Positions 1-64,000 of a DNA stretch of 64,000 nucleotides are shown in pieces (within the stretch, counting starts at the first letter, position 1; every line of letters starts with the position of its first letter). Below the pieces are notes generated by a model. That model saw nothing but the letters and a program-made list of their open reading frames with translations. It had not been told where the DNA came from and searched no databases. The DNA comes from Isoetes taiwanensis (lineage: Eukaryota > Streptophyta > Lycopodiopsida > Isoetales > Isoetaceae). A program made the translations under genes and the position numbers. The DNA lies in assembly GCA_021234155.1 (NCBI GenBank), contig JAJEKV010000384.1, forward strand, positions 64,501 to 128,500, given 5' to 3'.

Positions 1-125
1 ATGCCACATGAAACCTGAAGAATGCACAGTTTGTACAACTTAATTCTTTCTGTAGTTTTCATTTACTGTGCATGCCACATAAAACCTGAAGAACGTAATG
101 TTTGTACAACTTAATTCTTGCTGCA
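1..125. repeat. Two-copy tandem repeat, about 71 bp
   Basis: Two copies begin with ATGCCACAT at 1 and 72. They share the core ending in TTTGTACAACTTAATTCTT with a few substitutions. The array may continue left of the window. No coding role is visible. Confidence 0.75.
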
Positions 126-1499
126 CGCTTTCAAAGTAAATGACAAGGCTTTGAGCTAAACATATTATTTTTATCAAGTTAGTTATGAGGCAGAGCCATG
201 ATATTTAGCAATCTCTGTTGTAATATGTTCTTTTACCAGTAAATTGGGTTTGGAGTTGCAATGGACAAGTAATGGAAGATGATACTATAAAATTATTGAC
301 TTGCACCATCTCCCAAATTTTAGTACTCTATAGAGGCACACATTTTATAACGTGCCTTTCTAAGGCCAAGCTTACGTGGAACCTTTATGATGGCAAGAAG
401 TTTCGAAGTTATACTATTGTGGAAATGGTATTTTATGTAAATATTGTGCTTTTTGATGAGAGGCACAGAGTTCAATATGCTATTGATTAAAAAGCATCTA
501 TGCTGTTGTTTGGCTGCCCGATCTTGCAGAATACCCCAATGGTCAAGAGATATTTTGGGAACTGCTTTTTATCTCTTTCTAAGTTCCAAAGAAGCATGCA
601 AAGGCGTTGTTGTTAATGTTTTAAATTTGAACATGCAACTATAAGTTGCTTAAAGTCAAACTCGATAGGCAATATCTTCCAACATTGCAGCTGCAAATGA
701 GCATTTTGTAATGGTCTACAAATCAAAGGCTGGTTGTCTCTCTTGAATATTCCTTCTAATATTGCACTTTGCAGCCCCGCCACAATATTCTCTAGGTCGG
801 GCATCTTTTTTTTTTTTTTTTTTTTTTTCTTGCTTATATAATCTCTCGTGATTTAAGTTAACAAGCAAGTTAGCATATGATTTTTACAAGATCCAAACAA
901 TACAGAACAACAATAAGGGTAGCTAAGTAATTGTTGGTTATATTCCCGCTATGTATGTCAACAAATTGTGGTGGCAATAGTGAGTTCAAAGACCCACCAT
1001 TTTGTCACATCTGCTGTCACCTCCATCAAACATTTTGTGTACACCTTAAACCGAGATATAACTCTCACTTTTAGGGGTGTTAGATGTAGGTGTCTAGATG
1101 CTTGACTACAAAATTCACCGCGATGCAAGCCTTGTACGGAGGCCATTTTTCTTATTAAAAAAAAAAAAGGCTATTTGCCTTGCCTAAAATATCCATGTGC
1201 ATCCATGTCGAAGCACTTTCATAGAACGGTGGCCTTTGCAAACATTCTTCTTTAGCAAGAAAGAACAAAAAGAGCCTATATTGTGTTTGTGACCTTATGG
1301 AATGATCAAAGGAAAAGAAATTAAGATCTAAATCTTATCTACTACATATATCCCCAGATAATAAAAGCCATGTAGCTCAATCCCCTAACATATTGCTTAC
1401 CATCATTTGCATAAAGTTCGAAGTTGTACCACCATGCCCCCGACACACAATCTTAGATGCCCGCATCGCCGGGCCACAATACTACTAACACATAATCAG
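126..1499. other. No gene recognised; poly(T) tract
   Basis: AT-rich sequence with only short, unconvincing reading frames. A run of 23 T at 806-828 could be the poly(A) tail of a retroposon inserted on the - strand, whose body would lie to the right, but I cannot name one. Confidence 0.4.
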
Positions 1500-3420
1500 C
1501 CAACGAATGCCCAGAACGCTTGGGCAACCAAGCATTAGTATGGAATATGGGTGTCCAACAAACAAGTGCCAAACTGGGAACCAACAGGGCTTCAAATGGC
1601 TTGAGCAGCATGAAACAAAGAAGATATCTCGGCTTCCAAGTTGGGCCCGACATCAACCGCAGATCAGAAATTTATATGGTAGCATTGATTAAAAATCACT
1701 TGGATAAATGGGCAAACAAGGGCCCGCTCTCCGCAAGGGCCACACATCAACAACATCATTTTGAAGCACTTTGGTACCTCACAAGTGGATGGGTGGTTAA
1801 AAAGCAATATCTGGAAGAAATCACCAAGTGTATAAGAATATACCTTTTTGAGAGGTCGTGGGGAGGTAAACCCTACATCTAAGGTTGGCTGGAAAATGTG
1901 ATCCTTCCAAAAGACAGGAGGACTGGGTCTAATTGACCCCATCAAATGTGCCAAGGCCCCGCTATTCAAGCTATTTGTTAGGGCCCTCTCCCCCCGCCAG
2001 CAGCCATGGAAGCTTCTTCGCGGACACATGTTGCCGAAAAGCAACTCGCATGTGAAAAAAAGGAGTCAAATGGAAACCTGATCCCCCTCGGGCTTTTGCC
2101 AACTGCCCACTTAAAGCAAAAGGGCTGCAGGGTTTTTCAGCTGGTTTGTTTAACCTTTGGGAACACTTTTAAACCAATGCTGCCAAGCAGATAGACCAGT
2201 CACCCCAAATCAGTTAAAAAAACAACCATCAGATCACAACCCCGCAGTAAAATTCCAAGGACATCACCGAGAGGATAGTTACGTGGATGGGGTGGAGATG
2301 GCTGCATGAAAAAGGAATAAGGACAATAGAAGACTTGGACAGGATCATAATGCCCACAAGAGAAGCCACTCTGCAAAAAATATTCCAAACCTTAGGGCCA
2401 TGCACTAGAAAAAGAATTATGAATGATGTGGAGATTTTGCTCCAAGCAGTAAAGGAAGCATGGACAGAACTTACCAATCAAAACCTTCCTTTTGGTGAAA
2501 AAATGGTACTGGGACCCTGTAGCAGATCAAAACAGTGAGAGGGGAGTATGGTTCCAGCCCCTACAGAATGACAGCAGAGGATTTAGGTTCACAGCAAATC
2601 AAAATGGAACAATACTACAAAAAACAAGTATTCGATATAGTTCCAATCCCCAACAGTCCGTAGACAAAGGAAGAAAATAAGAGTAATAGACCAAGGGCAA
2701 ATATATGGTATCCGATCCCGGTTGAAAAAGATCAATCAATAAAGCTCATGGTTTTCGTGAACCGCAACTCGTAAGATCTCACCGGGACCCTCAGATGTGG
2801 TAATCGAAATATGGAGATGCAGGTCGTTCGACTTTTTCACCTTCACCCCTAAAATGGGGCGTAATAATGCAAGCAGCTTGTTGAAAATCAAAACTCTAAG
2901 CTATTTCAAAAGGCCCTTAATCTGGGGGTTAAGAGTGACCTCGCCGCGACAAGACTTCAAGATCATCCGTCCAATCCCCCGCCATGCAAAGGTGAAATAC
3001 TTGCTGTGGCTTTTAGCAAATAAAAGTGCAATACCAAGGAAATATATCGGGTCAGCCCCCAAAGATTCTATCAATGCAAATGGTGTGGAGAACAGCAACC
3101 CAAAACATGTATTCCGGGCGCGGCAAAACATATCCGTGTTATTTTGAAACAAGCATGGAAAGTGTGGAGCCATCTTACAATAGCAAACATGAGCAGCAAA
3201 GATCACCGGCACATGGTCCTCATGTGCATGAAGGAGGATAACATGCATACCTGGAAAATATCCCCACATGGCAATTATTAGGCAATAATGAGCCTCACTT
3301 CACAGCTTCAAATTGGCCCTCATCAAATAAAGGGAACAAGAAATGACCAGGAGGTGTGGAATGTTTTGAGAGCTCACATAGTCCTGGACCATATGGAGAA
3401 GGTACACGCCATGCACTTTG
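1500..3420 (+). mobile_element. Degenerate LINE (L1-like) ORF2 C-terminal region
   Basis: Pieces in shifting frames match the part of plant non-LTR ORF2 downstream of the reverse-transcriptase core. Around 1600-1860 the frame reads HFEALWYLTSGW followed by a segment like the conserved end of L1 RT. At about 1915-2040 another frame reads GGLGLIDP, then KCAKAPLFK and PWKLLRGHM, a strongly LINE-like series. At 2290-2480 WRWLHEKGIRTIEDL precedes a zf-RVT-like stretch near 2980-3170 (VKYLLWLLANK, then CKWCGEQQPK in another frame). Many stops and frameshifts mean the copy is dead. The catalytic RT core is absent, so this is a 5'-truncated or internally deleted copy. The family is a similarity judgement by eye. 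Confidence 0.6.
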
Positions 3421-3495
3421 AAAATCGCGGATATTCAGATTAATCTCCTCGATGACGTAACTATGGACAAACATGGTTGCAACAATAGCGCCCTG

Positions 3496-4164
3496 TGGAT
3501 AGGTTCTATACGCACAAAATTAAAATTTCGACGAAAGTTAAAAATACGTATTTTTAATAAAAAATACGATTTAACGATAAATACCTCGCCGCCGAAAAAA
3601 TCTTCACAGACGCTGAAACCTTCGCGGAAAGCTGAGAAAAATTTTTCGCGTACGACGAAATAGAAAGAATCGCTACAAGAAAAGGAAAGGCTCGACATTC
3701 GCTGACGCCGAAAGCTTCGCGGATAGCTGACGCGAAAATTTTTTCACAGACGCTTATCCAGTATCATTTCGCAGACGCCTGTAAAGCAAATGGGTCAAAA
3801 AAAAAAAAAAAATACGCAAAAAAATACCCAAAAAACAATTCCCGGCTGCCGGAAGATTTAAGGACGCCGAAAAAACAACTAAATCAGCGTGACGCCAAAA
3901 AGTCCGCCAGACGCCGTGGTGGCGCTTGTTTCGCTGCAGACGCCAAAAATTTTGGTTTTCGCTGCGACGCCGTTCGGCGGTTTCGCAGACGCTGAAAATT
4001 TTTCGCAGACGCTGATATAGTTGTTTTCGCTGCAGACGAAAAATCTTCCGACGCCGAATTGTTTTTGCCGTATTTTTTGCTTTTATACGGCAAATTTGTG
4101 CCAGATCATACAATTCATAATGCATTCCATATAAAACGACAAATAGATTGAACCTATCCCCGAG
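3496..4164. mobile_element. Short-TIR DNA element with subterminal GACGC motifs
   Basis: The ends carry the inverted repeat GGATAGGTTC (about 3497-3506) and GAACCTATCC (about 4151-4160), with partial matching a few bases further in. The interior is packed with variants of CAGACGCTGAAA, GACGCCGAAAA and TTTTCGCAGACGC in both orientations, as expected for subterminal transposase-binding repeats. There is an AT-rich palindromic stretch near 3541-3570 and a hairpin-like GCCGTATTT / ATACGGC pair near 4067-4092. No transposase is encoded, so it would be a non-autonomous, MITE-like element about 665 bp long. The superfamily is unclear and no target-site duplication was established. Confidence 0.5.
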
Positions 4165-5139
4165 CTGCCCAAAGACTCTTGGATCATGAATAAAAAAAAT
4201 GAATGAGGATAAAAAAGAGGAGGAAGCTGCAAAATGGCTTAGAACTGAGCCCCACTTTCTGCATTGAAGAGGGGAAGAGCCGGAGTGGATCTCGACACCC
4301 CGCTACCGGCTAATGAACCTCCTCAATACAAGGAAGGGAAGGGGTTAGTGCACCAATATTTAGGAAGGATCTTACACTCTATAGAGAGCCTCCCGCGCCC
4401 CTCGCCCCTCATGTCAATAAGTCTGAATCCTGCAGCAGGACCCATCTCAAGATAAATCAAGAAACGTAAGAAAAAAATGTATACCGAAAGTGTGACCAAA
4501 AGTCACCAAGCAAGAAGCAAGCAATAGATCTGTTATAAAGCAAACCCCCTCCGGGCTCCCTCAACTGGCCGATTCCGGCCGATCCCCGATGCCGAGTGGA
4601 GGGACCGGAGAGACGGGATCCCAGCCAGAAATGCAGGAGAAAATGGTAAAAGAAAATTACAGAGTCGGAATGGTGCTTTTATACGGTAGTTCAAAGACTT
4701 CTTCTCAAGATGCCGCTCATGTCACCCTAATGAGTGTGCCTTCATTTGCATGATCAGATCACAGACCTCGAATCAAGTACAATTAATGGGGATTACTCAG
4801 ACCTGATCTAAGCAAGTACCTAATCTGGGTAGCTAATGGTTAGCAACGAAGACCCATGCAAAGAAATGGGTCCCAAGCTCAAACCCGCCCACCAGTAATT
4901 GATTAGTCACTATCACCACTATTTCCACTACAATTTTATGGGGCTCTAACCATTAAGGTCATATAGCAACATTTGGTAAACAACAGAGCGCCCATGGTGG
5001 GTTGGGTAGTGTTGGGGCCTACATTCACTGTGTCTACTAAAAAAAAAAAAATAATAATAATAATAATTTTTAAGTTGTTGGCCCTGGGGCCCACACCCTA
5101 CTCCTAGTGGGTACTGTTATTAAAGTTTTGATTCTTAAG
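4165..5139. other. No gene recognised
   Basis: Mixed-composition sequence without a convincing reading frame. A simple repeat of A followed by ATA units lies at about 5040-5068. Nothing else could be assigned. Confidence 0.4.
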
Positions 5140-5250
5140 GACCCTAAGGCTTAGACCAGTTGGTTTAGCCCTATGTTGAGAGGTCAAGGGCTCAAACCCA
5201 GGTGACCATAGGTGTCCCCCACTTGTTGTTCAGGGCTCCCACTTTTTGGG
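5140..5250 (+). mobile_element. tRNA-derived SINE head
   Basis: An A-box-like TAGACCAGTTG at 5152-5162 matches the RNA polymerase III A box at 10 of 11 positions. A B-box-like GGCTCAAACCC at 5189-5199 lies 26 bases downstream, matching at about 9 of 11. No acceptor stem is visible, so it is not a functional tRNA. The 3' limit is uncertain; a T-rich tract at about 5406-5443 could be the tail. Confidence 0.4.
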
Positions 5251-5308
5251 GCTTTTGCCCATTGTTGTAATTTTAGACAAGTTGGCATGGAGCCCCCGCG
5301 ACTTGCCT

Positions 5309-5443
5309 CCCCATCCCCGCCTCCCCACCCCTCTTTCCCCTCCCATCCCCCCTCCCCCTTCTCTCTCTCTCTCCGCCATTCTCTCCCCCCTCTCCACCCC
5401 ATCTTTTCCTCTTTCTTTCTTTTTTTTTCTTTCTTTCTTCTCC
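5309..5443 (+). repeat. Pyrimidine-rich low-complexity tract
   Basis: About 135 bases almost wholly C and T, with (CT)n and CTTT runs. Proline/serine-rich and glycine/glutamate-rich frames across it are composition artefacts. Confidence 0.8.
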
Positions 5444-6026
5444 TTTGTTGTTCTGTTGGCCATGCGGCCTCTCCGATCTTGTCCAAGGTCCGGATGTCGT
5501 TGGATTGGCCTCGACGAAAGAGAGGGTTGGTCCCACCCCTCTCGCCCTCTTTTTGCTCCCCGCTAAGGGGGAGCTTTTTGGGACCATTAGGGTCCCATGT
5601 GGTATTGAGGATGATTATATTTTGTATACCCATCTAGCACCCTCCCGAGAGTCCTGCCTAGGTCTCTTAGGATCTCTTTGGCTTGGGATGTGTGATCAAG
5701 GCCTATGTGTGGAGGATTGTAACCCTCTCCAGCCAGCTTTGCTCACTCCCGACCCTTCTTCTTGTGCCATAGCCTTGTGACTCGCGGGTTGCGGATGCCT
5801 TGAGTGTCCGACGCTCTTCATAGCCTAGGCGTATGGTTTTATGGTTCCTCGATTTCCTAGTCCGTATGTGATGCATTTGTTAGCCCCGATGTTCTTTGCT
5901 TGACCGGTGGGGATCCCATCCGTTTCGGGTTGATGATTGCGTATTTCCCGCTGTTCTTCATGTATACCCCTCTCGTGAGCATGGTCTAGGGATTTTCGGG
6001 ATTGGTTGTATGACTCTACCCACCAC
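5444..6026. other. No gene recognised; sequence replacing the rest of the 18S gene
   Basis: Moderately GC-rich sequence next to the broken end of the 18S fragment. It does not read as the continuation of 18S rRNA on either strand. A 67-codon frame on the - strand (5825-6028) overlaps the break and is probably spurious. Confidence 0.4.
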
Positions 6027-6413
6027 ATCGAACCCTAATTCCCGTCACACCCGGCCACCACCATGGTAGGCCACTATCCTACCATCGAAAAGTTGATAGG
6101 GCAGAAATTTGAATGAAATATCACGGGCGCTAAGGCCGGCGATTCGACTAGTTATCATGAGTCATCGCGTGAGCGTGCAAGCCCGCATCGGCTTTTTATC
6201 CGATAAATGCATCCCTCCCATGGGTCGGAACTTGGTGCACGATTAGCTCTAGAATTACTACGGTTATCCGAAAGTAGTAAGATACCATCAAATAAACTAT
6301 AATCGATTTAATGAGCCATTCGCAGCTTCACAAAGACAAGGTAGCTTATACTTACACATGCATGGCTTAATCTTTGAGACAAGCATATGACTACCGGCAG
6401 GATCAACCAGGTA
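6027..6413 (-). rRNA. 18S rRNA gene, 5' fragment (truncated)
   Basis: Read on the - strand, the mature 5' end TACCTGGTTGATCCTGCC starts at 6413. It continues through recognisable small-subunit segments: the GTCTCAAAGATTAAGCCATG block, GCGAATGGCTCATTAAATC, TAGTAATTCTAGAGCTAAT and AATTTCTGCCCTATCAACTT. Homology stops abruptly after GGGTTCGAT at about 6027, roughly 387 nt into a gene that is normally about 1.8 kb. Several substitutions and small indels relative to the land-plant consensus, for example after CATGTGTAAGTAT and near the end, point to a pseudogenised copy. The upstream side is occupied by spacer-like DNA, as expected for an rDNA unit transcribed right to left. Confidence 0.93.
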
Positions 6414-8079
6414 GCTTCCATAAAGGGGGACAGCCATCCACCCACACCGGGTGGAGGGGCACAATGAGAGAGAGGGAACGATCAGCATCGACTCCACCGC
6501 TCCCAAAGGGGCCGAGCGGCAAGACGATGGAGGCATGGTCGCCCGGCACCAACACTTGAAGTGGGAGGTCGGCCGCCAACAAAGAAAGAAAGACAGAGGA
6601 GAGAAGGACATGCACCGCACCAACCGAAAAGTGTCCAAGAATGGAACCGGAACAAGGCCACCAAACGACGCCGGAGGCCGTGGAACACACATGATGAGGA
6701 CTAGGTCGAGCCGAACATTGAACGCCTCGAACTTGTTGTGTGCATCCGAACTCCAAGATGGTAGGTGGAAGAGGTTCCGCCCTGCTCCCTAATACACAAA
6801 GAGGGTAAAAGCACATCTCCAACCATCCAAGGCCTATGCATTGGGCGGGCGAGAGCAGGGGCCACCAACCACAACGAGCCCGGCAATCCGTAATCCAGGC
6901 CACAACCGCCATGAACGAGCCAAACGGGACCCAATGGGGCAAGGGAAACAAGAGCAAGGCACCACCACAAAGACAACCCAACCGGACGGGTCCGAGAGGG
7001 AGGGCAACGATGGAGCCAAGCCCAAAACCAACATCACATTCCCAACAGGCTTTGGCAACCTTTCCCACCAACCCGCTTCCGGGAGGCAGGTCGGACACCG
7101 AGGCCAATTTCCAACATTGAGGAACCAACACGCCAAAGCCAACCAAAGGCAGACGGAAACAACGGAGGGCACCAAGCCGGTGTGGCACACAAACCCGAGG
7201 AACCGAATCCTTTGAACACGGGCGAAGCACGACGCGAAGTCGTGGACCCGCATTGTAGCACGCAACAACAAGGTGAAATGCACTTCCCAACTTCCAACTC
7301 AATCTGAACACGCACAAATCCCATTAAGCCAAGGCGGGTCCAATAACGGGCCCGACATGATTAGCCAAAACGACCAAGGGCAAGCAACCCATTCCAGCTC
7401 CAGCCCGCCTTACATGCTTGGGAAGGAAAGCCACCAACCTGGCTAGACCAACCCAACAAGCAACCGCCCCGAAGTAGCCGCCGAGTCGAAAGCAAGAGTG
7501 TTGGCCATGTTCACGGCTAAAAGTCTTGGTCGACGCCAAGGCCCCTGGCCGAGCCAAAACGAATGCCAAGGACCAACACCACCCGACAAGGACCACCCAC
7601 CTTGCCCAAAACCGCTTTCAGAAGTTCACCATGTCTCCTCCGACCGCGTGGAATCCACTCCATGGCCAAGACAAGGGGAAGCCGAAAGCAACCCGGGTTG
7701 GGAAGCAAAACCACCAATTAGTGCAAATCGCGGATCACCGAGCCCGCCATCGGGTAACCAGCCGCATTCAGCCCTCAATTTAAGATCATCGCCGGGCGAT
7801 GGCGATCCCAGCTCAAAAAGCCTTGAACCAACCGAGTGGAAGCTACCAGCCATTTAGTTCAAAACCAACAACCAGCCCAACCAGCCATATTAAGCCGCCG
7901 CCGATGCCGCCGCGACCAGCTATCCGCCCTGGCTAACCGACAAGCCACCAGCCAAACGCTCCTCACACGACGCGGCACATCACCAACCAACCAACAATGC
8001 GAGCCAAACTGACCCGAGCCAACCAACCGCGGCCAAGGAAGGAGCCAACCAGCCGGCACAACCTAAGGAGGAACTTGAG
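6414..8079 (-). other. Presumed rDNA external transcribed spacer / proximal IGS
   Basis: GC-rich DNA directly upstream of the 18S 5' end on the - strand. Long overlapping frames occur on both strands, but they have no domain signal and contain compositional runs, so I reject them as genes. No plant Pol I start motif (TATATA followed by purine-GGG) was found. The assignment rests on position next to 18S and on the repeat arrays further upstream. Confidence 0.5.
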
Positions 8080-9770
8080 TCAGCCACCGAGATGACCAAG
8101 CCAAGAAACCAGAGGTGACCAAACCGGTGGAGCCAGCCAAAAACGACCAACGGAACCAACCGGGTCGGGTGGGGAGCCGACTAACCCGAGGGACCGAGGG
8201 AAGGAACCGACCAGCCATGACCAACCCAAGTTGGGATCTTAAGTGGGTTTTCTACTAAGTGCCCAAATAAACCAACCGGAGGTGACCAAAACCCAGGTGC
8301 CTTCATTGTGGAACCAACCGACTAGCCGACCAACCAGACCAACTAACGGGACCAACCGGCCGGGTGGGTAGCCGAATCAACCGGATCGACCGAGGGAAGT
8401 AACCGACCAGCCATGACCAACCCAAGTTGGGATCTTAAGTGGGTTTTCTACTAAGTGCCCAGCCGAAAACCAACCGAGGTGACCAAAACCGAGGTGCCTT
8501 CATTGGGAACAAACCGACTAGCCGACCAACCAGATCGACCAACGGAACCAACCGGTCGGGTGGGGAGCCGACTAACCGGAGGGACCGAGGGAAGTAACCG
8601 ATCACCATGACCAACCCAAGTTGGGATCTTAAGTGGGTTTTCTACTAAGTGCCCAGCCAAAACCAACCGGAGGTGACCAAAACCGAGGTGCCTTCATTGT
8701 GGAACCAACCGACTAGCCGATTCAACCGCACCGACCAACGGAACCAACCGGGTCGGTTGGGGAGCCCACTAACCGGAGGGACCGAGGGAAGGAACCGACC
8801 CACCATGACCAACCCAAGTTGGGATCTTAAGTGGGTTTTCTACTAAGTGCCCAAATTCAAAAACCAACCGGAGGTGACCAAAACCGAGGTGCCTTCAACA
8901 GGAACCAACCGACCAGCCGACCAACCAAATAACTAACGGAACCAACCGGTCGGGTGGGGAGTCGATCAACCGGACCGACCGAGGGAAGGAACCGACCGGG
9001 CCATGACCAACCCAAGTTGGGATCTTAAGTGGGTTTTCTACTAAGTGCCCAGCCGAAACCAACCGGAGGTGACCAAAACGGAGGTGCCTTCTCACAGGGA
9101 ACAAACCGACTAGCCGACCAACCAAACCGACCAACGGAACCAACCGGTCGGGTGGGGAGCCACTAACCGGAGGGACCGAGGGATCCATCAGCCATGACCA
9201 ACCCAAGTTGGGAGGGGGGTTTTCTATTGGTGCCCAAACAAACCAACCGGAGGTGACAAAACCAGGTGCCTTAAGGGAACCAACCACTAGCCGACCAACC
9301 AAAGCAAAACTAACGAACCAAAACCGGAAAGTTAGGGGAGCAAAACCGGAGGGACCGAGGAAAGGAACCGACTAAGCCATGACCAACCCAAGTTGGGATC
9401 TTAAGTGGGTTTTCTACCAAGTGCCCTAAACCAACCGAGGTGACCAAAACCGAGGTGCCTTCACAGGAACAAACCGACTAGCCGACCAACCAAACCGACC
9501 AACGGAACCAACCCGGTCAGTTAGGGTGACCAACCTGGACCGACCGAGGAAAGGAACCGACTACCATGACCAACCCAAGTTGGGATCTTAAGTGGTTTTC
9601 TACTAAGTGCCCAGCCAAACCAACCGGAGGTGACCAAAACGGAGGAGCCTTCAGAGGGAACAAATCGACTAGCCGACCAACCAAACCCACCAACGGAACC
9701 AACCAACCGGGCAGCAAGGATCCAAGAGCTGAAAGGGGGCGATTGGCTTGTGCGCTTTTGGAGTAGCCAA
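8080..9770. repeat. IGS tandem array A, about 185-198 bp, 8 copies
   Basis: The anchor CCAACCCAAGTTGGGATCTT or a close variant recurs at 8221, 8417, 8611, 8809, 9007, 9198, 9383 and 9570, giving steps of 196, 194, 198, 198, 191, 185 and 187. Each unit also holds GGAGGTGACCAAAACCGAGG, GACCAACCAA and GGGACCGAGGGAAG. Copies become more divergent and shorter to the right. This architecture is typical of rDNA intergenic spacer subrepeats. Confidence 0.9.
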
Positions 9771-10069
9771 ACCATCTAGAGTACTAAGGTGCACAAAGGC
9801 TAGAGCAACCCCGCGGGGTAGCCAAAACCGAAAGTGAGCAAACCGCCCAAGTCCATCGCTGTACTAAGTCGCCCAAGACCAAGTGCAAACTGCCCCTTCC
9901 ACTATCCCCAAGGTTTGTGAATGCCCCCACACTTTTATGTCAAAAAATAGGGCCCCGGGCCCGCCCATAAAGGAGGCTCGAGCCGAACGACGCCATGGAT
10001 AGGAAGGGGCGGGAAGGAAGCTTATAGGTGGCAGCCTCCCGCCAATCGGCCATTCCACGGCCCAAACAG
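9771..10069. other. Spacer between IGS arrays A and B
   Basis: Unique sequence with no gene or repeat signal, between the two GC-rich arrays. Confidence 0.4.
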
Positions 10070-11065
10070 GGCTCTATTGTCAGCACCCCCGTTATCAGCC
10101 AGGGCCGCCGCCAAGGCGGGCGCGGACCTCCCCGTGACGCACGCCGTCCAGCTTTAGACGGGGACTGCCGCCGGCGCGGCGCCAAGTCGCCGTGGGGGAC
10201 GTGGCAGGCCATCCCGACACATCACGCAGGGCCTCTGCTGACGTGTCAGGTCCCCCATTATCAGCCATAGCCCCCGCTTTCAGCCATGGCGGGCGCTGAC
10301 GGGTTTAGAGCCGCCCGGCCATCTCGCGGAGGCAAACGCTGGACCGGGCGAGGGCAGGCGCGCATTGCTGACGTGGAAACCATCTCGGCACGCCATCCAA
10401 GACCCGTGATGACGTGTCAGGCCCCCGTTATCAGCCAAAACCCCCGTTATCAGCCGAGGCATGCGCTGACGGGTCTAGAGCGCCCGGCGGTCCGGACGGT
10501 GCGCGTAACCCGGTGGGCAGGGGCGCATTGCTGACGTGGAAACCATCTCGCACGCCGTCTAAGGGCCCGTGCTGACGTGTCAGCCCCCCGTTATCAGCCA
10601 AGTACCCCGCTATCAGCCGAGGCGGCGCTGACGGGTTTAGAGTCGCCCGCTCGGCGGTCCGGGCGGGGCAAGGGCGCATTGCTGACGTGGAAACCATCTC
10701 GCACGCTGTCCAAGGCCCGTGCTGACGTGTCAGTCCCCCGTTATCAGCCTGGTACCCCCGTTATCAGTGGAAACCATTCGGCGGCGCTGACGCCGCCTAT
10801 AGCCGGGGCGGCGCCCCTCGCGTCCGGGCGCGGGCAAGGGCGCATTGCTGACGTGGAAACCAGCTTGGCACGCCGGTCCAAGACCCGTGATGACGTGTCA
10901 GTCCCCCGTTATCAGCCAAGTACCCCCGTTATCAGCCGAGGCGGCGCTGACGGGTCTAGAGACGGTTCCGGCGGTCCGGCGCGGGCAAGGGCGCATTGCT
11001 GACGTGGAAACCATGTCGGCACGCTGTCCAAGACCCGTGCTGATGTGTCGGGCACCCATTATCAT
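10070..11065. repeat. IGS tandem array B, about 151-166 bp, 5-6 copies
   Basis: The anchor GCTGACGTGGAAACCA recurs at 10367, 10530, 10681, 10847 and 10998 (steps 163, 151, 166, 151). A second anchor, GACGTGTCAG followed by CCCCCGTTATCAGCC, recurs in each unit and once more near 10239. The alternation of longer and shorter steps suggests a dimeric higher-order unit. Confidence 0.9.
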
Positions 11066-11086
11066 CCGCGGGTAACGGAGGAGGAG

Positions 11087-12175
11087 GCCGCCAACTTAGG
11101 CTTTAGGGCGGCAATGTTGGCTCCCGGCGGTCATATGCCGCAAAAGCGAGCCGGGCGGAAAAATGCGGGAGCCTAGACAAAACCAGACGAAAGCAATGTC
11201 CTCCAAGGTCGAAGTCATCCGGAAGGCCGCCTGCTATCAGCCTCAAGACGAAGAGCAAAGTAAAGACCGCCGCGATCCACCATGTGCCGCCCGCGCAGCC
11301 TTGCTTGGTCGGTGCGGGTCCGTCGCTGCGGAATTGCGCGGTTGCCGACACGCCAACCATCTCCCTTGTCGTAAAGGTCACCGCTGATGTGGCAGGTCAC
11401 CGCTATCGCCCGTGGCACGAGATGAGACCGCCAAGTCGGGCTTGAGGCGGCAACGATGGCTCTCGGGCGGTCATGAGCCACAAACACGGATTCAAGCTGG
11501 CATATGCGGGATATGACATGGAAACCATATCGAATGCCATCCGAACCCGTGAGTGACGTGGAAGGCCACCCGCTATCAGCCAAAGGCGCTAAGAAGAGGC
11601 AAAAGGCCGCCAGATCCACCAAGTAGTGCCGGCTCCATGCGCCCCCGCCGAGGTCGATGAGGGTCCGGGCGCTGCGGAAATGGCGCGTTGTCGACGTGGT
11701 AACCATCTCCTTGTTGTAAAAGGCCCCGGCCGATGTGGCAGGCCGCCTTATCAGCCGCGGGCGAAGAGGTGGCCGCCAACTCGGGCTTGAGGCGTAAACC
11801 CGGGTTCGGGCGGTCGCCCACCGCGAAACGATATCCGGCGGGGGTAATGCGGGATATGGCATGGAAGCCATATCCCAATGTCCTCCAAGACGTGTGGTGA
11901 TGTGGCAGGTCACTCCGCGTGATCAGCCACAACGCGAAGAAGGTGAAAAGCCGCCGCGATCTACCAAGTGTCGCCTCAGGCGGTCCGCTTGGCCGAGCGC
12001 GGTTCGGGCGCGTGAAAGGGCGCGGTTGCGGGCGTGGTAACCATCTTCTCATGTCTTGAAGACTCATGCTAGGCCGCCCGTGAATCAGACGCGGGCGCAA
12101 GAGGAGGGCCAACCGGGCTTCAGCGGCAACGGTGGCTATGGGCGGTCATGCACCGTAGACGCTGATCTTGGCGCT
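11087..12175. repeat. IGS tandem array C, about 330-344 bp, 4 copies
   Basis: A block of the type GGCCGCCAACTCGGGCTTGAG followed by GGGCGGTCATG recurs near 11087, 11427, 11771 and 12101 (steps about 340, 344, 330). Units include ATGCGGGATATG and CATGGAAACCATAT. Copies are diverged, and the last is cut by the SINE-like element that starts at about 12176. Confidence 0.8.
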
Positions 12176-12410
12176 GGCATGGAGTATACATGCCATTACC
12201 ACCTCCTCGGGCTTGAGGTTTTGTGGTTACAAGAACCTGCCTAAGGTACTACCCTTTGTCATAGATTTAGGGTTCAAGTCCTAGGTGCAAAAGTGCTATA
12301 TGCACCCGCTAGTCCTAGGGCTAGCCTCACCGCTGGCGGTGTTGCTTAATGGTTGTTCTATCAGGTGGCGCGGCTTTATGATTTCATAAACCCTAAACCC
12401 TAAACCCTAA
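12176..12410 (+). mobile_element. SINE-like element with telomere-like 3' tail
   Basis: Closely matches the internal and 3' parts of the units at 35431-36282, from GGCATGGAGTATACATGCC through CTTGAGGTTTTGTGGTTACA, GGTTCAAGTCC (B-box-like) and GCGGTGTTGCTTAATGG to CTTTATGATTTCATAAA. It then runs into three CCCTAAA units (12386-12410). The 5' part present in the other copies is missing, which fits 5' truncation during reverse transcription. That the telomeric tail was added during or after insertion is an inference. Confidence 0.6.
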
Positions 12411-12565
12411 TAGTGAAGGATTTAAACTTCCTCGGAAAATTATCCTTCACATATTCAAAAATCTCCTTCTTCAAGAACGATATAGATCGTAGTGTCTTTG
12501 CCCTTGTCTTGAAGAAGTGCTTACCTGTATAATCAGAGGTGACCTTCACGTAGGTATTCCCATCA

Positions 12566-12878
12566 GGTTTAGGGTTTAGGGTTTAGGGTTGACCCTAGAC
12601 CCTAGACCCTAGACCCTAGACCCTAGACCCTGAACCCCGAACCCCGAACCCTACACCCCCAACCCTACACCCAACCCTACACCCTACACCCTACAACAAC
12701 CCTGAACCCCGAACCCTACACCCTCCACCCCACCCCTGAACCCGAACCCTCACCCTCAACCCTCAACCCCGAGCCCTCGAGGCCTCGAGTTTCTCGAACC
12801 TAAACCCTAAACCCTAAACCAGGTTTTAGGGTTTAGGGTTTAGGGTTTAGGGTTTAGGATTTAGGGTTTAGGGTTTAG
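12566..12878. repeat. Interstitial telomeric arrays with orientation switches
   Basis: G-strand TTTAGGG units (12566-12590) meet C-strand variants CCCTAGA (12592-12629), which decay into CCCGAACC / CCCTACA variants to about 12770. A 14-bp palindrome CTCGAGGCCTCGAG (12777-12790) follows, then CCCTAAA units (12798-12820) directly abut about eight TTTAGGG units (12821-12878). Plant-type telomere repeats in both orientations within 300 bp indicate fusion, repair or insertion events rather than a simple terminus. Confidence 0.9.
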
Positions 12879-13823
12879 TCTGAGGAAATACTATTTTCAA
12901 TGGCTTTTAAGGATGACACTGGGGTACTTTTCTTCTGCTTGAACTCCTTAGAATTTTTGAGAGGAAGTTGCTCAGCACGTTCTATGAAGCAAGTGTCTGG
13001 AATATATTTAAGGAAGCGTGAATCCGTAGTATTTTTAGTATTCCCGCGGCGGGCCAGTTGGCCACACATTCACATTTTTTAAAAAATAGTCGGCCACACG
13101 GGAGTAGGATGCATTCTCACCATAACGAAGTGGTGTTGGCCAGTTCAAAACACCAACTTGTCAAATTCATTCCATACGTGGACAATTTGATATCTGCCAA
13201 ATCCTCAGACTCGTAGACTATGGCCATTTCGAAATACTATGCGCACTAAAAAACTTGTTGAATGGCCATTTAAACCATGTAGTAATTTTATACTTTTAAA
13301 TGTTGTGGCCGGGGCTCTATATCGCCAATTGTATAAGCAAAATTTGCCACTTGTAGGGTGGCAAATTTATCTTAGAGTTTAGCCCTAAATATATGAAGGT
13401 ATTTCCGTAATATAGTATTTTTGCTTTGATTCAAATTTTCTTGTTTCAATTTTGCAATTTCCATCCCTAATCCTCTCATCATTATCCCGCATGAATCTGC
13501 ACTTCACCGCCCCACTCGATTCAAGGTTAGTTTCTATACCTGCATTACAGTTCTTGTTAGATCCATCATACCGAATCCATTTGTGATTCTGCATGCATTC
13601 GACCTGTTTAAGACATTCAGTGATGATGTTATAGTAGTCTTAGTTAGAGAAGGAAACATGCCTTTGTTTGTGACATCCTGATAAGCATGATAGAAACTAG
13701 AGACCTAATCTCAAAGAAAGAAACGGATTTTTACAGATTGTATTATTTTGATATTGTCATAATTTACTTTCTTTTTGGTAGAGAAATTCTTATAACTGTT
13801 TTTTGTATGCTAATGCAGCTACA
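12879..13823. other. No gene recognised; 5' flank of the transposase remnant
   Basis: AT-rich DNA. Near 13040-13110 a small hairpin is formed by GGCCACACATTC and the GGCCACACGG segment around an A/T core. A plausible 3' splice site, TATGCTAATGCAG, ends at 13818 just before the ATG of the hAT-like remnant. Confidence 0.4.
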
Positions 13824-14700
13824 ATGGAAGGAGCTTCACAGAAAAGAATAAGTGAATTCTTGGGAGATGCAGCATGCAGGACTAAACGGCGGATCACAAT
13901 ATCATCTGCTACTTCCACCTATGTAGATCAAATTGAAACAGCTTGATGAAAGCTACACATCTGTAGATGACAAGGACTATGATCCCGACGAAGTTGACGT
14001 AAGACTCGGATAATGATATAGAAAGGTCGTAAAAAATGAATTGCATATCATAGAAGATGGCAAAGGAGAATCAAATGCATATACGCTTTGGTGAAGAAGC
14101 GCTCGTGGGCTTAGGGCCATACAAGGAGAGAAAGGGTAGCCGATGGGATGCCAATAGAACATTCAAAAATGATTGGCTTAAAGAGTACCCTTTATCGAGC
14201 CGCTGGAGGTGGATGGACGCAAAATGGTAAAGTGTACAATTTGTTCTTGGAAGAACAAAACAGAGAAAGTATTACAGCCAAAGAAAAACAATATTGATAG
14301 GCACGTTGGTAAGTTAAAAAAAAAGGATCATAGAGGATGGAATTAGTAAATATGTATTTGCTGGTTGGGAAAGTGCTGAGAAGAATGTGCATGCACGCAA
14401 TGCACAATTATACTATAGGCATGAGCATCAAATGAAGGAAAAGAAGAATTGGACAACTAGGATGCATTGTATGTTTGAAAAGGCTGAAATGTTAGAGTAC
14501 GAGGCTAAATGCATTCAAATGAGAGTTGTGCTTCATTTGCTCCAGCAAGAAGGGGGCCAATGAGAGATTTTCCGAGCATGAGATGTTGAATGTAGCACAC
14601 GGGCTGCCAAATACTCCAAGGTGTCACCGGGTCCGAAAAATTCGGGTTGGGAATTTATGACACATATGTCTTTTTGTTGCACTCCGGTGAGCTACATGAA
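13824..14700 (+). pseudogene. hAT/ZNF862-like transposase, N-terminal half (broken)
   Basis: Coding begins at ATG 13824 (MEGASQKRISEFLGDAA) after a likely 5'-UTR intron acceptor. Further on, one frame has FKNDWLKEYP (about 14163-14192) and the next has MVKCTICSWKNKTEK followed by NNIDRHVGK (about 14222-14311). This is a C-x2-C ... RH zinc-finger pattern like the N-terminal finger of ZNF862/C17orf113-type hAT transposases. Downstream frames read NAQLYYRHEHQMKEKK and MRVVLHLLQQEG, with the PMRDF-type segment in another frame. Several frameshifts and stops separate these, so it is dead. It ends before the catalytic region. A separate C-terminal remnant of the same general family lies at 30745-32089. 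Confidence 0.5.
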
Positions 14701-15039
14701 GTGATTAAAGGTAGTTTATGATTTTGGAACCATTCATCTTGGCGGCTTTACTAATTGCTTGTTGTGTGCTTTGAATGTGCTACAGGATCTATGTTTTTTA
14801 GCCTTGTCCTTGATGAAGTTACGTGACCAACGACAATACATCATGGCTATGTAGCACCTTTAATATGTAGCACAATAACAGGGGGTTACTTTTAGATTTT
14901 TATACGCTTTTTCACATGGTTTTTCTATGATTTCGTTGTTGTATTCGTTGAGGTGTACTAAATAGTATTTCTAGAGTGCACCCTTTATGGGCCGTTGATT
15001 TTCGTTGGTTGGAACAATCCGAGGGTTGTTGTCTTTCTC
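14701..15039. other. No gene recognised
   Basis: AT-rich sequence after the transposase remnant. No reading frame or repeat of note was seen. Confidence 0.4.
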
Positions 15040-15205
15040 TGCATGTGTTTGTGCATGAACATTGCGCATGTGTATGCATGTGCATGTGCACATGCATGTG
15101 CATGTGTGTGCATGTGCATGTGCATGTATATGCATGTGCATGTGTATTGTGCATGTGCAAGTGCAAGTGCATGTGCATGTGTGCATGTGCATGTGTACTT
15201 GCCCT
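15040..15205. repeat. GTGCAT / GCATGT simple repeat
   Basis: About 165 bases of near-continuous alternating purine-pyrimidine hexamers (TGCATG, GTGCAT). His/Met/Cys-rich frames on both strands across it are artefacts. The alternation makes it a candidate Z-DNA-forming stretch. Confidence 0.85.
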
Positions 15206-15882
15206 CTTGGATTCTTATTGCCAGAGTGGATTTTACTACCACGAGATGGATTTTTGCTCACACTTACAAAGGTATTTGTTTTTTAATGTTTCTTCGTTAG
15301 CATAATGTTTTTTTACAAGGTATTGGTTTCCCACGATTCTACAATGTAGTGCTGCAAAACCCCTTTTGTTTCCTTCCTAAGATTTGCGCAGATTCAAGTT
15401 TAGGCCCCCTGCTTGCTTCCAACTCTTGATATTCCTGGCTGCCGGATTGTTCGTGGGCAGCCAGCCAGCCTTTTAGCTTCAATCAACAAACGGATTCTTA
15501 TGCACACAACAAAGCGGATTATTCCATGCCCTTTTCCATGTCACGCAGATCAGTCAAACAAAGGACCACAAGAATGCATTTATATTGTAGGTTTGGAACT
15601 TTAATCGAACCATAAGATGAATCATGCATTACCTTTAAGCTAGAGATGGAGCATCCAAAATCATATGGATTGATAAACAATGGTGTCATTGTGAAAGAGA
15701 AATAGTTGTATGGAAGTAACAATATGTAGCATAATAACAGGGGGTTTTCTTTGTGTTGCAAACTTTATGACTTTCGTAATAATGGGATCAATCTGTTCTA
15801 CCTTTATGGTAACTTTTAATTATGTTCTATTTGTTTTATTGTGATCAAATTCAAAAGCTACAGGTGATGAAAGCCTCAAATT
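15206..15882. other. No gene recognised
   Basis: No convincing coding sequence. A short phrase, AATATGTAGCA...AATAACAGGGGG, occurs at about 14864-14885 and again at about 15720-15744. This suggests a duplicated or repeated boundary, but I could not define an element. Confidence 0.3.
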
Positions 15883-16345
15883 ACACAAGGCCCCCAAAAT
15901 TGAATCAGTATGATTTTTTCCTAATGATTACTTAATAAAAACCAACTCTTAAAATTAATACCGGTATGTGGGCCAAAAAGTTTACAAACCATATCTAGTT
16001 ATACAATACATTTCATTAATGCAATTTCACAACGTAACAAACAAATATTGTTTCTTCACATGGTATTTAAATGTGATAATTTATAGTTAGTTTTTATGAC
16101 AACTTAAATGTATGATCTGTGCTACTACTTAATGTATCAAGTTTATCGGAATAGTATTTGATCACATCTATTATCCTTTGTTTATTGACATTGTAATTTT
16201 GCGTGCGTAATTGATATGATATTGTACAATGATTAATCATGATTTAGTGATACGATAAAAGACCATAATATTCTACCATAGTATATTAATGCAGTAAAAT
16301 TTGAGGGTTGGCACATGATTTTTTCCACTTGATTTCATAATGTGA
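15883..16345 (+). repeat. Dispersed AT-rich repeat, copy 1 (left end)
   Basis: Starts with ACAAGGCCCCCAAAATTGAA and is collinear over several hundred bases with 41906-42440. Shared landmarks include TTTACAAACCAT, CTAGTTAT, GTATTTGATCACATCTAT and GATTAATCA. The terminal GGCCCCC motif is the reverse complement of the right ends at about 30114 and 52190, so these may be the two ends of one transposon family. Confidence 0.6.
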
Positions 16346-16889
16346 TATCTACTAATTAATTGGTACATTTCAGCATGTTGTGCATTGAACATTTCTTTTC
16401 AAAATCTGGGTTTGCTTACTATCGATATTTTTATTATGAGAAGGATTACAAACGTAAAGACTATAGAAGAGAAAGATGGTCCAAATTTTTTTCCATTGAA
16501 GTTTTGCTATCAAAAGAGTACAATAATATCAAGAATATCTGACCAGCACCTCCTTCCTTTCCCTGGATGAACGCTAGATCTTGGATCTTTTTATTCTATC
16601 CTGAGACACTTGTAACTGAATTTCTATAATTTGTAATCTGGCTGCCAGATCTGCCAGACTTTCCTGGGTTCTCTTACATTCAGGGGCGCCATCCTGCATT
16701 TTAGAATGAATACTTGGTTAAAAATTGTTAGTTATGCAGCATATAGATCCTGCAATATACCAAATTAGATTGCACTGCCAGGCTTTCTTTCCCAGCAGCT
16801 GCTATTGGGATTGGAACAACATTAATTTCTTCCCCATGGAGTAACGTGTCAGTTTATTGAATTGCAAAGGTCTGAGTTGAAGCTTGCTA

Positions 16890-17334
16890 GACAGTGTCCT
16901 TTATAACTTTGTTCCTATCATAATATTTGTTCTCCTTGTCTGAACTGCTTTCATTTCCTCCACTTGAGTTATCATCTGCCATCGTACCATCTGGATTCCC
17001 TTCTGGGCTTCTTGCTGCATCAGTGATCGTATAACTTCTTCCAGCTGCATGTTAACCTATACAACAATCCATAGAAATATAGATATTAGTACATACAACC
17101 AATAAAGATTAACAAACCCGAGGATTGATAAGAAAATCAGCTATGCCTAAGGACAAGCTTTTACAACTTTCTGAATATGGCCATTAACACAAAATTCGGT
17201 GACACCAGATCCAGGTATGCGCATCCAGGCCAAATCCAGTGCGGCCACATCCAGGCATGCACTGTAGAAATTGTGCCCACACGGACTTGTCATTGGCAGG
17301 CTTAGTGTCCCTTTGCAAAGGTTGCAAGCAAATT
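16890..17334 (-). pseudogene. ORTHRUS/VIM-type (UHRF-like) RING exons, broken
   Basis: On the - strand an exon preceded by a TTCAG acceptor (17118-17334) encodes EFACNLCKGTLSLPMTSPCG, HNFYSACLD and, further on, VVKACP. This is the first half of a C3HC4 RING in the style of plant ORTHRUS/VIM E3 ligases, which bind methylated DNA and maintain CG methylation. After VVKACP the frame shifts; the next frame reads GIADFLINPR and, across an intron (17057-17117), VNMQLEEVIRSLMQQE. This corresponds to the family's post-RING segment, DFL-NP-VN followed by an I-SL helix. The shift removes the second Cys of the expected CPxC pair, so the RING is damaged. No SRA or PHD domain was firmly identified. The family call is by motif recognition. 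Confidence 0.6.
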
Positions 17335-17705
17335 CTGAATTATAGCAAAGGTCAATATCAGCTTCCAAGTAGTGGCTGAGCAACGTTGAACAACAGTGTG
17401 CAGTCTAACATTAAGTAGTGAATTCCAAACTAAGTCTAACAAAGACTGCACTAGCTTTCATGTTTAATACTAGTAGCCTCAACCATCCATAGAATATTAT
17501 AGATATCCTGCTTTAACATAATGTAGAATAATTAATGTGGTTTTGTTCATTTGTTTTTAAAATATTTGACCATATTAGTCATCTTAGACCATGCCAGATT
17601 GAAACAAACTGCATTACAGTTACAATAATTAGTTACAATAAGCTTCAACTTGCATTCAAATTAAAAAAAGAGACGGCACAGAGTAGCAATTTAGATGAAG
17701 CTTAC

Positions 17706-18360
17706 CTTTGACAAAACAGTAGCAACATTCTGCATACCACTTTTACTCCTAGCATATAAAGACCAGTTCCACGCTCTGTCTCCGTTCCTCGGCTTCTTCA
17801 ACATCCTGCAAACAAAATTAAGGCATAAATGTCTTTGACAACAAAATCCTTCTCAAGAAAACTATTGGCAGAGACAAGATCCCAAACATACATAGAAACA
17901 CATGAATTTCTTGTTCAAGCATGCACGTCATATTATATCCATATGTGAACATCACCTCTGATAAACAGAAAAGTCCATGGCATATACCTGACAGGGCCTT
18001 GAAGGCATGTAATAACTAATGCAATGTCATAGATCGCACACGGGATGACATCTTAGCCCATCAACGACCCAAATGCAGCAGAAATTGGTGCAAGTCTAGC
18101 TGTGGAAAAAGTACAAAAAATAAACCAAACATTCTACAAATCCATGTGGCCATAGGTTTGCTGCACTTTGTGATGGAAATGCGGTAAGACTTCTCTTACC
18201 CGAACAACAATAAAAACTTGTAGGTAAATAAGCTTCGCATTGTTATGCTTTGGAGGCATCTCGCGTTGAAACAAACAGGTTAGAGGCGGCCATTCTTCCA
18301 TCTTGACATCAAGAGAATAGCATACAAAACCTGCACAAAACATCAACAAAGATAGCATAA
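17706..18360 (-). other. Possible further exons of a captured or decayed gene
   Basis: Two exon-like blocks have plausible splice sites on the - strand. Bases 17706-17812 lie between TTTGCAG and GTAAGC and read KKPRNGDRAWNWSLYARSKS in one frame. Bases near 18150-18335 read VKMEEWPPLTCLFQREMPPK before a GTAAGAG donor. They may belong to the same transcription unit as the RING exons, but I cannot match them confidently to a domain. Confidence 0.3.
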
Positions 18361-21300
18361 AAAATCTTTACATAAAATGACACCTTTGTAGGCTTTGAAA
18401 ACTAAGCATTCACATGATCCAACGGTCCAAAATGAAAGCTGACTTCAAGCTTTTGGCTTTAGTATTATATAAAATGGATACAAGCAGAAAGCTAATCGAA
18501 TATTTCTATATAGAAATATTCAAGATTTTGCCAACATATTAACCAGAGATAGAAAAATCATAATCTAGACCCAGAGCAATTGTACACAAGCACATAGATA
18601 GGATAATCAGAATCTAGACGCAAAGGCATTGTACACAAGCCCTTGGTTATGCAAAGCAAGTTCTATCCATATATGGAAAGAAGCAAAAAGTTTGTAGCAA
18701 CTAGTACTGCCATAATCGAATATTGCCACGCAGCATTAAATGGCCAGCTAATTTTGGTCAAAAGCAAGTTCCAATAAATCAGCCAGTGGAAACCTTGCAA
18801 GATCATACAACAATTTGTATCTGACTAATATAAGCTGATTACTTACATTAAAGTATTTGAACCATGCACTATCTAACCTGATTGATGTCGCTCCATATTT
18901 CTACAGTTTGCCTTTGATCTTTAGCAGTGGTGTATATGCAGCATTCCAAAATTTCCTCTCCCCAACTACGTCTTATAAATAATACCTTCAGCATTTTGGC
19001 ATCTATAGCAGGTCAAGGACTTATTGAAAAGAATAAATTTAGATATTCTTGCTGTATGGAAACACCTCAGTCCGATATTGTCATGTAGCAGAGATGTTCC
19101 TATTCTGATAGCATAGAACATTCAAGCCACTGTCAGTCAAGCCACGGCATCACAACATCAAAATATAAGGGCAAATTCGTTTTTGCTCATATCCAACCTA
19201 TGATGTACAGTCGACCATTTCAAGGTCTTCTTTCAGATTTGTTTTTGCTGGAGCAAATTCGTCTTTGCTCATATCGTAGTAAACTCCAACTTAGAGCAAA
19301 TCTATCAGCTTTAACTGCTCCTTAAAGCAAATCGGCCAGCTCCAACCTAAAACAAAATGACATGCATCAGTACCATCTGCATCCAGCATTAGAGAGGCAT
19401 ATCTCAACTCTTTGATTATCACAGCAACTAAAAAACAAGCTCGAAATCTTATGAGCAGATAAAAATGCCTATTCCGGCATGGCAAGTCGTAGGCCTATTC
19501 TTTTGCAAAAGAAATGCCAATGGTTTTGCAGCCGCATGCACAGCTCCAAAAGATATTTGGCCAAAGCATTGGACATCCAGTAGACTCTGCCATACCTATG
19601 TTGGAGCGGCATCTTAAACAGACGGCCATTTTGGCGCCATACCTCCTCTAGAGTCCCAAAAACTACACGGTATCAAAAAGCCCATGTATGATTCATTTGA
19701 CAATTCCATGTTTTACCATTAGAAATTCATTTTCATTGGAATTTTTTTCACCTTTAGGTGAGTTTATGCCATATGTATATATATCATGTATTATTATTGG
19801 GTTTTGTGGTGGGATGCCATGGAAGCCACTGATTTAGGGAATATTCTGCTTGTCATTCCAAATATGTGGCCCCCAGGATTTTGAGACAAAAAATGGCGGC
19901 AAATTGCAATAGTCTCGATTGAACACATGTTCTGACTCAATTTTTTTTCTACCCTCACCCCATGGAAAGTTGCAATGGTGCAAAACGGCAAATCCAACCA
20001 TTGTTCAGGCAAGGAAAATAAATAGGAAGAAAACAAAGCATGTCGAACTCATCATAGACAACCGCAAAAATAGAGAGCGACGAACTCATCATAGACAGCC
20101 CCAAAGGTCTGGCTGTTGGAGCTTGGAGGATAGAACATGGCTTGGAGCATTTGAACCTCCGAGCCAAACCGGCCTCACCAGAAGCCACAAACCCAGCTAA
20201 CTTTGCATATCCTGCTTGATCTCTGGGCTTGGAGGATTCTTGAAAGTCTGTTTCAAAAAACAAACACGACAAACGCATAGGGGTCAGCTTGCATAATAAG
20301 ATGGCTCTGCAAATAAGAATTAAATGAGCAAGACACAGCTCACAACGCTGGGAATGAAGGCATAAGGTAAAAGTTATTTCCTAAATTTGGAGAGGGTTCA
20401 TTCGCTAAGATCGAGGTATGGTAAAAGCATATCAATGATATGCTCATCCATTCAGGCATGTTGCAAACGTGTAGCCATGTTTCGTGAACCACGTATGATG
20501 CCATTGGCAACTACCTGTTATGAGATTGAAATGTGGAAAGAAGTGGTCATTTCAAATAAATACATGCCATGTTTACTGACTACAAATTTTGGGGAAGAGT
20601 AGGACAGTTAATTGCATATTTTATCTCTGAATACCCAATGTGGCAAGTAAAAAGGCAACAATATACCTTAAGCTCAGAGTTGAGAACCACATGTGTTGTA
20701 ATCTCGACATTTTGGACCTATTGACAAAGTTAGATTTGAGTTCTAGAGTCGTTATGGTTGCCTTCTCATACTCCCTCTTCGAAAAGCAACTATGTAGCAG
20801 GCCCCACTTCCAACGTCTACGTGTTCAAGTTCTATGCTACCTCTAGGATAAAAGAAACTCGACACCAGCATGGCAAAAGTTGTCAAACACACATGCGAGG
20901 TGATTGTGTAGCGAAAGGTCGACTAGTTGCCCGTAGCGAATCGAGTTTTGTTCTGTTGGTCACAATAGCTTGTCCCTAGAGTAAATTTGATCCTTTGAAC
21001 TTATGCGCAAAGTCAAAACCCCATTCCGAGCTTGCTAAAGTGGCCAAAATGGGGAACATGCCATTTTCCCGTTGTGTCCCTACGTCGAGAAAGGGGGAAA
21101 TTTAGGGGTTAGCACATCCTGTGTGGTGGATGTCCATTTTTTCTTTTCGAATGGATTTCTTGGAACAATGAGCTACCCTTTGAACAGTGGGATTAACAGA
21201 CGGGCTATTTTGGTATCCCGATACTTAAACCTCACTAAATCTGTAGGGTTTTGTTTTGGCATACTTCCCTGCCTCTGAAGTGGCCGAGAGCTTGCGTGGA

Positions 21301-22414
21301 GGGTTCCCTCAAGGGTTCGAAGAGAGACCCCAAGAGGGAGAATAAAAAAACCCTCCGCATGCACCCGTTCCAAACTAGCCCCATTGTGATGGCTCGAACA
21401 AGCTGGACAACGATGGCTCCAAGGGGTTCAATTGCTTGTGGATGTTCCTGGAGGTGCAGTTTCAGAATACAAGTCAATCCTTGTAAGGGGTTCTATATTT
21501 AGGGCCGAAGCCACAATTGTCGTAAAAAGAAACTAGGGTACAGGTGGTGGTCAATGATATGGAAAAATCAGATACATTTTTTTGCGTAGACAAGATGTTG
21601 AAACAAGACATTGCAGCTTGTTTTTGCATTTTCCCTTTGCTACAGTAAGTCTTGCTTATTGAATTTAAGTGAGGCATGTTGTTCTAAGTTGTTGCCTACC
21701 CGAAGTTACTTATTTGAACATCTAAAATTTTAATGCTAGATGGTACAATGCATATGAATATTGTTTGCGTCTAAACTTTCCATCGTTCAAGATCAATGTA
21801 CTTTCTTGAGATTTTAAAATTTTGGTTTGGCTAAGTATTATGTACTTCAAAAATAAGCTTGGGAATGAGGATGGAGAAGGTATCATGGATTCACCACCAT
21901 ATTTTCCTATCCATACATCAAGGTAAGTTGCTATTCATTCTGGTTTATTATCCAATGGGAGGTCCCCATGTGGCGACCATTCTATTCAAGAATGAAAAAT
22001 GAGTACAACATTCTTAAATGACCTCTCACAACATGTTACCTGAGTGAAAACCTGCATTCTTGAATGATCTATTACCTGCCTTAAAAAACTCCGTTGTGGC
22101 TATGATTGCTGGAGCTGGATTTTCGAACCCCTGTTGTGACTATGGTGGATATGGTGGGCATAAGAAGCTGGAGATGCCATAGTGAGCTCCAAAACCTCGT
22201 CGAAAATGCACCATTGCTAAAGCACAAAACCTGGTCGCAGCACCATCACTGAAGCACAAAACTTGAATCAAAGCCTGAATTCGAGTTGCTTGGCAGAATC
22301 AAAGTCTAAATCCGTCAAAATATGGGCTTGAATCCAATTTCATTGCTTACCTTGTGTTGTTGATGGTGGCGGTAGCCAGCAAGCCCTGCCACAAATGGAA
22401 TGGCCTCCCTCTTG
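18361..22414. other. Intergenic DNA, no gene recognised
   Basis: About 4 kb of AT-rich sequence. The small frames at 19291-19485, 19919-20278, 20387-20979 and 21072-21502 lack domain signals, typical initiation context or consistent splice structure, and I regard them as chance. No tandem array or clear transposon end was found. Confidence 0.4.
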
Positions 22415-22878
22415 CCATTCCACATCACATCTCAAAGTTTAACAGTGCTAAGGAATATCAAAGTCTTGTGCTCAACATTATTTAGAGTTTTACATTGGAC
22501 ATTGTTAGAGCCTGAACTCTAACCTTGCAAGAAGGATGAAAAACCCCAACAACCCAAGCTCAATCTATCAAAACAAGGCAATGCACAAGACAAAGAATCA
22601 TCATCTCTATAGCTAGATCAATGAAAACACTCTCTCTCCCAATACGAGTCTCTCTTTTCTTCTCTCTCTCGCCGGATAATACTCTGGTGATCATGCCTCC
22701 ATAATGCATACGTGCAAATATCCTGCACGCGTGCATGCGCGTATATCACTCTATATACGGTATATGATGAGTGTGGTGAGTGGTGACAAGTGTGGTGAGT
22801 GGTGAGTGGTGACGAATGTGGTGAGTGGTGATGAGTGTGGTGAGTGGTGATGAATGTGGTGGTGGTGACCACCCCAAC
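22415..22878 (-). repeat. 3' LTR of the Ty3 element, with minisatellite
   Basis: Matches 28934-29403 almost end to end, roughly 95% by eye. On the - strand it would begin CGTTGGGGTGGTCACC, where the other copy has TG, and it holds a run of GTGAGTGGTGATGAATGTG-type units (22765-22870). A CCATTCCACATCAC motif marks its other end. Differences include small indels in the CT-rich stretch. Confidence 0.9.
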
Positions 22879-23273
22879 GGTGGCGACCATAGTGGGAAAA
22901 TGTGCCACTCCGTGGCGGAGAACCCACAACAAAACAAACTCATATGGTCCTTGGGACATGTCCCCAAATGACACATTTACACCCTCCTCAAATCCAAATG
23001 ACTGATACAAACAAACTGGTCCAAAATGACAGTGACGAAACAGAGCCTCTGTAACTGTGGCAAACTTTGAAAGCTGATATCTTGAGTTCCAGACCTCCAT
23101 TTGACCTGCACCATAGCTCGTTGGATTCGTATCGCCGAAACACATCTTTTGATGTAGGATAGATTGTGTATTATTGAACTGTCACCATCTGTTTTTACAG
23201 AAAAACGACCTGCTGTAACCCAAAAGTTCTCCACAAATTCTCTGTAATTGGAGCTATGCCAAATCTGAATCCC
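22879..23273 (-). other. Non-coding stretch between integrase and 3' LTR
   Basis: About 395 bases between the integrase stop and the 3' LTR. No obvious polypurine tract directly abuts the LTR, which may have been lost or mutated. Confidence 0.5.
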
Positions 23274-24390
23274 TTAGAATAGCACTTCTCTTTCAAAATA
23301 AGGCCTGAGATCCTTGCCATTTCTGGGATTAGGCAACAATTCCCCTTCTGGAGTCATCAAGTAGAAAGCCCCACCTGGTACCTCTTTATCAATCAGAAAT
23401 GGGCCTTCCCATGGGCTTTGAAATTTGGATAGATGCTTCTTAGTGGTCCTGCACAATACCAATTGGCCTTCCTCAAATGGATTGACAACCTGTAACTTGT
23501 CTTTGATAAGCTTTACCTTCTGTTTATGCCTCATATTGAAATCTGCTGCTTCTTGTCTCATCTCTTGCAATTGCAGCAAATCATCCATCCTATTATGTAC
23601 TTGATTTGGAGTTGGAACTTCTCCTAAATTCTCATAATAAGGGAGCTCCACAAATGAACACAAAGGAATGTCCAAATGAATAGGCATCACAGCTTGCACT
23701 CCATAAACCAATTCAAATGGTGTAAATCCTGTCGCTAACTTGTAAGTACACCTGAAACTCCATAAGGCACCTGTCAAGGCTTCATGCCAATTTCTTTGAT
23801 TATCCTTCACTGTTTTGGCCAAGATAGCTTTCAGAATTTTGTTAGTAGACTCAGCTTGCCCATTGCCCTGTGGATAATAAGCAGAAGCTTGCACATGTTG
23901 AACACCAATCTTTTCTGTTAACTGAGCTACTACTTTTCCCATGAAATGACTTCCTCGATCAGACAAAAGAATGGTTGGAACACCAAACCGAGAAATCAAA
24001 TTGTGATAAAGAAAGCTTACTGTGGTATTTTCTGTAGCATGCTTTGCTGGAATTGCTTCTACCCACTTTGTAAACATACATGTGGCTGCCAAGATATACT
24101 TATGACCTTTGGAAGATGGAGGATTGATAGGCCCAATGTAATCCAATCCCCACATATGAAATGGACCAACACTCAAAATAGGATGGAATGGCATATTATT
24201 ATGGCACCGTTAATCGCTTATGCCTTTGACACTTCTCACATTTGCTAACAAAGTCTCTAGTATCCTTGTAAAGAGTTGGCCAATAATGTCCCCAATGAAG
24301 GATCTTCCGAGCTGTGGTTCGGCTGCAAAATGCCCCCACGACAATCATGTGCTTGCTGCAACAAATCATGAGTTTGTTGACCAGCAACAC
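23274..24390 (-). pseudogene. Ty3 integrase region
   Basis: The zinc-binding HHCC module lies at 24390-24199 (ILHWGHYWPT...FVSKCEKCQRH). After a frameshift at about 24196 the catalytic core follows at 24194-23274. The catalytic triad is visible: D in WGLDYIGP, D in LLSDRGSHF and E in NGQAESTNK, with 35 residues between the second D and the E, the canonical DD35E spacing. The C-terminal part has KFQSPWEGPFLIDKEVPG, a GPY/F-type module. The core itself is open, so the damage is confined to the junctions. Confidence 0.9.
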
Positions 24391-25900
24391 ATCTTAATAA
24401 GAGACCTTCCATAGTCCTCTTATAAAGAATAGCTTCATGCACCACATAACCAGCTGCTTGTACTCTAAGAGCATGCTTTTGTTGCTTTGAAAATGATGAA
24501 GGATAAGTCTGATCTTGCAAATACCTGTATATGTTGGCATACCAAAGATCCACCGTCTCAATGAACCCTTGTAATACGCCAAAGATCCGGAACTGCCATC
24601 TTGGCTGGTCTGTTTCCTCTTCTATTTCAGCACCACTACTCAAATAGGCACTTGGATTATGAGCTCCTTGAGCCATCTTAACATACTTCAACTCAAATTC
24701 TTGTATGATAAGAGCCCATCTTGTAAACTTAGGATCTTGTACAGTCTTATTGTAAATGCATGGCAACGGGTTCACATCCATATGAATGTAAACATCTTGT
24801 ACATTTGCTGAATTCCATTGTGACGGAAGAAGATAATGTCTAAATTTGTTCAAGGCCCACTTCAATGCTAACCCAAGATGCTCCACATAAGTCCATTTCT
24901 GCTCTTGTGGAGTTAACACCCTGCTAGCATAATAATTCACATCATAATGCTTTTGCTGATTTTTCTGACATAGTGTGACAGCCAAAGCTTGCTCCCAAAC
25001 TGTAAAGAATAAATGAAATGGCTCACTCATTCTTGGAGGAATCAGCAAAGTTCTCTCTTTTAATTGTGCAAGGCACCATTCAAATGCTTCTTGAGCATCT
25101 TCCTTCCATCTAAAATGCTGCCCTGGCTTCATACAATCCACAAGTGGCTGGGTTATTTTAGCAAAATTGTGCAAATACCTCCTACTAAAACTGAGTTGGC
25201 CATATAAGCTTCTCACTTGGGATACATTTGTAGGTGGTTTGACCTTCTCCAAGGCTGCAATCTTACCATGATCCACTTGTAATCCCTTTTCTGAAACATA
25301 ATTGCCCAATAGTTTTCCTCCTCTAGTGAAGAAAATACACTTAGCAGGATTCAAACTTATGCCATACAATCGGCATCTTTCAAGAACTTTTCTGAGATGA
25401 TCCAAGTGATCCTTTCTTGGATTAGAAAAGACTGTTAAGTCATCTATAAAGACTCTCAAAAAGTCTAAAATATCATGAAAAACATATGTCATAGCTCTCT
25501 GAAATGTGGCTGGAGCATTTGTGAGGCCAAAAGGTAATACCTTGTAAGCATAGATGCCAAAAGGTGTTCGAAAAGCCGTCATTGCTTGATGTGGTGGATA
25601 GATTTGGATCTGATTATATCACGAAAGTACCCATCCAAGAAAGAATAGGCCTGATTTCCTGCAACAATATCAAGCAAAGTGTCTATGAATGGTGTAGGAA
25701 AATGATCTCTTTTGGTAGCTTTGTTGAGATCCCTGTAATCAATGCATACTCGGATTGAGTTATTTGGCTTTCTCTTTGGGACAATAGAACTGATCCAATC
25801 TGAATTTGGTATTTTGGTACAATAAATTCCGCCTCCAAAAGCTTCATAACTTCAGCCTTTACTTGCTCCTCTATTCTTTGGACTCATTCTCCTTTGAGCT
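24257..25900 (-). pseudogene. Ty3 reverse transcriptase and RNase H region
   Basis: The open part (25582-24257) starts inside RT with FGIYAYKVLPFGLTNAPATF and contains the active-site FIDDLTVFS. It continues through the connection domain (VSQVRSLYGQLSFSRRYLHNF) into RNase H (YASRVLTPQEQKWTYVEHLG). The RT N-terminus is present in other frames: at about 25620-25790 CIDYRDLNKATKRDHFP and DTLLDIVAGNQAYSFLDGYF can be read on the - strand. At least two frameshifts lie between 25580 and 25900, and another near 24330 separates RNase H from integrase. The element cannot make an intact pol. Confidence 0.9.
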
Positions 25901-25925
25901 TGTTGGACTGGTTTTGATCCTTGTT

Positions 25926-26859
25926 TCAAATCAATGGTATGAACCACAACCTCACGGTGGAATGCCTTTCAAGTCTTTGTAATTTCTTGCCAAAACATCC
26001 CCTGAATTCTCTTAACAAAGATATCAAATCACGTTCCTCCTCTTGAGTAAGATCGCCTCCAATAGTAACCAATTCTTCTTGATTTCCTTGAGAAATATTG
26101 ATGTTCTTGGTGAATGTGGTGGATTTGTAATGAAGATGGTGAGTGGTGAGTGGTGAATGGTGTGGGTGAGTGGTGATGAATGTGTTGAAAGTGGTGATGA
26201 GTGATGAATGTGGTGCGTGTGATATTTGTGGTGACTGTAATGGAGGTGGTGAATGTGATGATTGTGATGAATTTGGTGCATGTGGTGACTGTAATGACTG
26301 TGGTGAATATGGACTGATCTGATTTACCTCATCCTCCAGAATGTGCGCATGCCACCAAGCTTCTTGTACTTGTATAGTGGGCTGATTTACATTTACCCCA
26401 TCCATGCTTGATGTCAAAATCAGCATCTCTACTTGATCTAGATCAATACCTTGCTGAAAAGAAAGTGTCATCAATGGGTCTTTGAATGGACTCCTCCTTC
26501 ATGTTTACAAGAGTCTCTTGTAACTCACCTTCACCAATACTTTCAAGTCTTTGGATATACTTATCTGCAACTTGCTGCTGTAAATGACATATTTCTGAAA
26601 TTTGGGTACCTTTTAACCACTTGTACAAAGTCTTATCTTCCCTGTCACCCACTTCCAAGACATGAAAACAACTAAGACCTTGTTGCCCTGACACCATAGC
26701 ATTCTCTTTGCTGATTTCTAACTGCGGGCTGCTCAAAGAAGGATTGCAAAGAAAGATACCTTTTGCTGATTTCAGAGGATGATCTATAGTAACCTTGTGT
26801 TCTCCTTGAAAGATGTTCATTTCAAGGCTTCCTCCATGAAGTCTCAGCTTGTACGGCAT
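25926..26859 (-). pseudogene. Ty3 protease-RT linker with His-rich minisatellite
   Basis: Two overlapping frames (26859-26443 and 26474-25926) link protease to RT. The second contains histidine-, serine- and threonine-rich repeats (SPLTTHHLH, SSQSSHSPP) encoded by a GGTGAGTGGTGATGAATG-type minisatellite at about 26107-26310. The same motif fills the LTRs. A conserved TTNVHIS-like fold was not recognised. The segment LLREFRGCFGKKLQRL resembles the usual pre-RT region (evlkeFkDvFa-type). Confidence 0.6.
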
Positions 26860-27197
26860 CTAACCATGTACGGCTCAGCAACAAAGTATAAGTTTCAGCA
26901 TGCACACTCTCTGGAAATTTCAAAACCATGAAATCCAAGATTGCTTCCACCTCATAAACCTTGCATAAGACATTTCTTATGACTCCCATAGGCTGCACCT
27001 TCATTTGATTGAATGCTTTGAGCATCATAGTTGTCGGTTCCATCATTTTCAATCCAACTTGAAGCATGATATGGTAAGGCATTACATTCACTCCCTTTGC
27101 CGGTATCTATGTTGACCTCTTTGATTAGATATCCATTAATACTCACATCACAAAGAAATGGCCCAGGATCCTTGGATTGCCGGGCTGGTGGCTCCAT
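26822..27197 (-). pseudogene. Ty3 aspartic protease (frameshifted)
   Basis: One frame (27197 leftwards) has FLCDVSINGYLIKEVNIDTG, with the retropepsin DTG active site, and then loses register. A second frame (27091-26822) continues with MPYHIMLQVGL, VEAILDFMVL and LLLSRTWLDAV, equivalent to the family's C-terminal protease strands. The frameshift just after DTG inactivates it. Confidence 0.75.
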
Positions 27198-27261
27198 TCT
27201 CCTCTTGTCGGTATCATTTGATATGATTTGTTGGACTGAAATTTCTAATTTTGTTCTTCCC

Positions 27262-28908
27262 CTAACTCTTGCAACAAATTTGAGAGTAATGCATCAATTG
27301 CTCAAGAGTAAGTGTAACTTTAGTGGCCAAAACTTGGCTGATCACATCATCTTCATTTTGAATGTTCTCATCCACCATAGGAGGCATCACTATGGGCTGA
27401 TTTTCTTCTATAGACTGAAACTGTTCTGTGGGCAACACATTGAATTGCACCTTCTTAGGTGCTGACATCTTCAAAGCATGTTCCTTCAAAGCCTTTGGAA
27501 AAGAGGTCTTAGTCTTCTCTGCAATTGGCACTACTCTTGGTTCTTGAACCACCTTTTGTGATCTTGTAACGGCATTTACTTCTCCAATCTCTTCTTCTTG
27601 CTGAAATGGGTCATGCTCCACCTCAATAAATCCACAATTTACTACTGATTTTGCCTTCTCTTGCTTCTTAAGCTCCTCAATAAGAGCCTTAACTTGAGGA
27701 TTTTCAATGTACTTTGCATCTTGAATGCGAACATCATTATTAGGAAGAGGTACTGATTCAAACACTTGCTGCTTTGGTGGATACTTGTTGGTTGCCCATT
27801 CTGGTTTCCCATGAATTTTCCAACAAGTAGTCTCATCATGCTTGAATTTATCACATAACTTGCAATACAAATGAGCCTTACTTGGATACCATCCCTGTTT
27901 TGGCTGCACCATTGGTGTGGAACCCATTGAAACTTGTTGGGCAATTGGAGCTTGTGGCATCATTGGAACTTGTGGTATGATAGGTGCTGCTTGCATTGGT
28001 TGAATAGGAATCGATGGTGCTTGTTGCATAACAGCAAATACCGGATTGGCCCTCTCAAAGAATCTCTTCTCCCTACATTCTTGATCATTATGGCCCTTGA
28101 TGTGGCATCTTGAGCAGAATTTCAGCAATCTACATGTAGTATCAGAATGTCCAATAGACCCACAATACTCACAAGTAATAAACTGCACCTCCCTTGGCTT
28201 CTCACCAATTGTAAGCTTAGAAATCTTGGCTGCAATATCCTCTGTTTTATGCTCTGGAGCAGCAACTTCATGAATGTATCCTAGCTTATCTTCAGCCTTG
28301 AGAGCATACTTTTGTGCCTCTAGTAATGTTGTGGGCTGTTTAGCCTTCACCTTATGAGCAATAGCTCGTTTCAGCCCCTTCACATACCATTGGATATCCA
28401 TTTCATCATTCCTTGCAATCTTCTAATGAACCACGGCTTTGAGAACCATAATGTACCTCTGATTATACTCTCTAATTGATTCATCTTCCTTTTGTGTGAA
28501 ATTTGTCCACCTTTCCATAGTCTTATCCTTACCATGGACTTCTTGATAATTAGCAATGAATGCTTCCTTTAATTCCTGATATGTCATGGTATCTGGCTGA
28601 GTTTGTGCCCATTCCTCCCTTTGAATCTTGCAAAGAACTATAAAACCAAAGCAAGTAATCAGCAGCCCGGTAGGTAACTTACATTCTTGGCAATACCTCT
28701 CAAACTTCACAATATGCTTCAAAGGATCCCGATCCACCAGATCATCAAACTTTGGAATCCCCATTGTATCAGTAAACCCCATACCACGGTGGTAAAACAG
28801 CCATCTCTGCCTCTTCCGGGTTTCTTGAAATTGGAAAAACGAAATTGAATCTCCCTTCAATTTGAAAAACGAAATTGGATTACCGTGTAGATCGGTAAAT
28901 GGAATCAA
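27262..28908 (-). pseudogene. Ty3 gag with zinc knuckles
   Basis: One frame from 28908 to 27262 is broken only by a TAG at 28423-28425. The capsid-like part has TMTYQELKEAFIANY and KEDESIREYNQRY. Three C-x2-C-x4-H-x4-C knuckles follow: CEYCGSIGHSDTTC, CSRCHIKGHNDQEC and CKLCDKFKHDETTC. A glutamine/proline-rich segment lies between the second and third knuckles. Three knuckles is more than the usual one or two. The start at 28908 is the first Met; the true start is uncertain. Confidence 0.9.
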
Positions 28909-28933
28909 AACCTCACGGATCGAGAATTAGACC

Positions 28934-29403
28934 CCATTCCACATCACATCTCAAAGTTTAACTTGGTGCTAAGGAATATCAAAGTCTTGTGCTCAACATT
29001 ATTTAGAGTTTTACATTGGACATTGTTAGAGCCTGAACTCTAACCTTGCAAGAAGGATGAAAAACCCCAACAACCCAAGCTCAATCTATCAAAACAAGGC
29101 AATGCACAAGACAAAGAATCATCATCTCTATAGCTAGATCAATGAAAACACTCTCTCCCAATACACCGTCTCTCTGTTCTTCTCTCTCTGCTTTCGGATA
29201 ATACTACGGTGATCATGCCTCCATAATGCATACGTGCAAATATCACGCACGCGTGCATGCGCCGTATATCACTCTATATACGGTATATGATGAGTGTGGT
29301 GAGTGGTGACAAGTGTGGTGAGTGGTGAGTGGTGACGAATGTGGTGAGTGGTGATGAGTGTGGTGAGTGGTGATGAATGTGGTGACTGGTGACCACCCCA
29401 ACA
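28934..29403 (-). repeat. 5' LTR of the Ty3 element, with minisatellite
   Basis: On the - strand it begins TGTTGGGGTGGTCACC at about 29403. It carries the same GTGAGTGGTGATGAATGTG units (29290-29395) as the 3' LTR and ends near CCATTCCACATC at 28934. It also shares a TATATACGGTATATGATG stretch and a CATGCGCGTGT-rich hairpin region. Confidence 0.9.
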
Positions 29404-29649
29404 GACATTACAAGCCCCTTATCATAATGAAATGATACATATTGGTAGTGAAAGAATTTGACATAGTTGCTCGAGGAGACTGCTTGACGCTGATATAAAG
29501 CTGCTTAAGGCTGCTACACTACCTATAATGGTAGGAAACAAGAAACAAAGCATAGACTCCATGCAATCAGTAAAAAAAGTCGATGAAAATAATATAAGTT
29601 TATGATTACAATTAAGGATCACGCTCTAAAAGCATGACAAAATTAGATA

Positions 29650-30114
29650 CAATAGTCGGAATTACTAGTTAACGTAAAAAAGTATGCTCAAAAGTCAGAG
29701 CTTACATTAAGGATTGAAACAAGTATATTAAAAAAACAACCACACAAACCAACATAATAGATTGCTTACAAGCATAGTAAATAAGCATGTGACAAAAACC
29801 ATAGCACACTTGCAAAATCAAACATGTTTTTTCAAAAACTTGGTTTGGATTAAAACTAGTCAAAAACTATATATGATGGTGATAACTAATATGTAAAATC
29901 ATCTTAAATTATAATATTGACAATGCACGTAGTAATAATTTTAAGAAACTACGTTAGATATAAAATTAGTATAAGAACTATGATCATACTAGTAGTGATT
30001 ATGAAAGCCATATAGTTTTCCTTGACATTCTAAATTACATGTAGTAAAAATCACTCTTATACCAGTTTCCATCATGATTATGAATGCGAATTTAATTTTG
30101 GGGGCCTTGTGTTA
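29650..30114 (-). repeat. Dispersed AT-rich repeat, right-end copy
   Basis: Collinear with 51651-52192: AAACTATATATGAT, ACTAATATGTAAAATCAT, AATATTGACAAT, then ATTATGAATGCGAATTTAATTTTGGGGGCCTTGT. The end is the reverse complement of ACAAGGCCCCCAAAATT found at 15883 and 41906. Short indels and substitutions are common, so it is an old copy. Confidence 0.55.
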
Positions 30115-30288
30115 ATTCTAGTTTTTTTGGTTTGAATTTTAAAATTTTTGTCACACCCGGGTGGGGGGTTGATCCCTAAGGCTCGAAGGGGCCAAAAAAA
30201 ATTTTTGTAACACAAACCATTAACATCCAACATATAAAAATTAAATCCCCAACACATAACAACCAACACATAACAACCATTGACATTA

Positions 30289-30739
30289 ACAACCAACACA
30301 TAACTACCATTGACATTAATTAACACAACCATTGGGTCCAACACATTTAAATTAAAATCCCCTTAAACCCCTTTTGGTTTGGGTGCATATTCACACGGGG
30401 GTGGCGTAGGGCAGCTTAGAGCCCTCATAATTGTATTTTGCACATACTGAAATCAACACCATATAGTATTCCGCTTTGAAATCTTATAGTATTTTGCGAA
30501 TCTTGTTATACAAGATAGCAAATTTTGTACTTGCATACTCCACAAACGAGGAACTTTCGCACGGTATAGATTAAGGAATAAGGGGTGAATATGCCTATCG
30601 AACAGCTCGTTGTTCCGAGTCACCCCCGCGGTGAATATGCACCCAAACCAAAAGGGGTTTAAGGGGGATTTTAATTTAAATGTGTTGGACCCAATGGTTG
30701 TGTTAATTAATGTCAATGGTAGTTATGTGTTGGTTGTTA
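30289..30739. repeat. Long inverted repeat (arms about 115 bp, loop about 220 bp)
   Basis: The left arm (30289-30402) and the right arm (30621-30739) are near-perfect reverse complements. They include CAACACATAACTACCATTG / CAATGGTAGTTATGTGTTG, AACACAACCATTGGGTCC / GGACCCAATGGTTGTGTT and CCCCTTTTGGTTTGGG / CCCAAACCAAAAGGGG. Outside the left arm, CAACACATAACAACC units repeat. It is most likely a foldback or MITE-type element. A transcript would fold into a long hairpin that could feed small-RNA pathways, which is inference. Confidence 0.85.
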
Positions 30740-30744
30740 TGTTA

Positions 30745-32089
30745 TGGATTTTCGCAGGAAATCTTATTTTTTGAGTATATCAAAGTTGCGTTTAGATTCT
30801 ACAGCTGAAACCCTTTATCGTGTTGTACAAGAGAAATTGAAAGAGATTGTGGATCTGAGTCTAGTTGATTGCAAAAAAAACTAGTTTGTTTTGGTACAGA
30901 TGGAGCTAGTGTCATGACAGGCTGTAGGAATGGATTAGCAATTAAATTGCAGACTAGTTTCATGCCTTATGCAGTGGCAATCCATTGTATGGCCCATCGC
31001 ACAAATCTAGCTTTCAAAATTATCTCAGACTTTGCTTGTGTTCAGAAGGTTGAGAATCTTGTACGTGCAGTCAACCAATTTTATTGTCGCAGTCCACAAA
31101 GGTTTGCTTATTTCCAGCAATTTTCTATTGGATTAAGTGAGGGATTAAAATTGCTAAAGGATGTGGAAACTCGTTGGATATCCATAGCTTTACCTATTCG
31201 TAGATTATGCGATGAATATATATCTGTTGTAGGGGCTTGTGCAGAGTTTGCTGATCAAAATGAAGCAGCGGCAACTGAATTATTTGGGCTTCTTACAGAT
31301 GCTGAGACCTTACTATCTCTCTATGCTCTTACTCCATTGCTTAGGGAGTTAACCTTCTTGATTAAACAGGCTCAGGATCGGACAATTTATATCCCGGAGT
31401 ATTCTATTGCAAGAAAGGTAGCATGCACTAAGCTTGACAAAATGTATATCGGAGAAGATTGCTTTGACAAGGATGAGGCATTTTATAGATGGCAGAACTT
31501 GGTGTCGTTGCACAATGAGAATGGAGCATTGTGCATATATGTAAATGAGCAGTTCTTTCCTTTGCATTATAGGAGGAGAGGTGGACGAAATAATTATATG
31601 CGGAGAATGGAAGTGCAAGTAGCAGATTTTAATGCACTTGTTTCATCTACAAGAATTGAGATGAATTCTGTGGCAACATGTCTATCCTCTGAGTTGCGAT
31701 CAAGGTTTCCTCGGGATGAAGTTTTGGATGCTTTCGGTATCGTGTTTCCTAATTTCTGGAACAACATTACAGCACATGAGGTATTGTTTCGTAGATTTAC
31801 CACAAACTTAGGAGTCTTGCGAGATCATTTTTGTATTAAGCATGTGGTTGAAGGAGTGGAAATTGATGGTATATTAGATCTAGAAGCATTGAAAGAACAA
31901 TCAGGATTATTTGGGTCAACTATGTATGCCCAATTTGGCCTGTTAGAGAAGCCATTGGAGCAGGGTGCAGTTACAAGATTATGGGTCAAATTGACCACGC
32001 ATCAATATTTAAAGGCTGCTATGAGTGAATACATCAAGTTGGCAAATCTAGTTTTGACAATGATTCTTGGTAGCGTGGAAGATGAATGA
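30745..32089 (+). pseudogene. hAT/ZNF862-like transposase, C-terminal part
   Basis: A long frame (30869-32089) has FGTDGASVMTG, then AIHCMAHRTNLAFK and DVETRWISI. These are the conserved DUF4371/hAT landmarks: catalytic D-containing DGASVM, the CxxH-like CMAH and the TRW block. Just upstream, another frame at about 30770-30865 reads LRLDSTAETLYRVVQEKLK, matching the segment that normally precedes it, so a frameshift lies near 30868. There is no N-terminal zinc finger and no typical C-terminal dimerisation motif before the stop at 32089, so it is a truncated copy. A GCAG at 30754-30757 could be a splice acceptor. It follows the long inverted repeat directly. Confidence 0.7.
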
Positions 32090-32717
32090 GCTTTTAGCTC
32101 ACTTTCTTTTATAAAGAATAAGTTGCGCAATAGATTGGATGCAAACTTAGATGTCACAATGCGTTTATTCAAGTGCGAACGCTGAATTACATCGGTGATT
32201 GTGTTTGCAGCATCTGATCTTAATTCTACATGTAAATCTGTAGCATCCGGTGGTAAATTTTAAGGCCGATGAAGATGAACAGTGATTTGGGCAGTGCGGT
32301 TAGCATAGTGATTTTGGGCAACAATACAGGACGCCAAAATGCGCAATATAATTGTGCGCAAATAGAGCAATTTGGATTTGTTAAGTTTAGTATATGATTT
32401 TCTTTCCTACTCGCAAAGAAACCTTATGGCGCAAAACAAGTTTGAGAAGGCTCTAAAATGATAGGTGAGCTATCGCGATCTCAATGATCACGGGGGCTCT
32501 TCGACAAATATTGACCTAGTTAACATCTTTACATGTTAGATATACGGATGTGGCCAATTCGATTTTTTTGAGAAAAAATTAGTCCCATGGTTTCGCCATT
32601 TAAGTTACAACCCCTTGTTGTAACAATTCAAAAAAGGGCCAGGCCAAACTATGCTTAGCAATTCATCCAAGGTAAGTAGTGGCGAATATTTTACGCCCCT
32701 TCAAATATGTAGGGAGG
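32090..32717. other. No gene recognised
   Basis: AT-rich sequence after the transposase stop. No coding signal or repeat was seen. Confidence 0.4.
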
Positions 32718-33068
32718 TTAAAAAATACCCTGGCGTAATCCCTTTGCTGGACTCCAGTCCTTAGTTGTGGTATACTTCTTCCCCTGTAAGAAGCTTTGAC
32801 CATCCTTCAAGTAGAACTTGATGTGATGTTGAAAGGCGAGATCATTCAACTTGTTCACAGCTTGTTCTCTGTCTGAACGTTGAGAGAAAACAAACTCTCT
32901 GAAATCAGTAGTCACTTTAAGAAGCTCAATCACTGGAATGGGAGTGTAAGAATCTTCAATAATTCGAACTAATGTAGGAAGAGAAAAAGCCTTCTTCCTT
33001 CTAAGGTGCACAGAAAATTTGCTGAACATTTGGTCAGGAATACACTTTGTCCTCCAGGCGAAGGGCAA
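32718..33068 (-). CDS. Unrecognised ORF divergent from the methyltransferase-like gene
   Basis: A 116-codon frame on the - strand. The first residues are encoded inside the palindrome array. From RKKAFSLPTLVRIIEDSYTP onwards it looks protein-like, with alternating hydrophobic and charged residues and the segments VIELLKVTTDFREFVFSQRS and NKLNDLAFQHHIKFYLKDG. A possible splice acceptor (GTGCACCTTAG) before AAGGAAGAAG near 33000 suggests the true 5' part is another exon and that the Met at 33068 is not the start. I do not recognise the family. It is transcribed away from the + strand methyltransferase-like gene, with the array between them. Confidence 0.35.
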   Translation of the reverse strand: MPFAWRTKCIPDQMFSKFSVHLRRKKAFSLPTLVRIIEDSYTPIPVIELLKVTTDFREFVFSQRSDREQAVNKLNDLAFQHHIKFYLKDGQSFLQGKKYTTTKDWSPAKGLRQGIF

Positions 33069-33210
33069 AGTGTAATCCGGAATACACTTTGCCCATCAAG
33101 CGAAGGACAATGTGTATTCCGGAATACACTTTGCCTTTGGCCTGAAGGCAAAGTGTATTCCGGAATACACTTTGCTCAAACAAGAAGGCCAAAGTGTATT
33201 CAGGAATATG
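33030..33210. repeat. Array of palindromes phased at 41-42 bp
   Basis: Five units are centred at 33036/37, 33078/79, 33120/121, 33161/162 and 33202/203, giving steps of 42, 42, 41 and 41. The core is GTGTATTCCGGAATACAC, extended in inner units to a near-perfect 30-bp palindrome flanked by GGCAAA / TTTGCC. The outer units are degenerate (TCAGGAA centre). Linkers of 11-12 bp are not palindromic. Because the unit is self-complementary, both strands read QSVFRNTLCP-like peptides, which are artefacts. Confidence 0.95.
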
Positions 33211-33437
33211 TATCTTGGATTTTTGGAAAATAGTGTTCTTTTTTTGTTGTTTTTAGCTTACACAAATCACTTTTTAGTTAAATTAGAACACGAAAAAGCA
33301 TGTTTGTGCGACTTTTTTCTGGCTATTTTTTCTTCTTTTTGCTTGCATTTAACGCACAAATTAGCAAACCTTATTCTGGAATACAGTTTTCGTCCCTTTT
33401 CTACTCGTGACAGTGTTGTTTTAAACATTTCTCTGGC

Positions 33438-35386
33438 AGGAAAGAAGGAAGCAAGAAGGCACCAAAGAAAGTGCTTAAGATTGTCCAGCGGCCTCATCCA
33501 ATAAAGCAGACTAGGGACACACAGACGAGCCTGCGATTTACGAAAATTTTCAAACACAGTGGTCCGTAACCAGGGGTGCAAGCGGCAAGTACATCACACT
33601 GACATTTTTTCAGGTTTGCAAAAGCCCTGGGAACAAACGGTACGCTGACTCCGAGTTTGTCAACCTTGGGACAATAAAAGATATTTCTGAGGTTGCCGGG
33701 CAAGGAGGTCAAGTGGGGAGGCTATCTTTCAAGACCTCCCAGGGCTACATTGTTGTAGACATTACATGCTTCAGAATCGTCAGTGTGCAACCACAGGCAC
33801 TGTACAAGTACATTTTCCATTACCGGAACAAACAAAGCCTAGCTTCCATTATTAGGCAGGTTTGTGCCAGTCAGAGCGAGGACTTTCCAGTTAGTGAGTC
33901 CGAGCATGAGGAAGAAGCTGAAGAATCTCCTTCTGCTAGTACTTCTGGGCAGGAAAAGGATAGAAGTTCCGAGGAAGAAGTAGAGGAGCAGCCCAAAAAA
34001 CTTAGCAGGCCAAGAGACACCATAGCTGCTAAGAAACCAAAAAAGAGGAAAGTACAGCAGCTTGAAGTAGTAGAAATCCCCAAGGAAACCACAAAGAAAA
34101 GAAAGAAAAAAGGAAAAGCACCCGGGGTTGCAATAAAGGAAAAGAAACTTGATAAGACCTCCAAAAGAATGGAGGCAATAAAGAGAGAGAAATTTGTACA
34201 AGGGGTGATTTATCTTCTTGTCACATGCATGAGGCTACCCCTAAGAATGAAGCTGGTGAATGGCCACTTCAGGTTCGAAAAATCTACTCCGATCACTTGA
34301 GGAACCTGAAGGATAGAATAAGGAGCAATCCAAATGCTCATGTGGCCAGCGGTGCACAACCCCCCAAGACTATGACAGGGAAAATGCAGACACCTACACA
34401 CACTATGTCTTGAGAGGTAATCACGGCTTCAAGGCAAGAAGGCAACTCTACAGAGAGAAGCAGATCACAACGGCCAAGCATTGGCGATTAGTTGTATTCC
34501 ATTCCACCATGCAGGCAGGCTTGATAGAATCAGCTTTTAAAAATCACTTCGGTTCTCTAGTTTAGGCAGGATATGAAAACCTGGTCTGGTAAGTCTTATT
34601 CCAGAATATAGTTACTAACCTCCTCGATTACGTCTCGTATTCTGGAATAGGATTACTGTGTTTCTAGTTTTTGAACTGTTTTCTTGTTTTTGCTAACATC
34701 ACTTCTAATATTTCACTAGGTACAAAACGAACATCAACTATCATGGTGGAGGACCAAGTTTACTCAGCAAGGTGGAGTACCTTCATGTTGCTTACTGGAG
34801 TTTTGACGGGAAGAGAACCATAGAGCACTTCAACATTGCCGCCTGCCAAAACTTTTCAAATGTCCTAGAGTTTCCAGCGGTCTTATAGAAATTGCAGGAC
34901 CCAAGTGCACAAGGCAGGATTGTAAATTACTACCAGAAACCACAAAAGCTCATCAACCATCTGCTAGACATGTTCACGCGTCCAGGAGATTGGGTGCTTG
35001 ATGCTTTTTCTGGTTCTGGTACTACCATTGCATGTGTACTTAAGAAGGGCCGCAACTGTGTAGCCGTGGATATTGATAAGGAGGCTGTGAATTTTGTTAG
35101 GATGAGACTGGCAGCCTTACCTACTTTACTAGATGAAAATCAAGAGTTAGGGGCCAAGTCTTCATCTGATTATGCTAAGCTGACATCCTCAGAGATACAG
35201 CCTCCTTTCTCGAGCTCACTAGACGACGAGGCCACCTTTGCAGAGCTTAAAGAAGTAGCTTTAGCTACCATTCCAAAGGACAAGGCAGAGGCAAAAGGTA
35301 AGTATCCAGCAAAGGAGCAGATGACAGAGAAAGAAAGTGCTGAGACCAGTAAAAAAATTGATGAGGAATATGATGTAGATCTTTGA
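33438..35386 (+). pseudogene. ParB-like / beta-class DNA amino-methyltransferase gene, spliced and decayed
   Basis: After a likely acceptor (CTCTGGCAG, ending 33437) come KKAPKKVLKIVQRPHPIKQ and, in a shifted frame, a continuous segment from about 33514 (ENFQTQWSVTRGASGKYITL ... YKYIFHYRNKQSL). An acidic Ser/Glu stretch and Lys-rich stretches with NLS-like KKPKKRK follow. At about 34250-34460, across a frameshift in the C6 run at 34360-34365, PLQVRKIYSDHLRNLKDRI and YVLRGNHGFKARRQL resemble a ParB-type fold (GNH...A). The methyltransferase part has ENLVWYKTN, QKPQKLINHLL (motif X), LDAFSGSGTT (motif I, SAM binding) and AVDIDKEAV (motif II), the beta-class order. Motif IV (D/S/N-PP-Y/F/W) is not visible. 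In-frame TAG codons lie at 34563 and 34886. Stop codon TGA is at 35384-35386. ParB homology is tentative; the MTase call is firm. Confidence 0.7.
34589..34719 (+). other. GT-AG intron inside the methyltransferase-like gene
   Basis: Donor GTAAGT at 34589, branch-like GCTAAC at 34692-34697 and acceptor TTTCACTAG ending at 34719. Removing the 131 bases joins the reading frame in phase 2 (TG+G = Trp) to give ENLVW-YKTN. The intron holds TATTCCAGAATA (34597-34608) and TATTCTGGAATA (34638-34649), whose centres are 41 bp apart. Confidence 0.75.
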
Positions 35387-35430
35387 CTACTGTATGCTAA
35401 AATTATTATTATTTACTACCTATGCCCTAG

Positions 35431-36282
35431 TAGAGCGTGGCAACACGCATCACATGTAATGGACAAGCCCAGTTGCTCCGCCCATGGTTCCCTAGTGGAC
35501 AAAAGGGCATGGAGTATACATGCCATTAACACCTCTCGGCTTGAGGTCTTGTGGTTACAAGAACTTGCCTAAGGTACTTCCCTTTGTCATAGACGAGGGT
35601 TCAAGTCCTAGGTGCAACAGTGCTATATGCTCCCGCTAGCCCCGCCCATTGGCGGTGTTGCTTAATGGTTGTTCTATTGTGTGGTGCGGCTTTATGATTT
35701 CATAAATCCTTAGTACTAAATGTGCCATCTGGCATGGGAAAGGCCCTCAGTAGAGCGTGGCAACACGCATCACATGTAATGGACAAGCCCAGTTGCTCCG
35801 CCCGTGGTTCCTTAGTGGACAAAAGGGCATGGAGTATACATGCTATTACCACCTTTCAGCTTGAGGTTTTGTGGTTACAAGAACCTGCCTAAGGTACTTC
35901 CCTTTGTCATAGACGAGGCTTCAAGTCCTAGGTGCAACAATGCTATATGCAGGCTAGCCCAGCCCATTGACGGTGTTGCTTAATGGTTGTTCTACTATGT
36001 GGCACGGCTTTATGATTTCATAAACCTAGAGCGTGGCAACACGCATCACATGTAATGGACAAGCCCATGCCCATGGTTCCCTAGTGGACAAAAGGGCATG
36101 GAATATACATGCCATTACCACCTCTCGGCTTGAGGTTTTGTGGTTACAAGAACCTGCCTAAGGTATTTCCCTTTGTCATAGACGAGGGTTTAAGTCCTAG
36201 GTGCGCGCAACAGTGCTATATGCACTTGCTAGACCTAGGCTAGCCTCGCCTGTTGGTGGTGTTGCTTAATGGATGTTCTACT
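35431..36282 (+). repeat. Tandem array of a tRNA-derived SINE-like unit (3 copies)
   Basis: Units start with TAGAGCGTGGCAACACGCAT at 35431, 35751 and 36027 (lengths about 320, 276 and 256). Each carries an A-box-like GAGGTYTTGTGGTTACA (AGGTCTTGTGG at 35544-35554 in unit 1). The first unit has the B-box-like GGTTCAAGTCC at 35598-35608, a spacing compatible with tRNA-derived Pol III promoters. Later units have GCTTCAAGTCC and GTTTAAGTCC. Units end with GGCTTTATGATTTCATAAA. A 5'-truncated copy lies at 12176-12410. Head-to-tail arrangement is unusual for a SINE. Confidence 0.7.
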
Positions 36283-36588
36283 GAGAGATTGTCTTTTATT
36301 CGGCATCTCGATGCTCCCAGCATATATAAGATGTGTCCATGTCCTTCATTTATACCATGCATAATGGTCATGCATCTGACCAACGTCATTAAGCGTATCC
36401 ACGTGGCTACATGGTCCTCTTACTCGTCAATAACCTTGCGTCTTTATTTCACGCCCCAGGAACATCAATCTCCTTACGAAATGCAACGTATGCGTAATTT
36501 TATAATCCATAGTCTATACATCTGCGTTGCTATACGCCATTCATCCTCTAGCTTATATAGCATAAGCATTCTATACCTTCAACCTACA
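36283..36588. other. No gene recognised
   Basis: Unique AT-rich sequence between the SINE array and the LINE poly(A) end. No coding or repeat signal was seen. Confidence 0.4.
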
Positions 36589-39500
36589 CTTTTTTTTTTC
36601 TTTTTGAGAGTAAGAGTAGATTTTTCTATTAATCAAGAAAAACAATGCATAGATCTGCTTAGACTAGCAGAATACATCTTAGTAGAGGTCTTTAACTATA
36701 ATCATCCTACATAGAAGGAGGAGATATAGTCCAAAAGTAAATAAAACAAGTCAAGTCTGAAAAATACTGTATTGACCAATGAAGAGAAATCAGCTAGTGT
36801 GAACCAGTCTCCAAGATAAAGGATAGTAGTCACGACCCCAACCAAAATTGGATCTTGTTAGCACCTAAAAAAAAGCAACCAAAATTCTGGCCAGATTAGG
36901 AGGTAATATTGAGCAATTGATGACCAGGCAGGGCAGGAAATGAAGCCAAGAGTGTAGAACAAGGCTAGGCAGTTTAAAGGCATAGAGAGTCCAGCTTAGA
37001 GTTAAAGTAGGCATAGAAAGGAGCAGCAGATCCAAAAGCATAGGAGTCATTGGTCTGCTCAATAACTTCATCAAAGCAAGAGAGATTAGTCTCACTCAAA
37101 TAAAGCAAAGAGCCATATAGGTCTGCCAGCAATCTGTGTATGTAGTACTGCTCTCTGAACCTTGAAAACTGATTCTCTGACATAAAGTAGTGGTACATAG
37201 AAAGGAAGTCGAACATACAATACACCTGCACCACTTCCCTACAGAATATTCCTGCTAAAGTTGTATTTTTGCATAAAACTGTCTCATTCATAGTAAGTTT
37301 GCTGAAAAACAAGCTCAGATCATGGCCAACATCTTTCTTGAGAGGATTATCTTCCATTTCCCCCAAGCTCGCCTTACATATCTTCAAGTAAGCTAGCATC
37401 ATCACAAAAGGCAGAATTAGAATTAATGACATTGAAATTGGATGCAAATAATTTAAAAGACCCCCTGAATAGACCAATTGAGTCCCATTTTCTGTTATAC
37501 TTATCAGCAAATTTTCTTTTGTGTGCTGAGGCAGTGGACTCAACATCAAGTTGAAAGTGCATCTTAATCCAAAAGGTTGAGAAATTCTTCTTACCATATA
37601 CAACTCTATTCCTTGCTTTCCAAACATTCCAAAGAGCAATAAACATGATAGTATTAGCAAAGGCACAGTTATTTTGAATATATGACAATAAATTACCCGA
37701 GATCTTGTTGGGGAAGAGATAACCCAGCTTATCATTAAACCAAGACCAAAAAGGATTGAGTTTAGGACAAAGAAATATATGATCAAGATTTTCATCCAAC
37801 CTACTACCAAGATGGCACAGGGCAGAGATATCCTCATTCCTATTGGAAAGCAATTGTAAATTTGGAATACTTTTATTGGCCAACAGCCAAATGAAGAAGT
37901 TGACCTTAGGGAAACAGTAAGAGTTTCAAACCTCATGAAAGAGTGACTTAACTTCCTCCTCAGATATAGACCATTTAGAACTTGCTTTGGAGGGGACAGC
38001 ATTTCTGTTAATAACAGAATAGATATTACTGACCTTATAATGGCATTTGCCTTCAAGGCTCCAGTTGGTTGCCTTTGGAACAACATTATTCAACCATACA
38101 TGAGGCAGAATTGATTTAATATGAAAATAAATCTTTTTGTCACTTAAAGTACCCTGAATGATGTTTTTCAAATAAGTCCAAGAAATTAACTTGTTATTGA
38201 TGTAAAGGTTACATAAGAACTGGAAACCATAGTCAGACCACTTCTGTAGATCCTCGGGTGTCTCAAAGCCAGGACTTTACTTGGATGATTCTTGATAACG
38301 GGATTCTAAAAAATTGTCATGTGCAGGTTAAGATCTTGAGGAGCAGCATAGTCATAGGCAAATTGAACTTTATTCCAAGCCATAATATGTTCCTCATAAG
38401 AGGGGAAGTATTAGCACCAGCATGGAGGACATTGAAGCAAGAATCAGGTAAAATATGTCCAATTGAAGGATGACCATCAGGGTGAGAGCATGAGAGCCAA
38501 TATCTGATAAACTGAGAGGATGGACTAGCGTTATTCATAAATGGCTTCCAAATATATTTTCCAGCTAGAGCACAAGCTTGCAAATGAAGATTTTTGCAAC
38601 CTAAACCACCAAATTTTTTAGGCTTGGTAATATACTTCCAACTTACTAAATGAGATCCCTTCCATACAAACTTTCTAATTGTTTTCTCAATCTCAGAATA
38701 AACAGCCTTAGGAGCCACTAGAGCAGAAGAGAAATAAATATGAGAACTAGCAAGAACAGAATTAGCAATTAAAGTTCTGCCAGCAAAGGATAATCCCCCT
38801 CTAAAGTTATTTAACTTCTTTCTAATTCTGTCAATGATAGGCTGCCAAAGACCTTAAGAGACAGAGGCATTCCCAGCAGAGTGGAAGCTTGATTGGGATT
38901 AAGAACTTTAATATCAGCAAAATTTGGCTGAATATTATCTCCAATAATCACACATTTGGCCAAATTTAAATGGACACCAGAAGCAGCTGAAAATTGCTTA
39001 ATTATCTCAAGGAAAAAATCAATGTTAGAGATATTAGCATCCAAGAAAGCAAAAGTGTCATCAGCATATTGTGAGAGGGTGAAAAACTCTTTACTATTTG
39101 GCATTTTGAGACCCTTAATTTTTCCAAGATCTTTAAAATGTAAGACAGCCCTTGTAAGCATTTCAGCCACTATCAGAAATAGATAGGGTGCAAGAGGGCA
39201 GCCTTGTCTAACTCCTCGAGCTAAAGGGAAGAATTGAGAAGGGGATCCATTTAAAATGATAGCCGAGTTAGAATTGGCATTCAATCCATGAATCAAAAGC
39301 TTTAGCTTGGGATGAAAACCAAATTTAGAGAGAGCAAGATCAAGGAAATCCCATCTCACAGTATCAAAAGCTCTCTTAAAATCAAGCTTTAAAAGCACAC
39401 AATTTTGATTGGAGACTCTATTCCAGTGAAGGCCTTCCATAGCAGTAATGTAATTGTCCAAAATAAACATGTTAGACAAAAAGCTGACTGATAATGAGAG

Positions 39501-40543
39501 ATATTTTTCTGCAGGTAAGCTTTGATCCTATTTGCAATGATTTTGGCACAGATTTTGTAGGAGGTGTTGGTTAGGGAGATAGGCCTCCAATCAGAGAAAG
39601 CAGATGGATTATCTACTTTAGGGATGAGAGAAATGAATCCAGCTGAGATAGAAGGATGAAGATAATTAACATCCCAAAAACCTCTAACTATAGAAATGAT
39701 GTCAAATTTGAGAATATCCCAAAAGTGAATATAAATTCACTTGGAAGGCCATCTGGTCCAGGAGACTTACCTTTGCCAAATGATCTAAGCACCTTAAAGA
39801 TCTCATCCTCCCCAAGAGGGGCCACAATAGATTCTTCCATGGAATCAATGGAAGAAGGAATCACCTTATCTAGCAGATCCAGAAAATTCTTTTCTTTGAC
39901 TGAGTCAATATGCTGAGCAGGAATTTTGGAAAAAAGGGAGGCATAGCTATATTGGAAGAAGGATTTGATAAGCTTAGGATCCTCTAAAGATAGCTCTGCA
40001 TCAGTTCTAACTTGAGTGATTGAAATTCTTAAGAGTCTGGCTTTAGCCATTTTAAAAAAGAATCTGGAGCTGCCACAGTCCATATGTCTTTATTAAACTT
40101 TATCTTGCATTTGATTGTTGAGCTTTTGGCTTCAACTTCCTCAATGCTTTTAAGATAATTCTCAAGCAGCTCCTCACCAAGTTGCAAATTTAGATTATAG
40201 GGGTCCTCTTGAAGGAGAGATCTGATATCTCTCATTTTGGAAAGCAAGTGCTCTTTCTCATTGATTTTGGCCATATGCCTGCTTTTTGACCAGTCCTTAA
40301 TCCAGTTTTTGATCCTTTTAATTTTACGATAGAATCTTTTCATGGATTGCTGATTACCTTCTTCAGGAATGTTAAGATAGAAATCCTTGAAATTCCTCAC
40401 AAAGGATTCACTCTCAAGGAGAGCACAATTAAATTTGTAGGACACATTGCCATCCCTAGGAATTTGAATTAGCTGTTTAGTGCATAAGAATTGGGGCTGA
40501 TGGTCCGAGATAATGTTACCTTCATCACTAGTGACATAACAAT
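36589..40543 (-). mobile_element. L1-type LINE, 5' part lost, ORF2 degenerate
   Basis: On the - strand the element ends in a poly(A) tail, visible as a T-rich run at 36589-36605. Reading 5' to 3': the end of the endonuclease domain with IISDHQPQ (about 40490), a charged linker (40470-40090), PGPDGLPSEFI (about 39720), RT with FDTVRWDFLD, GVRQGCPLAPYLFL and the active-site QYADD (about 39070), and a zf-RVT-like module with LCHLGSRLDENLDHIFLCP (about 37790). The C-terminal IALWNVWKARNRVVYG and a roughly 370-base 3' UTR follow. Frameshifts lie near 39480, 38800, 38200 and 37900. The 5' end is cut exactly where an LTR begins at 40544, so the first half of the endonuclease and ORF1 are missing. 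Confidence 0.92.
38811..40083 (-). pseudogene. LINE reverse transcriptase domain
   Basis: The best-preserved RT stretch, 39479-38811, contains LLKLDFKRAFDTVRWDFLD, LNGSPSQFFPLARGVRQGCP and SQYADDTFAFLDANIS, followed by VHLNLAKCVIIG. This is the full palm and thumb motif series of a plant L1 RT with an intact YADD. Upstream, 40083-39688 gives DEIFKVLRSFGKGKSPGPDG. The bases between (39480-39690) contain SLIPKVDNPSAFSDWRPISL in another frame, so two frameshifts interrupt the domain. Confidence 0.9.
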
Positions 40544-41258
40544 TGTGACGTTCCAGCACAGTATACGCTCCCAGGACGTATACTGTACTGCCTCGTCACG
40601 CGTACACGCCATCCCGATTGACGTGTATGCCGACGTGTAGCCAAGCAAGTAGCACCCTGGGGGGCAACTTGCAAGGTGTGTACATTTATTTATGTGCACA
40701 TTTATCCATGTGTACACATTTACCCATGTGTACACTTTATGCCACCTACATGCAACCCAGGAATAGCCCCCTTGGCTATGCATCCGGCGGGCTACAGTCA
40801 GGTCCAAACACTTTTTCAACCTACTTTGCAAAGTGTGCACAGGAGGGGCGGATGGAGTGGACTACCCTAAGCCATGTTCTTATGCCAGCCAAATCCATTG
40901 CCATGAATTCTGTCTGCAATGACCTCTGGAGACCCAAGTCGTCAGTCATCCCCTTCGAGTCTGAGCCTTGGGTAGGATCTCCATATGTGATGTACTGATC
41001 TTTGCCTATATGTGGTGAGCCATCCTTCGTGATGGTCATGTGATGTAGATGCTGTATACTGACATGTATGTTTACGCTTCCGCAGCTAGGTAGGCCCTGA
41101 AGGGAGACATGGTAAAATGACCCCTTCATTCTTCCCACTGGAACTCATCAAGGTTGCAGTGACACGTGGAGGGCCCTATATTAGCATGGAGCTGGTATGG
41201 GGGATGAACTCCTATTTGTATACGGTGAGTGCACCGTATATAAGTAGGGGACGTCACA
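40544..41258 (+). repeat. Single LTR of a second LTR retrotransposon
   Basis: A 715-bp unit begins TGTGACGT at 40544 and ends ACGTCACA at 41258, perfect 8-bp inverted termini with TG...CA. A primer-binding site follows after one base, which defines the 3' edge. A TATATAAG box lies at about 41235-41242. No partner LTR or gag/pol is present to the right, so the rest was deleted. The LTR sits exactly at the break in the L1 endonuclease region. Confidence 0.85.
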
Positions 41259-41259
41259 G

Positions 41260-41271
41260 TGGTATCAGAGC
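41260..41271 (+). other. Primer-binding site, initiator tRNA-Met type
   Basis: TGGTATCAGAGC, the standard plant tRNA-iMet primer-binding sequence of Ty1 and Ty3 elements, starts two bases after the LTR end. It is followed by CAATGCTCTTGGAGACC, a typical leader start. Confidence 0.92.
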
Positions 41272-41465
41272 AATGCTCTTGGAGACCAAGAGCAAAGCAC
41301 TAGCCATGCTCCCAGTAGTACTAACTTAGTAGGATTCTCCAACCTCGAAAAAGTGGGAAAATTTTTTCTCATTTTTGTAGTATATGCTAAGCTAGTAATA
41401 GTTAGAAGAATTGAAGAACCAAGAAAACTAAAAAGTTGAATAAATTTTGACCTAAAGTAGGAAAG

Positions 41466-41744
41466 GTCTCATGGTATGCTCCAGAGCACAAACCTAAATC
41501 TTAGGTTAAGCCCTGGGCGCACACCGTGAGACAAGGGCAATAATCACCTTGAAACATGATGAATTTTAACGAGCTAACAAGATCGAGTTTTAAGGTAAGA
41601 ATTAGTTAGATTTGTATGTTACATCCCTAAGAATATGCCTAGAAATCATATAATTTAGTCAAAAATGCCAAATGTCTCACGGTATGCGCCAGGACCCAAA
41701 ACTAAATTTTGGTTTGGCCTCCCAGCGTACACCGTGAGTCAAAT
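41466..41744. repeat. Two hairpin-forming direct repeats about 205 bp apart
   Basis: Segments at about 41468-41534 and 41673-41738 are copies of one another. Each is an imperfect inverted repeat, from CTCAYGGTATGC at one end to CACCGTGAG at the other. A repeated segment with self-complementary ends may be part of the LTR element leader or a small inserted foldback. No coding signal was seen. Confidence 0.6.
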
Positions 41745-41905
41745 GGGTTAGAAAACTCTGAACTAAGCATATGTTATGGGTTAATAGGTGCTTTGGCACA
41801 TGAAAAAGAGTAACTCAGAATTTGACCTAAAATTGCCCAAACTATAAATAGAACTAGACCTCCCCCCATTTGTAGACTTCCTGTTTATAGATTTGCTCAC
41901 AGATC

Positions 41906-42440
41906 CACAAGGCCCCCAAAATTGAACCAATATGATTTTTTTTATATGGTTTATTGATGAAAACCAAATCCATAAATCGGTACATGTTAGTGGGTTCAAA
42001 AGTTTACAAACCATGTCTAGTTATCTATTATGGTTCATGAGCATATTTTTCTAACGTGTTAACCCAATATTGTTTTGTGATATGGTACTTTGAAACATGG
42101 AAATTTTAATTGGTTTCTGTAACAACTTAAACTATATGATATGTATTGTTGTTTAATACGTCAAGTTTAGTAGACTGGTATTTGATCACATCTATCTTGT
42201 TCAGTATATTGACATGATAATTTTAAGCATATAATTATCATGATGCTTTACATTGATTAATCACCAATGCACAACATGGTAAATGATCTTGGTTTAAATA
42301 TACTAATATGCCCTTTCTACCCTATTTTACTTATGCCTAATTTCTAATATATGATATTTAATAGTGCTTCTTGTGTGACATTTAGTGATATGATATTGGA
42401 GCATGATATTTGATCTTAATATATTAGTACAATAAACTTT
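41906..42440 (+). repeat. Dispersed AT-rich repeat, copy 2 (left end)
   Basis: Begins ACAAGGCCCCCAAAATTGAA and is collinear with 15883-16345 over most of its length (TTTACAAACCATGTCTAG, TGGTATTTGATCACATCTAT, TTGATTAATCA). Drift is substantial. Its right end is not seen nearby. Confidence 0.6.
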
Positions 42441-43589
42441 AAATGCTTTAAGGCATATCTGATGACGTATGAAGTTGAGTATGTAATGATTATTGATTGT
42501 TAAATTTCCATCTATGAAACAATATTACTCCAATAACTTTTCATTTAGGAGAAAAAGAAGATAACATTTGAAGGTAGTCATTCAACTTCAAAAGGAGAGA
42601 TTGTATACATAAACAACAGATAAACAACTCTTTCAAAGCAGAGATTATGTCACTAGTGACATTCGCTCAATTCCCATCTATTGGAGCATTTATCTTATAT
42701 GCCTCTGCACCAAAGAGGCTTGTTGGATCTGCATAAACAGTGTCGAGCAAAATTAGCATAGCAAAACATAGATTGAGCAAGAATCATCAGACTCTTTATG
42801 CTATGCAGGTTTCATATGCATTGGAGGTAATTAGCTTTGCAAATTGATGGCTATTTAAAAACTTATAAGAGTTTTGTACTCTTGAGGATGTCCTGCCTGA
42901 ATCTTTTCGCATGAATTGTCCTATTATCTTTGACGTGCCGAATTCACGCAATCCGGGGCAGCTTATGTAAGCTCAAATATTATTACTATTCCTAAATCAA
43001 TCTGCAGCCTCGCAGCCAATACGTGGTCCTAAATAGCATCATCTATAATTCTAACAAACAAAATATGAAAATGTTTGGATAGACAAAAACACCACCTGGG
43101 AGACCCAACAAAATCAAATGCAAGTTCACAAAATAAAAGATGAAATGTCTTGATAAAAGTACTTTACAGAACTTGGGAATATCTGATTGGAGAAGCTTCA
43201 CATGCAATTCATTGATTGCCTCGCTCCCTAATGTTGCTTCATATATTGTATGAGTTGGAGATATGAAAATGATCTTGACCCCTCTGCTAACATAAGGTTG
43301 AAGCCAATGCCAAATGCTACTGAAGGCAGTCTACAACCCTTTGATCCACAATAGTAACCAAAAGGGATGTTAGTGAGGCTGCTAAAACTAGAATCTCTGC
43401 CACATTACTGGCAAGACTCAAATTTCTGGCACAACAATGCGATATATGAGCAACCTGCCCATTTATCAGAACTACTGAATATTTCTGCCATAGAGGAAAA
43501 TGCCATTTATGCAAAAGGACAAGATAAATGGATAATCCATTGAATAAAAAGCTGCAGCAGACACTTGTACATTCAACATAACAGCATAG
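42441..43589. other. No gene recognised
   Basis: AT-rich DNA. A 128-codon frame on the - strand (43317-43703) is open mostly by chance left of 43590; its first residues are treated with the CLASP-containing chimera. Confidence 0.4.
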
Positions 43590-44590
43590 CAAATTCTGGA
43601 TAGGGAGTGAACAGGAGGAGCAAGGTGCAGGAGACGCACAGATTTCACAAGATGTTGATGTTGCATGTTCTGTGTTTGACTTGGTAAGCATGCTATCTGT
43701 CACATTTGAAGCATGCTATCTGTCACATTTGGCAACACATTTAGTAGATAGTTAGTAGCCAAGACTATCTTATAAGAAGTATTTAAGCATTTAGCATTTA
43801 AATACCTTAATAACAAACGTAACATTCCACTCATAGTTTTAATGCAATTGTCTGCTGATTCTGCAATAACTAGTCTGCTTATCACCACAGACTTAAAAGA
43901 GCCTATATAGGAATGCGTTAGGTAACCTCCGTCAACAAAATAGCTGAAAAGCAGAACTTCAAAGAGCAAAGACTTACACATATTAGTGCCTTAGCACAAG
44001 ACTCAAAGTCCCATAGAAGCTCCTTTGACAATAGATTTAGGAGATGACAAGCCTGCACCAACATGATATTTATTAAAAAAAACATGTGAAGCTACTGAAA
44101 GAGAGTTTTATTTGATATAAGGTAGAGTTCTGTCAGAATGATCTGTTGAAATCCGAACATTTTATTATGCTCTTCAACTATTTAAATGTGTCATAATCTC
44201 ATGCTAACGGGCTGCAATAGTCAGCAAGATCCATGGCACAACTTCACAAAATGAGGGGCAAAACAAGCTGAATCCAAACACTATACCTCTGTCTTTTCTG
44301 CACCAGGACGCTCTGCAGTGCTATCCTCTTCAATGATATTAAAGATCTCAGATATGAGTTCATCTGAGAAAAGCAGACGTGATAAACGAATGGAGCCAAT
44401 GAAGATTTGACAAAAGACTGCGATCAAGGCACTTCATAGTCATCTAAAAACGAAACAAAATAACAAGCTTGATAACATCGAGGCGGTTTCAAGCGGCATC
44501 ACAGTCCGTTGTGCTACACCAAGGAATCTCGCATTCAATCAGGTCTTCTTTTAAAGATCGCATGAAGCCGCGTGGCGACGCCATAGCCCT
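43590..44590 (-). pseudogene. CLASP: CLASP gene exons in a chimeric fragment
   Basis: Order on the - strand: an ATG-initiated exon at 44583 (MASPRGFMRSLKEDLIECE); an exon 44287-44363 (DELISEIFNIIEEDSTAERP); an exon about 43980-44053 (ACHLLNLLSKELLWDFESCA) with GGTGCAG acceptor and GTAAGT donor; then 43832-43903 (VVISRLVIAESADNCIKTM). The last two match consecutive parts of the plant CLASP TOG-domain region; CLASP is a microtubule-binding protein of the cell cortex. Introns are retained, so this is a DNA-level copy. Further left, SCEICASPAPCSSC (about 43620-43660) recalls the CxVCxAPCSSC motif of plant PHD-finger AIPP2-like proteins. The identity of the first exon is unknown. Surrounding exons are missing. 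Confidence 0.65.
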
Positions 44591-46333
44591 AAAGCAAGAG
44601 TGGCGGAAAAGAAAGAAAAGAGGGAAGGGGATTTTTGGTAGGGATATTTCACATTAAGGGATTAGGGTGCTTTCCAACAGGCGGGCATTCTCAAGATAGT
44701 ACATGCCATGGCATGGCACTACAAACCCTAGAATTTTCGGATGTTTTGGTGCCCCATCCGGAAATATAAAAAGTACCTTGAGTTTGTGTGATATTGCATA
44801 TCCTGGGGTTCTCCCGTTCTCACTACCACTATCTGGTTAAAATCATGAACAACAGACTATGCAATTATGTGGTAAGTTTCTCTAAGACCGATTCCACTAT
44901 CATCATTTGGTGGGTGGCTTTTAGCAACTAGGCAATCAAATGATGTGGTTTAATAACTACTTCCTGTGAAGCGATTCTACTGTAGGAGGTTTAGGTTCGG
45001 ATTATGGTCGAGAAGGCATGAACTAGCAGCTAATTGCACACTAATCGTCAGTCAGATCCCCTTGACATTTTGGGAGCAAGAAAATACCGGGCACAAGATC
45101 TTGACACACAGCCCACCAGATCCATGGATTTAATCCATGATTTCTTTGTAATACGAAAGTTCTTCTATGGTAGTGGAATCCCAAAAGCAGCAATTACTTT
45201 GCTCTAATCGTGGCAATTTGGGTAAGTAGGGAAGCATCATAGTCGTAAGCGGAATCTCAACCTAAGTTCTTCTTGTGCATCACTTTCAGGCTTGTGCTTC
45301 AGAGAATCTTCCATAATGTCAATCTAGAGAATCAATAGAAGGAACTTGTGATGTTATATCCATTCTTTATTATTGGCAAATTGATTATTGAATAGATTTT
45401 TTGATGTATTTTGTTATGGGTTATTCCCAATCGAACCAGTAATGCAACGTAAACATAATACATTATATAGAAAGGTCAGAGGGCAACCCCGTTGCGTTAG
45501 CACCTTCTTTGTCATTATACGCTCGAGGAACTACGAGCTTCATTTTTGGATAGGGCAAAGGGCTATTTGGTATCTCTAGCATATCCTTAGCATAGTTAAA
45601 GATGTGATGGTTAAGGTTATTGCATATTTGGTCGTCGTGTTACTCTATTCTTTACAGAAAGGTAAGGATTATATAAAACATTTACCATTGTGCATGACAG
45701 AGCTTGTTGTTTGGCACTTATGGTTAGGTCGATCTCCCCCATCAAATTGTCTTTTAGGTACAATAGCACTTCCTCACCTCATCATATTGATTCATTGCGC
45801 ACCTAGATCTCCCAAGAATGTCATTTGTTGTTGTTTCATATAATTTACCCATGCTAAAGAGTGACAAAGCAGTTCTAGCAAATATCTTAGCCATATGTAC
45901 ATGGTCTAATTAATATCTATTTAGCACAAAGGTATGTCCAACAATTTAAATTCTCATGCTCTTATGATCCTAACATGTATCACTGACTTTGGCTTTCACT
46001 GTGTGTTGCTTTCAGACAACAAGAGATTATTCATACCTCTGGCCGAAGCAAGGGAAGTTCTTCTATCTCTGTTGAAAGCCACATTCATGTAATAACATTC
46101 AGCACCAACATGTTAGACTCCATGGACTAATTGAGGATAGAGTAAAAAGGTTCAACCAAGATAACCTCTTTTGCTACATCTACATTTTTGCGAATGAAAA
46201 TTCCACTAAAAAGAACTCCACGGGTGGCTGCAACATGGTACAAAAAATGTACTCCCAAAAAGTTTGCTTGCCTCTCTCATTCTCTTCTACTTGGCATGCA
46301 TAGCAACGACAAATGCTGGCAATAATAACATTA
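44591..46333. other. No gene recognised
   Basis: Just right of the fragment there is a promoter-like and 5' UTR-like stretch. Beyond it, up to the Helitron end at 46334, only short frames without domain signal occur (45388-45579, 45604-45843). Confidence 0.4.
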
Positions 46334-46375
46334 CTAGAAATGGTGCCCAGCGTTGTTGGGCATAAACTAAGAACT
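46334..46375 (-). mobile_element. Second Helitron 3' terminus
   Basis: On the - strand: stem-loop TGCCCAACAACGCTGGGCA, a 5-6 base spacer, CTAG, then T. This matches the 3' end of the Helitron at 48567 and the general Helitron rule (hairpin, CTRR, insertion 5' of T). The body should extend to the right, but its 5' TC end could not be placed. Confidence 0.6.
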
Positions 46376-46435
46376 TTAAATAATATTTGAGCAATTGTTA
46401 TAATAACTCATATTTACAAAATTACACAATGAATC

Positions 46436-46990
46436 TTTCCACCTTCCCCTTCCTTTTCTTCTTTTCCTTTTGCCCTTTTCGCTTTTCCCTTTTCTATTTT
46501 CTTTTTTCATTTTTCCTTTTAATTGTCCATCTTTTTTTTCATTTTCCTCCTCCCTATTTTTCCTTTTTCTTTTCCTTCCCTTTTCTCCGATTTTTGTTTT
46601 ACCTTTTTTTTCCCTTTTCGTTTTGCTTTCCTCTCCTTTTTTCCCTTTGCCCTTTCCCCTTACACGTGCCCTTTTCCCATTCCTCGGTTTTCCCTTTCCA
46701 CTTTTTCTATGTTCTCTCATTTCAACTTCCCGTTTCTCCTTTTTCCTTTTTCCCTTTTGCCCTTCTCCGCTCTTCCCTTTTTTCTATTCTTATTTTCCAT
46801 TTTCCCTTTCGCGTATCCCTTTTTCCTTTTTTTTCAAATCCTGGTGCTCCCTTTCCCCTTTTCCATTTTTCCTTTTCCTATGTTTTCTCTTGCATTTTTT
46901 CTTTTTCCCTTTTGATCTTCTCCCTTTTCTCTTTTTTTCCATTCTCGTTTTCCTATTCTCTTTTTTCCTTTCTTATTTTCCTTTACTATT
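46436..46990 (+). repeat. Long pyrimidine-rich tract
   Basis: About 550 bases of mostly C and T on the + strand, with CCCTTTTTCC-like units and few interruptions. The Phe/Pro/Ser-rich frames on + and Lys/Glu/Gly/Arg-rich frames on - are artefacts. It is strand-asymmetric enough to be a candidate for triplex structure. Confidence 0.9.
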
Positions 46991-46999
46991 TTCCACTTG

Positions 47000-47359
47000 G
47001 CTGTTGAAAATGGAAAATGAAGAAGTGTATTTGCCTTACTAGAGCATCTTTGCCCCAAATCTATTTGTTCCATGATCGGCATGATACCTATTAATGCCTA
47101 TCCATGACCAAACAATAGGTCAGTTGCATGATCTATGTAAAAATCTAAGAATACGTGAAGCCCCAAAAAAGGGGCCCTGGGGAGGGGTGTGTGTAAAATA
47201 AATCGTACATTAAATGACTTGCACATGACCTGCGAATCAAGAGAATGTTCCGAGCCCCCATACAACACTATTAACACAAGGGTTTGCCCCTTCAGGCAAC
47301 AACTCAAAAACTATAAGAAACTATTAACAAGAACAACAAATAACCACATTAAAAATCAG
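47000..47359. other. No gene recognised
   Basis: Mixed sequence to the left of the LINE fragment. No clear signal; it might include more degenerate LINE sequence. Confidence 0.35.
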
Positions 47360-48566
47360 AGCACATTTGCAAATTCAACAAGGTCTCTTACCACACTTTG
47401 GGATGCCTCCATCAGTTACGGGTCACCGCAGGCTGGAAAGCCACGTATTCAATGCAAAACAACAATCACAAGGCAGTAGTTGTATGCATGGGGTCACCAG
47501 CACACTTGTTCAGGGGCCTTGGTTGAACCGGTCCTCCTCTATGGGGCAGAAGTGTGGGGACCAGTGATATCCATCACCACTTGGAACAATCTAGAGCAGT
47601 GTGAAGGCCTTCTTGGCCCGCACCTTTGGGAGTGAAATCCACGGTCCCATATCGGATCTTGCTCCGTAAGGCAGGCTTCCTTCCATTCTGAGAGGGTCGC
47701 TTTGGAACGTCACATTATTTACTTCCCGAAGGTGGTGGCTATGGATGAAGCTTCGGCTGCCCAACCTTGCTTTGGCAAAGTGGGCGATGGGACCACAGAT
47801 GACTCAAAGCCCTGCTGGAAAGACAAGCAAGCCCAGTGGTTCTCGCGATGGAATGTGCAGGCACACAGGTGTGGACCAGTGCATACACCGAAGGAACGCG
47901 CTGCCTTGAAGCAGTACTTGGATGCTTGCTTCATGGCCAAGCTTTGGGATGTAGAGGCCCCATCACATGTCAAGGTGGCAAATTATCGATAGCGGTGTTA
48001 ATCCCATGCTCACGAGGGGCCCACACCACTACCTGCGCACCCATCTACCCATGAAAAAGCGCAGGGTGATTGCTTCCATTCGCAACAGTGCACACCACCT
48101 CCGCATTGAGACAGGGAGATGGATTCGGGAGCCGCGGGAGGACAGAGTCTGTCAGTCTTTGTCAACAAAGCGCCATTGAGGATGAAAGTCACGCCCTCCG
48201 AGGCCTGTCCGCATTTGAGCATATCCGGCTCGGTATGCTTTCGGTTAGTTGTGCCCCATCGCCCCGCATGAGCTCTTGAGCCACGGCCTCTGTAGGCTTG
48301 TTGGGATCGTACCTTCGAGAGGTAATGGATCTGGCAAGACTCGATTATGCCCCCCGTCCAGACATTAACCCAAAATTTGTACTTGTGATTATGTATATAA
48401 TCGTGCGGTATGTAAGCATCCTTATTGCTACTAAGGTTTTTCCCGAAAACCCTTCGGGCGGGGGGTTTTAATCTGGTAGTAATACTTTCTTTGCTCTCTC
48501 TTTGTACTTGGGTCCCATAGGCGGTTGCTCTCCGTGGACGATAAAATCATATTCTATTCTATTCTA
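47360..48566 (+). mobile_element. LINE fragment (non-L1 type) with TATTC tail
   Basis: The frames read LVEPVLLYGAEVWGPVIS (about 47520-47572), AFLARTFG, then RGSLWNVTLF / ERHIIYFPKVVAMDEA and DKQAQWFSRWNVQAH (about 47700-47870). Next come LKQYLDACFMAKLWDV and, near 48050-48220, KKRRVIASIRNSAHHLRIETG followed by EDESHALRGLSAFEHIR. These are hallmarks of the C-terminal end of certain non-LTR ORF2 proteins (LLYGAEVW; R-C--C--EDE-H). Frameshifts are frequent. The 3' end carries the pentamer tail TATTC (48551-48566), interrupted by the Helitron and resuming at 51607. The 5' part is missing. Confidence 0.7.
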
Positions 48567-51500
48567 CTAGTAGCGGTGCCCAGCGTTGCTGGGCACAAGT
48601 CAAAAATCTAATATAATTAAGCAAATCCATAAAAAGTATCATTGGGTTGTGAGTGAGGGCTCTTAAAATCTTTGGACTAACAATAACAAATGCTAAAGGT
48701 ATAGGAAGGCAAAAATGTTGCTCTAGATCTACACGTGTGTCGGAATGATTCATTGTGTATTTAAGCAATGTTAAGAATGTTATATAAGGATCAATTCTCT
48801 TGCTCCTTAATTTCAATCTCTCATACATCATGCACTTTCCATCAAATTATTCTATTTTTGCATCATGTGATGAGTTAGATTTAGCATGATGGTGCTCAAT
48901 AGGATGATGGGTTTTAGAATTTTGAATGCCTTTATACTTAGCAGCATGATGGTGTTTAGTTGTTCCTTCATAGTTAGAAAGTTAAAACAATTAATGCAGA
49001 ACCTTTTGAGTCTCCTAAGTCTGCAATAGGAAAAAAAAAGGCATGTAATGTGGAACTTTTTGAGTCTCTTTAAGTCTACAATAGGCACAAAAGTCAAGGC
49101 CAGCCATGAGTTTCTTAAGTCATATTGTGCACCTTAGAGTAAACTCCCATTAAAATAATATAATCCAACGGTCACAATAGAATGTCTACATTTGAAATGT
49201 TATTGTCAATGCGTGAGGTAACTATAATATACCTTTCATGCAAGCATCCAAACAATGAAAATAAAATGGTTTGTATACACGTTTCCGATGCTCATCAGAT
49301 CATGTGGATGTTTCTTTCCATGCTCAACACAAATAGGCCACTTTCAACCTTTGGTGCCTTGTATAGCAGTTCCAACTGCCTCATGAATATGCGACATTAA
49401 ACTGCTAGGCTGAAAGTCACCTTCTCAATGAGACATTGTCTCGAGAGAGCACATGCCTTAGCCATCTGCATACTTGTGCATCCTACTGCAGCATAAACAA
49501 AATGCTAGCATTCATCTGCAAGGTTTATCCAAGCCTCCAAAAAGCATACCATAAAAACAATTGGGAGGCAAATGCCTGCAATAAATCCAATAATTAGAAG
49601 TAAAAGAAACCTATGCAAGGACTAAACATATGCAAACATTTTATGCGACAAACATCAATAAAATTATCAAACACACTAATTCATAATAGTTTGCACCTCA
49701 ATCAATCCCATTGATTTTTACAAATGCAAGTTTTACAGCTTTTAGAATTGCAAAAGCATCCAACATAATTCTGCAGGATCAACAACTACAGCTGGCAGGA
49801 TCAACAACTACAGCTCGTAAGCTTCTGCAAAGAAGATGAACACGGTCACTGTATGCAACAGCTTTTTAAAGTCCTAAAACACCATAAGACATCCTGAATA
49901 CACCACCTAGTGATTTATGAATTTGTCACCCAAATATCCCCTGGATAGGAAATCATCATTGGTCTAAGACAATATAATTTTTAAAGAATTACATCGCAGA
50001 AGAATGGAATGGCAAACCTCAGGATCAAGTATTCCGAAAACATATGCTTCGCTTCATTTTGGCCACGCCGTTGGTAATTTTTTCCATGGAAATCGGCTTC
50101 CTCTCAAAATTCATGTCTTCAAATTTCCATGTTACAGCCTCAGTTTGTGAGAAACAGCACCCAAAATGGCTTGTCAGACATTAACAAAGGCCAATCAGGA
50201 ATGTCAAGTGTTCCAAAGTTGTGATGTGTCTGTTGAATAGTAGACTGCTCTTGAAGACTCAACAATTGCAGAGTAATTATCTGAAGAGCCTGAATTAGTT
50301 GCAGTGTGCTGCATTCCTTTAGTCAGGACCTTGCCAGACAAAAAATGTATCGGTTGAGTGGTTGAAACTCTGCCAAGTTATACTTTGGCTGGAAATACCT
50401 GTATAGACATAGCAGAAAAAAAAAATTACTCGTCACAGAAGCTATCAAAGTTATTTCCACCTACCGGATTCTGTCGTGGCCTATTATTGCATGAAACATC
50501 GCATTGAACCAGAAGAATCGCTGGTATGAAAGCTCTTCGAATGAGAAAATGCTAGCAAAACCTTAGAATTTGTATCAGCATTTTGCATCATGACAAAGCC
50601 ATCCACATTATAAGCAGCCATATGGACATAGTACATCTGAAGAAATCCGAATACATGTAAGCACCTTTGAATTTTGGCTCTCAAACCAGTTTTCATCACT
50701 TGGCTTCGAACTGCAGTTGTGTAAGCCATATTGGCAAGAGAAAAACTCATGGGCACTCTCGTCAAATTTTTTCTGCAGAAAGCAATCAGAATTCCACAGC
50801 ATTAGGTTGCCTGTCTGCTATTTTATTTGCCAACCGGAACAAAGCAGGCAGTACAAAGGCTGCCAAGATTGAGCAGAAATCTTAATGGCTTCAGAATGAT
50901 GAAGCATGCATACAGAGTACACATTTTGCTGAGAAAAGAAGCTACCCACCTCCCCTTTTCCTGCCGCATGCCTTTGCCAGGAGTCCTCTCTCCAAAACCA
51001 GCTTTTAGATAGTCTTCCGGAACAGTGATCAAATATGCTGTCGGAATAGAAGTGGTAGAAATAGCTAGAAGCCGAGTCTCGATGCAAAATTTCTCGTTTT
51101 AGCTTTGTGGGCTGAGGGTTTCCCCTACGATTTGAATCAAAGCACAGTGTTAAAAGTACTCCATTGCCGTTTTGCATCATTTATATGCGGTACTCGTTTT
51201 ATATAGACCTCTTCAATCTGTAGGTTAGGTACCGGCATGTAGGAGCACCTTCGTGTAGATTGCCATGGGCAAAACCGAGAACAGAGGAAGACAGAAAATT
51301 TTGGAGCGGAAACGAAAAGAGCTCTAAGAAGAAAGCTTATCAGCATCCATACCCAAGTTACTGGAATATATTCAGGCTTCTGTTCTTCTCTCCTCCTAGA
51401 TCCCAGGGCATGAGGCAGAGCATAGCGGAATTCCTGGCTCGTCATATCTCGACCACCAACTAAACAAACCCTAGCGTGAGAGAAAACGGGCCATAGCCAA

Positions 51501-51606
51501 CGCAAGCTTTTTTTGTTAAAGCATTCTGACCGTCGAATGGGCCAAACGAACGTGGGCCGTCCGATCTAGGGCATGATACAACACTGGATAACATTATAAT
51601 ATAGGA
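48567..51606 (-). mobile_element. Non-autonomous Helitron, 3.04 kb, with gene-like fragments
   Basis: On the - strand the 5' end is TCCTATATTATAATG (from 51606). The 3' end is a stem-loop TGCCCAGCAACGCTGGGCA, spacer CCGCTA (partly paired), CTAG ending at 48567. Flanks are A on the 5' side and T on the 3' side, both within a TAGAA (TATTC) microsatellite whose register is restored if the element is removed. No Rep/helicase is encoded. Inside, the - strand has a gene-5'-like segment (CTAGGGTTTGTTTAG, then MTSQEFRYALPHALGSRRRE at 51442 leftwards) ending at a GTAACT donor. Another exon-like block near 50950-51032 reads EDYLKAGFGERTPGKGMRQE before a GTAGCT donor. These look like captured exons of genes I do not recognise. 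Confidence 0.82.
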
Positions 51607-51650
51607 TTCTATTCTATTCTATTCTATTCTATTCTATTCTATTCTATTCT
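51607..51650 (+). repeat. TATTC pentamer array (second half of the LINE tail)
   Basis: About eight pentamers (TTCTATTCTATTC...). It continues in phase from the short pentamer run at 48551-48566 if the Helitron is removed. Confidence 0.9.
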
Positions 51651-52192
51651 TAACTAACAAGAAAAGCTAGATATAATGAAAAATGTTTTCAAAAACATAT
51701 ATGATAACAACAACTAGCATGTGAAAGCATTCAAAATTAATATTGAAAAATAGTAATGTAAAAACTGTCTCATAAATTAATAACTTCAAGAAACCCTGTA
51801 AAATATAAGATGCCTATAACTAAATAAGTTATGAACTAGCAATGGTTTTGCAAAATCAATCTACGTGTAAAACACATCTTCCACACTAATGATGATTTCA
51901 CAAAACTATTGGACGATGTAGAATTGATGTAATTAAACATGGTATGGACTAGTAATGATTTTGCAAACTTAATGTATGCTTATAAATCATCTTACAAAGT
52001 AATGATGATTTTTTGAAACTATTGTAAACTTTGGAATTAGTATAAAAAATATGACATGAACTACTAACGATTTTGCAAAACCATAAAAAACACATGGTTT
52101 TACATTGACATTGTGAAATGTCGGTAAAAAAACCATATGTATACTAGTTTTCACGCTGATTATTAATGCGAAGTTCATTTTGGGGCCCTTAT
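51651..52192 (-). repeat. Dispersed AT-rich repeat, right-end copy 2
   Basis: Collinear with 29650-30114: AAACATATATGATAACAAC, CAACTAGCATGTGAAAGCAT and AATATTGAAAAAT. It ends with ATTATTAATGCGAAGTTCATTTT followed by GGGGCCCTTATGT, a degenerate form of the GGGGGCCTTGT terminus. Several internal segments (ATGAACTAGCAATGGTTTTGCAAAA, TAATGATGATTT) repeat within the copy. Confidence 0.55.
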
Positions 52193-52243
52193 GTCACCGG
52201 CAAATTTAACGGTATCTGCAGACGGAAATAAGGAAGCCATAAC

Positions 52244-53349
52244 TCAATAAAAAAATGCCTCGATCTCCCAGACGCTCTTGGAAAGTTGGACTTGGCTTTC
52301 CTTTTCTCTCGGCTTCTTTGGAGCGGCCCAGGGCTTCTCTGGCCCGGCTTGAGTGTCCGCTTGGATGGCCGCCCACCTCGCTACAAGCATTGACCTTATT
52401 TGCCCTGATAGTAGGAGTTGTAAGCCTCCCACTTCTTCATGAATTCTTTGTACTCCTTGACTTCTCGTAGACCACGATAGGGTCTATCACTTATGACTCC
52501 CAAGCAGGTCGAGGCGCTTCTTGGAGTCCTTCTCCTAAGCGGTAGAGGGGGGGCACCTGCACTGCCGATTCCGCTCTCCCTACTCCCGGGCTGGCTGGTC
52601 CCCTTACATTTGCTTGGAGGAACTCCCTACCTCCGGTTTGGGTTGAAGTCCTCGCCGCCTGAATAACCCGGAGGAGGCCGGCTGGGCTGGCTGGCCGTTC
52701 CTTGATGACTACCTTGACGTTCGGGGTCTTCTTCGCCTTTCGCTTGGGCTCCTCCACGCCTTTGCCCTTCCACTTCTTTTTTTCGGCCCTCAAGATCACG
52801 AGCTAGGGCCGAGGGCATAATCTTCCGTCGAGGAGAGAAGTCATGGCTACACAGAGAGCGCGATAGAAACCGGGAGGGAAGACCATCACGACCTTGCAGC
52901 CCAGCAGACTCAAGCTTAATGTCATGCAACGTCAACAAAAAGGAGCAACCAAGCTAGGCAACTACAAAGCACCTAAGGCTGACCATGACGAGCTTCCAAC
53001 TCCCTTGCACCAGCAGGAGAACTTTCATCGGTTCCAAAAAGTAGGAGACCATATGATGGGGAGGATCGATGGAGTCGAAGAAACAATAACGGATCCAGAG
53101 TCGTCCTTTAGCTGCCAAGACAAAGAGTTCAAGACGAAAGATCTTTTTCAACGGTGCCACCTTCAGGCATGGAATAGATTTCAAGTGATCAACTACGCCA
53201 TCAAAGCCACCAGCAATGAGAGGCTTCTAATGAACAAAGTCAACCTCTACATCAAGGAGGAGCCACCGTCAAGGAGACCGAAGTATCGAGCGACTCGAAA
53301 GAACGTTACCTTGTTGCTTCAAGTAAGCAACGAGTGGATGAGCTTCTAG
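52244..53349. other. GC-richer coding-like segments, unrecognised
   Basis: The - strand between 52940 and 52250 has several overlapping frames rich in Lys, Arg, Glu and Pro (KKKWKGKGVEEPKRKAKK; PASPAGLLRVIQAARTS). The + strand at 52894-53349 has a 151-codon frame including VGDHMMGRIDGVEETITD. Base composition differs from the AT-rich flanks. A decayed retroelement gag is possible, but no diagnostic motif was seen. Confidence 0.25.
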
Positions 53350-55331
53350 CAAGCTCGAGGATCTAAGGCCATGGGGCCTAGTAGGTTAAATGTATGGATG
53401 GTAACATCCATATTGGGATTAGAGGCATTTCCAGATATTCTCGCTGAAAGGATTGCCCCAATATTGAGCTAAGCGTCAAGGATTGGGAAGGAAATGCAAA
53501 TGCATAGGAGTAACTAAAATTATACAAGATTGTTAACAGACATCCAACATATTGAAACCACTTGGTGAGATTGATCTCCTCGCTAAGAAGGATTCATTAC
53601 TAGGATAATTGTTGACCATGTATAAATGATCTAGTACCTCCAAAGAATAATCCAACCGAAAGAAAAGAAGTAATCTGTTACGATGGCATCAATTCGATTG
53701 GTAGGAATATTCCAAGAGTTTAAATAACTAAGGAAGGGGGAATCTCTAGAATATAAAAGAATAATACATGCAAGGTACATCTAAAATAAGAATTATAGTA
53801 ATCAAATAGTCTTTTGAGACAAAAGGAATTGTCATGATGACAAAACCTTGTGGTTTGGAATCGTTCTAACTAAGTAGGTAACCCATAACTATATTGAAAT
53901 AAATGATAACATAATATGTGCATCCATCTTAGATGGTTATATATGTTAACTAAGGCTAGTAAATTAATGCGCTAAGTAAGAAGCGTATAACCTCTTAAGG
54001 GGAGAGAATAGATATGACGTGTACAACGTCATTGAAGGGTGCAGGACCATTTTCTTTTCGAAGAAAGTGGGGGGGCTCAATCTTATGATTGAACGTACTC
54101 GCATCTTAGGGATTGAAGGGCCATCAAATTGACCGACCCGTAGAATAGAGTTCATTCCGCAATGGCCGGGCTTAATAGAGCGTAAGATAAATAGATACCT
54201 TAGTACTCGTGGAGGCCTTCAACGTGCGAGACTAACGTGGTAGCTAACTACACCAATGAAGTGGAGAAAAGTATGGGGAGCAATGCAACGGCCAAGTCAT
54301 CTCCAAATTACCGACGGCTCAATGGGTGGATCGTTCTAGCCTTAGGTAAGGTGTGCGCATGTATTATAAGCTTTAATGTGCCTTATTGATAAGTTAAATA
54401 TAGATCCTAATAACGCATAGAATTGCCGATGTATATGTATCATAGGAAAATAAGTTAAATAACAAACGATAATGTGAGGAGGTAGCATGTTAATTAATCC
54501 TTCGCAAAGATGCAATTCCTTCCAAGGATAGCTATATGACCTCGGGGTCCTTATAAAAATAAATAGGAAATAGAATCCGGATATACTTAAGTGCATCTTA
54601 GGGTTATATACTTCCAAGGGTAATGGGACCCAAGGAAGAGAACAAGAAGCACATCTAATTCTTGTGTATGATAATTAAAAACCTTGTCTATGTAACAATA
54701 GGTCTAAATCAGGGTTATTGTTTAAATAATCGCGATCTAAAAGTCGTTTAGAGTAAATATAATTGTACTATTGGAAGCAATATATCCATTTTACTACTAT
54801 AATGTTAATATAAAAATATTACCGTAAGGTAATTAATATAATTGCATGCATTAAGGGAAGTACAGCAGGATCATGCAGGGGTCCAACACTGTAATGTTTA
54901 CTTAAGACGTTAATGGATGCTAGCCGACATGCAACAGTTAGTGGAGGAAGCACGAAGACATCCTCTAGCAGCAAGAGGCCGGCAGAAGAGCATAGCGACA
55001 AGCTCTGCATCGACAAGGTCGAGATATGCCGATATGCAGATATGCTCGGCAAGGTCATCTCTGAAGTAATCGGCCATTAGAGTTATTTTGAGATTTTGAT
55101 TTATCCCAAATAGGGCACCCTTGAAATTCCACATCAGCATTTTCTATGGGCCAATGAGGTGAAAGCAATAGTTCATTTTATCCCACACTTACGTGGCACT
55201 ATTTTCTTAATGAATTTTGTTCCAACCACCATGTAACATTAAATATGCAAATTTTTGGGGCTTCATTAAATTAATCCTCGGCTTCACTAATTTTGAGCCC
55301 CAATTAACGGGGCTTTCCCTCCATTCCTTAC

Positions 55332-55332
<1 letters not shown>
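53350..55332. other. No gene recognised
   Basis: AT-rich DNA with short frames lacking domain signals. No array or element end was identified. Confidence 0.4.
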
Positions 55333-55367
<35 letters not shown>

Positions 55368-55376
55368 AAACCCTAA
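55333..55376 (+). repeat. Run of 44 A
   Basis: An uninterrupted poly(A) run that could be the tail of a retroposed copy ending here on the + strand, but no identifiable body is seen. The adjacent poly-Lys frame is an artefact. Confidence 0.9.
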
Positions 55377-55380
55377 GCTT

Positions 55381-55541
55381 AGCGGAATTCATTTTGATTG
55401 TTGCCGAAATTGGAGCGCTACAAGGTTTTCTTCTTGAATCCAATTTTATACACCAGTAACCTAGCGGAATTCATTTTGTTTGTTGCCGAAATCGGAGTGC
55501 TACAAGGTTTTCTTGAATCCAATTTTATACACCAGTAACCT
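55381..55541 (+). repeat. Two-copy tandem repeat, about 82 bp
   Basis: AGCGGAATTCATTTTG starts at 55381 and 55463. Copies differ by a TTC deletion and a few substitutions and end with ACACCAGTAACCTA. It lies just after the poly(A) run. Confidence 0.9.
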
Positions 55542-56134
55542 AAATTTTCAAATTTTCCATTGCTAAACATGCCAAGCATGCATGTTTTCGTGTTTAGGTA
55601 TCGGATTTCGCCTATTCTCGCTCCTCTTGGTACTTGATTAGCAGGTGCCATTGTGATTCTCTATTTTTTACAGGTTTTGGGAATCAAATTATTCATCTAT
55701 TCTGCTCTTCTCTTCTCTTAGATTTAGGATGCTTATTATTTAATTATACAAACGAAGTGGATTGTTACAATTCTATTTTCTTTTTCTTTTTTTGTATATC
55801 AGGATATGAGAGTACAACATATCATTGTTGAGCACATTTCTGATCCAAAAGGGTGATTCTGTCTGCAACGAAATTCAAGCAAGGAAACAACTTCATTGGT
55901 ATATTAGATTTACATTTTCTATTGCAATTCTATAGATGTCTAGATTTTTGCTAATCACTAGAACATCAATTTAAGATTCTAAAATTACAGCAGAACCTTA
56001 GCCAGCTTGTGCATGATTTAGGCTAAGCAAAATTTTAAGCATGGTTTGTGCATATTGTCGTTGTTTATTTCATAGCTTCTTATATGGTGCATTAGTTGTT
56101 TGAGCACTTATACTTCTCACTGTTGTTGTAGATT
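55542..56134 (+). other. 5' flank of the unknown two-exon gene
   Basis: AT-rich sequence upstream of the gene. An acceptor-like CTCACTGTTGTTGTAG lies three bases before the ATG at 56135, suggesting a 5'-UTR intron. Confidence 0.35.
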
Positions 56135-57389
56135 ATGTCCTCAAAGCGTTCTAAAATCAGTGAGATTATTTTGCGAAATGGCAAAAATAGCACAGGACAG
56201 TGGATTGATTTGCACATATCCATTGGTTCTTGGGTCACCATGAGGCCTAAACAATGCGGTCATCATGCGGTGAAGAAGTGCAAGGTCAATGGCTTGACTT
56301 CACATTGGAAGGCCCAAGTGCTTGGTTTTGTGACCAGCCAAGCTGGAAAATGCGTGGATCATCTTATTGTTGCACATGCATATGGGGCTCAAGACATGAT
56401 GAAAGAAGATATTTCCAAGGCTTCGACATTTCCAAAACTTGATGTCAACTGTCTATGCTCGTCTGACTTCAAGGATAGAGTTTCAGCACAAAGCATCACT
56501 AGCGTATTGGAGGTACACCATTATGCGATTGGAAAGTTGTTGTTTCCTGATTATGCATTGTCTTCTCTTAAGGCTCAGGGCATATGGTTCCACAAATACC
56601 ATTATACGAAGGAAAGCAAGGTTGGAAAGTTAACAATAGTCAATGCTCCAACATTATCACTTTTGTGTAGAGGAATCAGTGCGATTCATACTCTTACTAC
56701 ATTTCGACTTTCATTGACAAGAGAAGTAGCTAAGTTAATGACTGAAAGAGGAGGGGTTCGGGGTGGCATGAAGGCCTTTATTCCCATACACATTTTTGCA
56801 TTTATGTTCAAGGATGTGGAGACACTAAGAGTTGCACCTCAAACGTATACCTTTAAAGGAGTTAGAGAAGAATCCCTTGACCAATTGTTTTAAGGAGAAT
56901 GGAGGACCAGGACTCATGAAACAGGTGGCCAATTAACAAAGTGCCAAGTGGACTCCAGCAGCTTTATATTCAGGTAAGTTTGTATTTCTTATTTGCATCT
57001 ACTTTACAATTTACAAATGATAGTGCATGATATCATTTTTTTTCAGGTACAGGGTGCCAAAGCAAACATTATACTGTAATTTCTTTGTTGAAAGGTATAA
57101 AAGACAGTGGAAAAATAATAAGTATGTCTGGATAGCGGTACAGGAACATCGCATTAAAACTAGTTTTATGGATTTGACTATACATATGGAAAATGATTCT
57201 GTGCAAACTTTGGACGTGGAAGAAGAATGGACGCTGGCAGAATGTAGAAAGTTACTGGAGTCACACACTAGATATTCGGAGTTTCATTTCTTAGTAGACG
57301 ACAAGAAGGTTGAATATAGAAGAGAGTGCAATGTGACGTGCAAAGATTGCATGGTTCCACATCTGGTGAGAATGAAGCATGATATCTGA
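56135..57389 (+). pseudogene. Unrecognised two-exon gene with one in-frame stop
   Basis: Exon 1 starts at ATG 56135 (MSSKRSKISEIILRNGKNST). It is open to a TAA at 56891-56893 and continues in the same frame (GEWRTRTHETGGQLTKCQ) to a GTAAGT donor at 56974. The acceptor TTTTTTTTCAG ends at 57046, and exon 2 continues in phase (FIF-RYRVPKQTLYCNFFVE) to a stop at 57387-57389. The whole would be about 393 residues. It has no signal peptide or membrane segment. Features include a Cys/His-containing N-terminal part (PKQCGHHAVKKC) and a C-terminal LVDDKKVEYRRECNVTCKDC with two closely spaced Cys pairs. I do not recognise the family. The single stop may be a recent mutation, a real end of a shorter protein, or an allele-level change. 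The frame's coherence across the stop and intron argues for a recently functional gene. Confidence 0.6.
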
Positions 57390-58479
57390 TGTATTGCTGA
57401 ATTTAACAGAAAAAAAAATAGAGCTATTCCTGGTTTATTTTGGGTTCAACTCCCAAGGGCAATACTCCTTAAATTTACATGCAGTATATGGGACGAATTG
57501 AATTGCTGATTGGTTTGATGCTAGCCTGGGCATAATCAGAGGTAAGCTTTTGCTTTTATAGGGTAACTTCTAGGTGAGCTGTAGTTGGTTGATGCTGCAC
57601 AGGTCTGCATTTTACATGGTCTATAAGCTGGTAATGTATAGCTATTTGAATAATGAAGTAAAGTGTTAAACTTGCAAGCTGGATATGCATGGGTTCTGTC
57701 TATTCAAAGTGCTACAGTATTAGTGGACTAAGATATGAGTTCTTTGATAATGTATTACTACTTAAGTTAATGGCTTAAAACAGATAGAGAAATGTGTCAA
57801 TCTTATGGTTTAGTAGACATTTTTAGCTCTTAGTGTGAACTTTCATTTGTTTTTTAGCTGAATATCTCTTTACTGAGTGCATCAAATATGTGCCATACGC
57901 TAATCTTCCTCAGCTTCACTTCTTCAATAATGGACTAAAGACGAGCTTGGACAATGCAATCCAGTTTTGTTGTTTCCTGAATAGCAGAAATTTTACACTA
58001 ACATAAAACACAATACATCAGTTTACATGCACACGTCACATAGCCTCATGGTGACAGCTCTCCAATTCATGAGGCTGTTATAATCTTTCTTCCTTAAAAG
58101 AGGTCCATTTCCTTAGCTCAAAGCAGTACTAAGTTTATTTGTATCCATCAGGCAATAGACAAAAGGTATTAGCAAACATGAAATCCCAACCATTTTACGA
58201 ACGTAGCCTAAGACAAAGAAAGTTCTCTTTAAAGGAAGGCTCTACAAATGAATGAAAAGGTGACTGAATCAGCAATTTTGACACCATGTGTGTTAAACTC
58301 TTATGGCACCAGATTCCCTTTGAGCGTAACGTCATCAAAATTATGAAACTCTAATTCATGGGACTTGTTTCATAAACCCGGATCCCATACTTTACTCATG
58401 CTATAAGATCCAAAGTATTCTTACTTGTTAATCAACTTAAAGTTTTCGTAAAGAAGGGGGCTTAACAAGGAGCATCTAC
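57390..58479. other. Downstream flank, no gene recognised
   Basis: AT-rich sequence that may include the 3' UTR of the preceding gene. No other feature was seen. Confidence 0.4.
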
Positions 58480-59070
58480 ACGTGGGAGCAAGATTCCCAC
58501 CAATTTCGGTCCTAGTGGGTTTTGGTTGAAAGAGGGTTGCCAACCGCACGGGTTAGATTGATTCGCAATGGTGTTCTTTATAAGACATTCTCGAGACTCG
58601 AGCCATGCACAACAAAAGATTATTCATCAAACATCATTCCTTGTAGAACAGGAACCACCTGCAATAAGGCATCTCTACACTAAGGGACCCCTCCCGATGG
58701 ACATGAATGTAGAAATGAACGTGAGACGAGTTGTGATGCAGCCTATGAGTGCAGACAAAAAGGGCAATGTTCATTTGAAATTTGCCCTAGATAAAAAATG
58801 ATACGGATTTAGGACCAACCCAAAAGTAAGCAAACGAAAAAAAAGGTAGACGCAGAAAGCTAAAATTGGGAGCCAAAGATACGGATGGAAAACCATCACA
58901 AGTCTCCCAAATCAATGCGCGGTTGAGACAACCAACCATCTTGGATGCCTTTGGGAAAATGAACAAAGATTCCTCACAATCAACTTTGCCAAAAGCACGC
59001 TTCCTTCTCAAAATGATACAAACCATGTGAATGGTCGCAGTGCGTAAACCGGAGATGCCACAGAAATGAA
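58480..59070 (+). other. Coding-like remnant, unrecognised
   Basis: Fragments in different frames look protein-like: PSGFWLKEGCQPHGLD (about 58513), a 77-codon frame at 58568-58801 with KGPLPMDMNVEMNVRRVVMQ, and near 58870-58990 KLKLGAKDTDGKPSQVSQ and LRQPTILDAFGKMNKDS. Stops and frameshifts intervene. The last segment has a Q-x-x-I-x-x-F-like pattern, but that is too short to assign. Confidence 0.25.
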
Positions 59071-61869
59071 GCATACATGAGATGTTATGATGTTTTTAAT
59101 GTGCTTTTAAAGCTTCAAACATTATTCCCAAGTCTAAGAGCTCATCTTGACAAAGCAATTATCTTTGCTTAAAGGTATTTTGTCGTGTGTACCGGATGAG
59201 TAACTTATGGATGTGTATATTGAAAGGTTTTCGTGGGCGAGACACATCTTGATATCCGTGCGGATCTATCACCGGGCATCGGGCGTAAAATGCAGGGGAA
59301 TCCCGGCAACTTCAAATTTTCTCCCTTGAGCTCGGAGACGTTGGAGTCGGGTTTTTGCTATAATTCTTCGTTGTTTAGGCAAGGTTGTTTCTTATTAATA
59401 TAACAGATTCCACTGCGTACTACTTTTGCCACCTTGCAACCGTCTTACTTGACGTTGTATAAATTGCGATAATGAAGTATCTTTGCCTGAACGGAAGGAG
59501 AAAAGTCTCATTACCGGAAATCAAGATGATGGATTCATAGACCTATTACCACGCCCAGCTATGGGTTCACTATCTTACTTGCTTTGTAATGTATATGCAT
59601 ATTTGGATAGCCTTTTCAATGCAGGTGAGATGACGGATAATAATTGATTGTTCTTTGATGCATTCCAGGTTCGTCTAACATAAAATGTGTTTCAGCTATT
59701 AATGCCTCAATCACTGTTGCAATTGAGTTTGTAATAGCACTCAAGCTTCTTGTAGAATGTGCGGAGTCATTTCTAGACCCTAATGGAGAAAACAGAAGGC
59801 GCAGATCTAGTTTCACCAATTGCAGCTTTGTACTGAGGTTTTCTGAGATTTCTTTTATGCTCTGGTACTATTCATCTTGCATCTTCCTGTTGGTAAATGT
59901 ATTGGCAAAGACTTGCAACATCCATTTGATGAATATACGGTCATAATCTGCCATAAGGGGCCTGATTGATCAAAATATTCAATGCCAGGCGTTACCAAGA
60001 TAGATATTTGGGTATTATTGTGTAATATATCTGATTTTGTATTGCATATCATTTTGTCAATGAGTGGGGATGACATCCCTATCTTTCTCTGTCTCTATCC
60101 TCAAAAATAGAACTGATGTTTGGTAAACCTGTCATGATGCTTACTGCCCCACTTTCACTTGTGGTTCAGCAAGATGGTTGTTTGCACAGTGAGCACATAT
60201 ATGCTAGCTATGAAGTTAATAACTCACTTTGTGGTGCAGATTTGTTTTACTTGTTTCTGTCACATTATATCTCTTCCAAGCAGCTCTCAAGTTCTTACAA
60301 GATCTAGTTGACCTCTCTTGCGAATCTCATGGCTATAAAACACCTTGAATAGATGTCAAAATCCTATTTTTCTCTAAATTTAAGAGAATGTATTGTTCTA
60401 CTCAAATTTACCTGTTTTTTAGTGAAATCGCCTGTTGAATATCAATCAACATAAACTGCAATTTTGTCTACTGAAAAACGAATACTCTTACAACAAACAT
60501 AGAAATGGTTTTGTAAACTACAACATTAACAGACTTGCCACATGCTATTACACAAAGAAATAGTAAATAATATTCTTAATAGATGGGCAGAGGACATGGG
60601 ACACGAAACAGGTCAGAGCTTTTATAGAACTGCTCCAAGCCCTCCCTTACCTAGTAACAGTTGTCTCTGTAGCTTCCAACAGTTGGTCATATGTGTACAT
60701 AAATGGCCCAATCTAGTTTCAGATCACATCTAGTTCCAGATATTATAGCGGTTAGCTATCTTTAATACTGTAGTCCCTTGAACAACCACAGCAAATGCAC
60801 TGTAATTTATACAACCATGGTAAGCAGGCCTGTTGTGGTATTTGCAGAATCTTAGGTCCAGAAAACAACCTGTTTTTTTAGTTTTTTCCAGAACTCAATG
60901 ATTCTATACAAAAGTTTCACTAAATTGCCATAATTTCAAGGCATATTCCATGTTATCTCCATTGGCTGAGCAGAAATCCTCATTGCAGTCCGCAAAATAT
61001 TTGCCTGAAATGCTTTTCAGACTTGGATCTTGTTGCAACATAGCATTGTGTAGCAAGCACCCTAGAAGTATGAACACCATTAACTTTAAGAGTTAAGAAT
61101 CCAAAACCTAGAGGGAGAATACCCACCGGGAAACACTTTTAGCAAACATTTTTGTCGCGAAAAATATCGCCTCCCTGTGAAGACATGATGACTACCCTCA
61201 TTAGTATTCTCAAGATAACAAAGAAGCTATAAGGAAGCAAACCGCCTACCAAGAAGAATATTTGCGAGGGAAAGCGAAAAAATCACGAGCCAAGTTTGTC
61301 TGGATTGCTCGGGATGGATCAAGTTAATAAAGTGACATTGGCACCTCTTTCCTAGATAATAGAACTTCAAATAAGTTTGTTTCCAATTTAACTTCTAAAG
61401 TGAGGACTTCAGAAGATAAGAAGGTATCTCGACCGAAGTTAACAAAACAAATGTGGTCCGCATTGTCAATAATGTAGATATAAAACCTTCAAACATTTAG
61501 CTAGCTCCTTTGCATGCGGGATATTGGCTAGTTTTAGACCGTCCATATGCATGCCCCCACCTAAAAGTCTGTTAACAAATATTATATTAGACATTAAAAT
61601 ACAATATAAGACATGAATTTAAGCACACATGACTTAATGTACATGTTTTGTTGAATAAGCAGCACAATTATGGCAACAATACCTTGTCACATCCTCGCTT
61701 CTCAAAGTCAACATCACCTGCTTTTCATATATTTGCGACCTTCTGAAGAAAGAATAACTATCCTTCCCTCGATCCCAGTTTTACGTGCAGTTTTCTATCA
61801 TGTTCTCCAGTAAAAGGTAAACAGCCCAATTACTGTCACAACATGTTTGGTTGTGCAGGGTCTGGTAAT
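59071..61869. other. No gene recognised
   Basis: About 2.8 kb of AT-rich DNA. One open stretch on + at about 59656-59946 (AINASITVAIEFVIALKLLV) lacks a start and any domain signal. Other frames are short. Confidence 0.35.
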
Positions 61870-61990
61870 GCTCATTATCTTGCTATGTTGGGTCAAGTGC
61901 TTCACTGCCACAATGCTGCCATCAGCAAGGGTTCCTTTATAGACTGCTCCAAGCCTAATGGCCCAATCTTTTGAGATCTTAAACAAAGTT
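61870..61990 (-). pseudogene. Receptor-like protein kinase fragment
   Basis: The - strand reads RLGAVYKGTLADGSIVAVKH followed by LTQHSK, which is kinase subdomain I (end of the glycine loop, G-x-V-Y-K-G) and subdomain II with the ATP-binding AVK lysine, in the style of plant receptor-like kinases. Similarity ends after about 40 residues on both sides, so this is an exon-sized remnant. The first glycines of the loop are replaced by AIRLG. Confidence 0.65.
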
Positions 61991-62544
61991 TAAAATGAAA
62001 CGCACTAATTTGCTCCAAACGCACTTTAAAAGGAATCTTTGAAAGATTCCTAAAATCTCCCCAAAAAATGCCCTTTTCTTGGTATATTTGTGACAAGTGT
62101 GACAATTTGAATATTTTAGGCACCATTTTTGGAGGGAAATTTGAACTCAACTTCCATTCAAATTTGTTTGGTACCATTTTTTGGCCCCCTAGTTTGATTT
62201 GAGAAATAGTAATATTTTTAAGGACAAAACAAAATAGACATTGAAAAAAAAAACAAAGAAGCGCTAAGAGTGCCCAAAAACACAAAATTGCCAAAAATGC
62301 AACACATTTTGATATTGCCTCAATGAAGCAAATATTTTCACCTTAAAGTGTGCCTCACACGCGAAGTTGAAGTCAAGATGCTTGCGCTTTGCCTTATACA
62401 CTTGCTCTTATTTGCTCCTCCGCCTTGCTATAGACTTCGTCAGATACCGCGATGGCTTACGTATGTATCCAATCTGGACTTTTTAGACTTTGTAATTTAT
62501 TTGTCTCACGTAGTCCTTATTTTCTTCCAAATAAATTTCAAGAT
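61991..62544. other. No gene recognised
   Basis: AT-rich DNA between the kinase remnant and the palindrome array. A 130-codon frame on the - strand (61902-62294) overlaps the kinase fragment in another frame and has no domain signal of its own. Confidence 0.4.
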
Positions 62545-62932
62545 GGTATAAATTTATACCTCAATAGATAGTAATATGTGGACATAGTATGCTAGAGAGT
62601 TCGCACGGTATAAATTTATACCGCAAGAGGACTCGAGCGGTATAGATTTATACAACAAGAGGACTCGAGCGGTATAAATTTATACTGACAGCAAAAGGAC
62701 TCGAGCGGTATAAATTTATACCTTTAAAAGGGATTCGAGCGGTATAAATTTATACCATAAAGAGTTTTCTCGGTATAAATTTATACCAAAGATATATATA
62801 TATGTATATTATATAAATATACAATATATATAACATATATATATACATATATATATATATATCCGAAAAAAAAAAGGAATTCTTGCGGTATAAATCTATA
62901 CCGAGAGACTTCCTGCGGTATAAATTTATACC
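62545..62932. repeat. Array of GGTATAAATTTATACC palindromes phased near 32 bp
   Basis: Nine 16-bp palindromes (two with single-base variants, two with an altered end) start at 62545, 62607, 62639, 62671, 62707, 62741, 62772, 62887 and 62917. Steps are 62, 32, 32, 36, 34, 31, 115 and 30, so most are 30-36 bp and one is a double step. Linkers share ACTCGAGC-like sequence. An AT-rich (TA)n insert (62790-62860) splits the array. Palindromes extend to CGGTATAAATTTATACCG in several copies. Confidence 0.95.
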
Positions 62933-63039
62933 GTTTTTTTTTTATATATACAAACATGTGAACGTATATATATTGAATATATATATATATTAAGATATAT
63001 CTGATCTGATATATATATGTTCTTATGTTTGTCCTCCTA

Positions 63040-63310
63040 AATCCGACCGTTGATCCGAGATCCTACGGCTCACGTGGCTTTGGGACGTATCCTACGGCCC
63101 AGATGGCTTGGGAGTTTGTGTATAGACTATATGTAAGCGATCCTACGGTCCAGGTTGATTTGATCCTGATCGTCGGTCCGAGATCCTACGGCTCACATTG
63201 CTTTGGGACACATCCTACGGTGCACATGGCTTTGGGAATTATATGTAATCGATCCTATGGTCCAGGTTGTTCTTGATCTTGATCGTCGATCTAGGATCCT
63301 ACGGCTCATG
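63040..63310 (+). repeat. Tandem repeat of about 120 bp (2-2.5 copies)
   Basis: The segment GAGATCCTACGGCTCAC recurs near 63057 and 63179, and a variant (AGGATCCTACGGCTCATG) near 63294. TTTGGGA, GGTCCAGGTTG and ATCGATCCTA landmarks recur in between. ATCCTACGG or a close variant occurs at least seven times. Confidence 0.8.
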
Positions 63311-63424
63311 TTGCTTTAGATTTTTGCCACATGGCACGATCTCGCCCCCTTGATCGGGTCCAAGATCCCACGCCCACGTTGAATGTTCATCCTTTAAGGA
63401 AAGGCTTTTAAAATTTTTATGTTG

Positions 63425-63490
63425 TGTGGGGGATTTGAACCTCGGTCATTGACCCCCGCCCCCATTCTAACCACTAGACCAAGCATTAAT
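63425..63490 (-). mobile_element. tRNA-derived SINE head
   Basis: On the - strand TGGTCTAGTGG (63481-63471) matches the Pol III A-box consensus at every position. GGTTCAAATCC (63441-63431) matches the B box except one base, 29 bases apart. There is no matching acceptor stem, and AT-rich sequence follows, so a SINE or tRNA pseudogene is more likely than a tRNA gene. Confidence 0.6.
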
Positions 63491-63499
63491 TCTATGAAC

Positions 63500-63790
63500 A
63501 AATTATGTTTCAAATATACTTAAGGGTAACAAAATCTAGGGGATCTAAGGGAATCTTCATAAAATCTAAGGCAATCTAGGAAAATGTTGATGAAATCTTA
63601 GAGTATCTAAGGGAATCTTTATAAAATCTCTTTGAATCTCATATAATGTAAGGGAACCTAAGGCAATCTCATAAAATCTAAAGGGATCTAAGGGAATTTA
63701 AGGGGATCATAGAATCTTGGAGAATCTACGGAAATCTAATGGAATCTAGAGGGAATCTTATAAAATTTAGAGGAATCTCCATTTAAACCT
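63500..63790 (+). repeat. Degenerate short-unit repeat (AATCTAAGG-type)
   Basis: Variants of AATCTAAGGGAATCT and CATAAAATCT recur every 12-35 bases for almost 300 bases. There is no coding signal; the adjacent 67-codon frame on - (63736-63939) is compositional. Confidence 0.75.
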
Positions 63791-64000
63791 CCAAGAGAAC
63801 CTTGGTAGAATCTTAGAGAATCACATTCTTTTTTAGAATGTAGGGCACGACAAGAACTTGCAAAAGCATAGGAACATGCTAAAACTCGAACATGCACCGT
63901 AGGACGCATTAAATTTCTTGTATAAATATATATATACATAAAATATGTAGCCCAGAGTATAAGTTTATATCAGGCAAAATCTTGTGGGGTCTTTCTTGCT

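Follow-up and report, generated by a model that had tools for sequence, protein, structure and literature searches.

A DUF7869 transposon of Isoetes taiwanensis with a ParB-like/DNA methyltransferase gene and palindrome arrays that it may mark itself

Introduction

Why does the nuclear genome of a lycophyte contain a spliced gene that joins ParB-like sequence to a bacterial-type DNA methyltransferase, and is this gene a single capture or one of many copies? The question is raised by a locus in the window, by which we mean the whole 64,000-nucleotide stretch of the Isoetes taiwanensis genome analyzed here (contig JAJEKV010000384.1, positions 64,501–128,500). An earlier note, made from the letters alone, had described such a gene at 33438–35386. 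We find that the locus is a broken copy of an element that is very common in this genome. The best explanation as a whole, to which we assign a probability of roughly 55%, is a transposon whose methyltransferase would read and mark the element's own palindrome arrays, countering silencing and/or gating access to the element.

Results

The locus in the window

The remains of one copy of a ∼7.4-kb DNA transposon, decayed and internally deleted, occupy the region 32733–35386. The start of the feature therefore lies further to the left than the 33438 of the earlier note, which dealt with the gene alone and overlooked the transposase, terminal repeats, and palindrome arrays of the element. On the minus strand, the copy opens with the remnant of the C-terminal coding part of the transposase gene (32733–33036, ∼304 bp; ORF 32718–33068), which was assigned by its nucleotide identity to sister copies (95.1% to L025, 93.1% to L016, 89.9% to L014, and 87% to L010 and L024). 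A first deletion makes this remnant run straight into a palindrome array at 33037–33208, which comprises 4.1 units of 42 bp and contains (G)TATTCCGGAATA(C).

The methyltransferase gene follows on the plus strand. The 3′ part of intron 1 (33327–33439) holds a lone palindrome (33372–33383) and the acceptor AG (33438–33439). Exon 2 (33440–34347) encodes a basic start, an N-terminal domain, an acidic and basic (NLS-like) linker, and the start of the ParB-like domain; the Lys-rich stretches and in-frame stops described earlier are present in the sequence, with in-frame stops interrupting this exon. The central ParB-like box (34353–34460) reads GNHGFKARRQLYREK in the window and GNHSFKARRQLYKEK in sister copies, whose ParB-family matches are given below; the GNH..KARR stretch noted here reads VLGGNHSFKARRQLYKEK in the sister copies. 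A second deletion of ∼1.6 kb, sized from the coordinates of L021, removed exons 3 and 4 and the DLPYG motif and fused the box to the 3′ end of exon 5 (34460–34588, ITTAKHWR...ENLVW). This deletion explains both the abrupt appearance of the GNH segment and the lack of a visible motif IV, on which the earlier note was right.

Intron 5 (34589–34719) carries palindromes at 34597–34608 and 34638–34649. The proposed GT-AG intron is exact, its position and borders being kept in L018 and L021 and its acceptor also in L025. Exon 6 (34720–35386) encodes motif X (QKP), motif I (LDAFSGSGTT), the motif II region, and an acidic tail up to a TGA stop, and contains one in-frame TAG. QKP, LDAFSGSGTT, and AVDIDKEAV follow one another in this order in the ORF 34892–35386, which matches PF01555 (E 5.4e-16), in agreement with its assignment as the C-terminal half of a beta-class methyltransferase. 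Conserved introns and sister copies thus support the reading of a spliced eukaryotic ParB-like and beta-class methyltransferase gene that is now a pseudogene in the window. Neither end of the window copy, searched for as terminal repeats, was found, and an Rfam search of 32000–37000 gave no match.

The surrounding DNA is rich in other repeats. Directly behind the methyltransferase remnant, a repeat of ∼202 nt is present three times in tandem (35429–36219). It contains GGTTCAAGTCC, which we take to resemble a tRNA-type B box, and the tandem is perhaps a SINE array. On the plus strand, a 406-amino acid ORF (30869–32089) looks by eye like a hAT-like transposase and has no significant Pfam match. 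The minus strand carries pieces of a Gypsy-type polyprotein (23274–28908; integrase, reverse transcriptase, and zinc-knuckle-like gag by eye) and, again by eye, LINE-like endonuclease/reverse transcriptase pieces (36974–40559). Nested inverted repeats at 30249–30747, with arms of 97 nt that are 93% complementary and 259 nt apart, are possibly a small foldback element.

A large family of cut-and-paste elements

A PF01555 profile search of the genome (1,658,258,908 bases in 1110 contigs) returned 1443 first-look candidates. The best 150 were scored, and all of them, the window copy included, lie above the curated cut-off, so that the methyltransferase match is far beyond chance. The choice between a dispersed family and a single capture, which the earlier note had left undecided, thus falls to the former, a large family of DNA transposons. 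Bacterial contamination was rejected, since the introns are conserved, the copies are dispersed, and scans with a few peptide patterns revealed no close relative; in the scan of genome contigs with two such patterns, 0 of 36 stretches were confirmed. Matches confined to intronless bacterial contigs would have contradicted the eukaryotic reading; relatives occur instead throughout the genome with conserved introns.

Twenty loci of 10 kb were fetched from the PF01555 matches and compared all-against-all. In most of them, the shared block ends at the same right border. It stops short of this border in L010, L012, and the window copy, and L027 is set apart as a more distant relative. L014, extended by L029, comprises ∼7.4 kb; the inverted repeats at its two ends start with AACA and contain AAACGGGAG, and the right end holds a perfect 11-bp hairpin. 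Together with the left ends of twelve further copies (L030–L041), 13 copies were inspected for their ends. L010 and L012 yielded no right end. Both ends could be located in the other 11 copies, and all of these except L022 are flanked by 4-bp target duplications. L016 is inserted in the frame of a Gypsy polyprotein, and this frame is restored once the element and one 4-bp duplicate are removed. The closest pair among the fetched copies is 96.1% identical across 6774 bp. A Helitron, suggested by the 3′ hairpin, and LINE-like 5′ truncation, suggested by the coverage of the loci, were both discarded, because the element has inverted repeats and 4-bp duplications at its ends.

The left ends of the 13 copies also carry a second palindrome, GGAATATTCC, which presents the ATTCC half-site of the family 1 arrays described below in inverted arrangement. 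It is exact in 11 of the 13, has one substitution in L015 and L025, and is also present in L043.

Inside the element ends, the minus-strand gene of the sister copies matches DUF7869 (PF25273, E 7.1e-51). From its place in the element we infer that this gene encodes the transposase. DUF7869 yields 9902 first-look candidates in the genome (150 scored) and none in 14 control genomes. For one transposon group, 9902 such candidates are a very large expansion. When the best 150 methyltransferase matches are set against the best 150 DUF7869 matches, at least 24 pairs lie within 15 kb. At least 17 of these are divergent, with DUF7869 4.9–6.2 kb upstream of the methyltransferase; in the remaining seven, it is 9.6–12.3 kb upstream (six pairs) or 10 kb away on the other side (one pair). 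Transposase-matching sequence is present in 17 of the 20 fetched loci and absent within 10 kb in L019, L023, and L028. The length of the duplications, 4 bp, would fit Sola transposons, but they are not AT-rich, unlike those given for Sola2 (PMC3627910). From its gene anatomy and ends, the lineage is almost certainly a cut-and-paste DNA transposon with two divergent genes, one for the transposase and one for the ParB-like/methyltransferase protein.

The methyltransferase gene

The plus-strand gene has six exons and encodes an N-terminal domain, an acidic/Lys-rich linker, a ParB-like domain, and a beta-class methyltransferase. The GT-AG borders of introns 2–5 and the acceptor of intron 1 were each observed in L018 or L021, and the gene starts with ATGGACAG/GTAAGC in L016 and L021. 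Exon 2 contains the N-terminal domain, linker, and ParB-like domain, exon 5 motif IV (DLPYG), and exon 6 motifs X and I. Spliced exons of L018 score 69.6 bits against PF01555, compared with 59.6 bits for the window copy (cut-off 26.7). The motif order in the sister copies, D[L/I]PYG–QKP–FSGSGTT, is the beta order IV-X-I, and the closest solved structure in a PDB search is CcrM (E 7.6e-11). The first residue of motif IV, aspartate, fits the N6-adenine type, the second being leucine or isoleucine and not proline; the specificity predicted from these motifs is probably N6-adenine. Intact copies are likely to possess DNA methyltransferase activity. Among phage records, the highest identity is 27.1% among the matches listed (15 of 686), and one viral relative (L059) is an SPPY enzyme with 23% identity and no visible ParB part.

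The ParB relationship proposed for the GNH segment holds as a modest profile link. The phage profile phrog_1033 (ParB-like partition protein) matches the domain of a second element family, introduced below, with E 2.2e-6 and a peptide of the first with 0.028, and TIGR03764 (ParB family) matches the first-family domain of L021 with E 2.4e-4, far below the cut-off of that model. A match to PF02195 was not obtained in Pfam, where the best name was DUF6551 (0.004) and all others stood at chance level. The second-family domain had no match in NCBIfam, the L021 peptide had no ParB match in PHROG, and PDB searches with the domain reached no ParB structure. ParB identity of the central domain is therefore probable, with two libraries that do not agree on both families. 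In one search with the ParB region, a plasmid-encoded "nuclease" of Cytobacillus was matched at E 0.07, but the sequence belongs to a long phage-like protein in which inspection by eye showed no ParB, and we dropped it; the remaining eight hits, Pseudomonas ParB/Noc proteins (E 0.6–2), were left uncounted.

A ParB-like part could also act as a nuclease, and the protein would then be a selfish modification/nicking enzyme that aids excision or addicts the host. A bacterial ParB-methylase fusion with nonspecific nicking, Bce_0392, is described (PMC5512222). Inspection by eye of the open frames of L014, L016, L018, and L021 revealed no restriction-type gene, and we regard this explanation as highly improbable.

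Palindrome arrays between the exons

With at most one mismatch allowed, 7 palindromes in the window match TATTCCGGAATA, against 0.15 expected, and all of them lie inside the element. In the 19 loci of the same family, which we call family 1 (L027, a member of family 2, is excluded from the counts), there are 237 such palindromes. None falls in exon-matched bases, which make up 63,424 of 106,875 bp (coding stretches outside query coverage count as other); 220 occupy other bases within the span from the first exon match to the last, and 17 lie outside this span. They are located in introns 1, 2, 3, and 5 and upstream of the gene. Among spacings below 60 bp, 91 of 118 measure 41 or 42 bp. When the spacing was tested for helical phase, the values at 10, 10.5, and 11 bp were nearly equal, the units being non-independent. 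Single mismatches are transitions at the central CpG in 106 of 136 cases, indicating that the host probably methylated these cytosines in dead copies and that any protection failed there.

Four families with different cores

Six DUF7869 loci were fetched regardless of the methyltransferase, two high-scoring ones (L043 and L044) and then L047–L050. Part or all of exons 2–6 of the methyltransferase gene is found in three of the six, L043 (with L045), L044 (with L046), and L048. L043/L045 and L044/L046 belong, with L027, to a single second family, which has both genes and whose palindrome core is GAATTC or AAATTT. L048 combines the methyltransferase gene with 25 perfect TAT-AAATTT-ATA sites, some of them between the exon matches. 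In L049, only part of exon 2 matched; L047 has an array and no match to the methyltransferase gene. L050 has CTAT-GCGCGC-ATAG sites, gave no tblastn match to the methyltransferase gene, and contains an N-terminal domain recognized by eye (28–33% identity to the others). Seven further pieces of 1.3 kb were selected among the listed DUF7869 matches blind to their sequence: five have repeated TAT-N6-ATA sites of a known core, L052 has two ATGCGCGCAT, and L051 has no array.

The survey thus distinguishes four families in one genome, of which three carry both genes and the fourth (L050 type) is known in part. They share the frame TAT-N6-ATA with family-typical cores (TCCGGA, GAATTC/AAATTT, AAATTT, and GCGCGC), those of families 2 and 3 partly overlapping. 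We take these cores to resemble classical type II sites. Spacings cluster near 41–42 bp in family 1 and at 20–22, 28–34, and 41–43 bp in family 3. As the GCGCGC core contains no adenine, any mark there would have to be N4-cytosine or else fall within the flanking TAT and ATA.

Between families 1 and 2, identity decreases from 74% in the transposase core to 68% in exon 6, 55% in the ParB-like domain, 45% in exon 5, and 22% in the N-terminal domain. Family 1 has a constant TCCGGA core, yet its N-terminal rows are only 47–86% identical to L016, which weakens the idea that the N-terminal domain reads the core.

The palindromes could also be sites at which the transposase or host factors act in transposition or expression, with the methyltransferase modulating transposase binding rather than silencing. 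Dam modulates transposase binding in Tn10 in this manner. The left-end palindrome with its shared half-site, exact in 11 of 13 copies, fits such a role, as do the arrays that L043, L044, and L047–L050 carry in the stretch from the transposase start to the second gene. Usual transposase sites, however, are not found in mid-element or in the introns of a methyltransferase gene, where these arrays lie, and families 1 and 2 have different palindrome cores despite 74% identity of their transposase cores. We consider this explanation unlikely, and we slightly favor recognition of the arrays by a protein of the element itself.

Selection on the methyltransferase

Pairwise dN/dS was calculated for stop-free copies with at least 90% exon coverage, most discarded pairs being saturated at synonymous sites. 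The medians, which the selection of stop-free copies biases toward constraint, are 0.13 for exon 3 (29 of 45 pairs usable), 0.04 for exon 4 (19 of 78), 0.13 for exon 5 (17 of 45), 0.11 for exon 6 (42 of 91), and 0.13 for a transposase segment (21 of 28). Clean copies are scarce elsewhere, with one for exon 2 and three for the transposase core (0.48, 0.46, and 0.12). A looser first pass, which kept broken copies and dropped those with <70% coverage, gave medians of 0.31 for exon 2, 0.46 for the transposase core, and 0.04–0.13 for exons 3–6. Values near 0.1 at high divergence suggest that exons 3–6 of the methyltransferase were under purifying selection while the element spread.

Such selection at high synonymous divergence is difficult to reconcile with a captured passenger gene that brings no benefit, accompanied by palindromes that are minisatellites spread by slippage. 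The tandem spacings of 42 bp and 30–32 bp are typical of minisatellites, tandem duplication by itself is able to spread a palindrome, and many copies are broken. Nevertheless, the gene is retained over three families, with methyltransferase exons that are 42–75% identical and motifs IV (D[L/I]PYGF), X, and I conserved, and the TAT-N6-ATA frame recurs with different cores. A mere passenger is thus improbable, and a methyltransferase at work on the element's own arrays is preferred.

Discussion

The element would act in three steps. The ParB-like/N-terminal part, as a dimer, would recognize the arrays of its own element, the methyltransferase (probably N6-adenine-specific) would then mark the element DNA there, and the mark would protect against host silencing in the manner of VANC and/or control access to promoter and transposase. 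Dyad palindromes such as these are what a dimeric enzyme, ParB-like or type II-like, would be expected to read. An anti-silencing role is suggested by the likeness to VANDAL/VANC anatomy, with family-typical tandem sites in non-coding DNA beside a fast-changing protein; by this analogy it is possible, with the odds somewhat against it. That a bacterial-type ParB-methyltransferase has become a complete self-marking system, in which arrays and enzyme change together and only the element's own copies escape silencing, is a tentative and rather doubtful extension.

The VANDAL elements of Arabidopsis (MuDR) are likewise plant DNA transposons with an extra gene and short, family-differing motifs in non-coding tandem repeats; introns and the DNA upstream of the transposase gene are where VANC motifs are reported to form such repeats (PMC5735166). 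Family-specific short motifs are also concentrated in non-coding DNA of the Isoetes element. In contrast to VANDALs, the latter, known from sequence alone, has a DUF7869 transposase, 4-bp duplications, dyad palindromes, and a ParB-like/CcrM-like methyltransferase, and no MuDR-type match occurred among the proteins scanned in Pfam. As its proteins are DUF7869 and ParB-like/PF01555, we do not class it as a VANDAL and compare the logic only.

DNA-modifying enzymes are known from other mobile elements. Fungal DNA transposons carry TET/JBP enzymes, which are dioxygenases and not methyltransferases and accompany other transposase superfamilies (PMC12730594). DNA methylases are described for DIRS, for LINE and DIRS-like elements of Symbiodinium, and for giant-virus Mariner elements (PMC5890265, PMC3627910). 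Mariner-2_PGv, Mariner-1_OLpv, and DIRS with Dam-like methylases resemble the Isoetes element in encoding a methyltransferase; they differ in their transposase or recombinase types, in the methylase families described for them, and in being viral or retroelements (PMC3627910, PMC5890265).

Among bacterial and phage proteins, CcrM, RsrI, and phage beta-class adenine methyltransferases share the motif order IV-X-I, CcrM being the best PDB match, and the ParB-methylase Bce_0392 combines both parts in one protein (PMC5512222). The Isoetes gene differs from them by its eukaryotic introns, NLS-like linker, and extra N-terminal domain. Bacterial-type amino-methyltransferases that have turned into eukaryotic genes include bdelloid N4CMT and the Marchantia 4mC methyltransferase; these are described as host genes, and the bdelloid enzyme has SPPY in place of D[L/I]PYG (PMC8885841).

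In titles and abstract openings of the open-access literature, no eukaryotic DNA transposon with a ParB-methyltransferase appears among the matches listed, and DUF7869 is mentioned in no paper of the open-access literature searched. The novelty of such a transposon is provisional, as the search was limited to open-access papers, without subscription papers, preprints, or Repbase.

If our reading is true, plant transposons would have a second, independent route by which to recognize themselves and fight silencing, an enzymatic one, and the Isoetes element would amount to an enzyme-based equivalent of VANC that arose independently in a lycophyte. Discrete palindromic sites would make the target code readable. 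The arrays are accessible to long-read data, the published Isoetes assembly having been built with Nanopore reads. The element would then be a source of sequence-specific 6mA (or 4mC), a disputed nuclear mark, at predictable places in plants.
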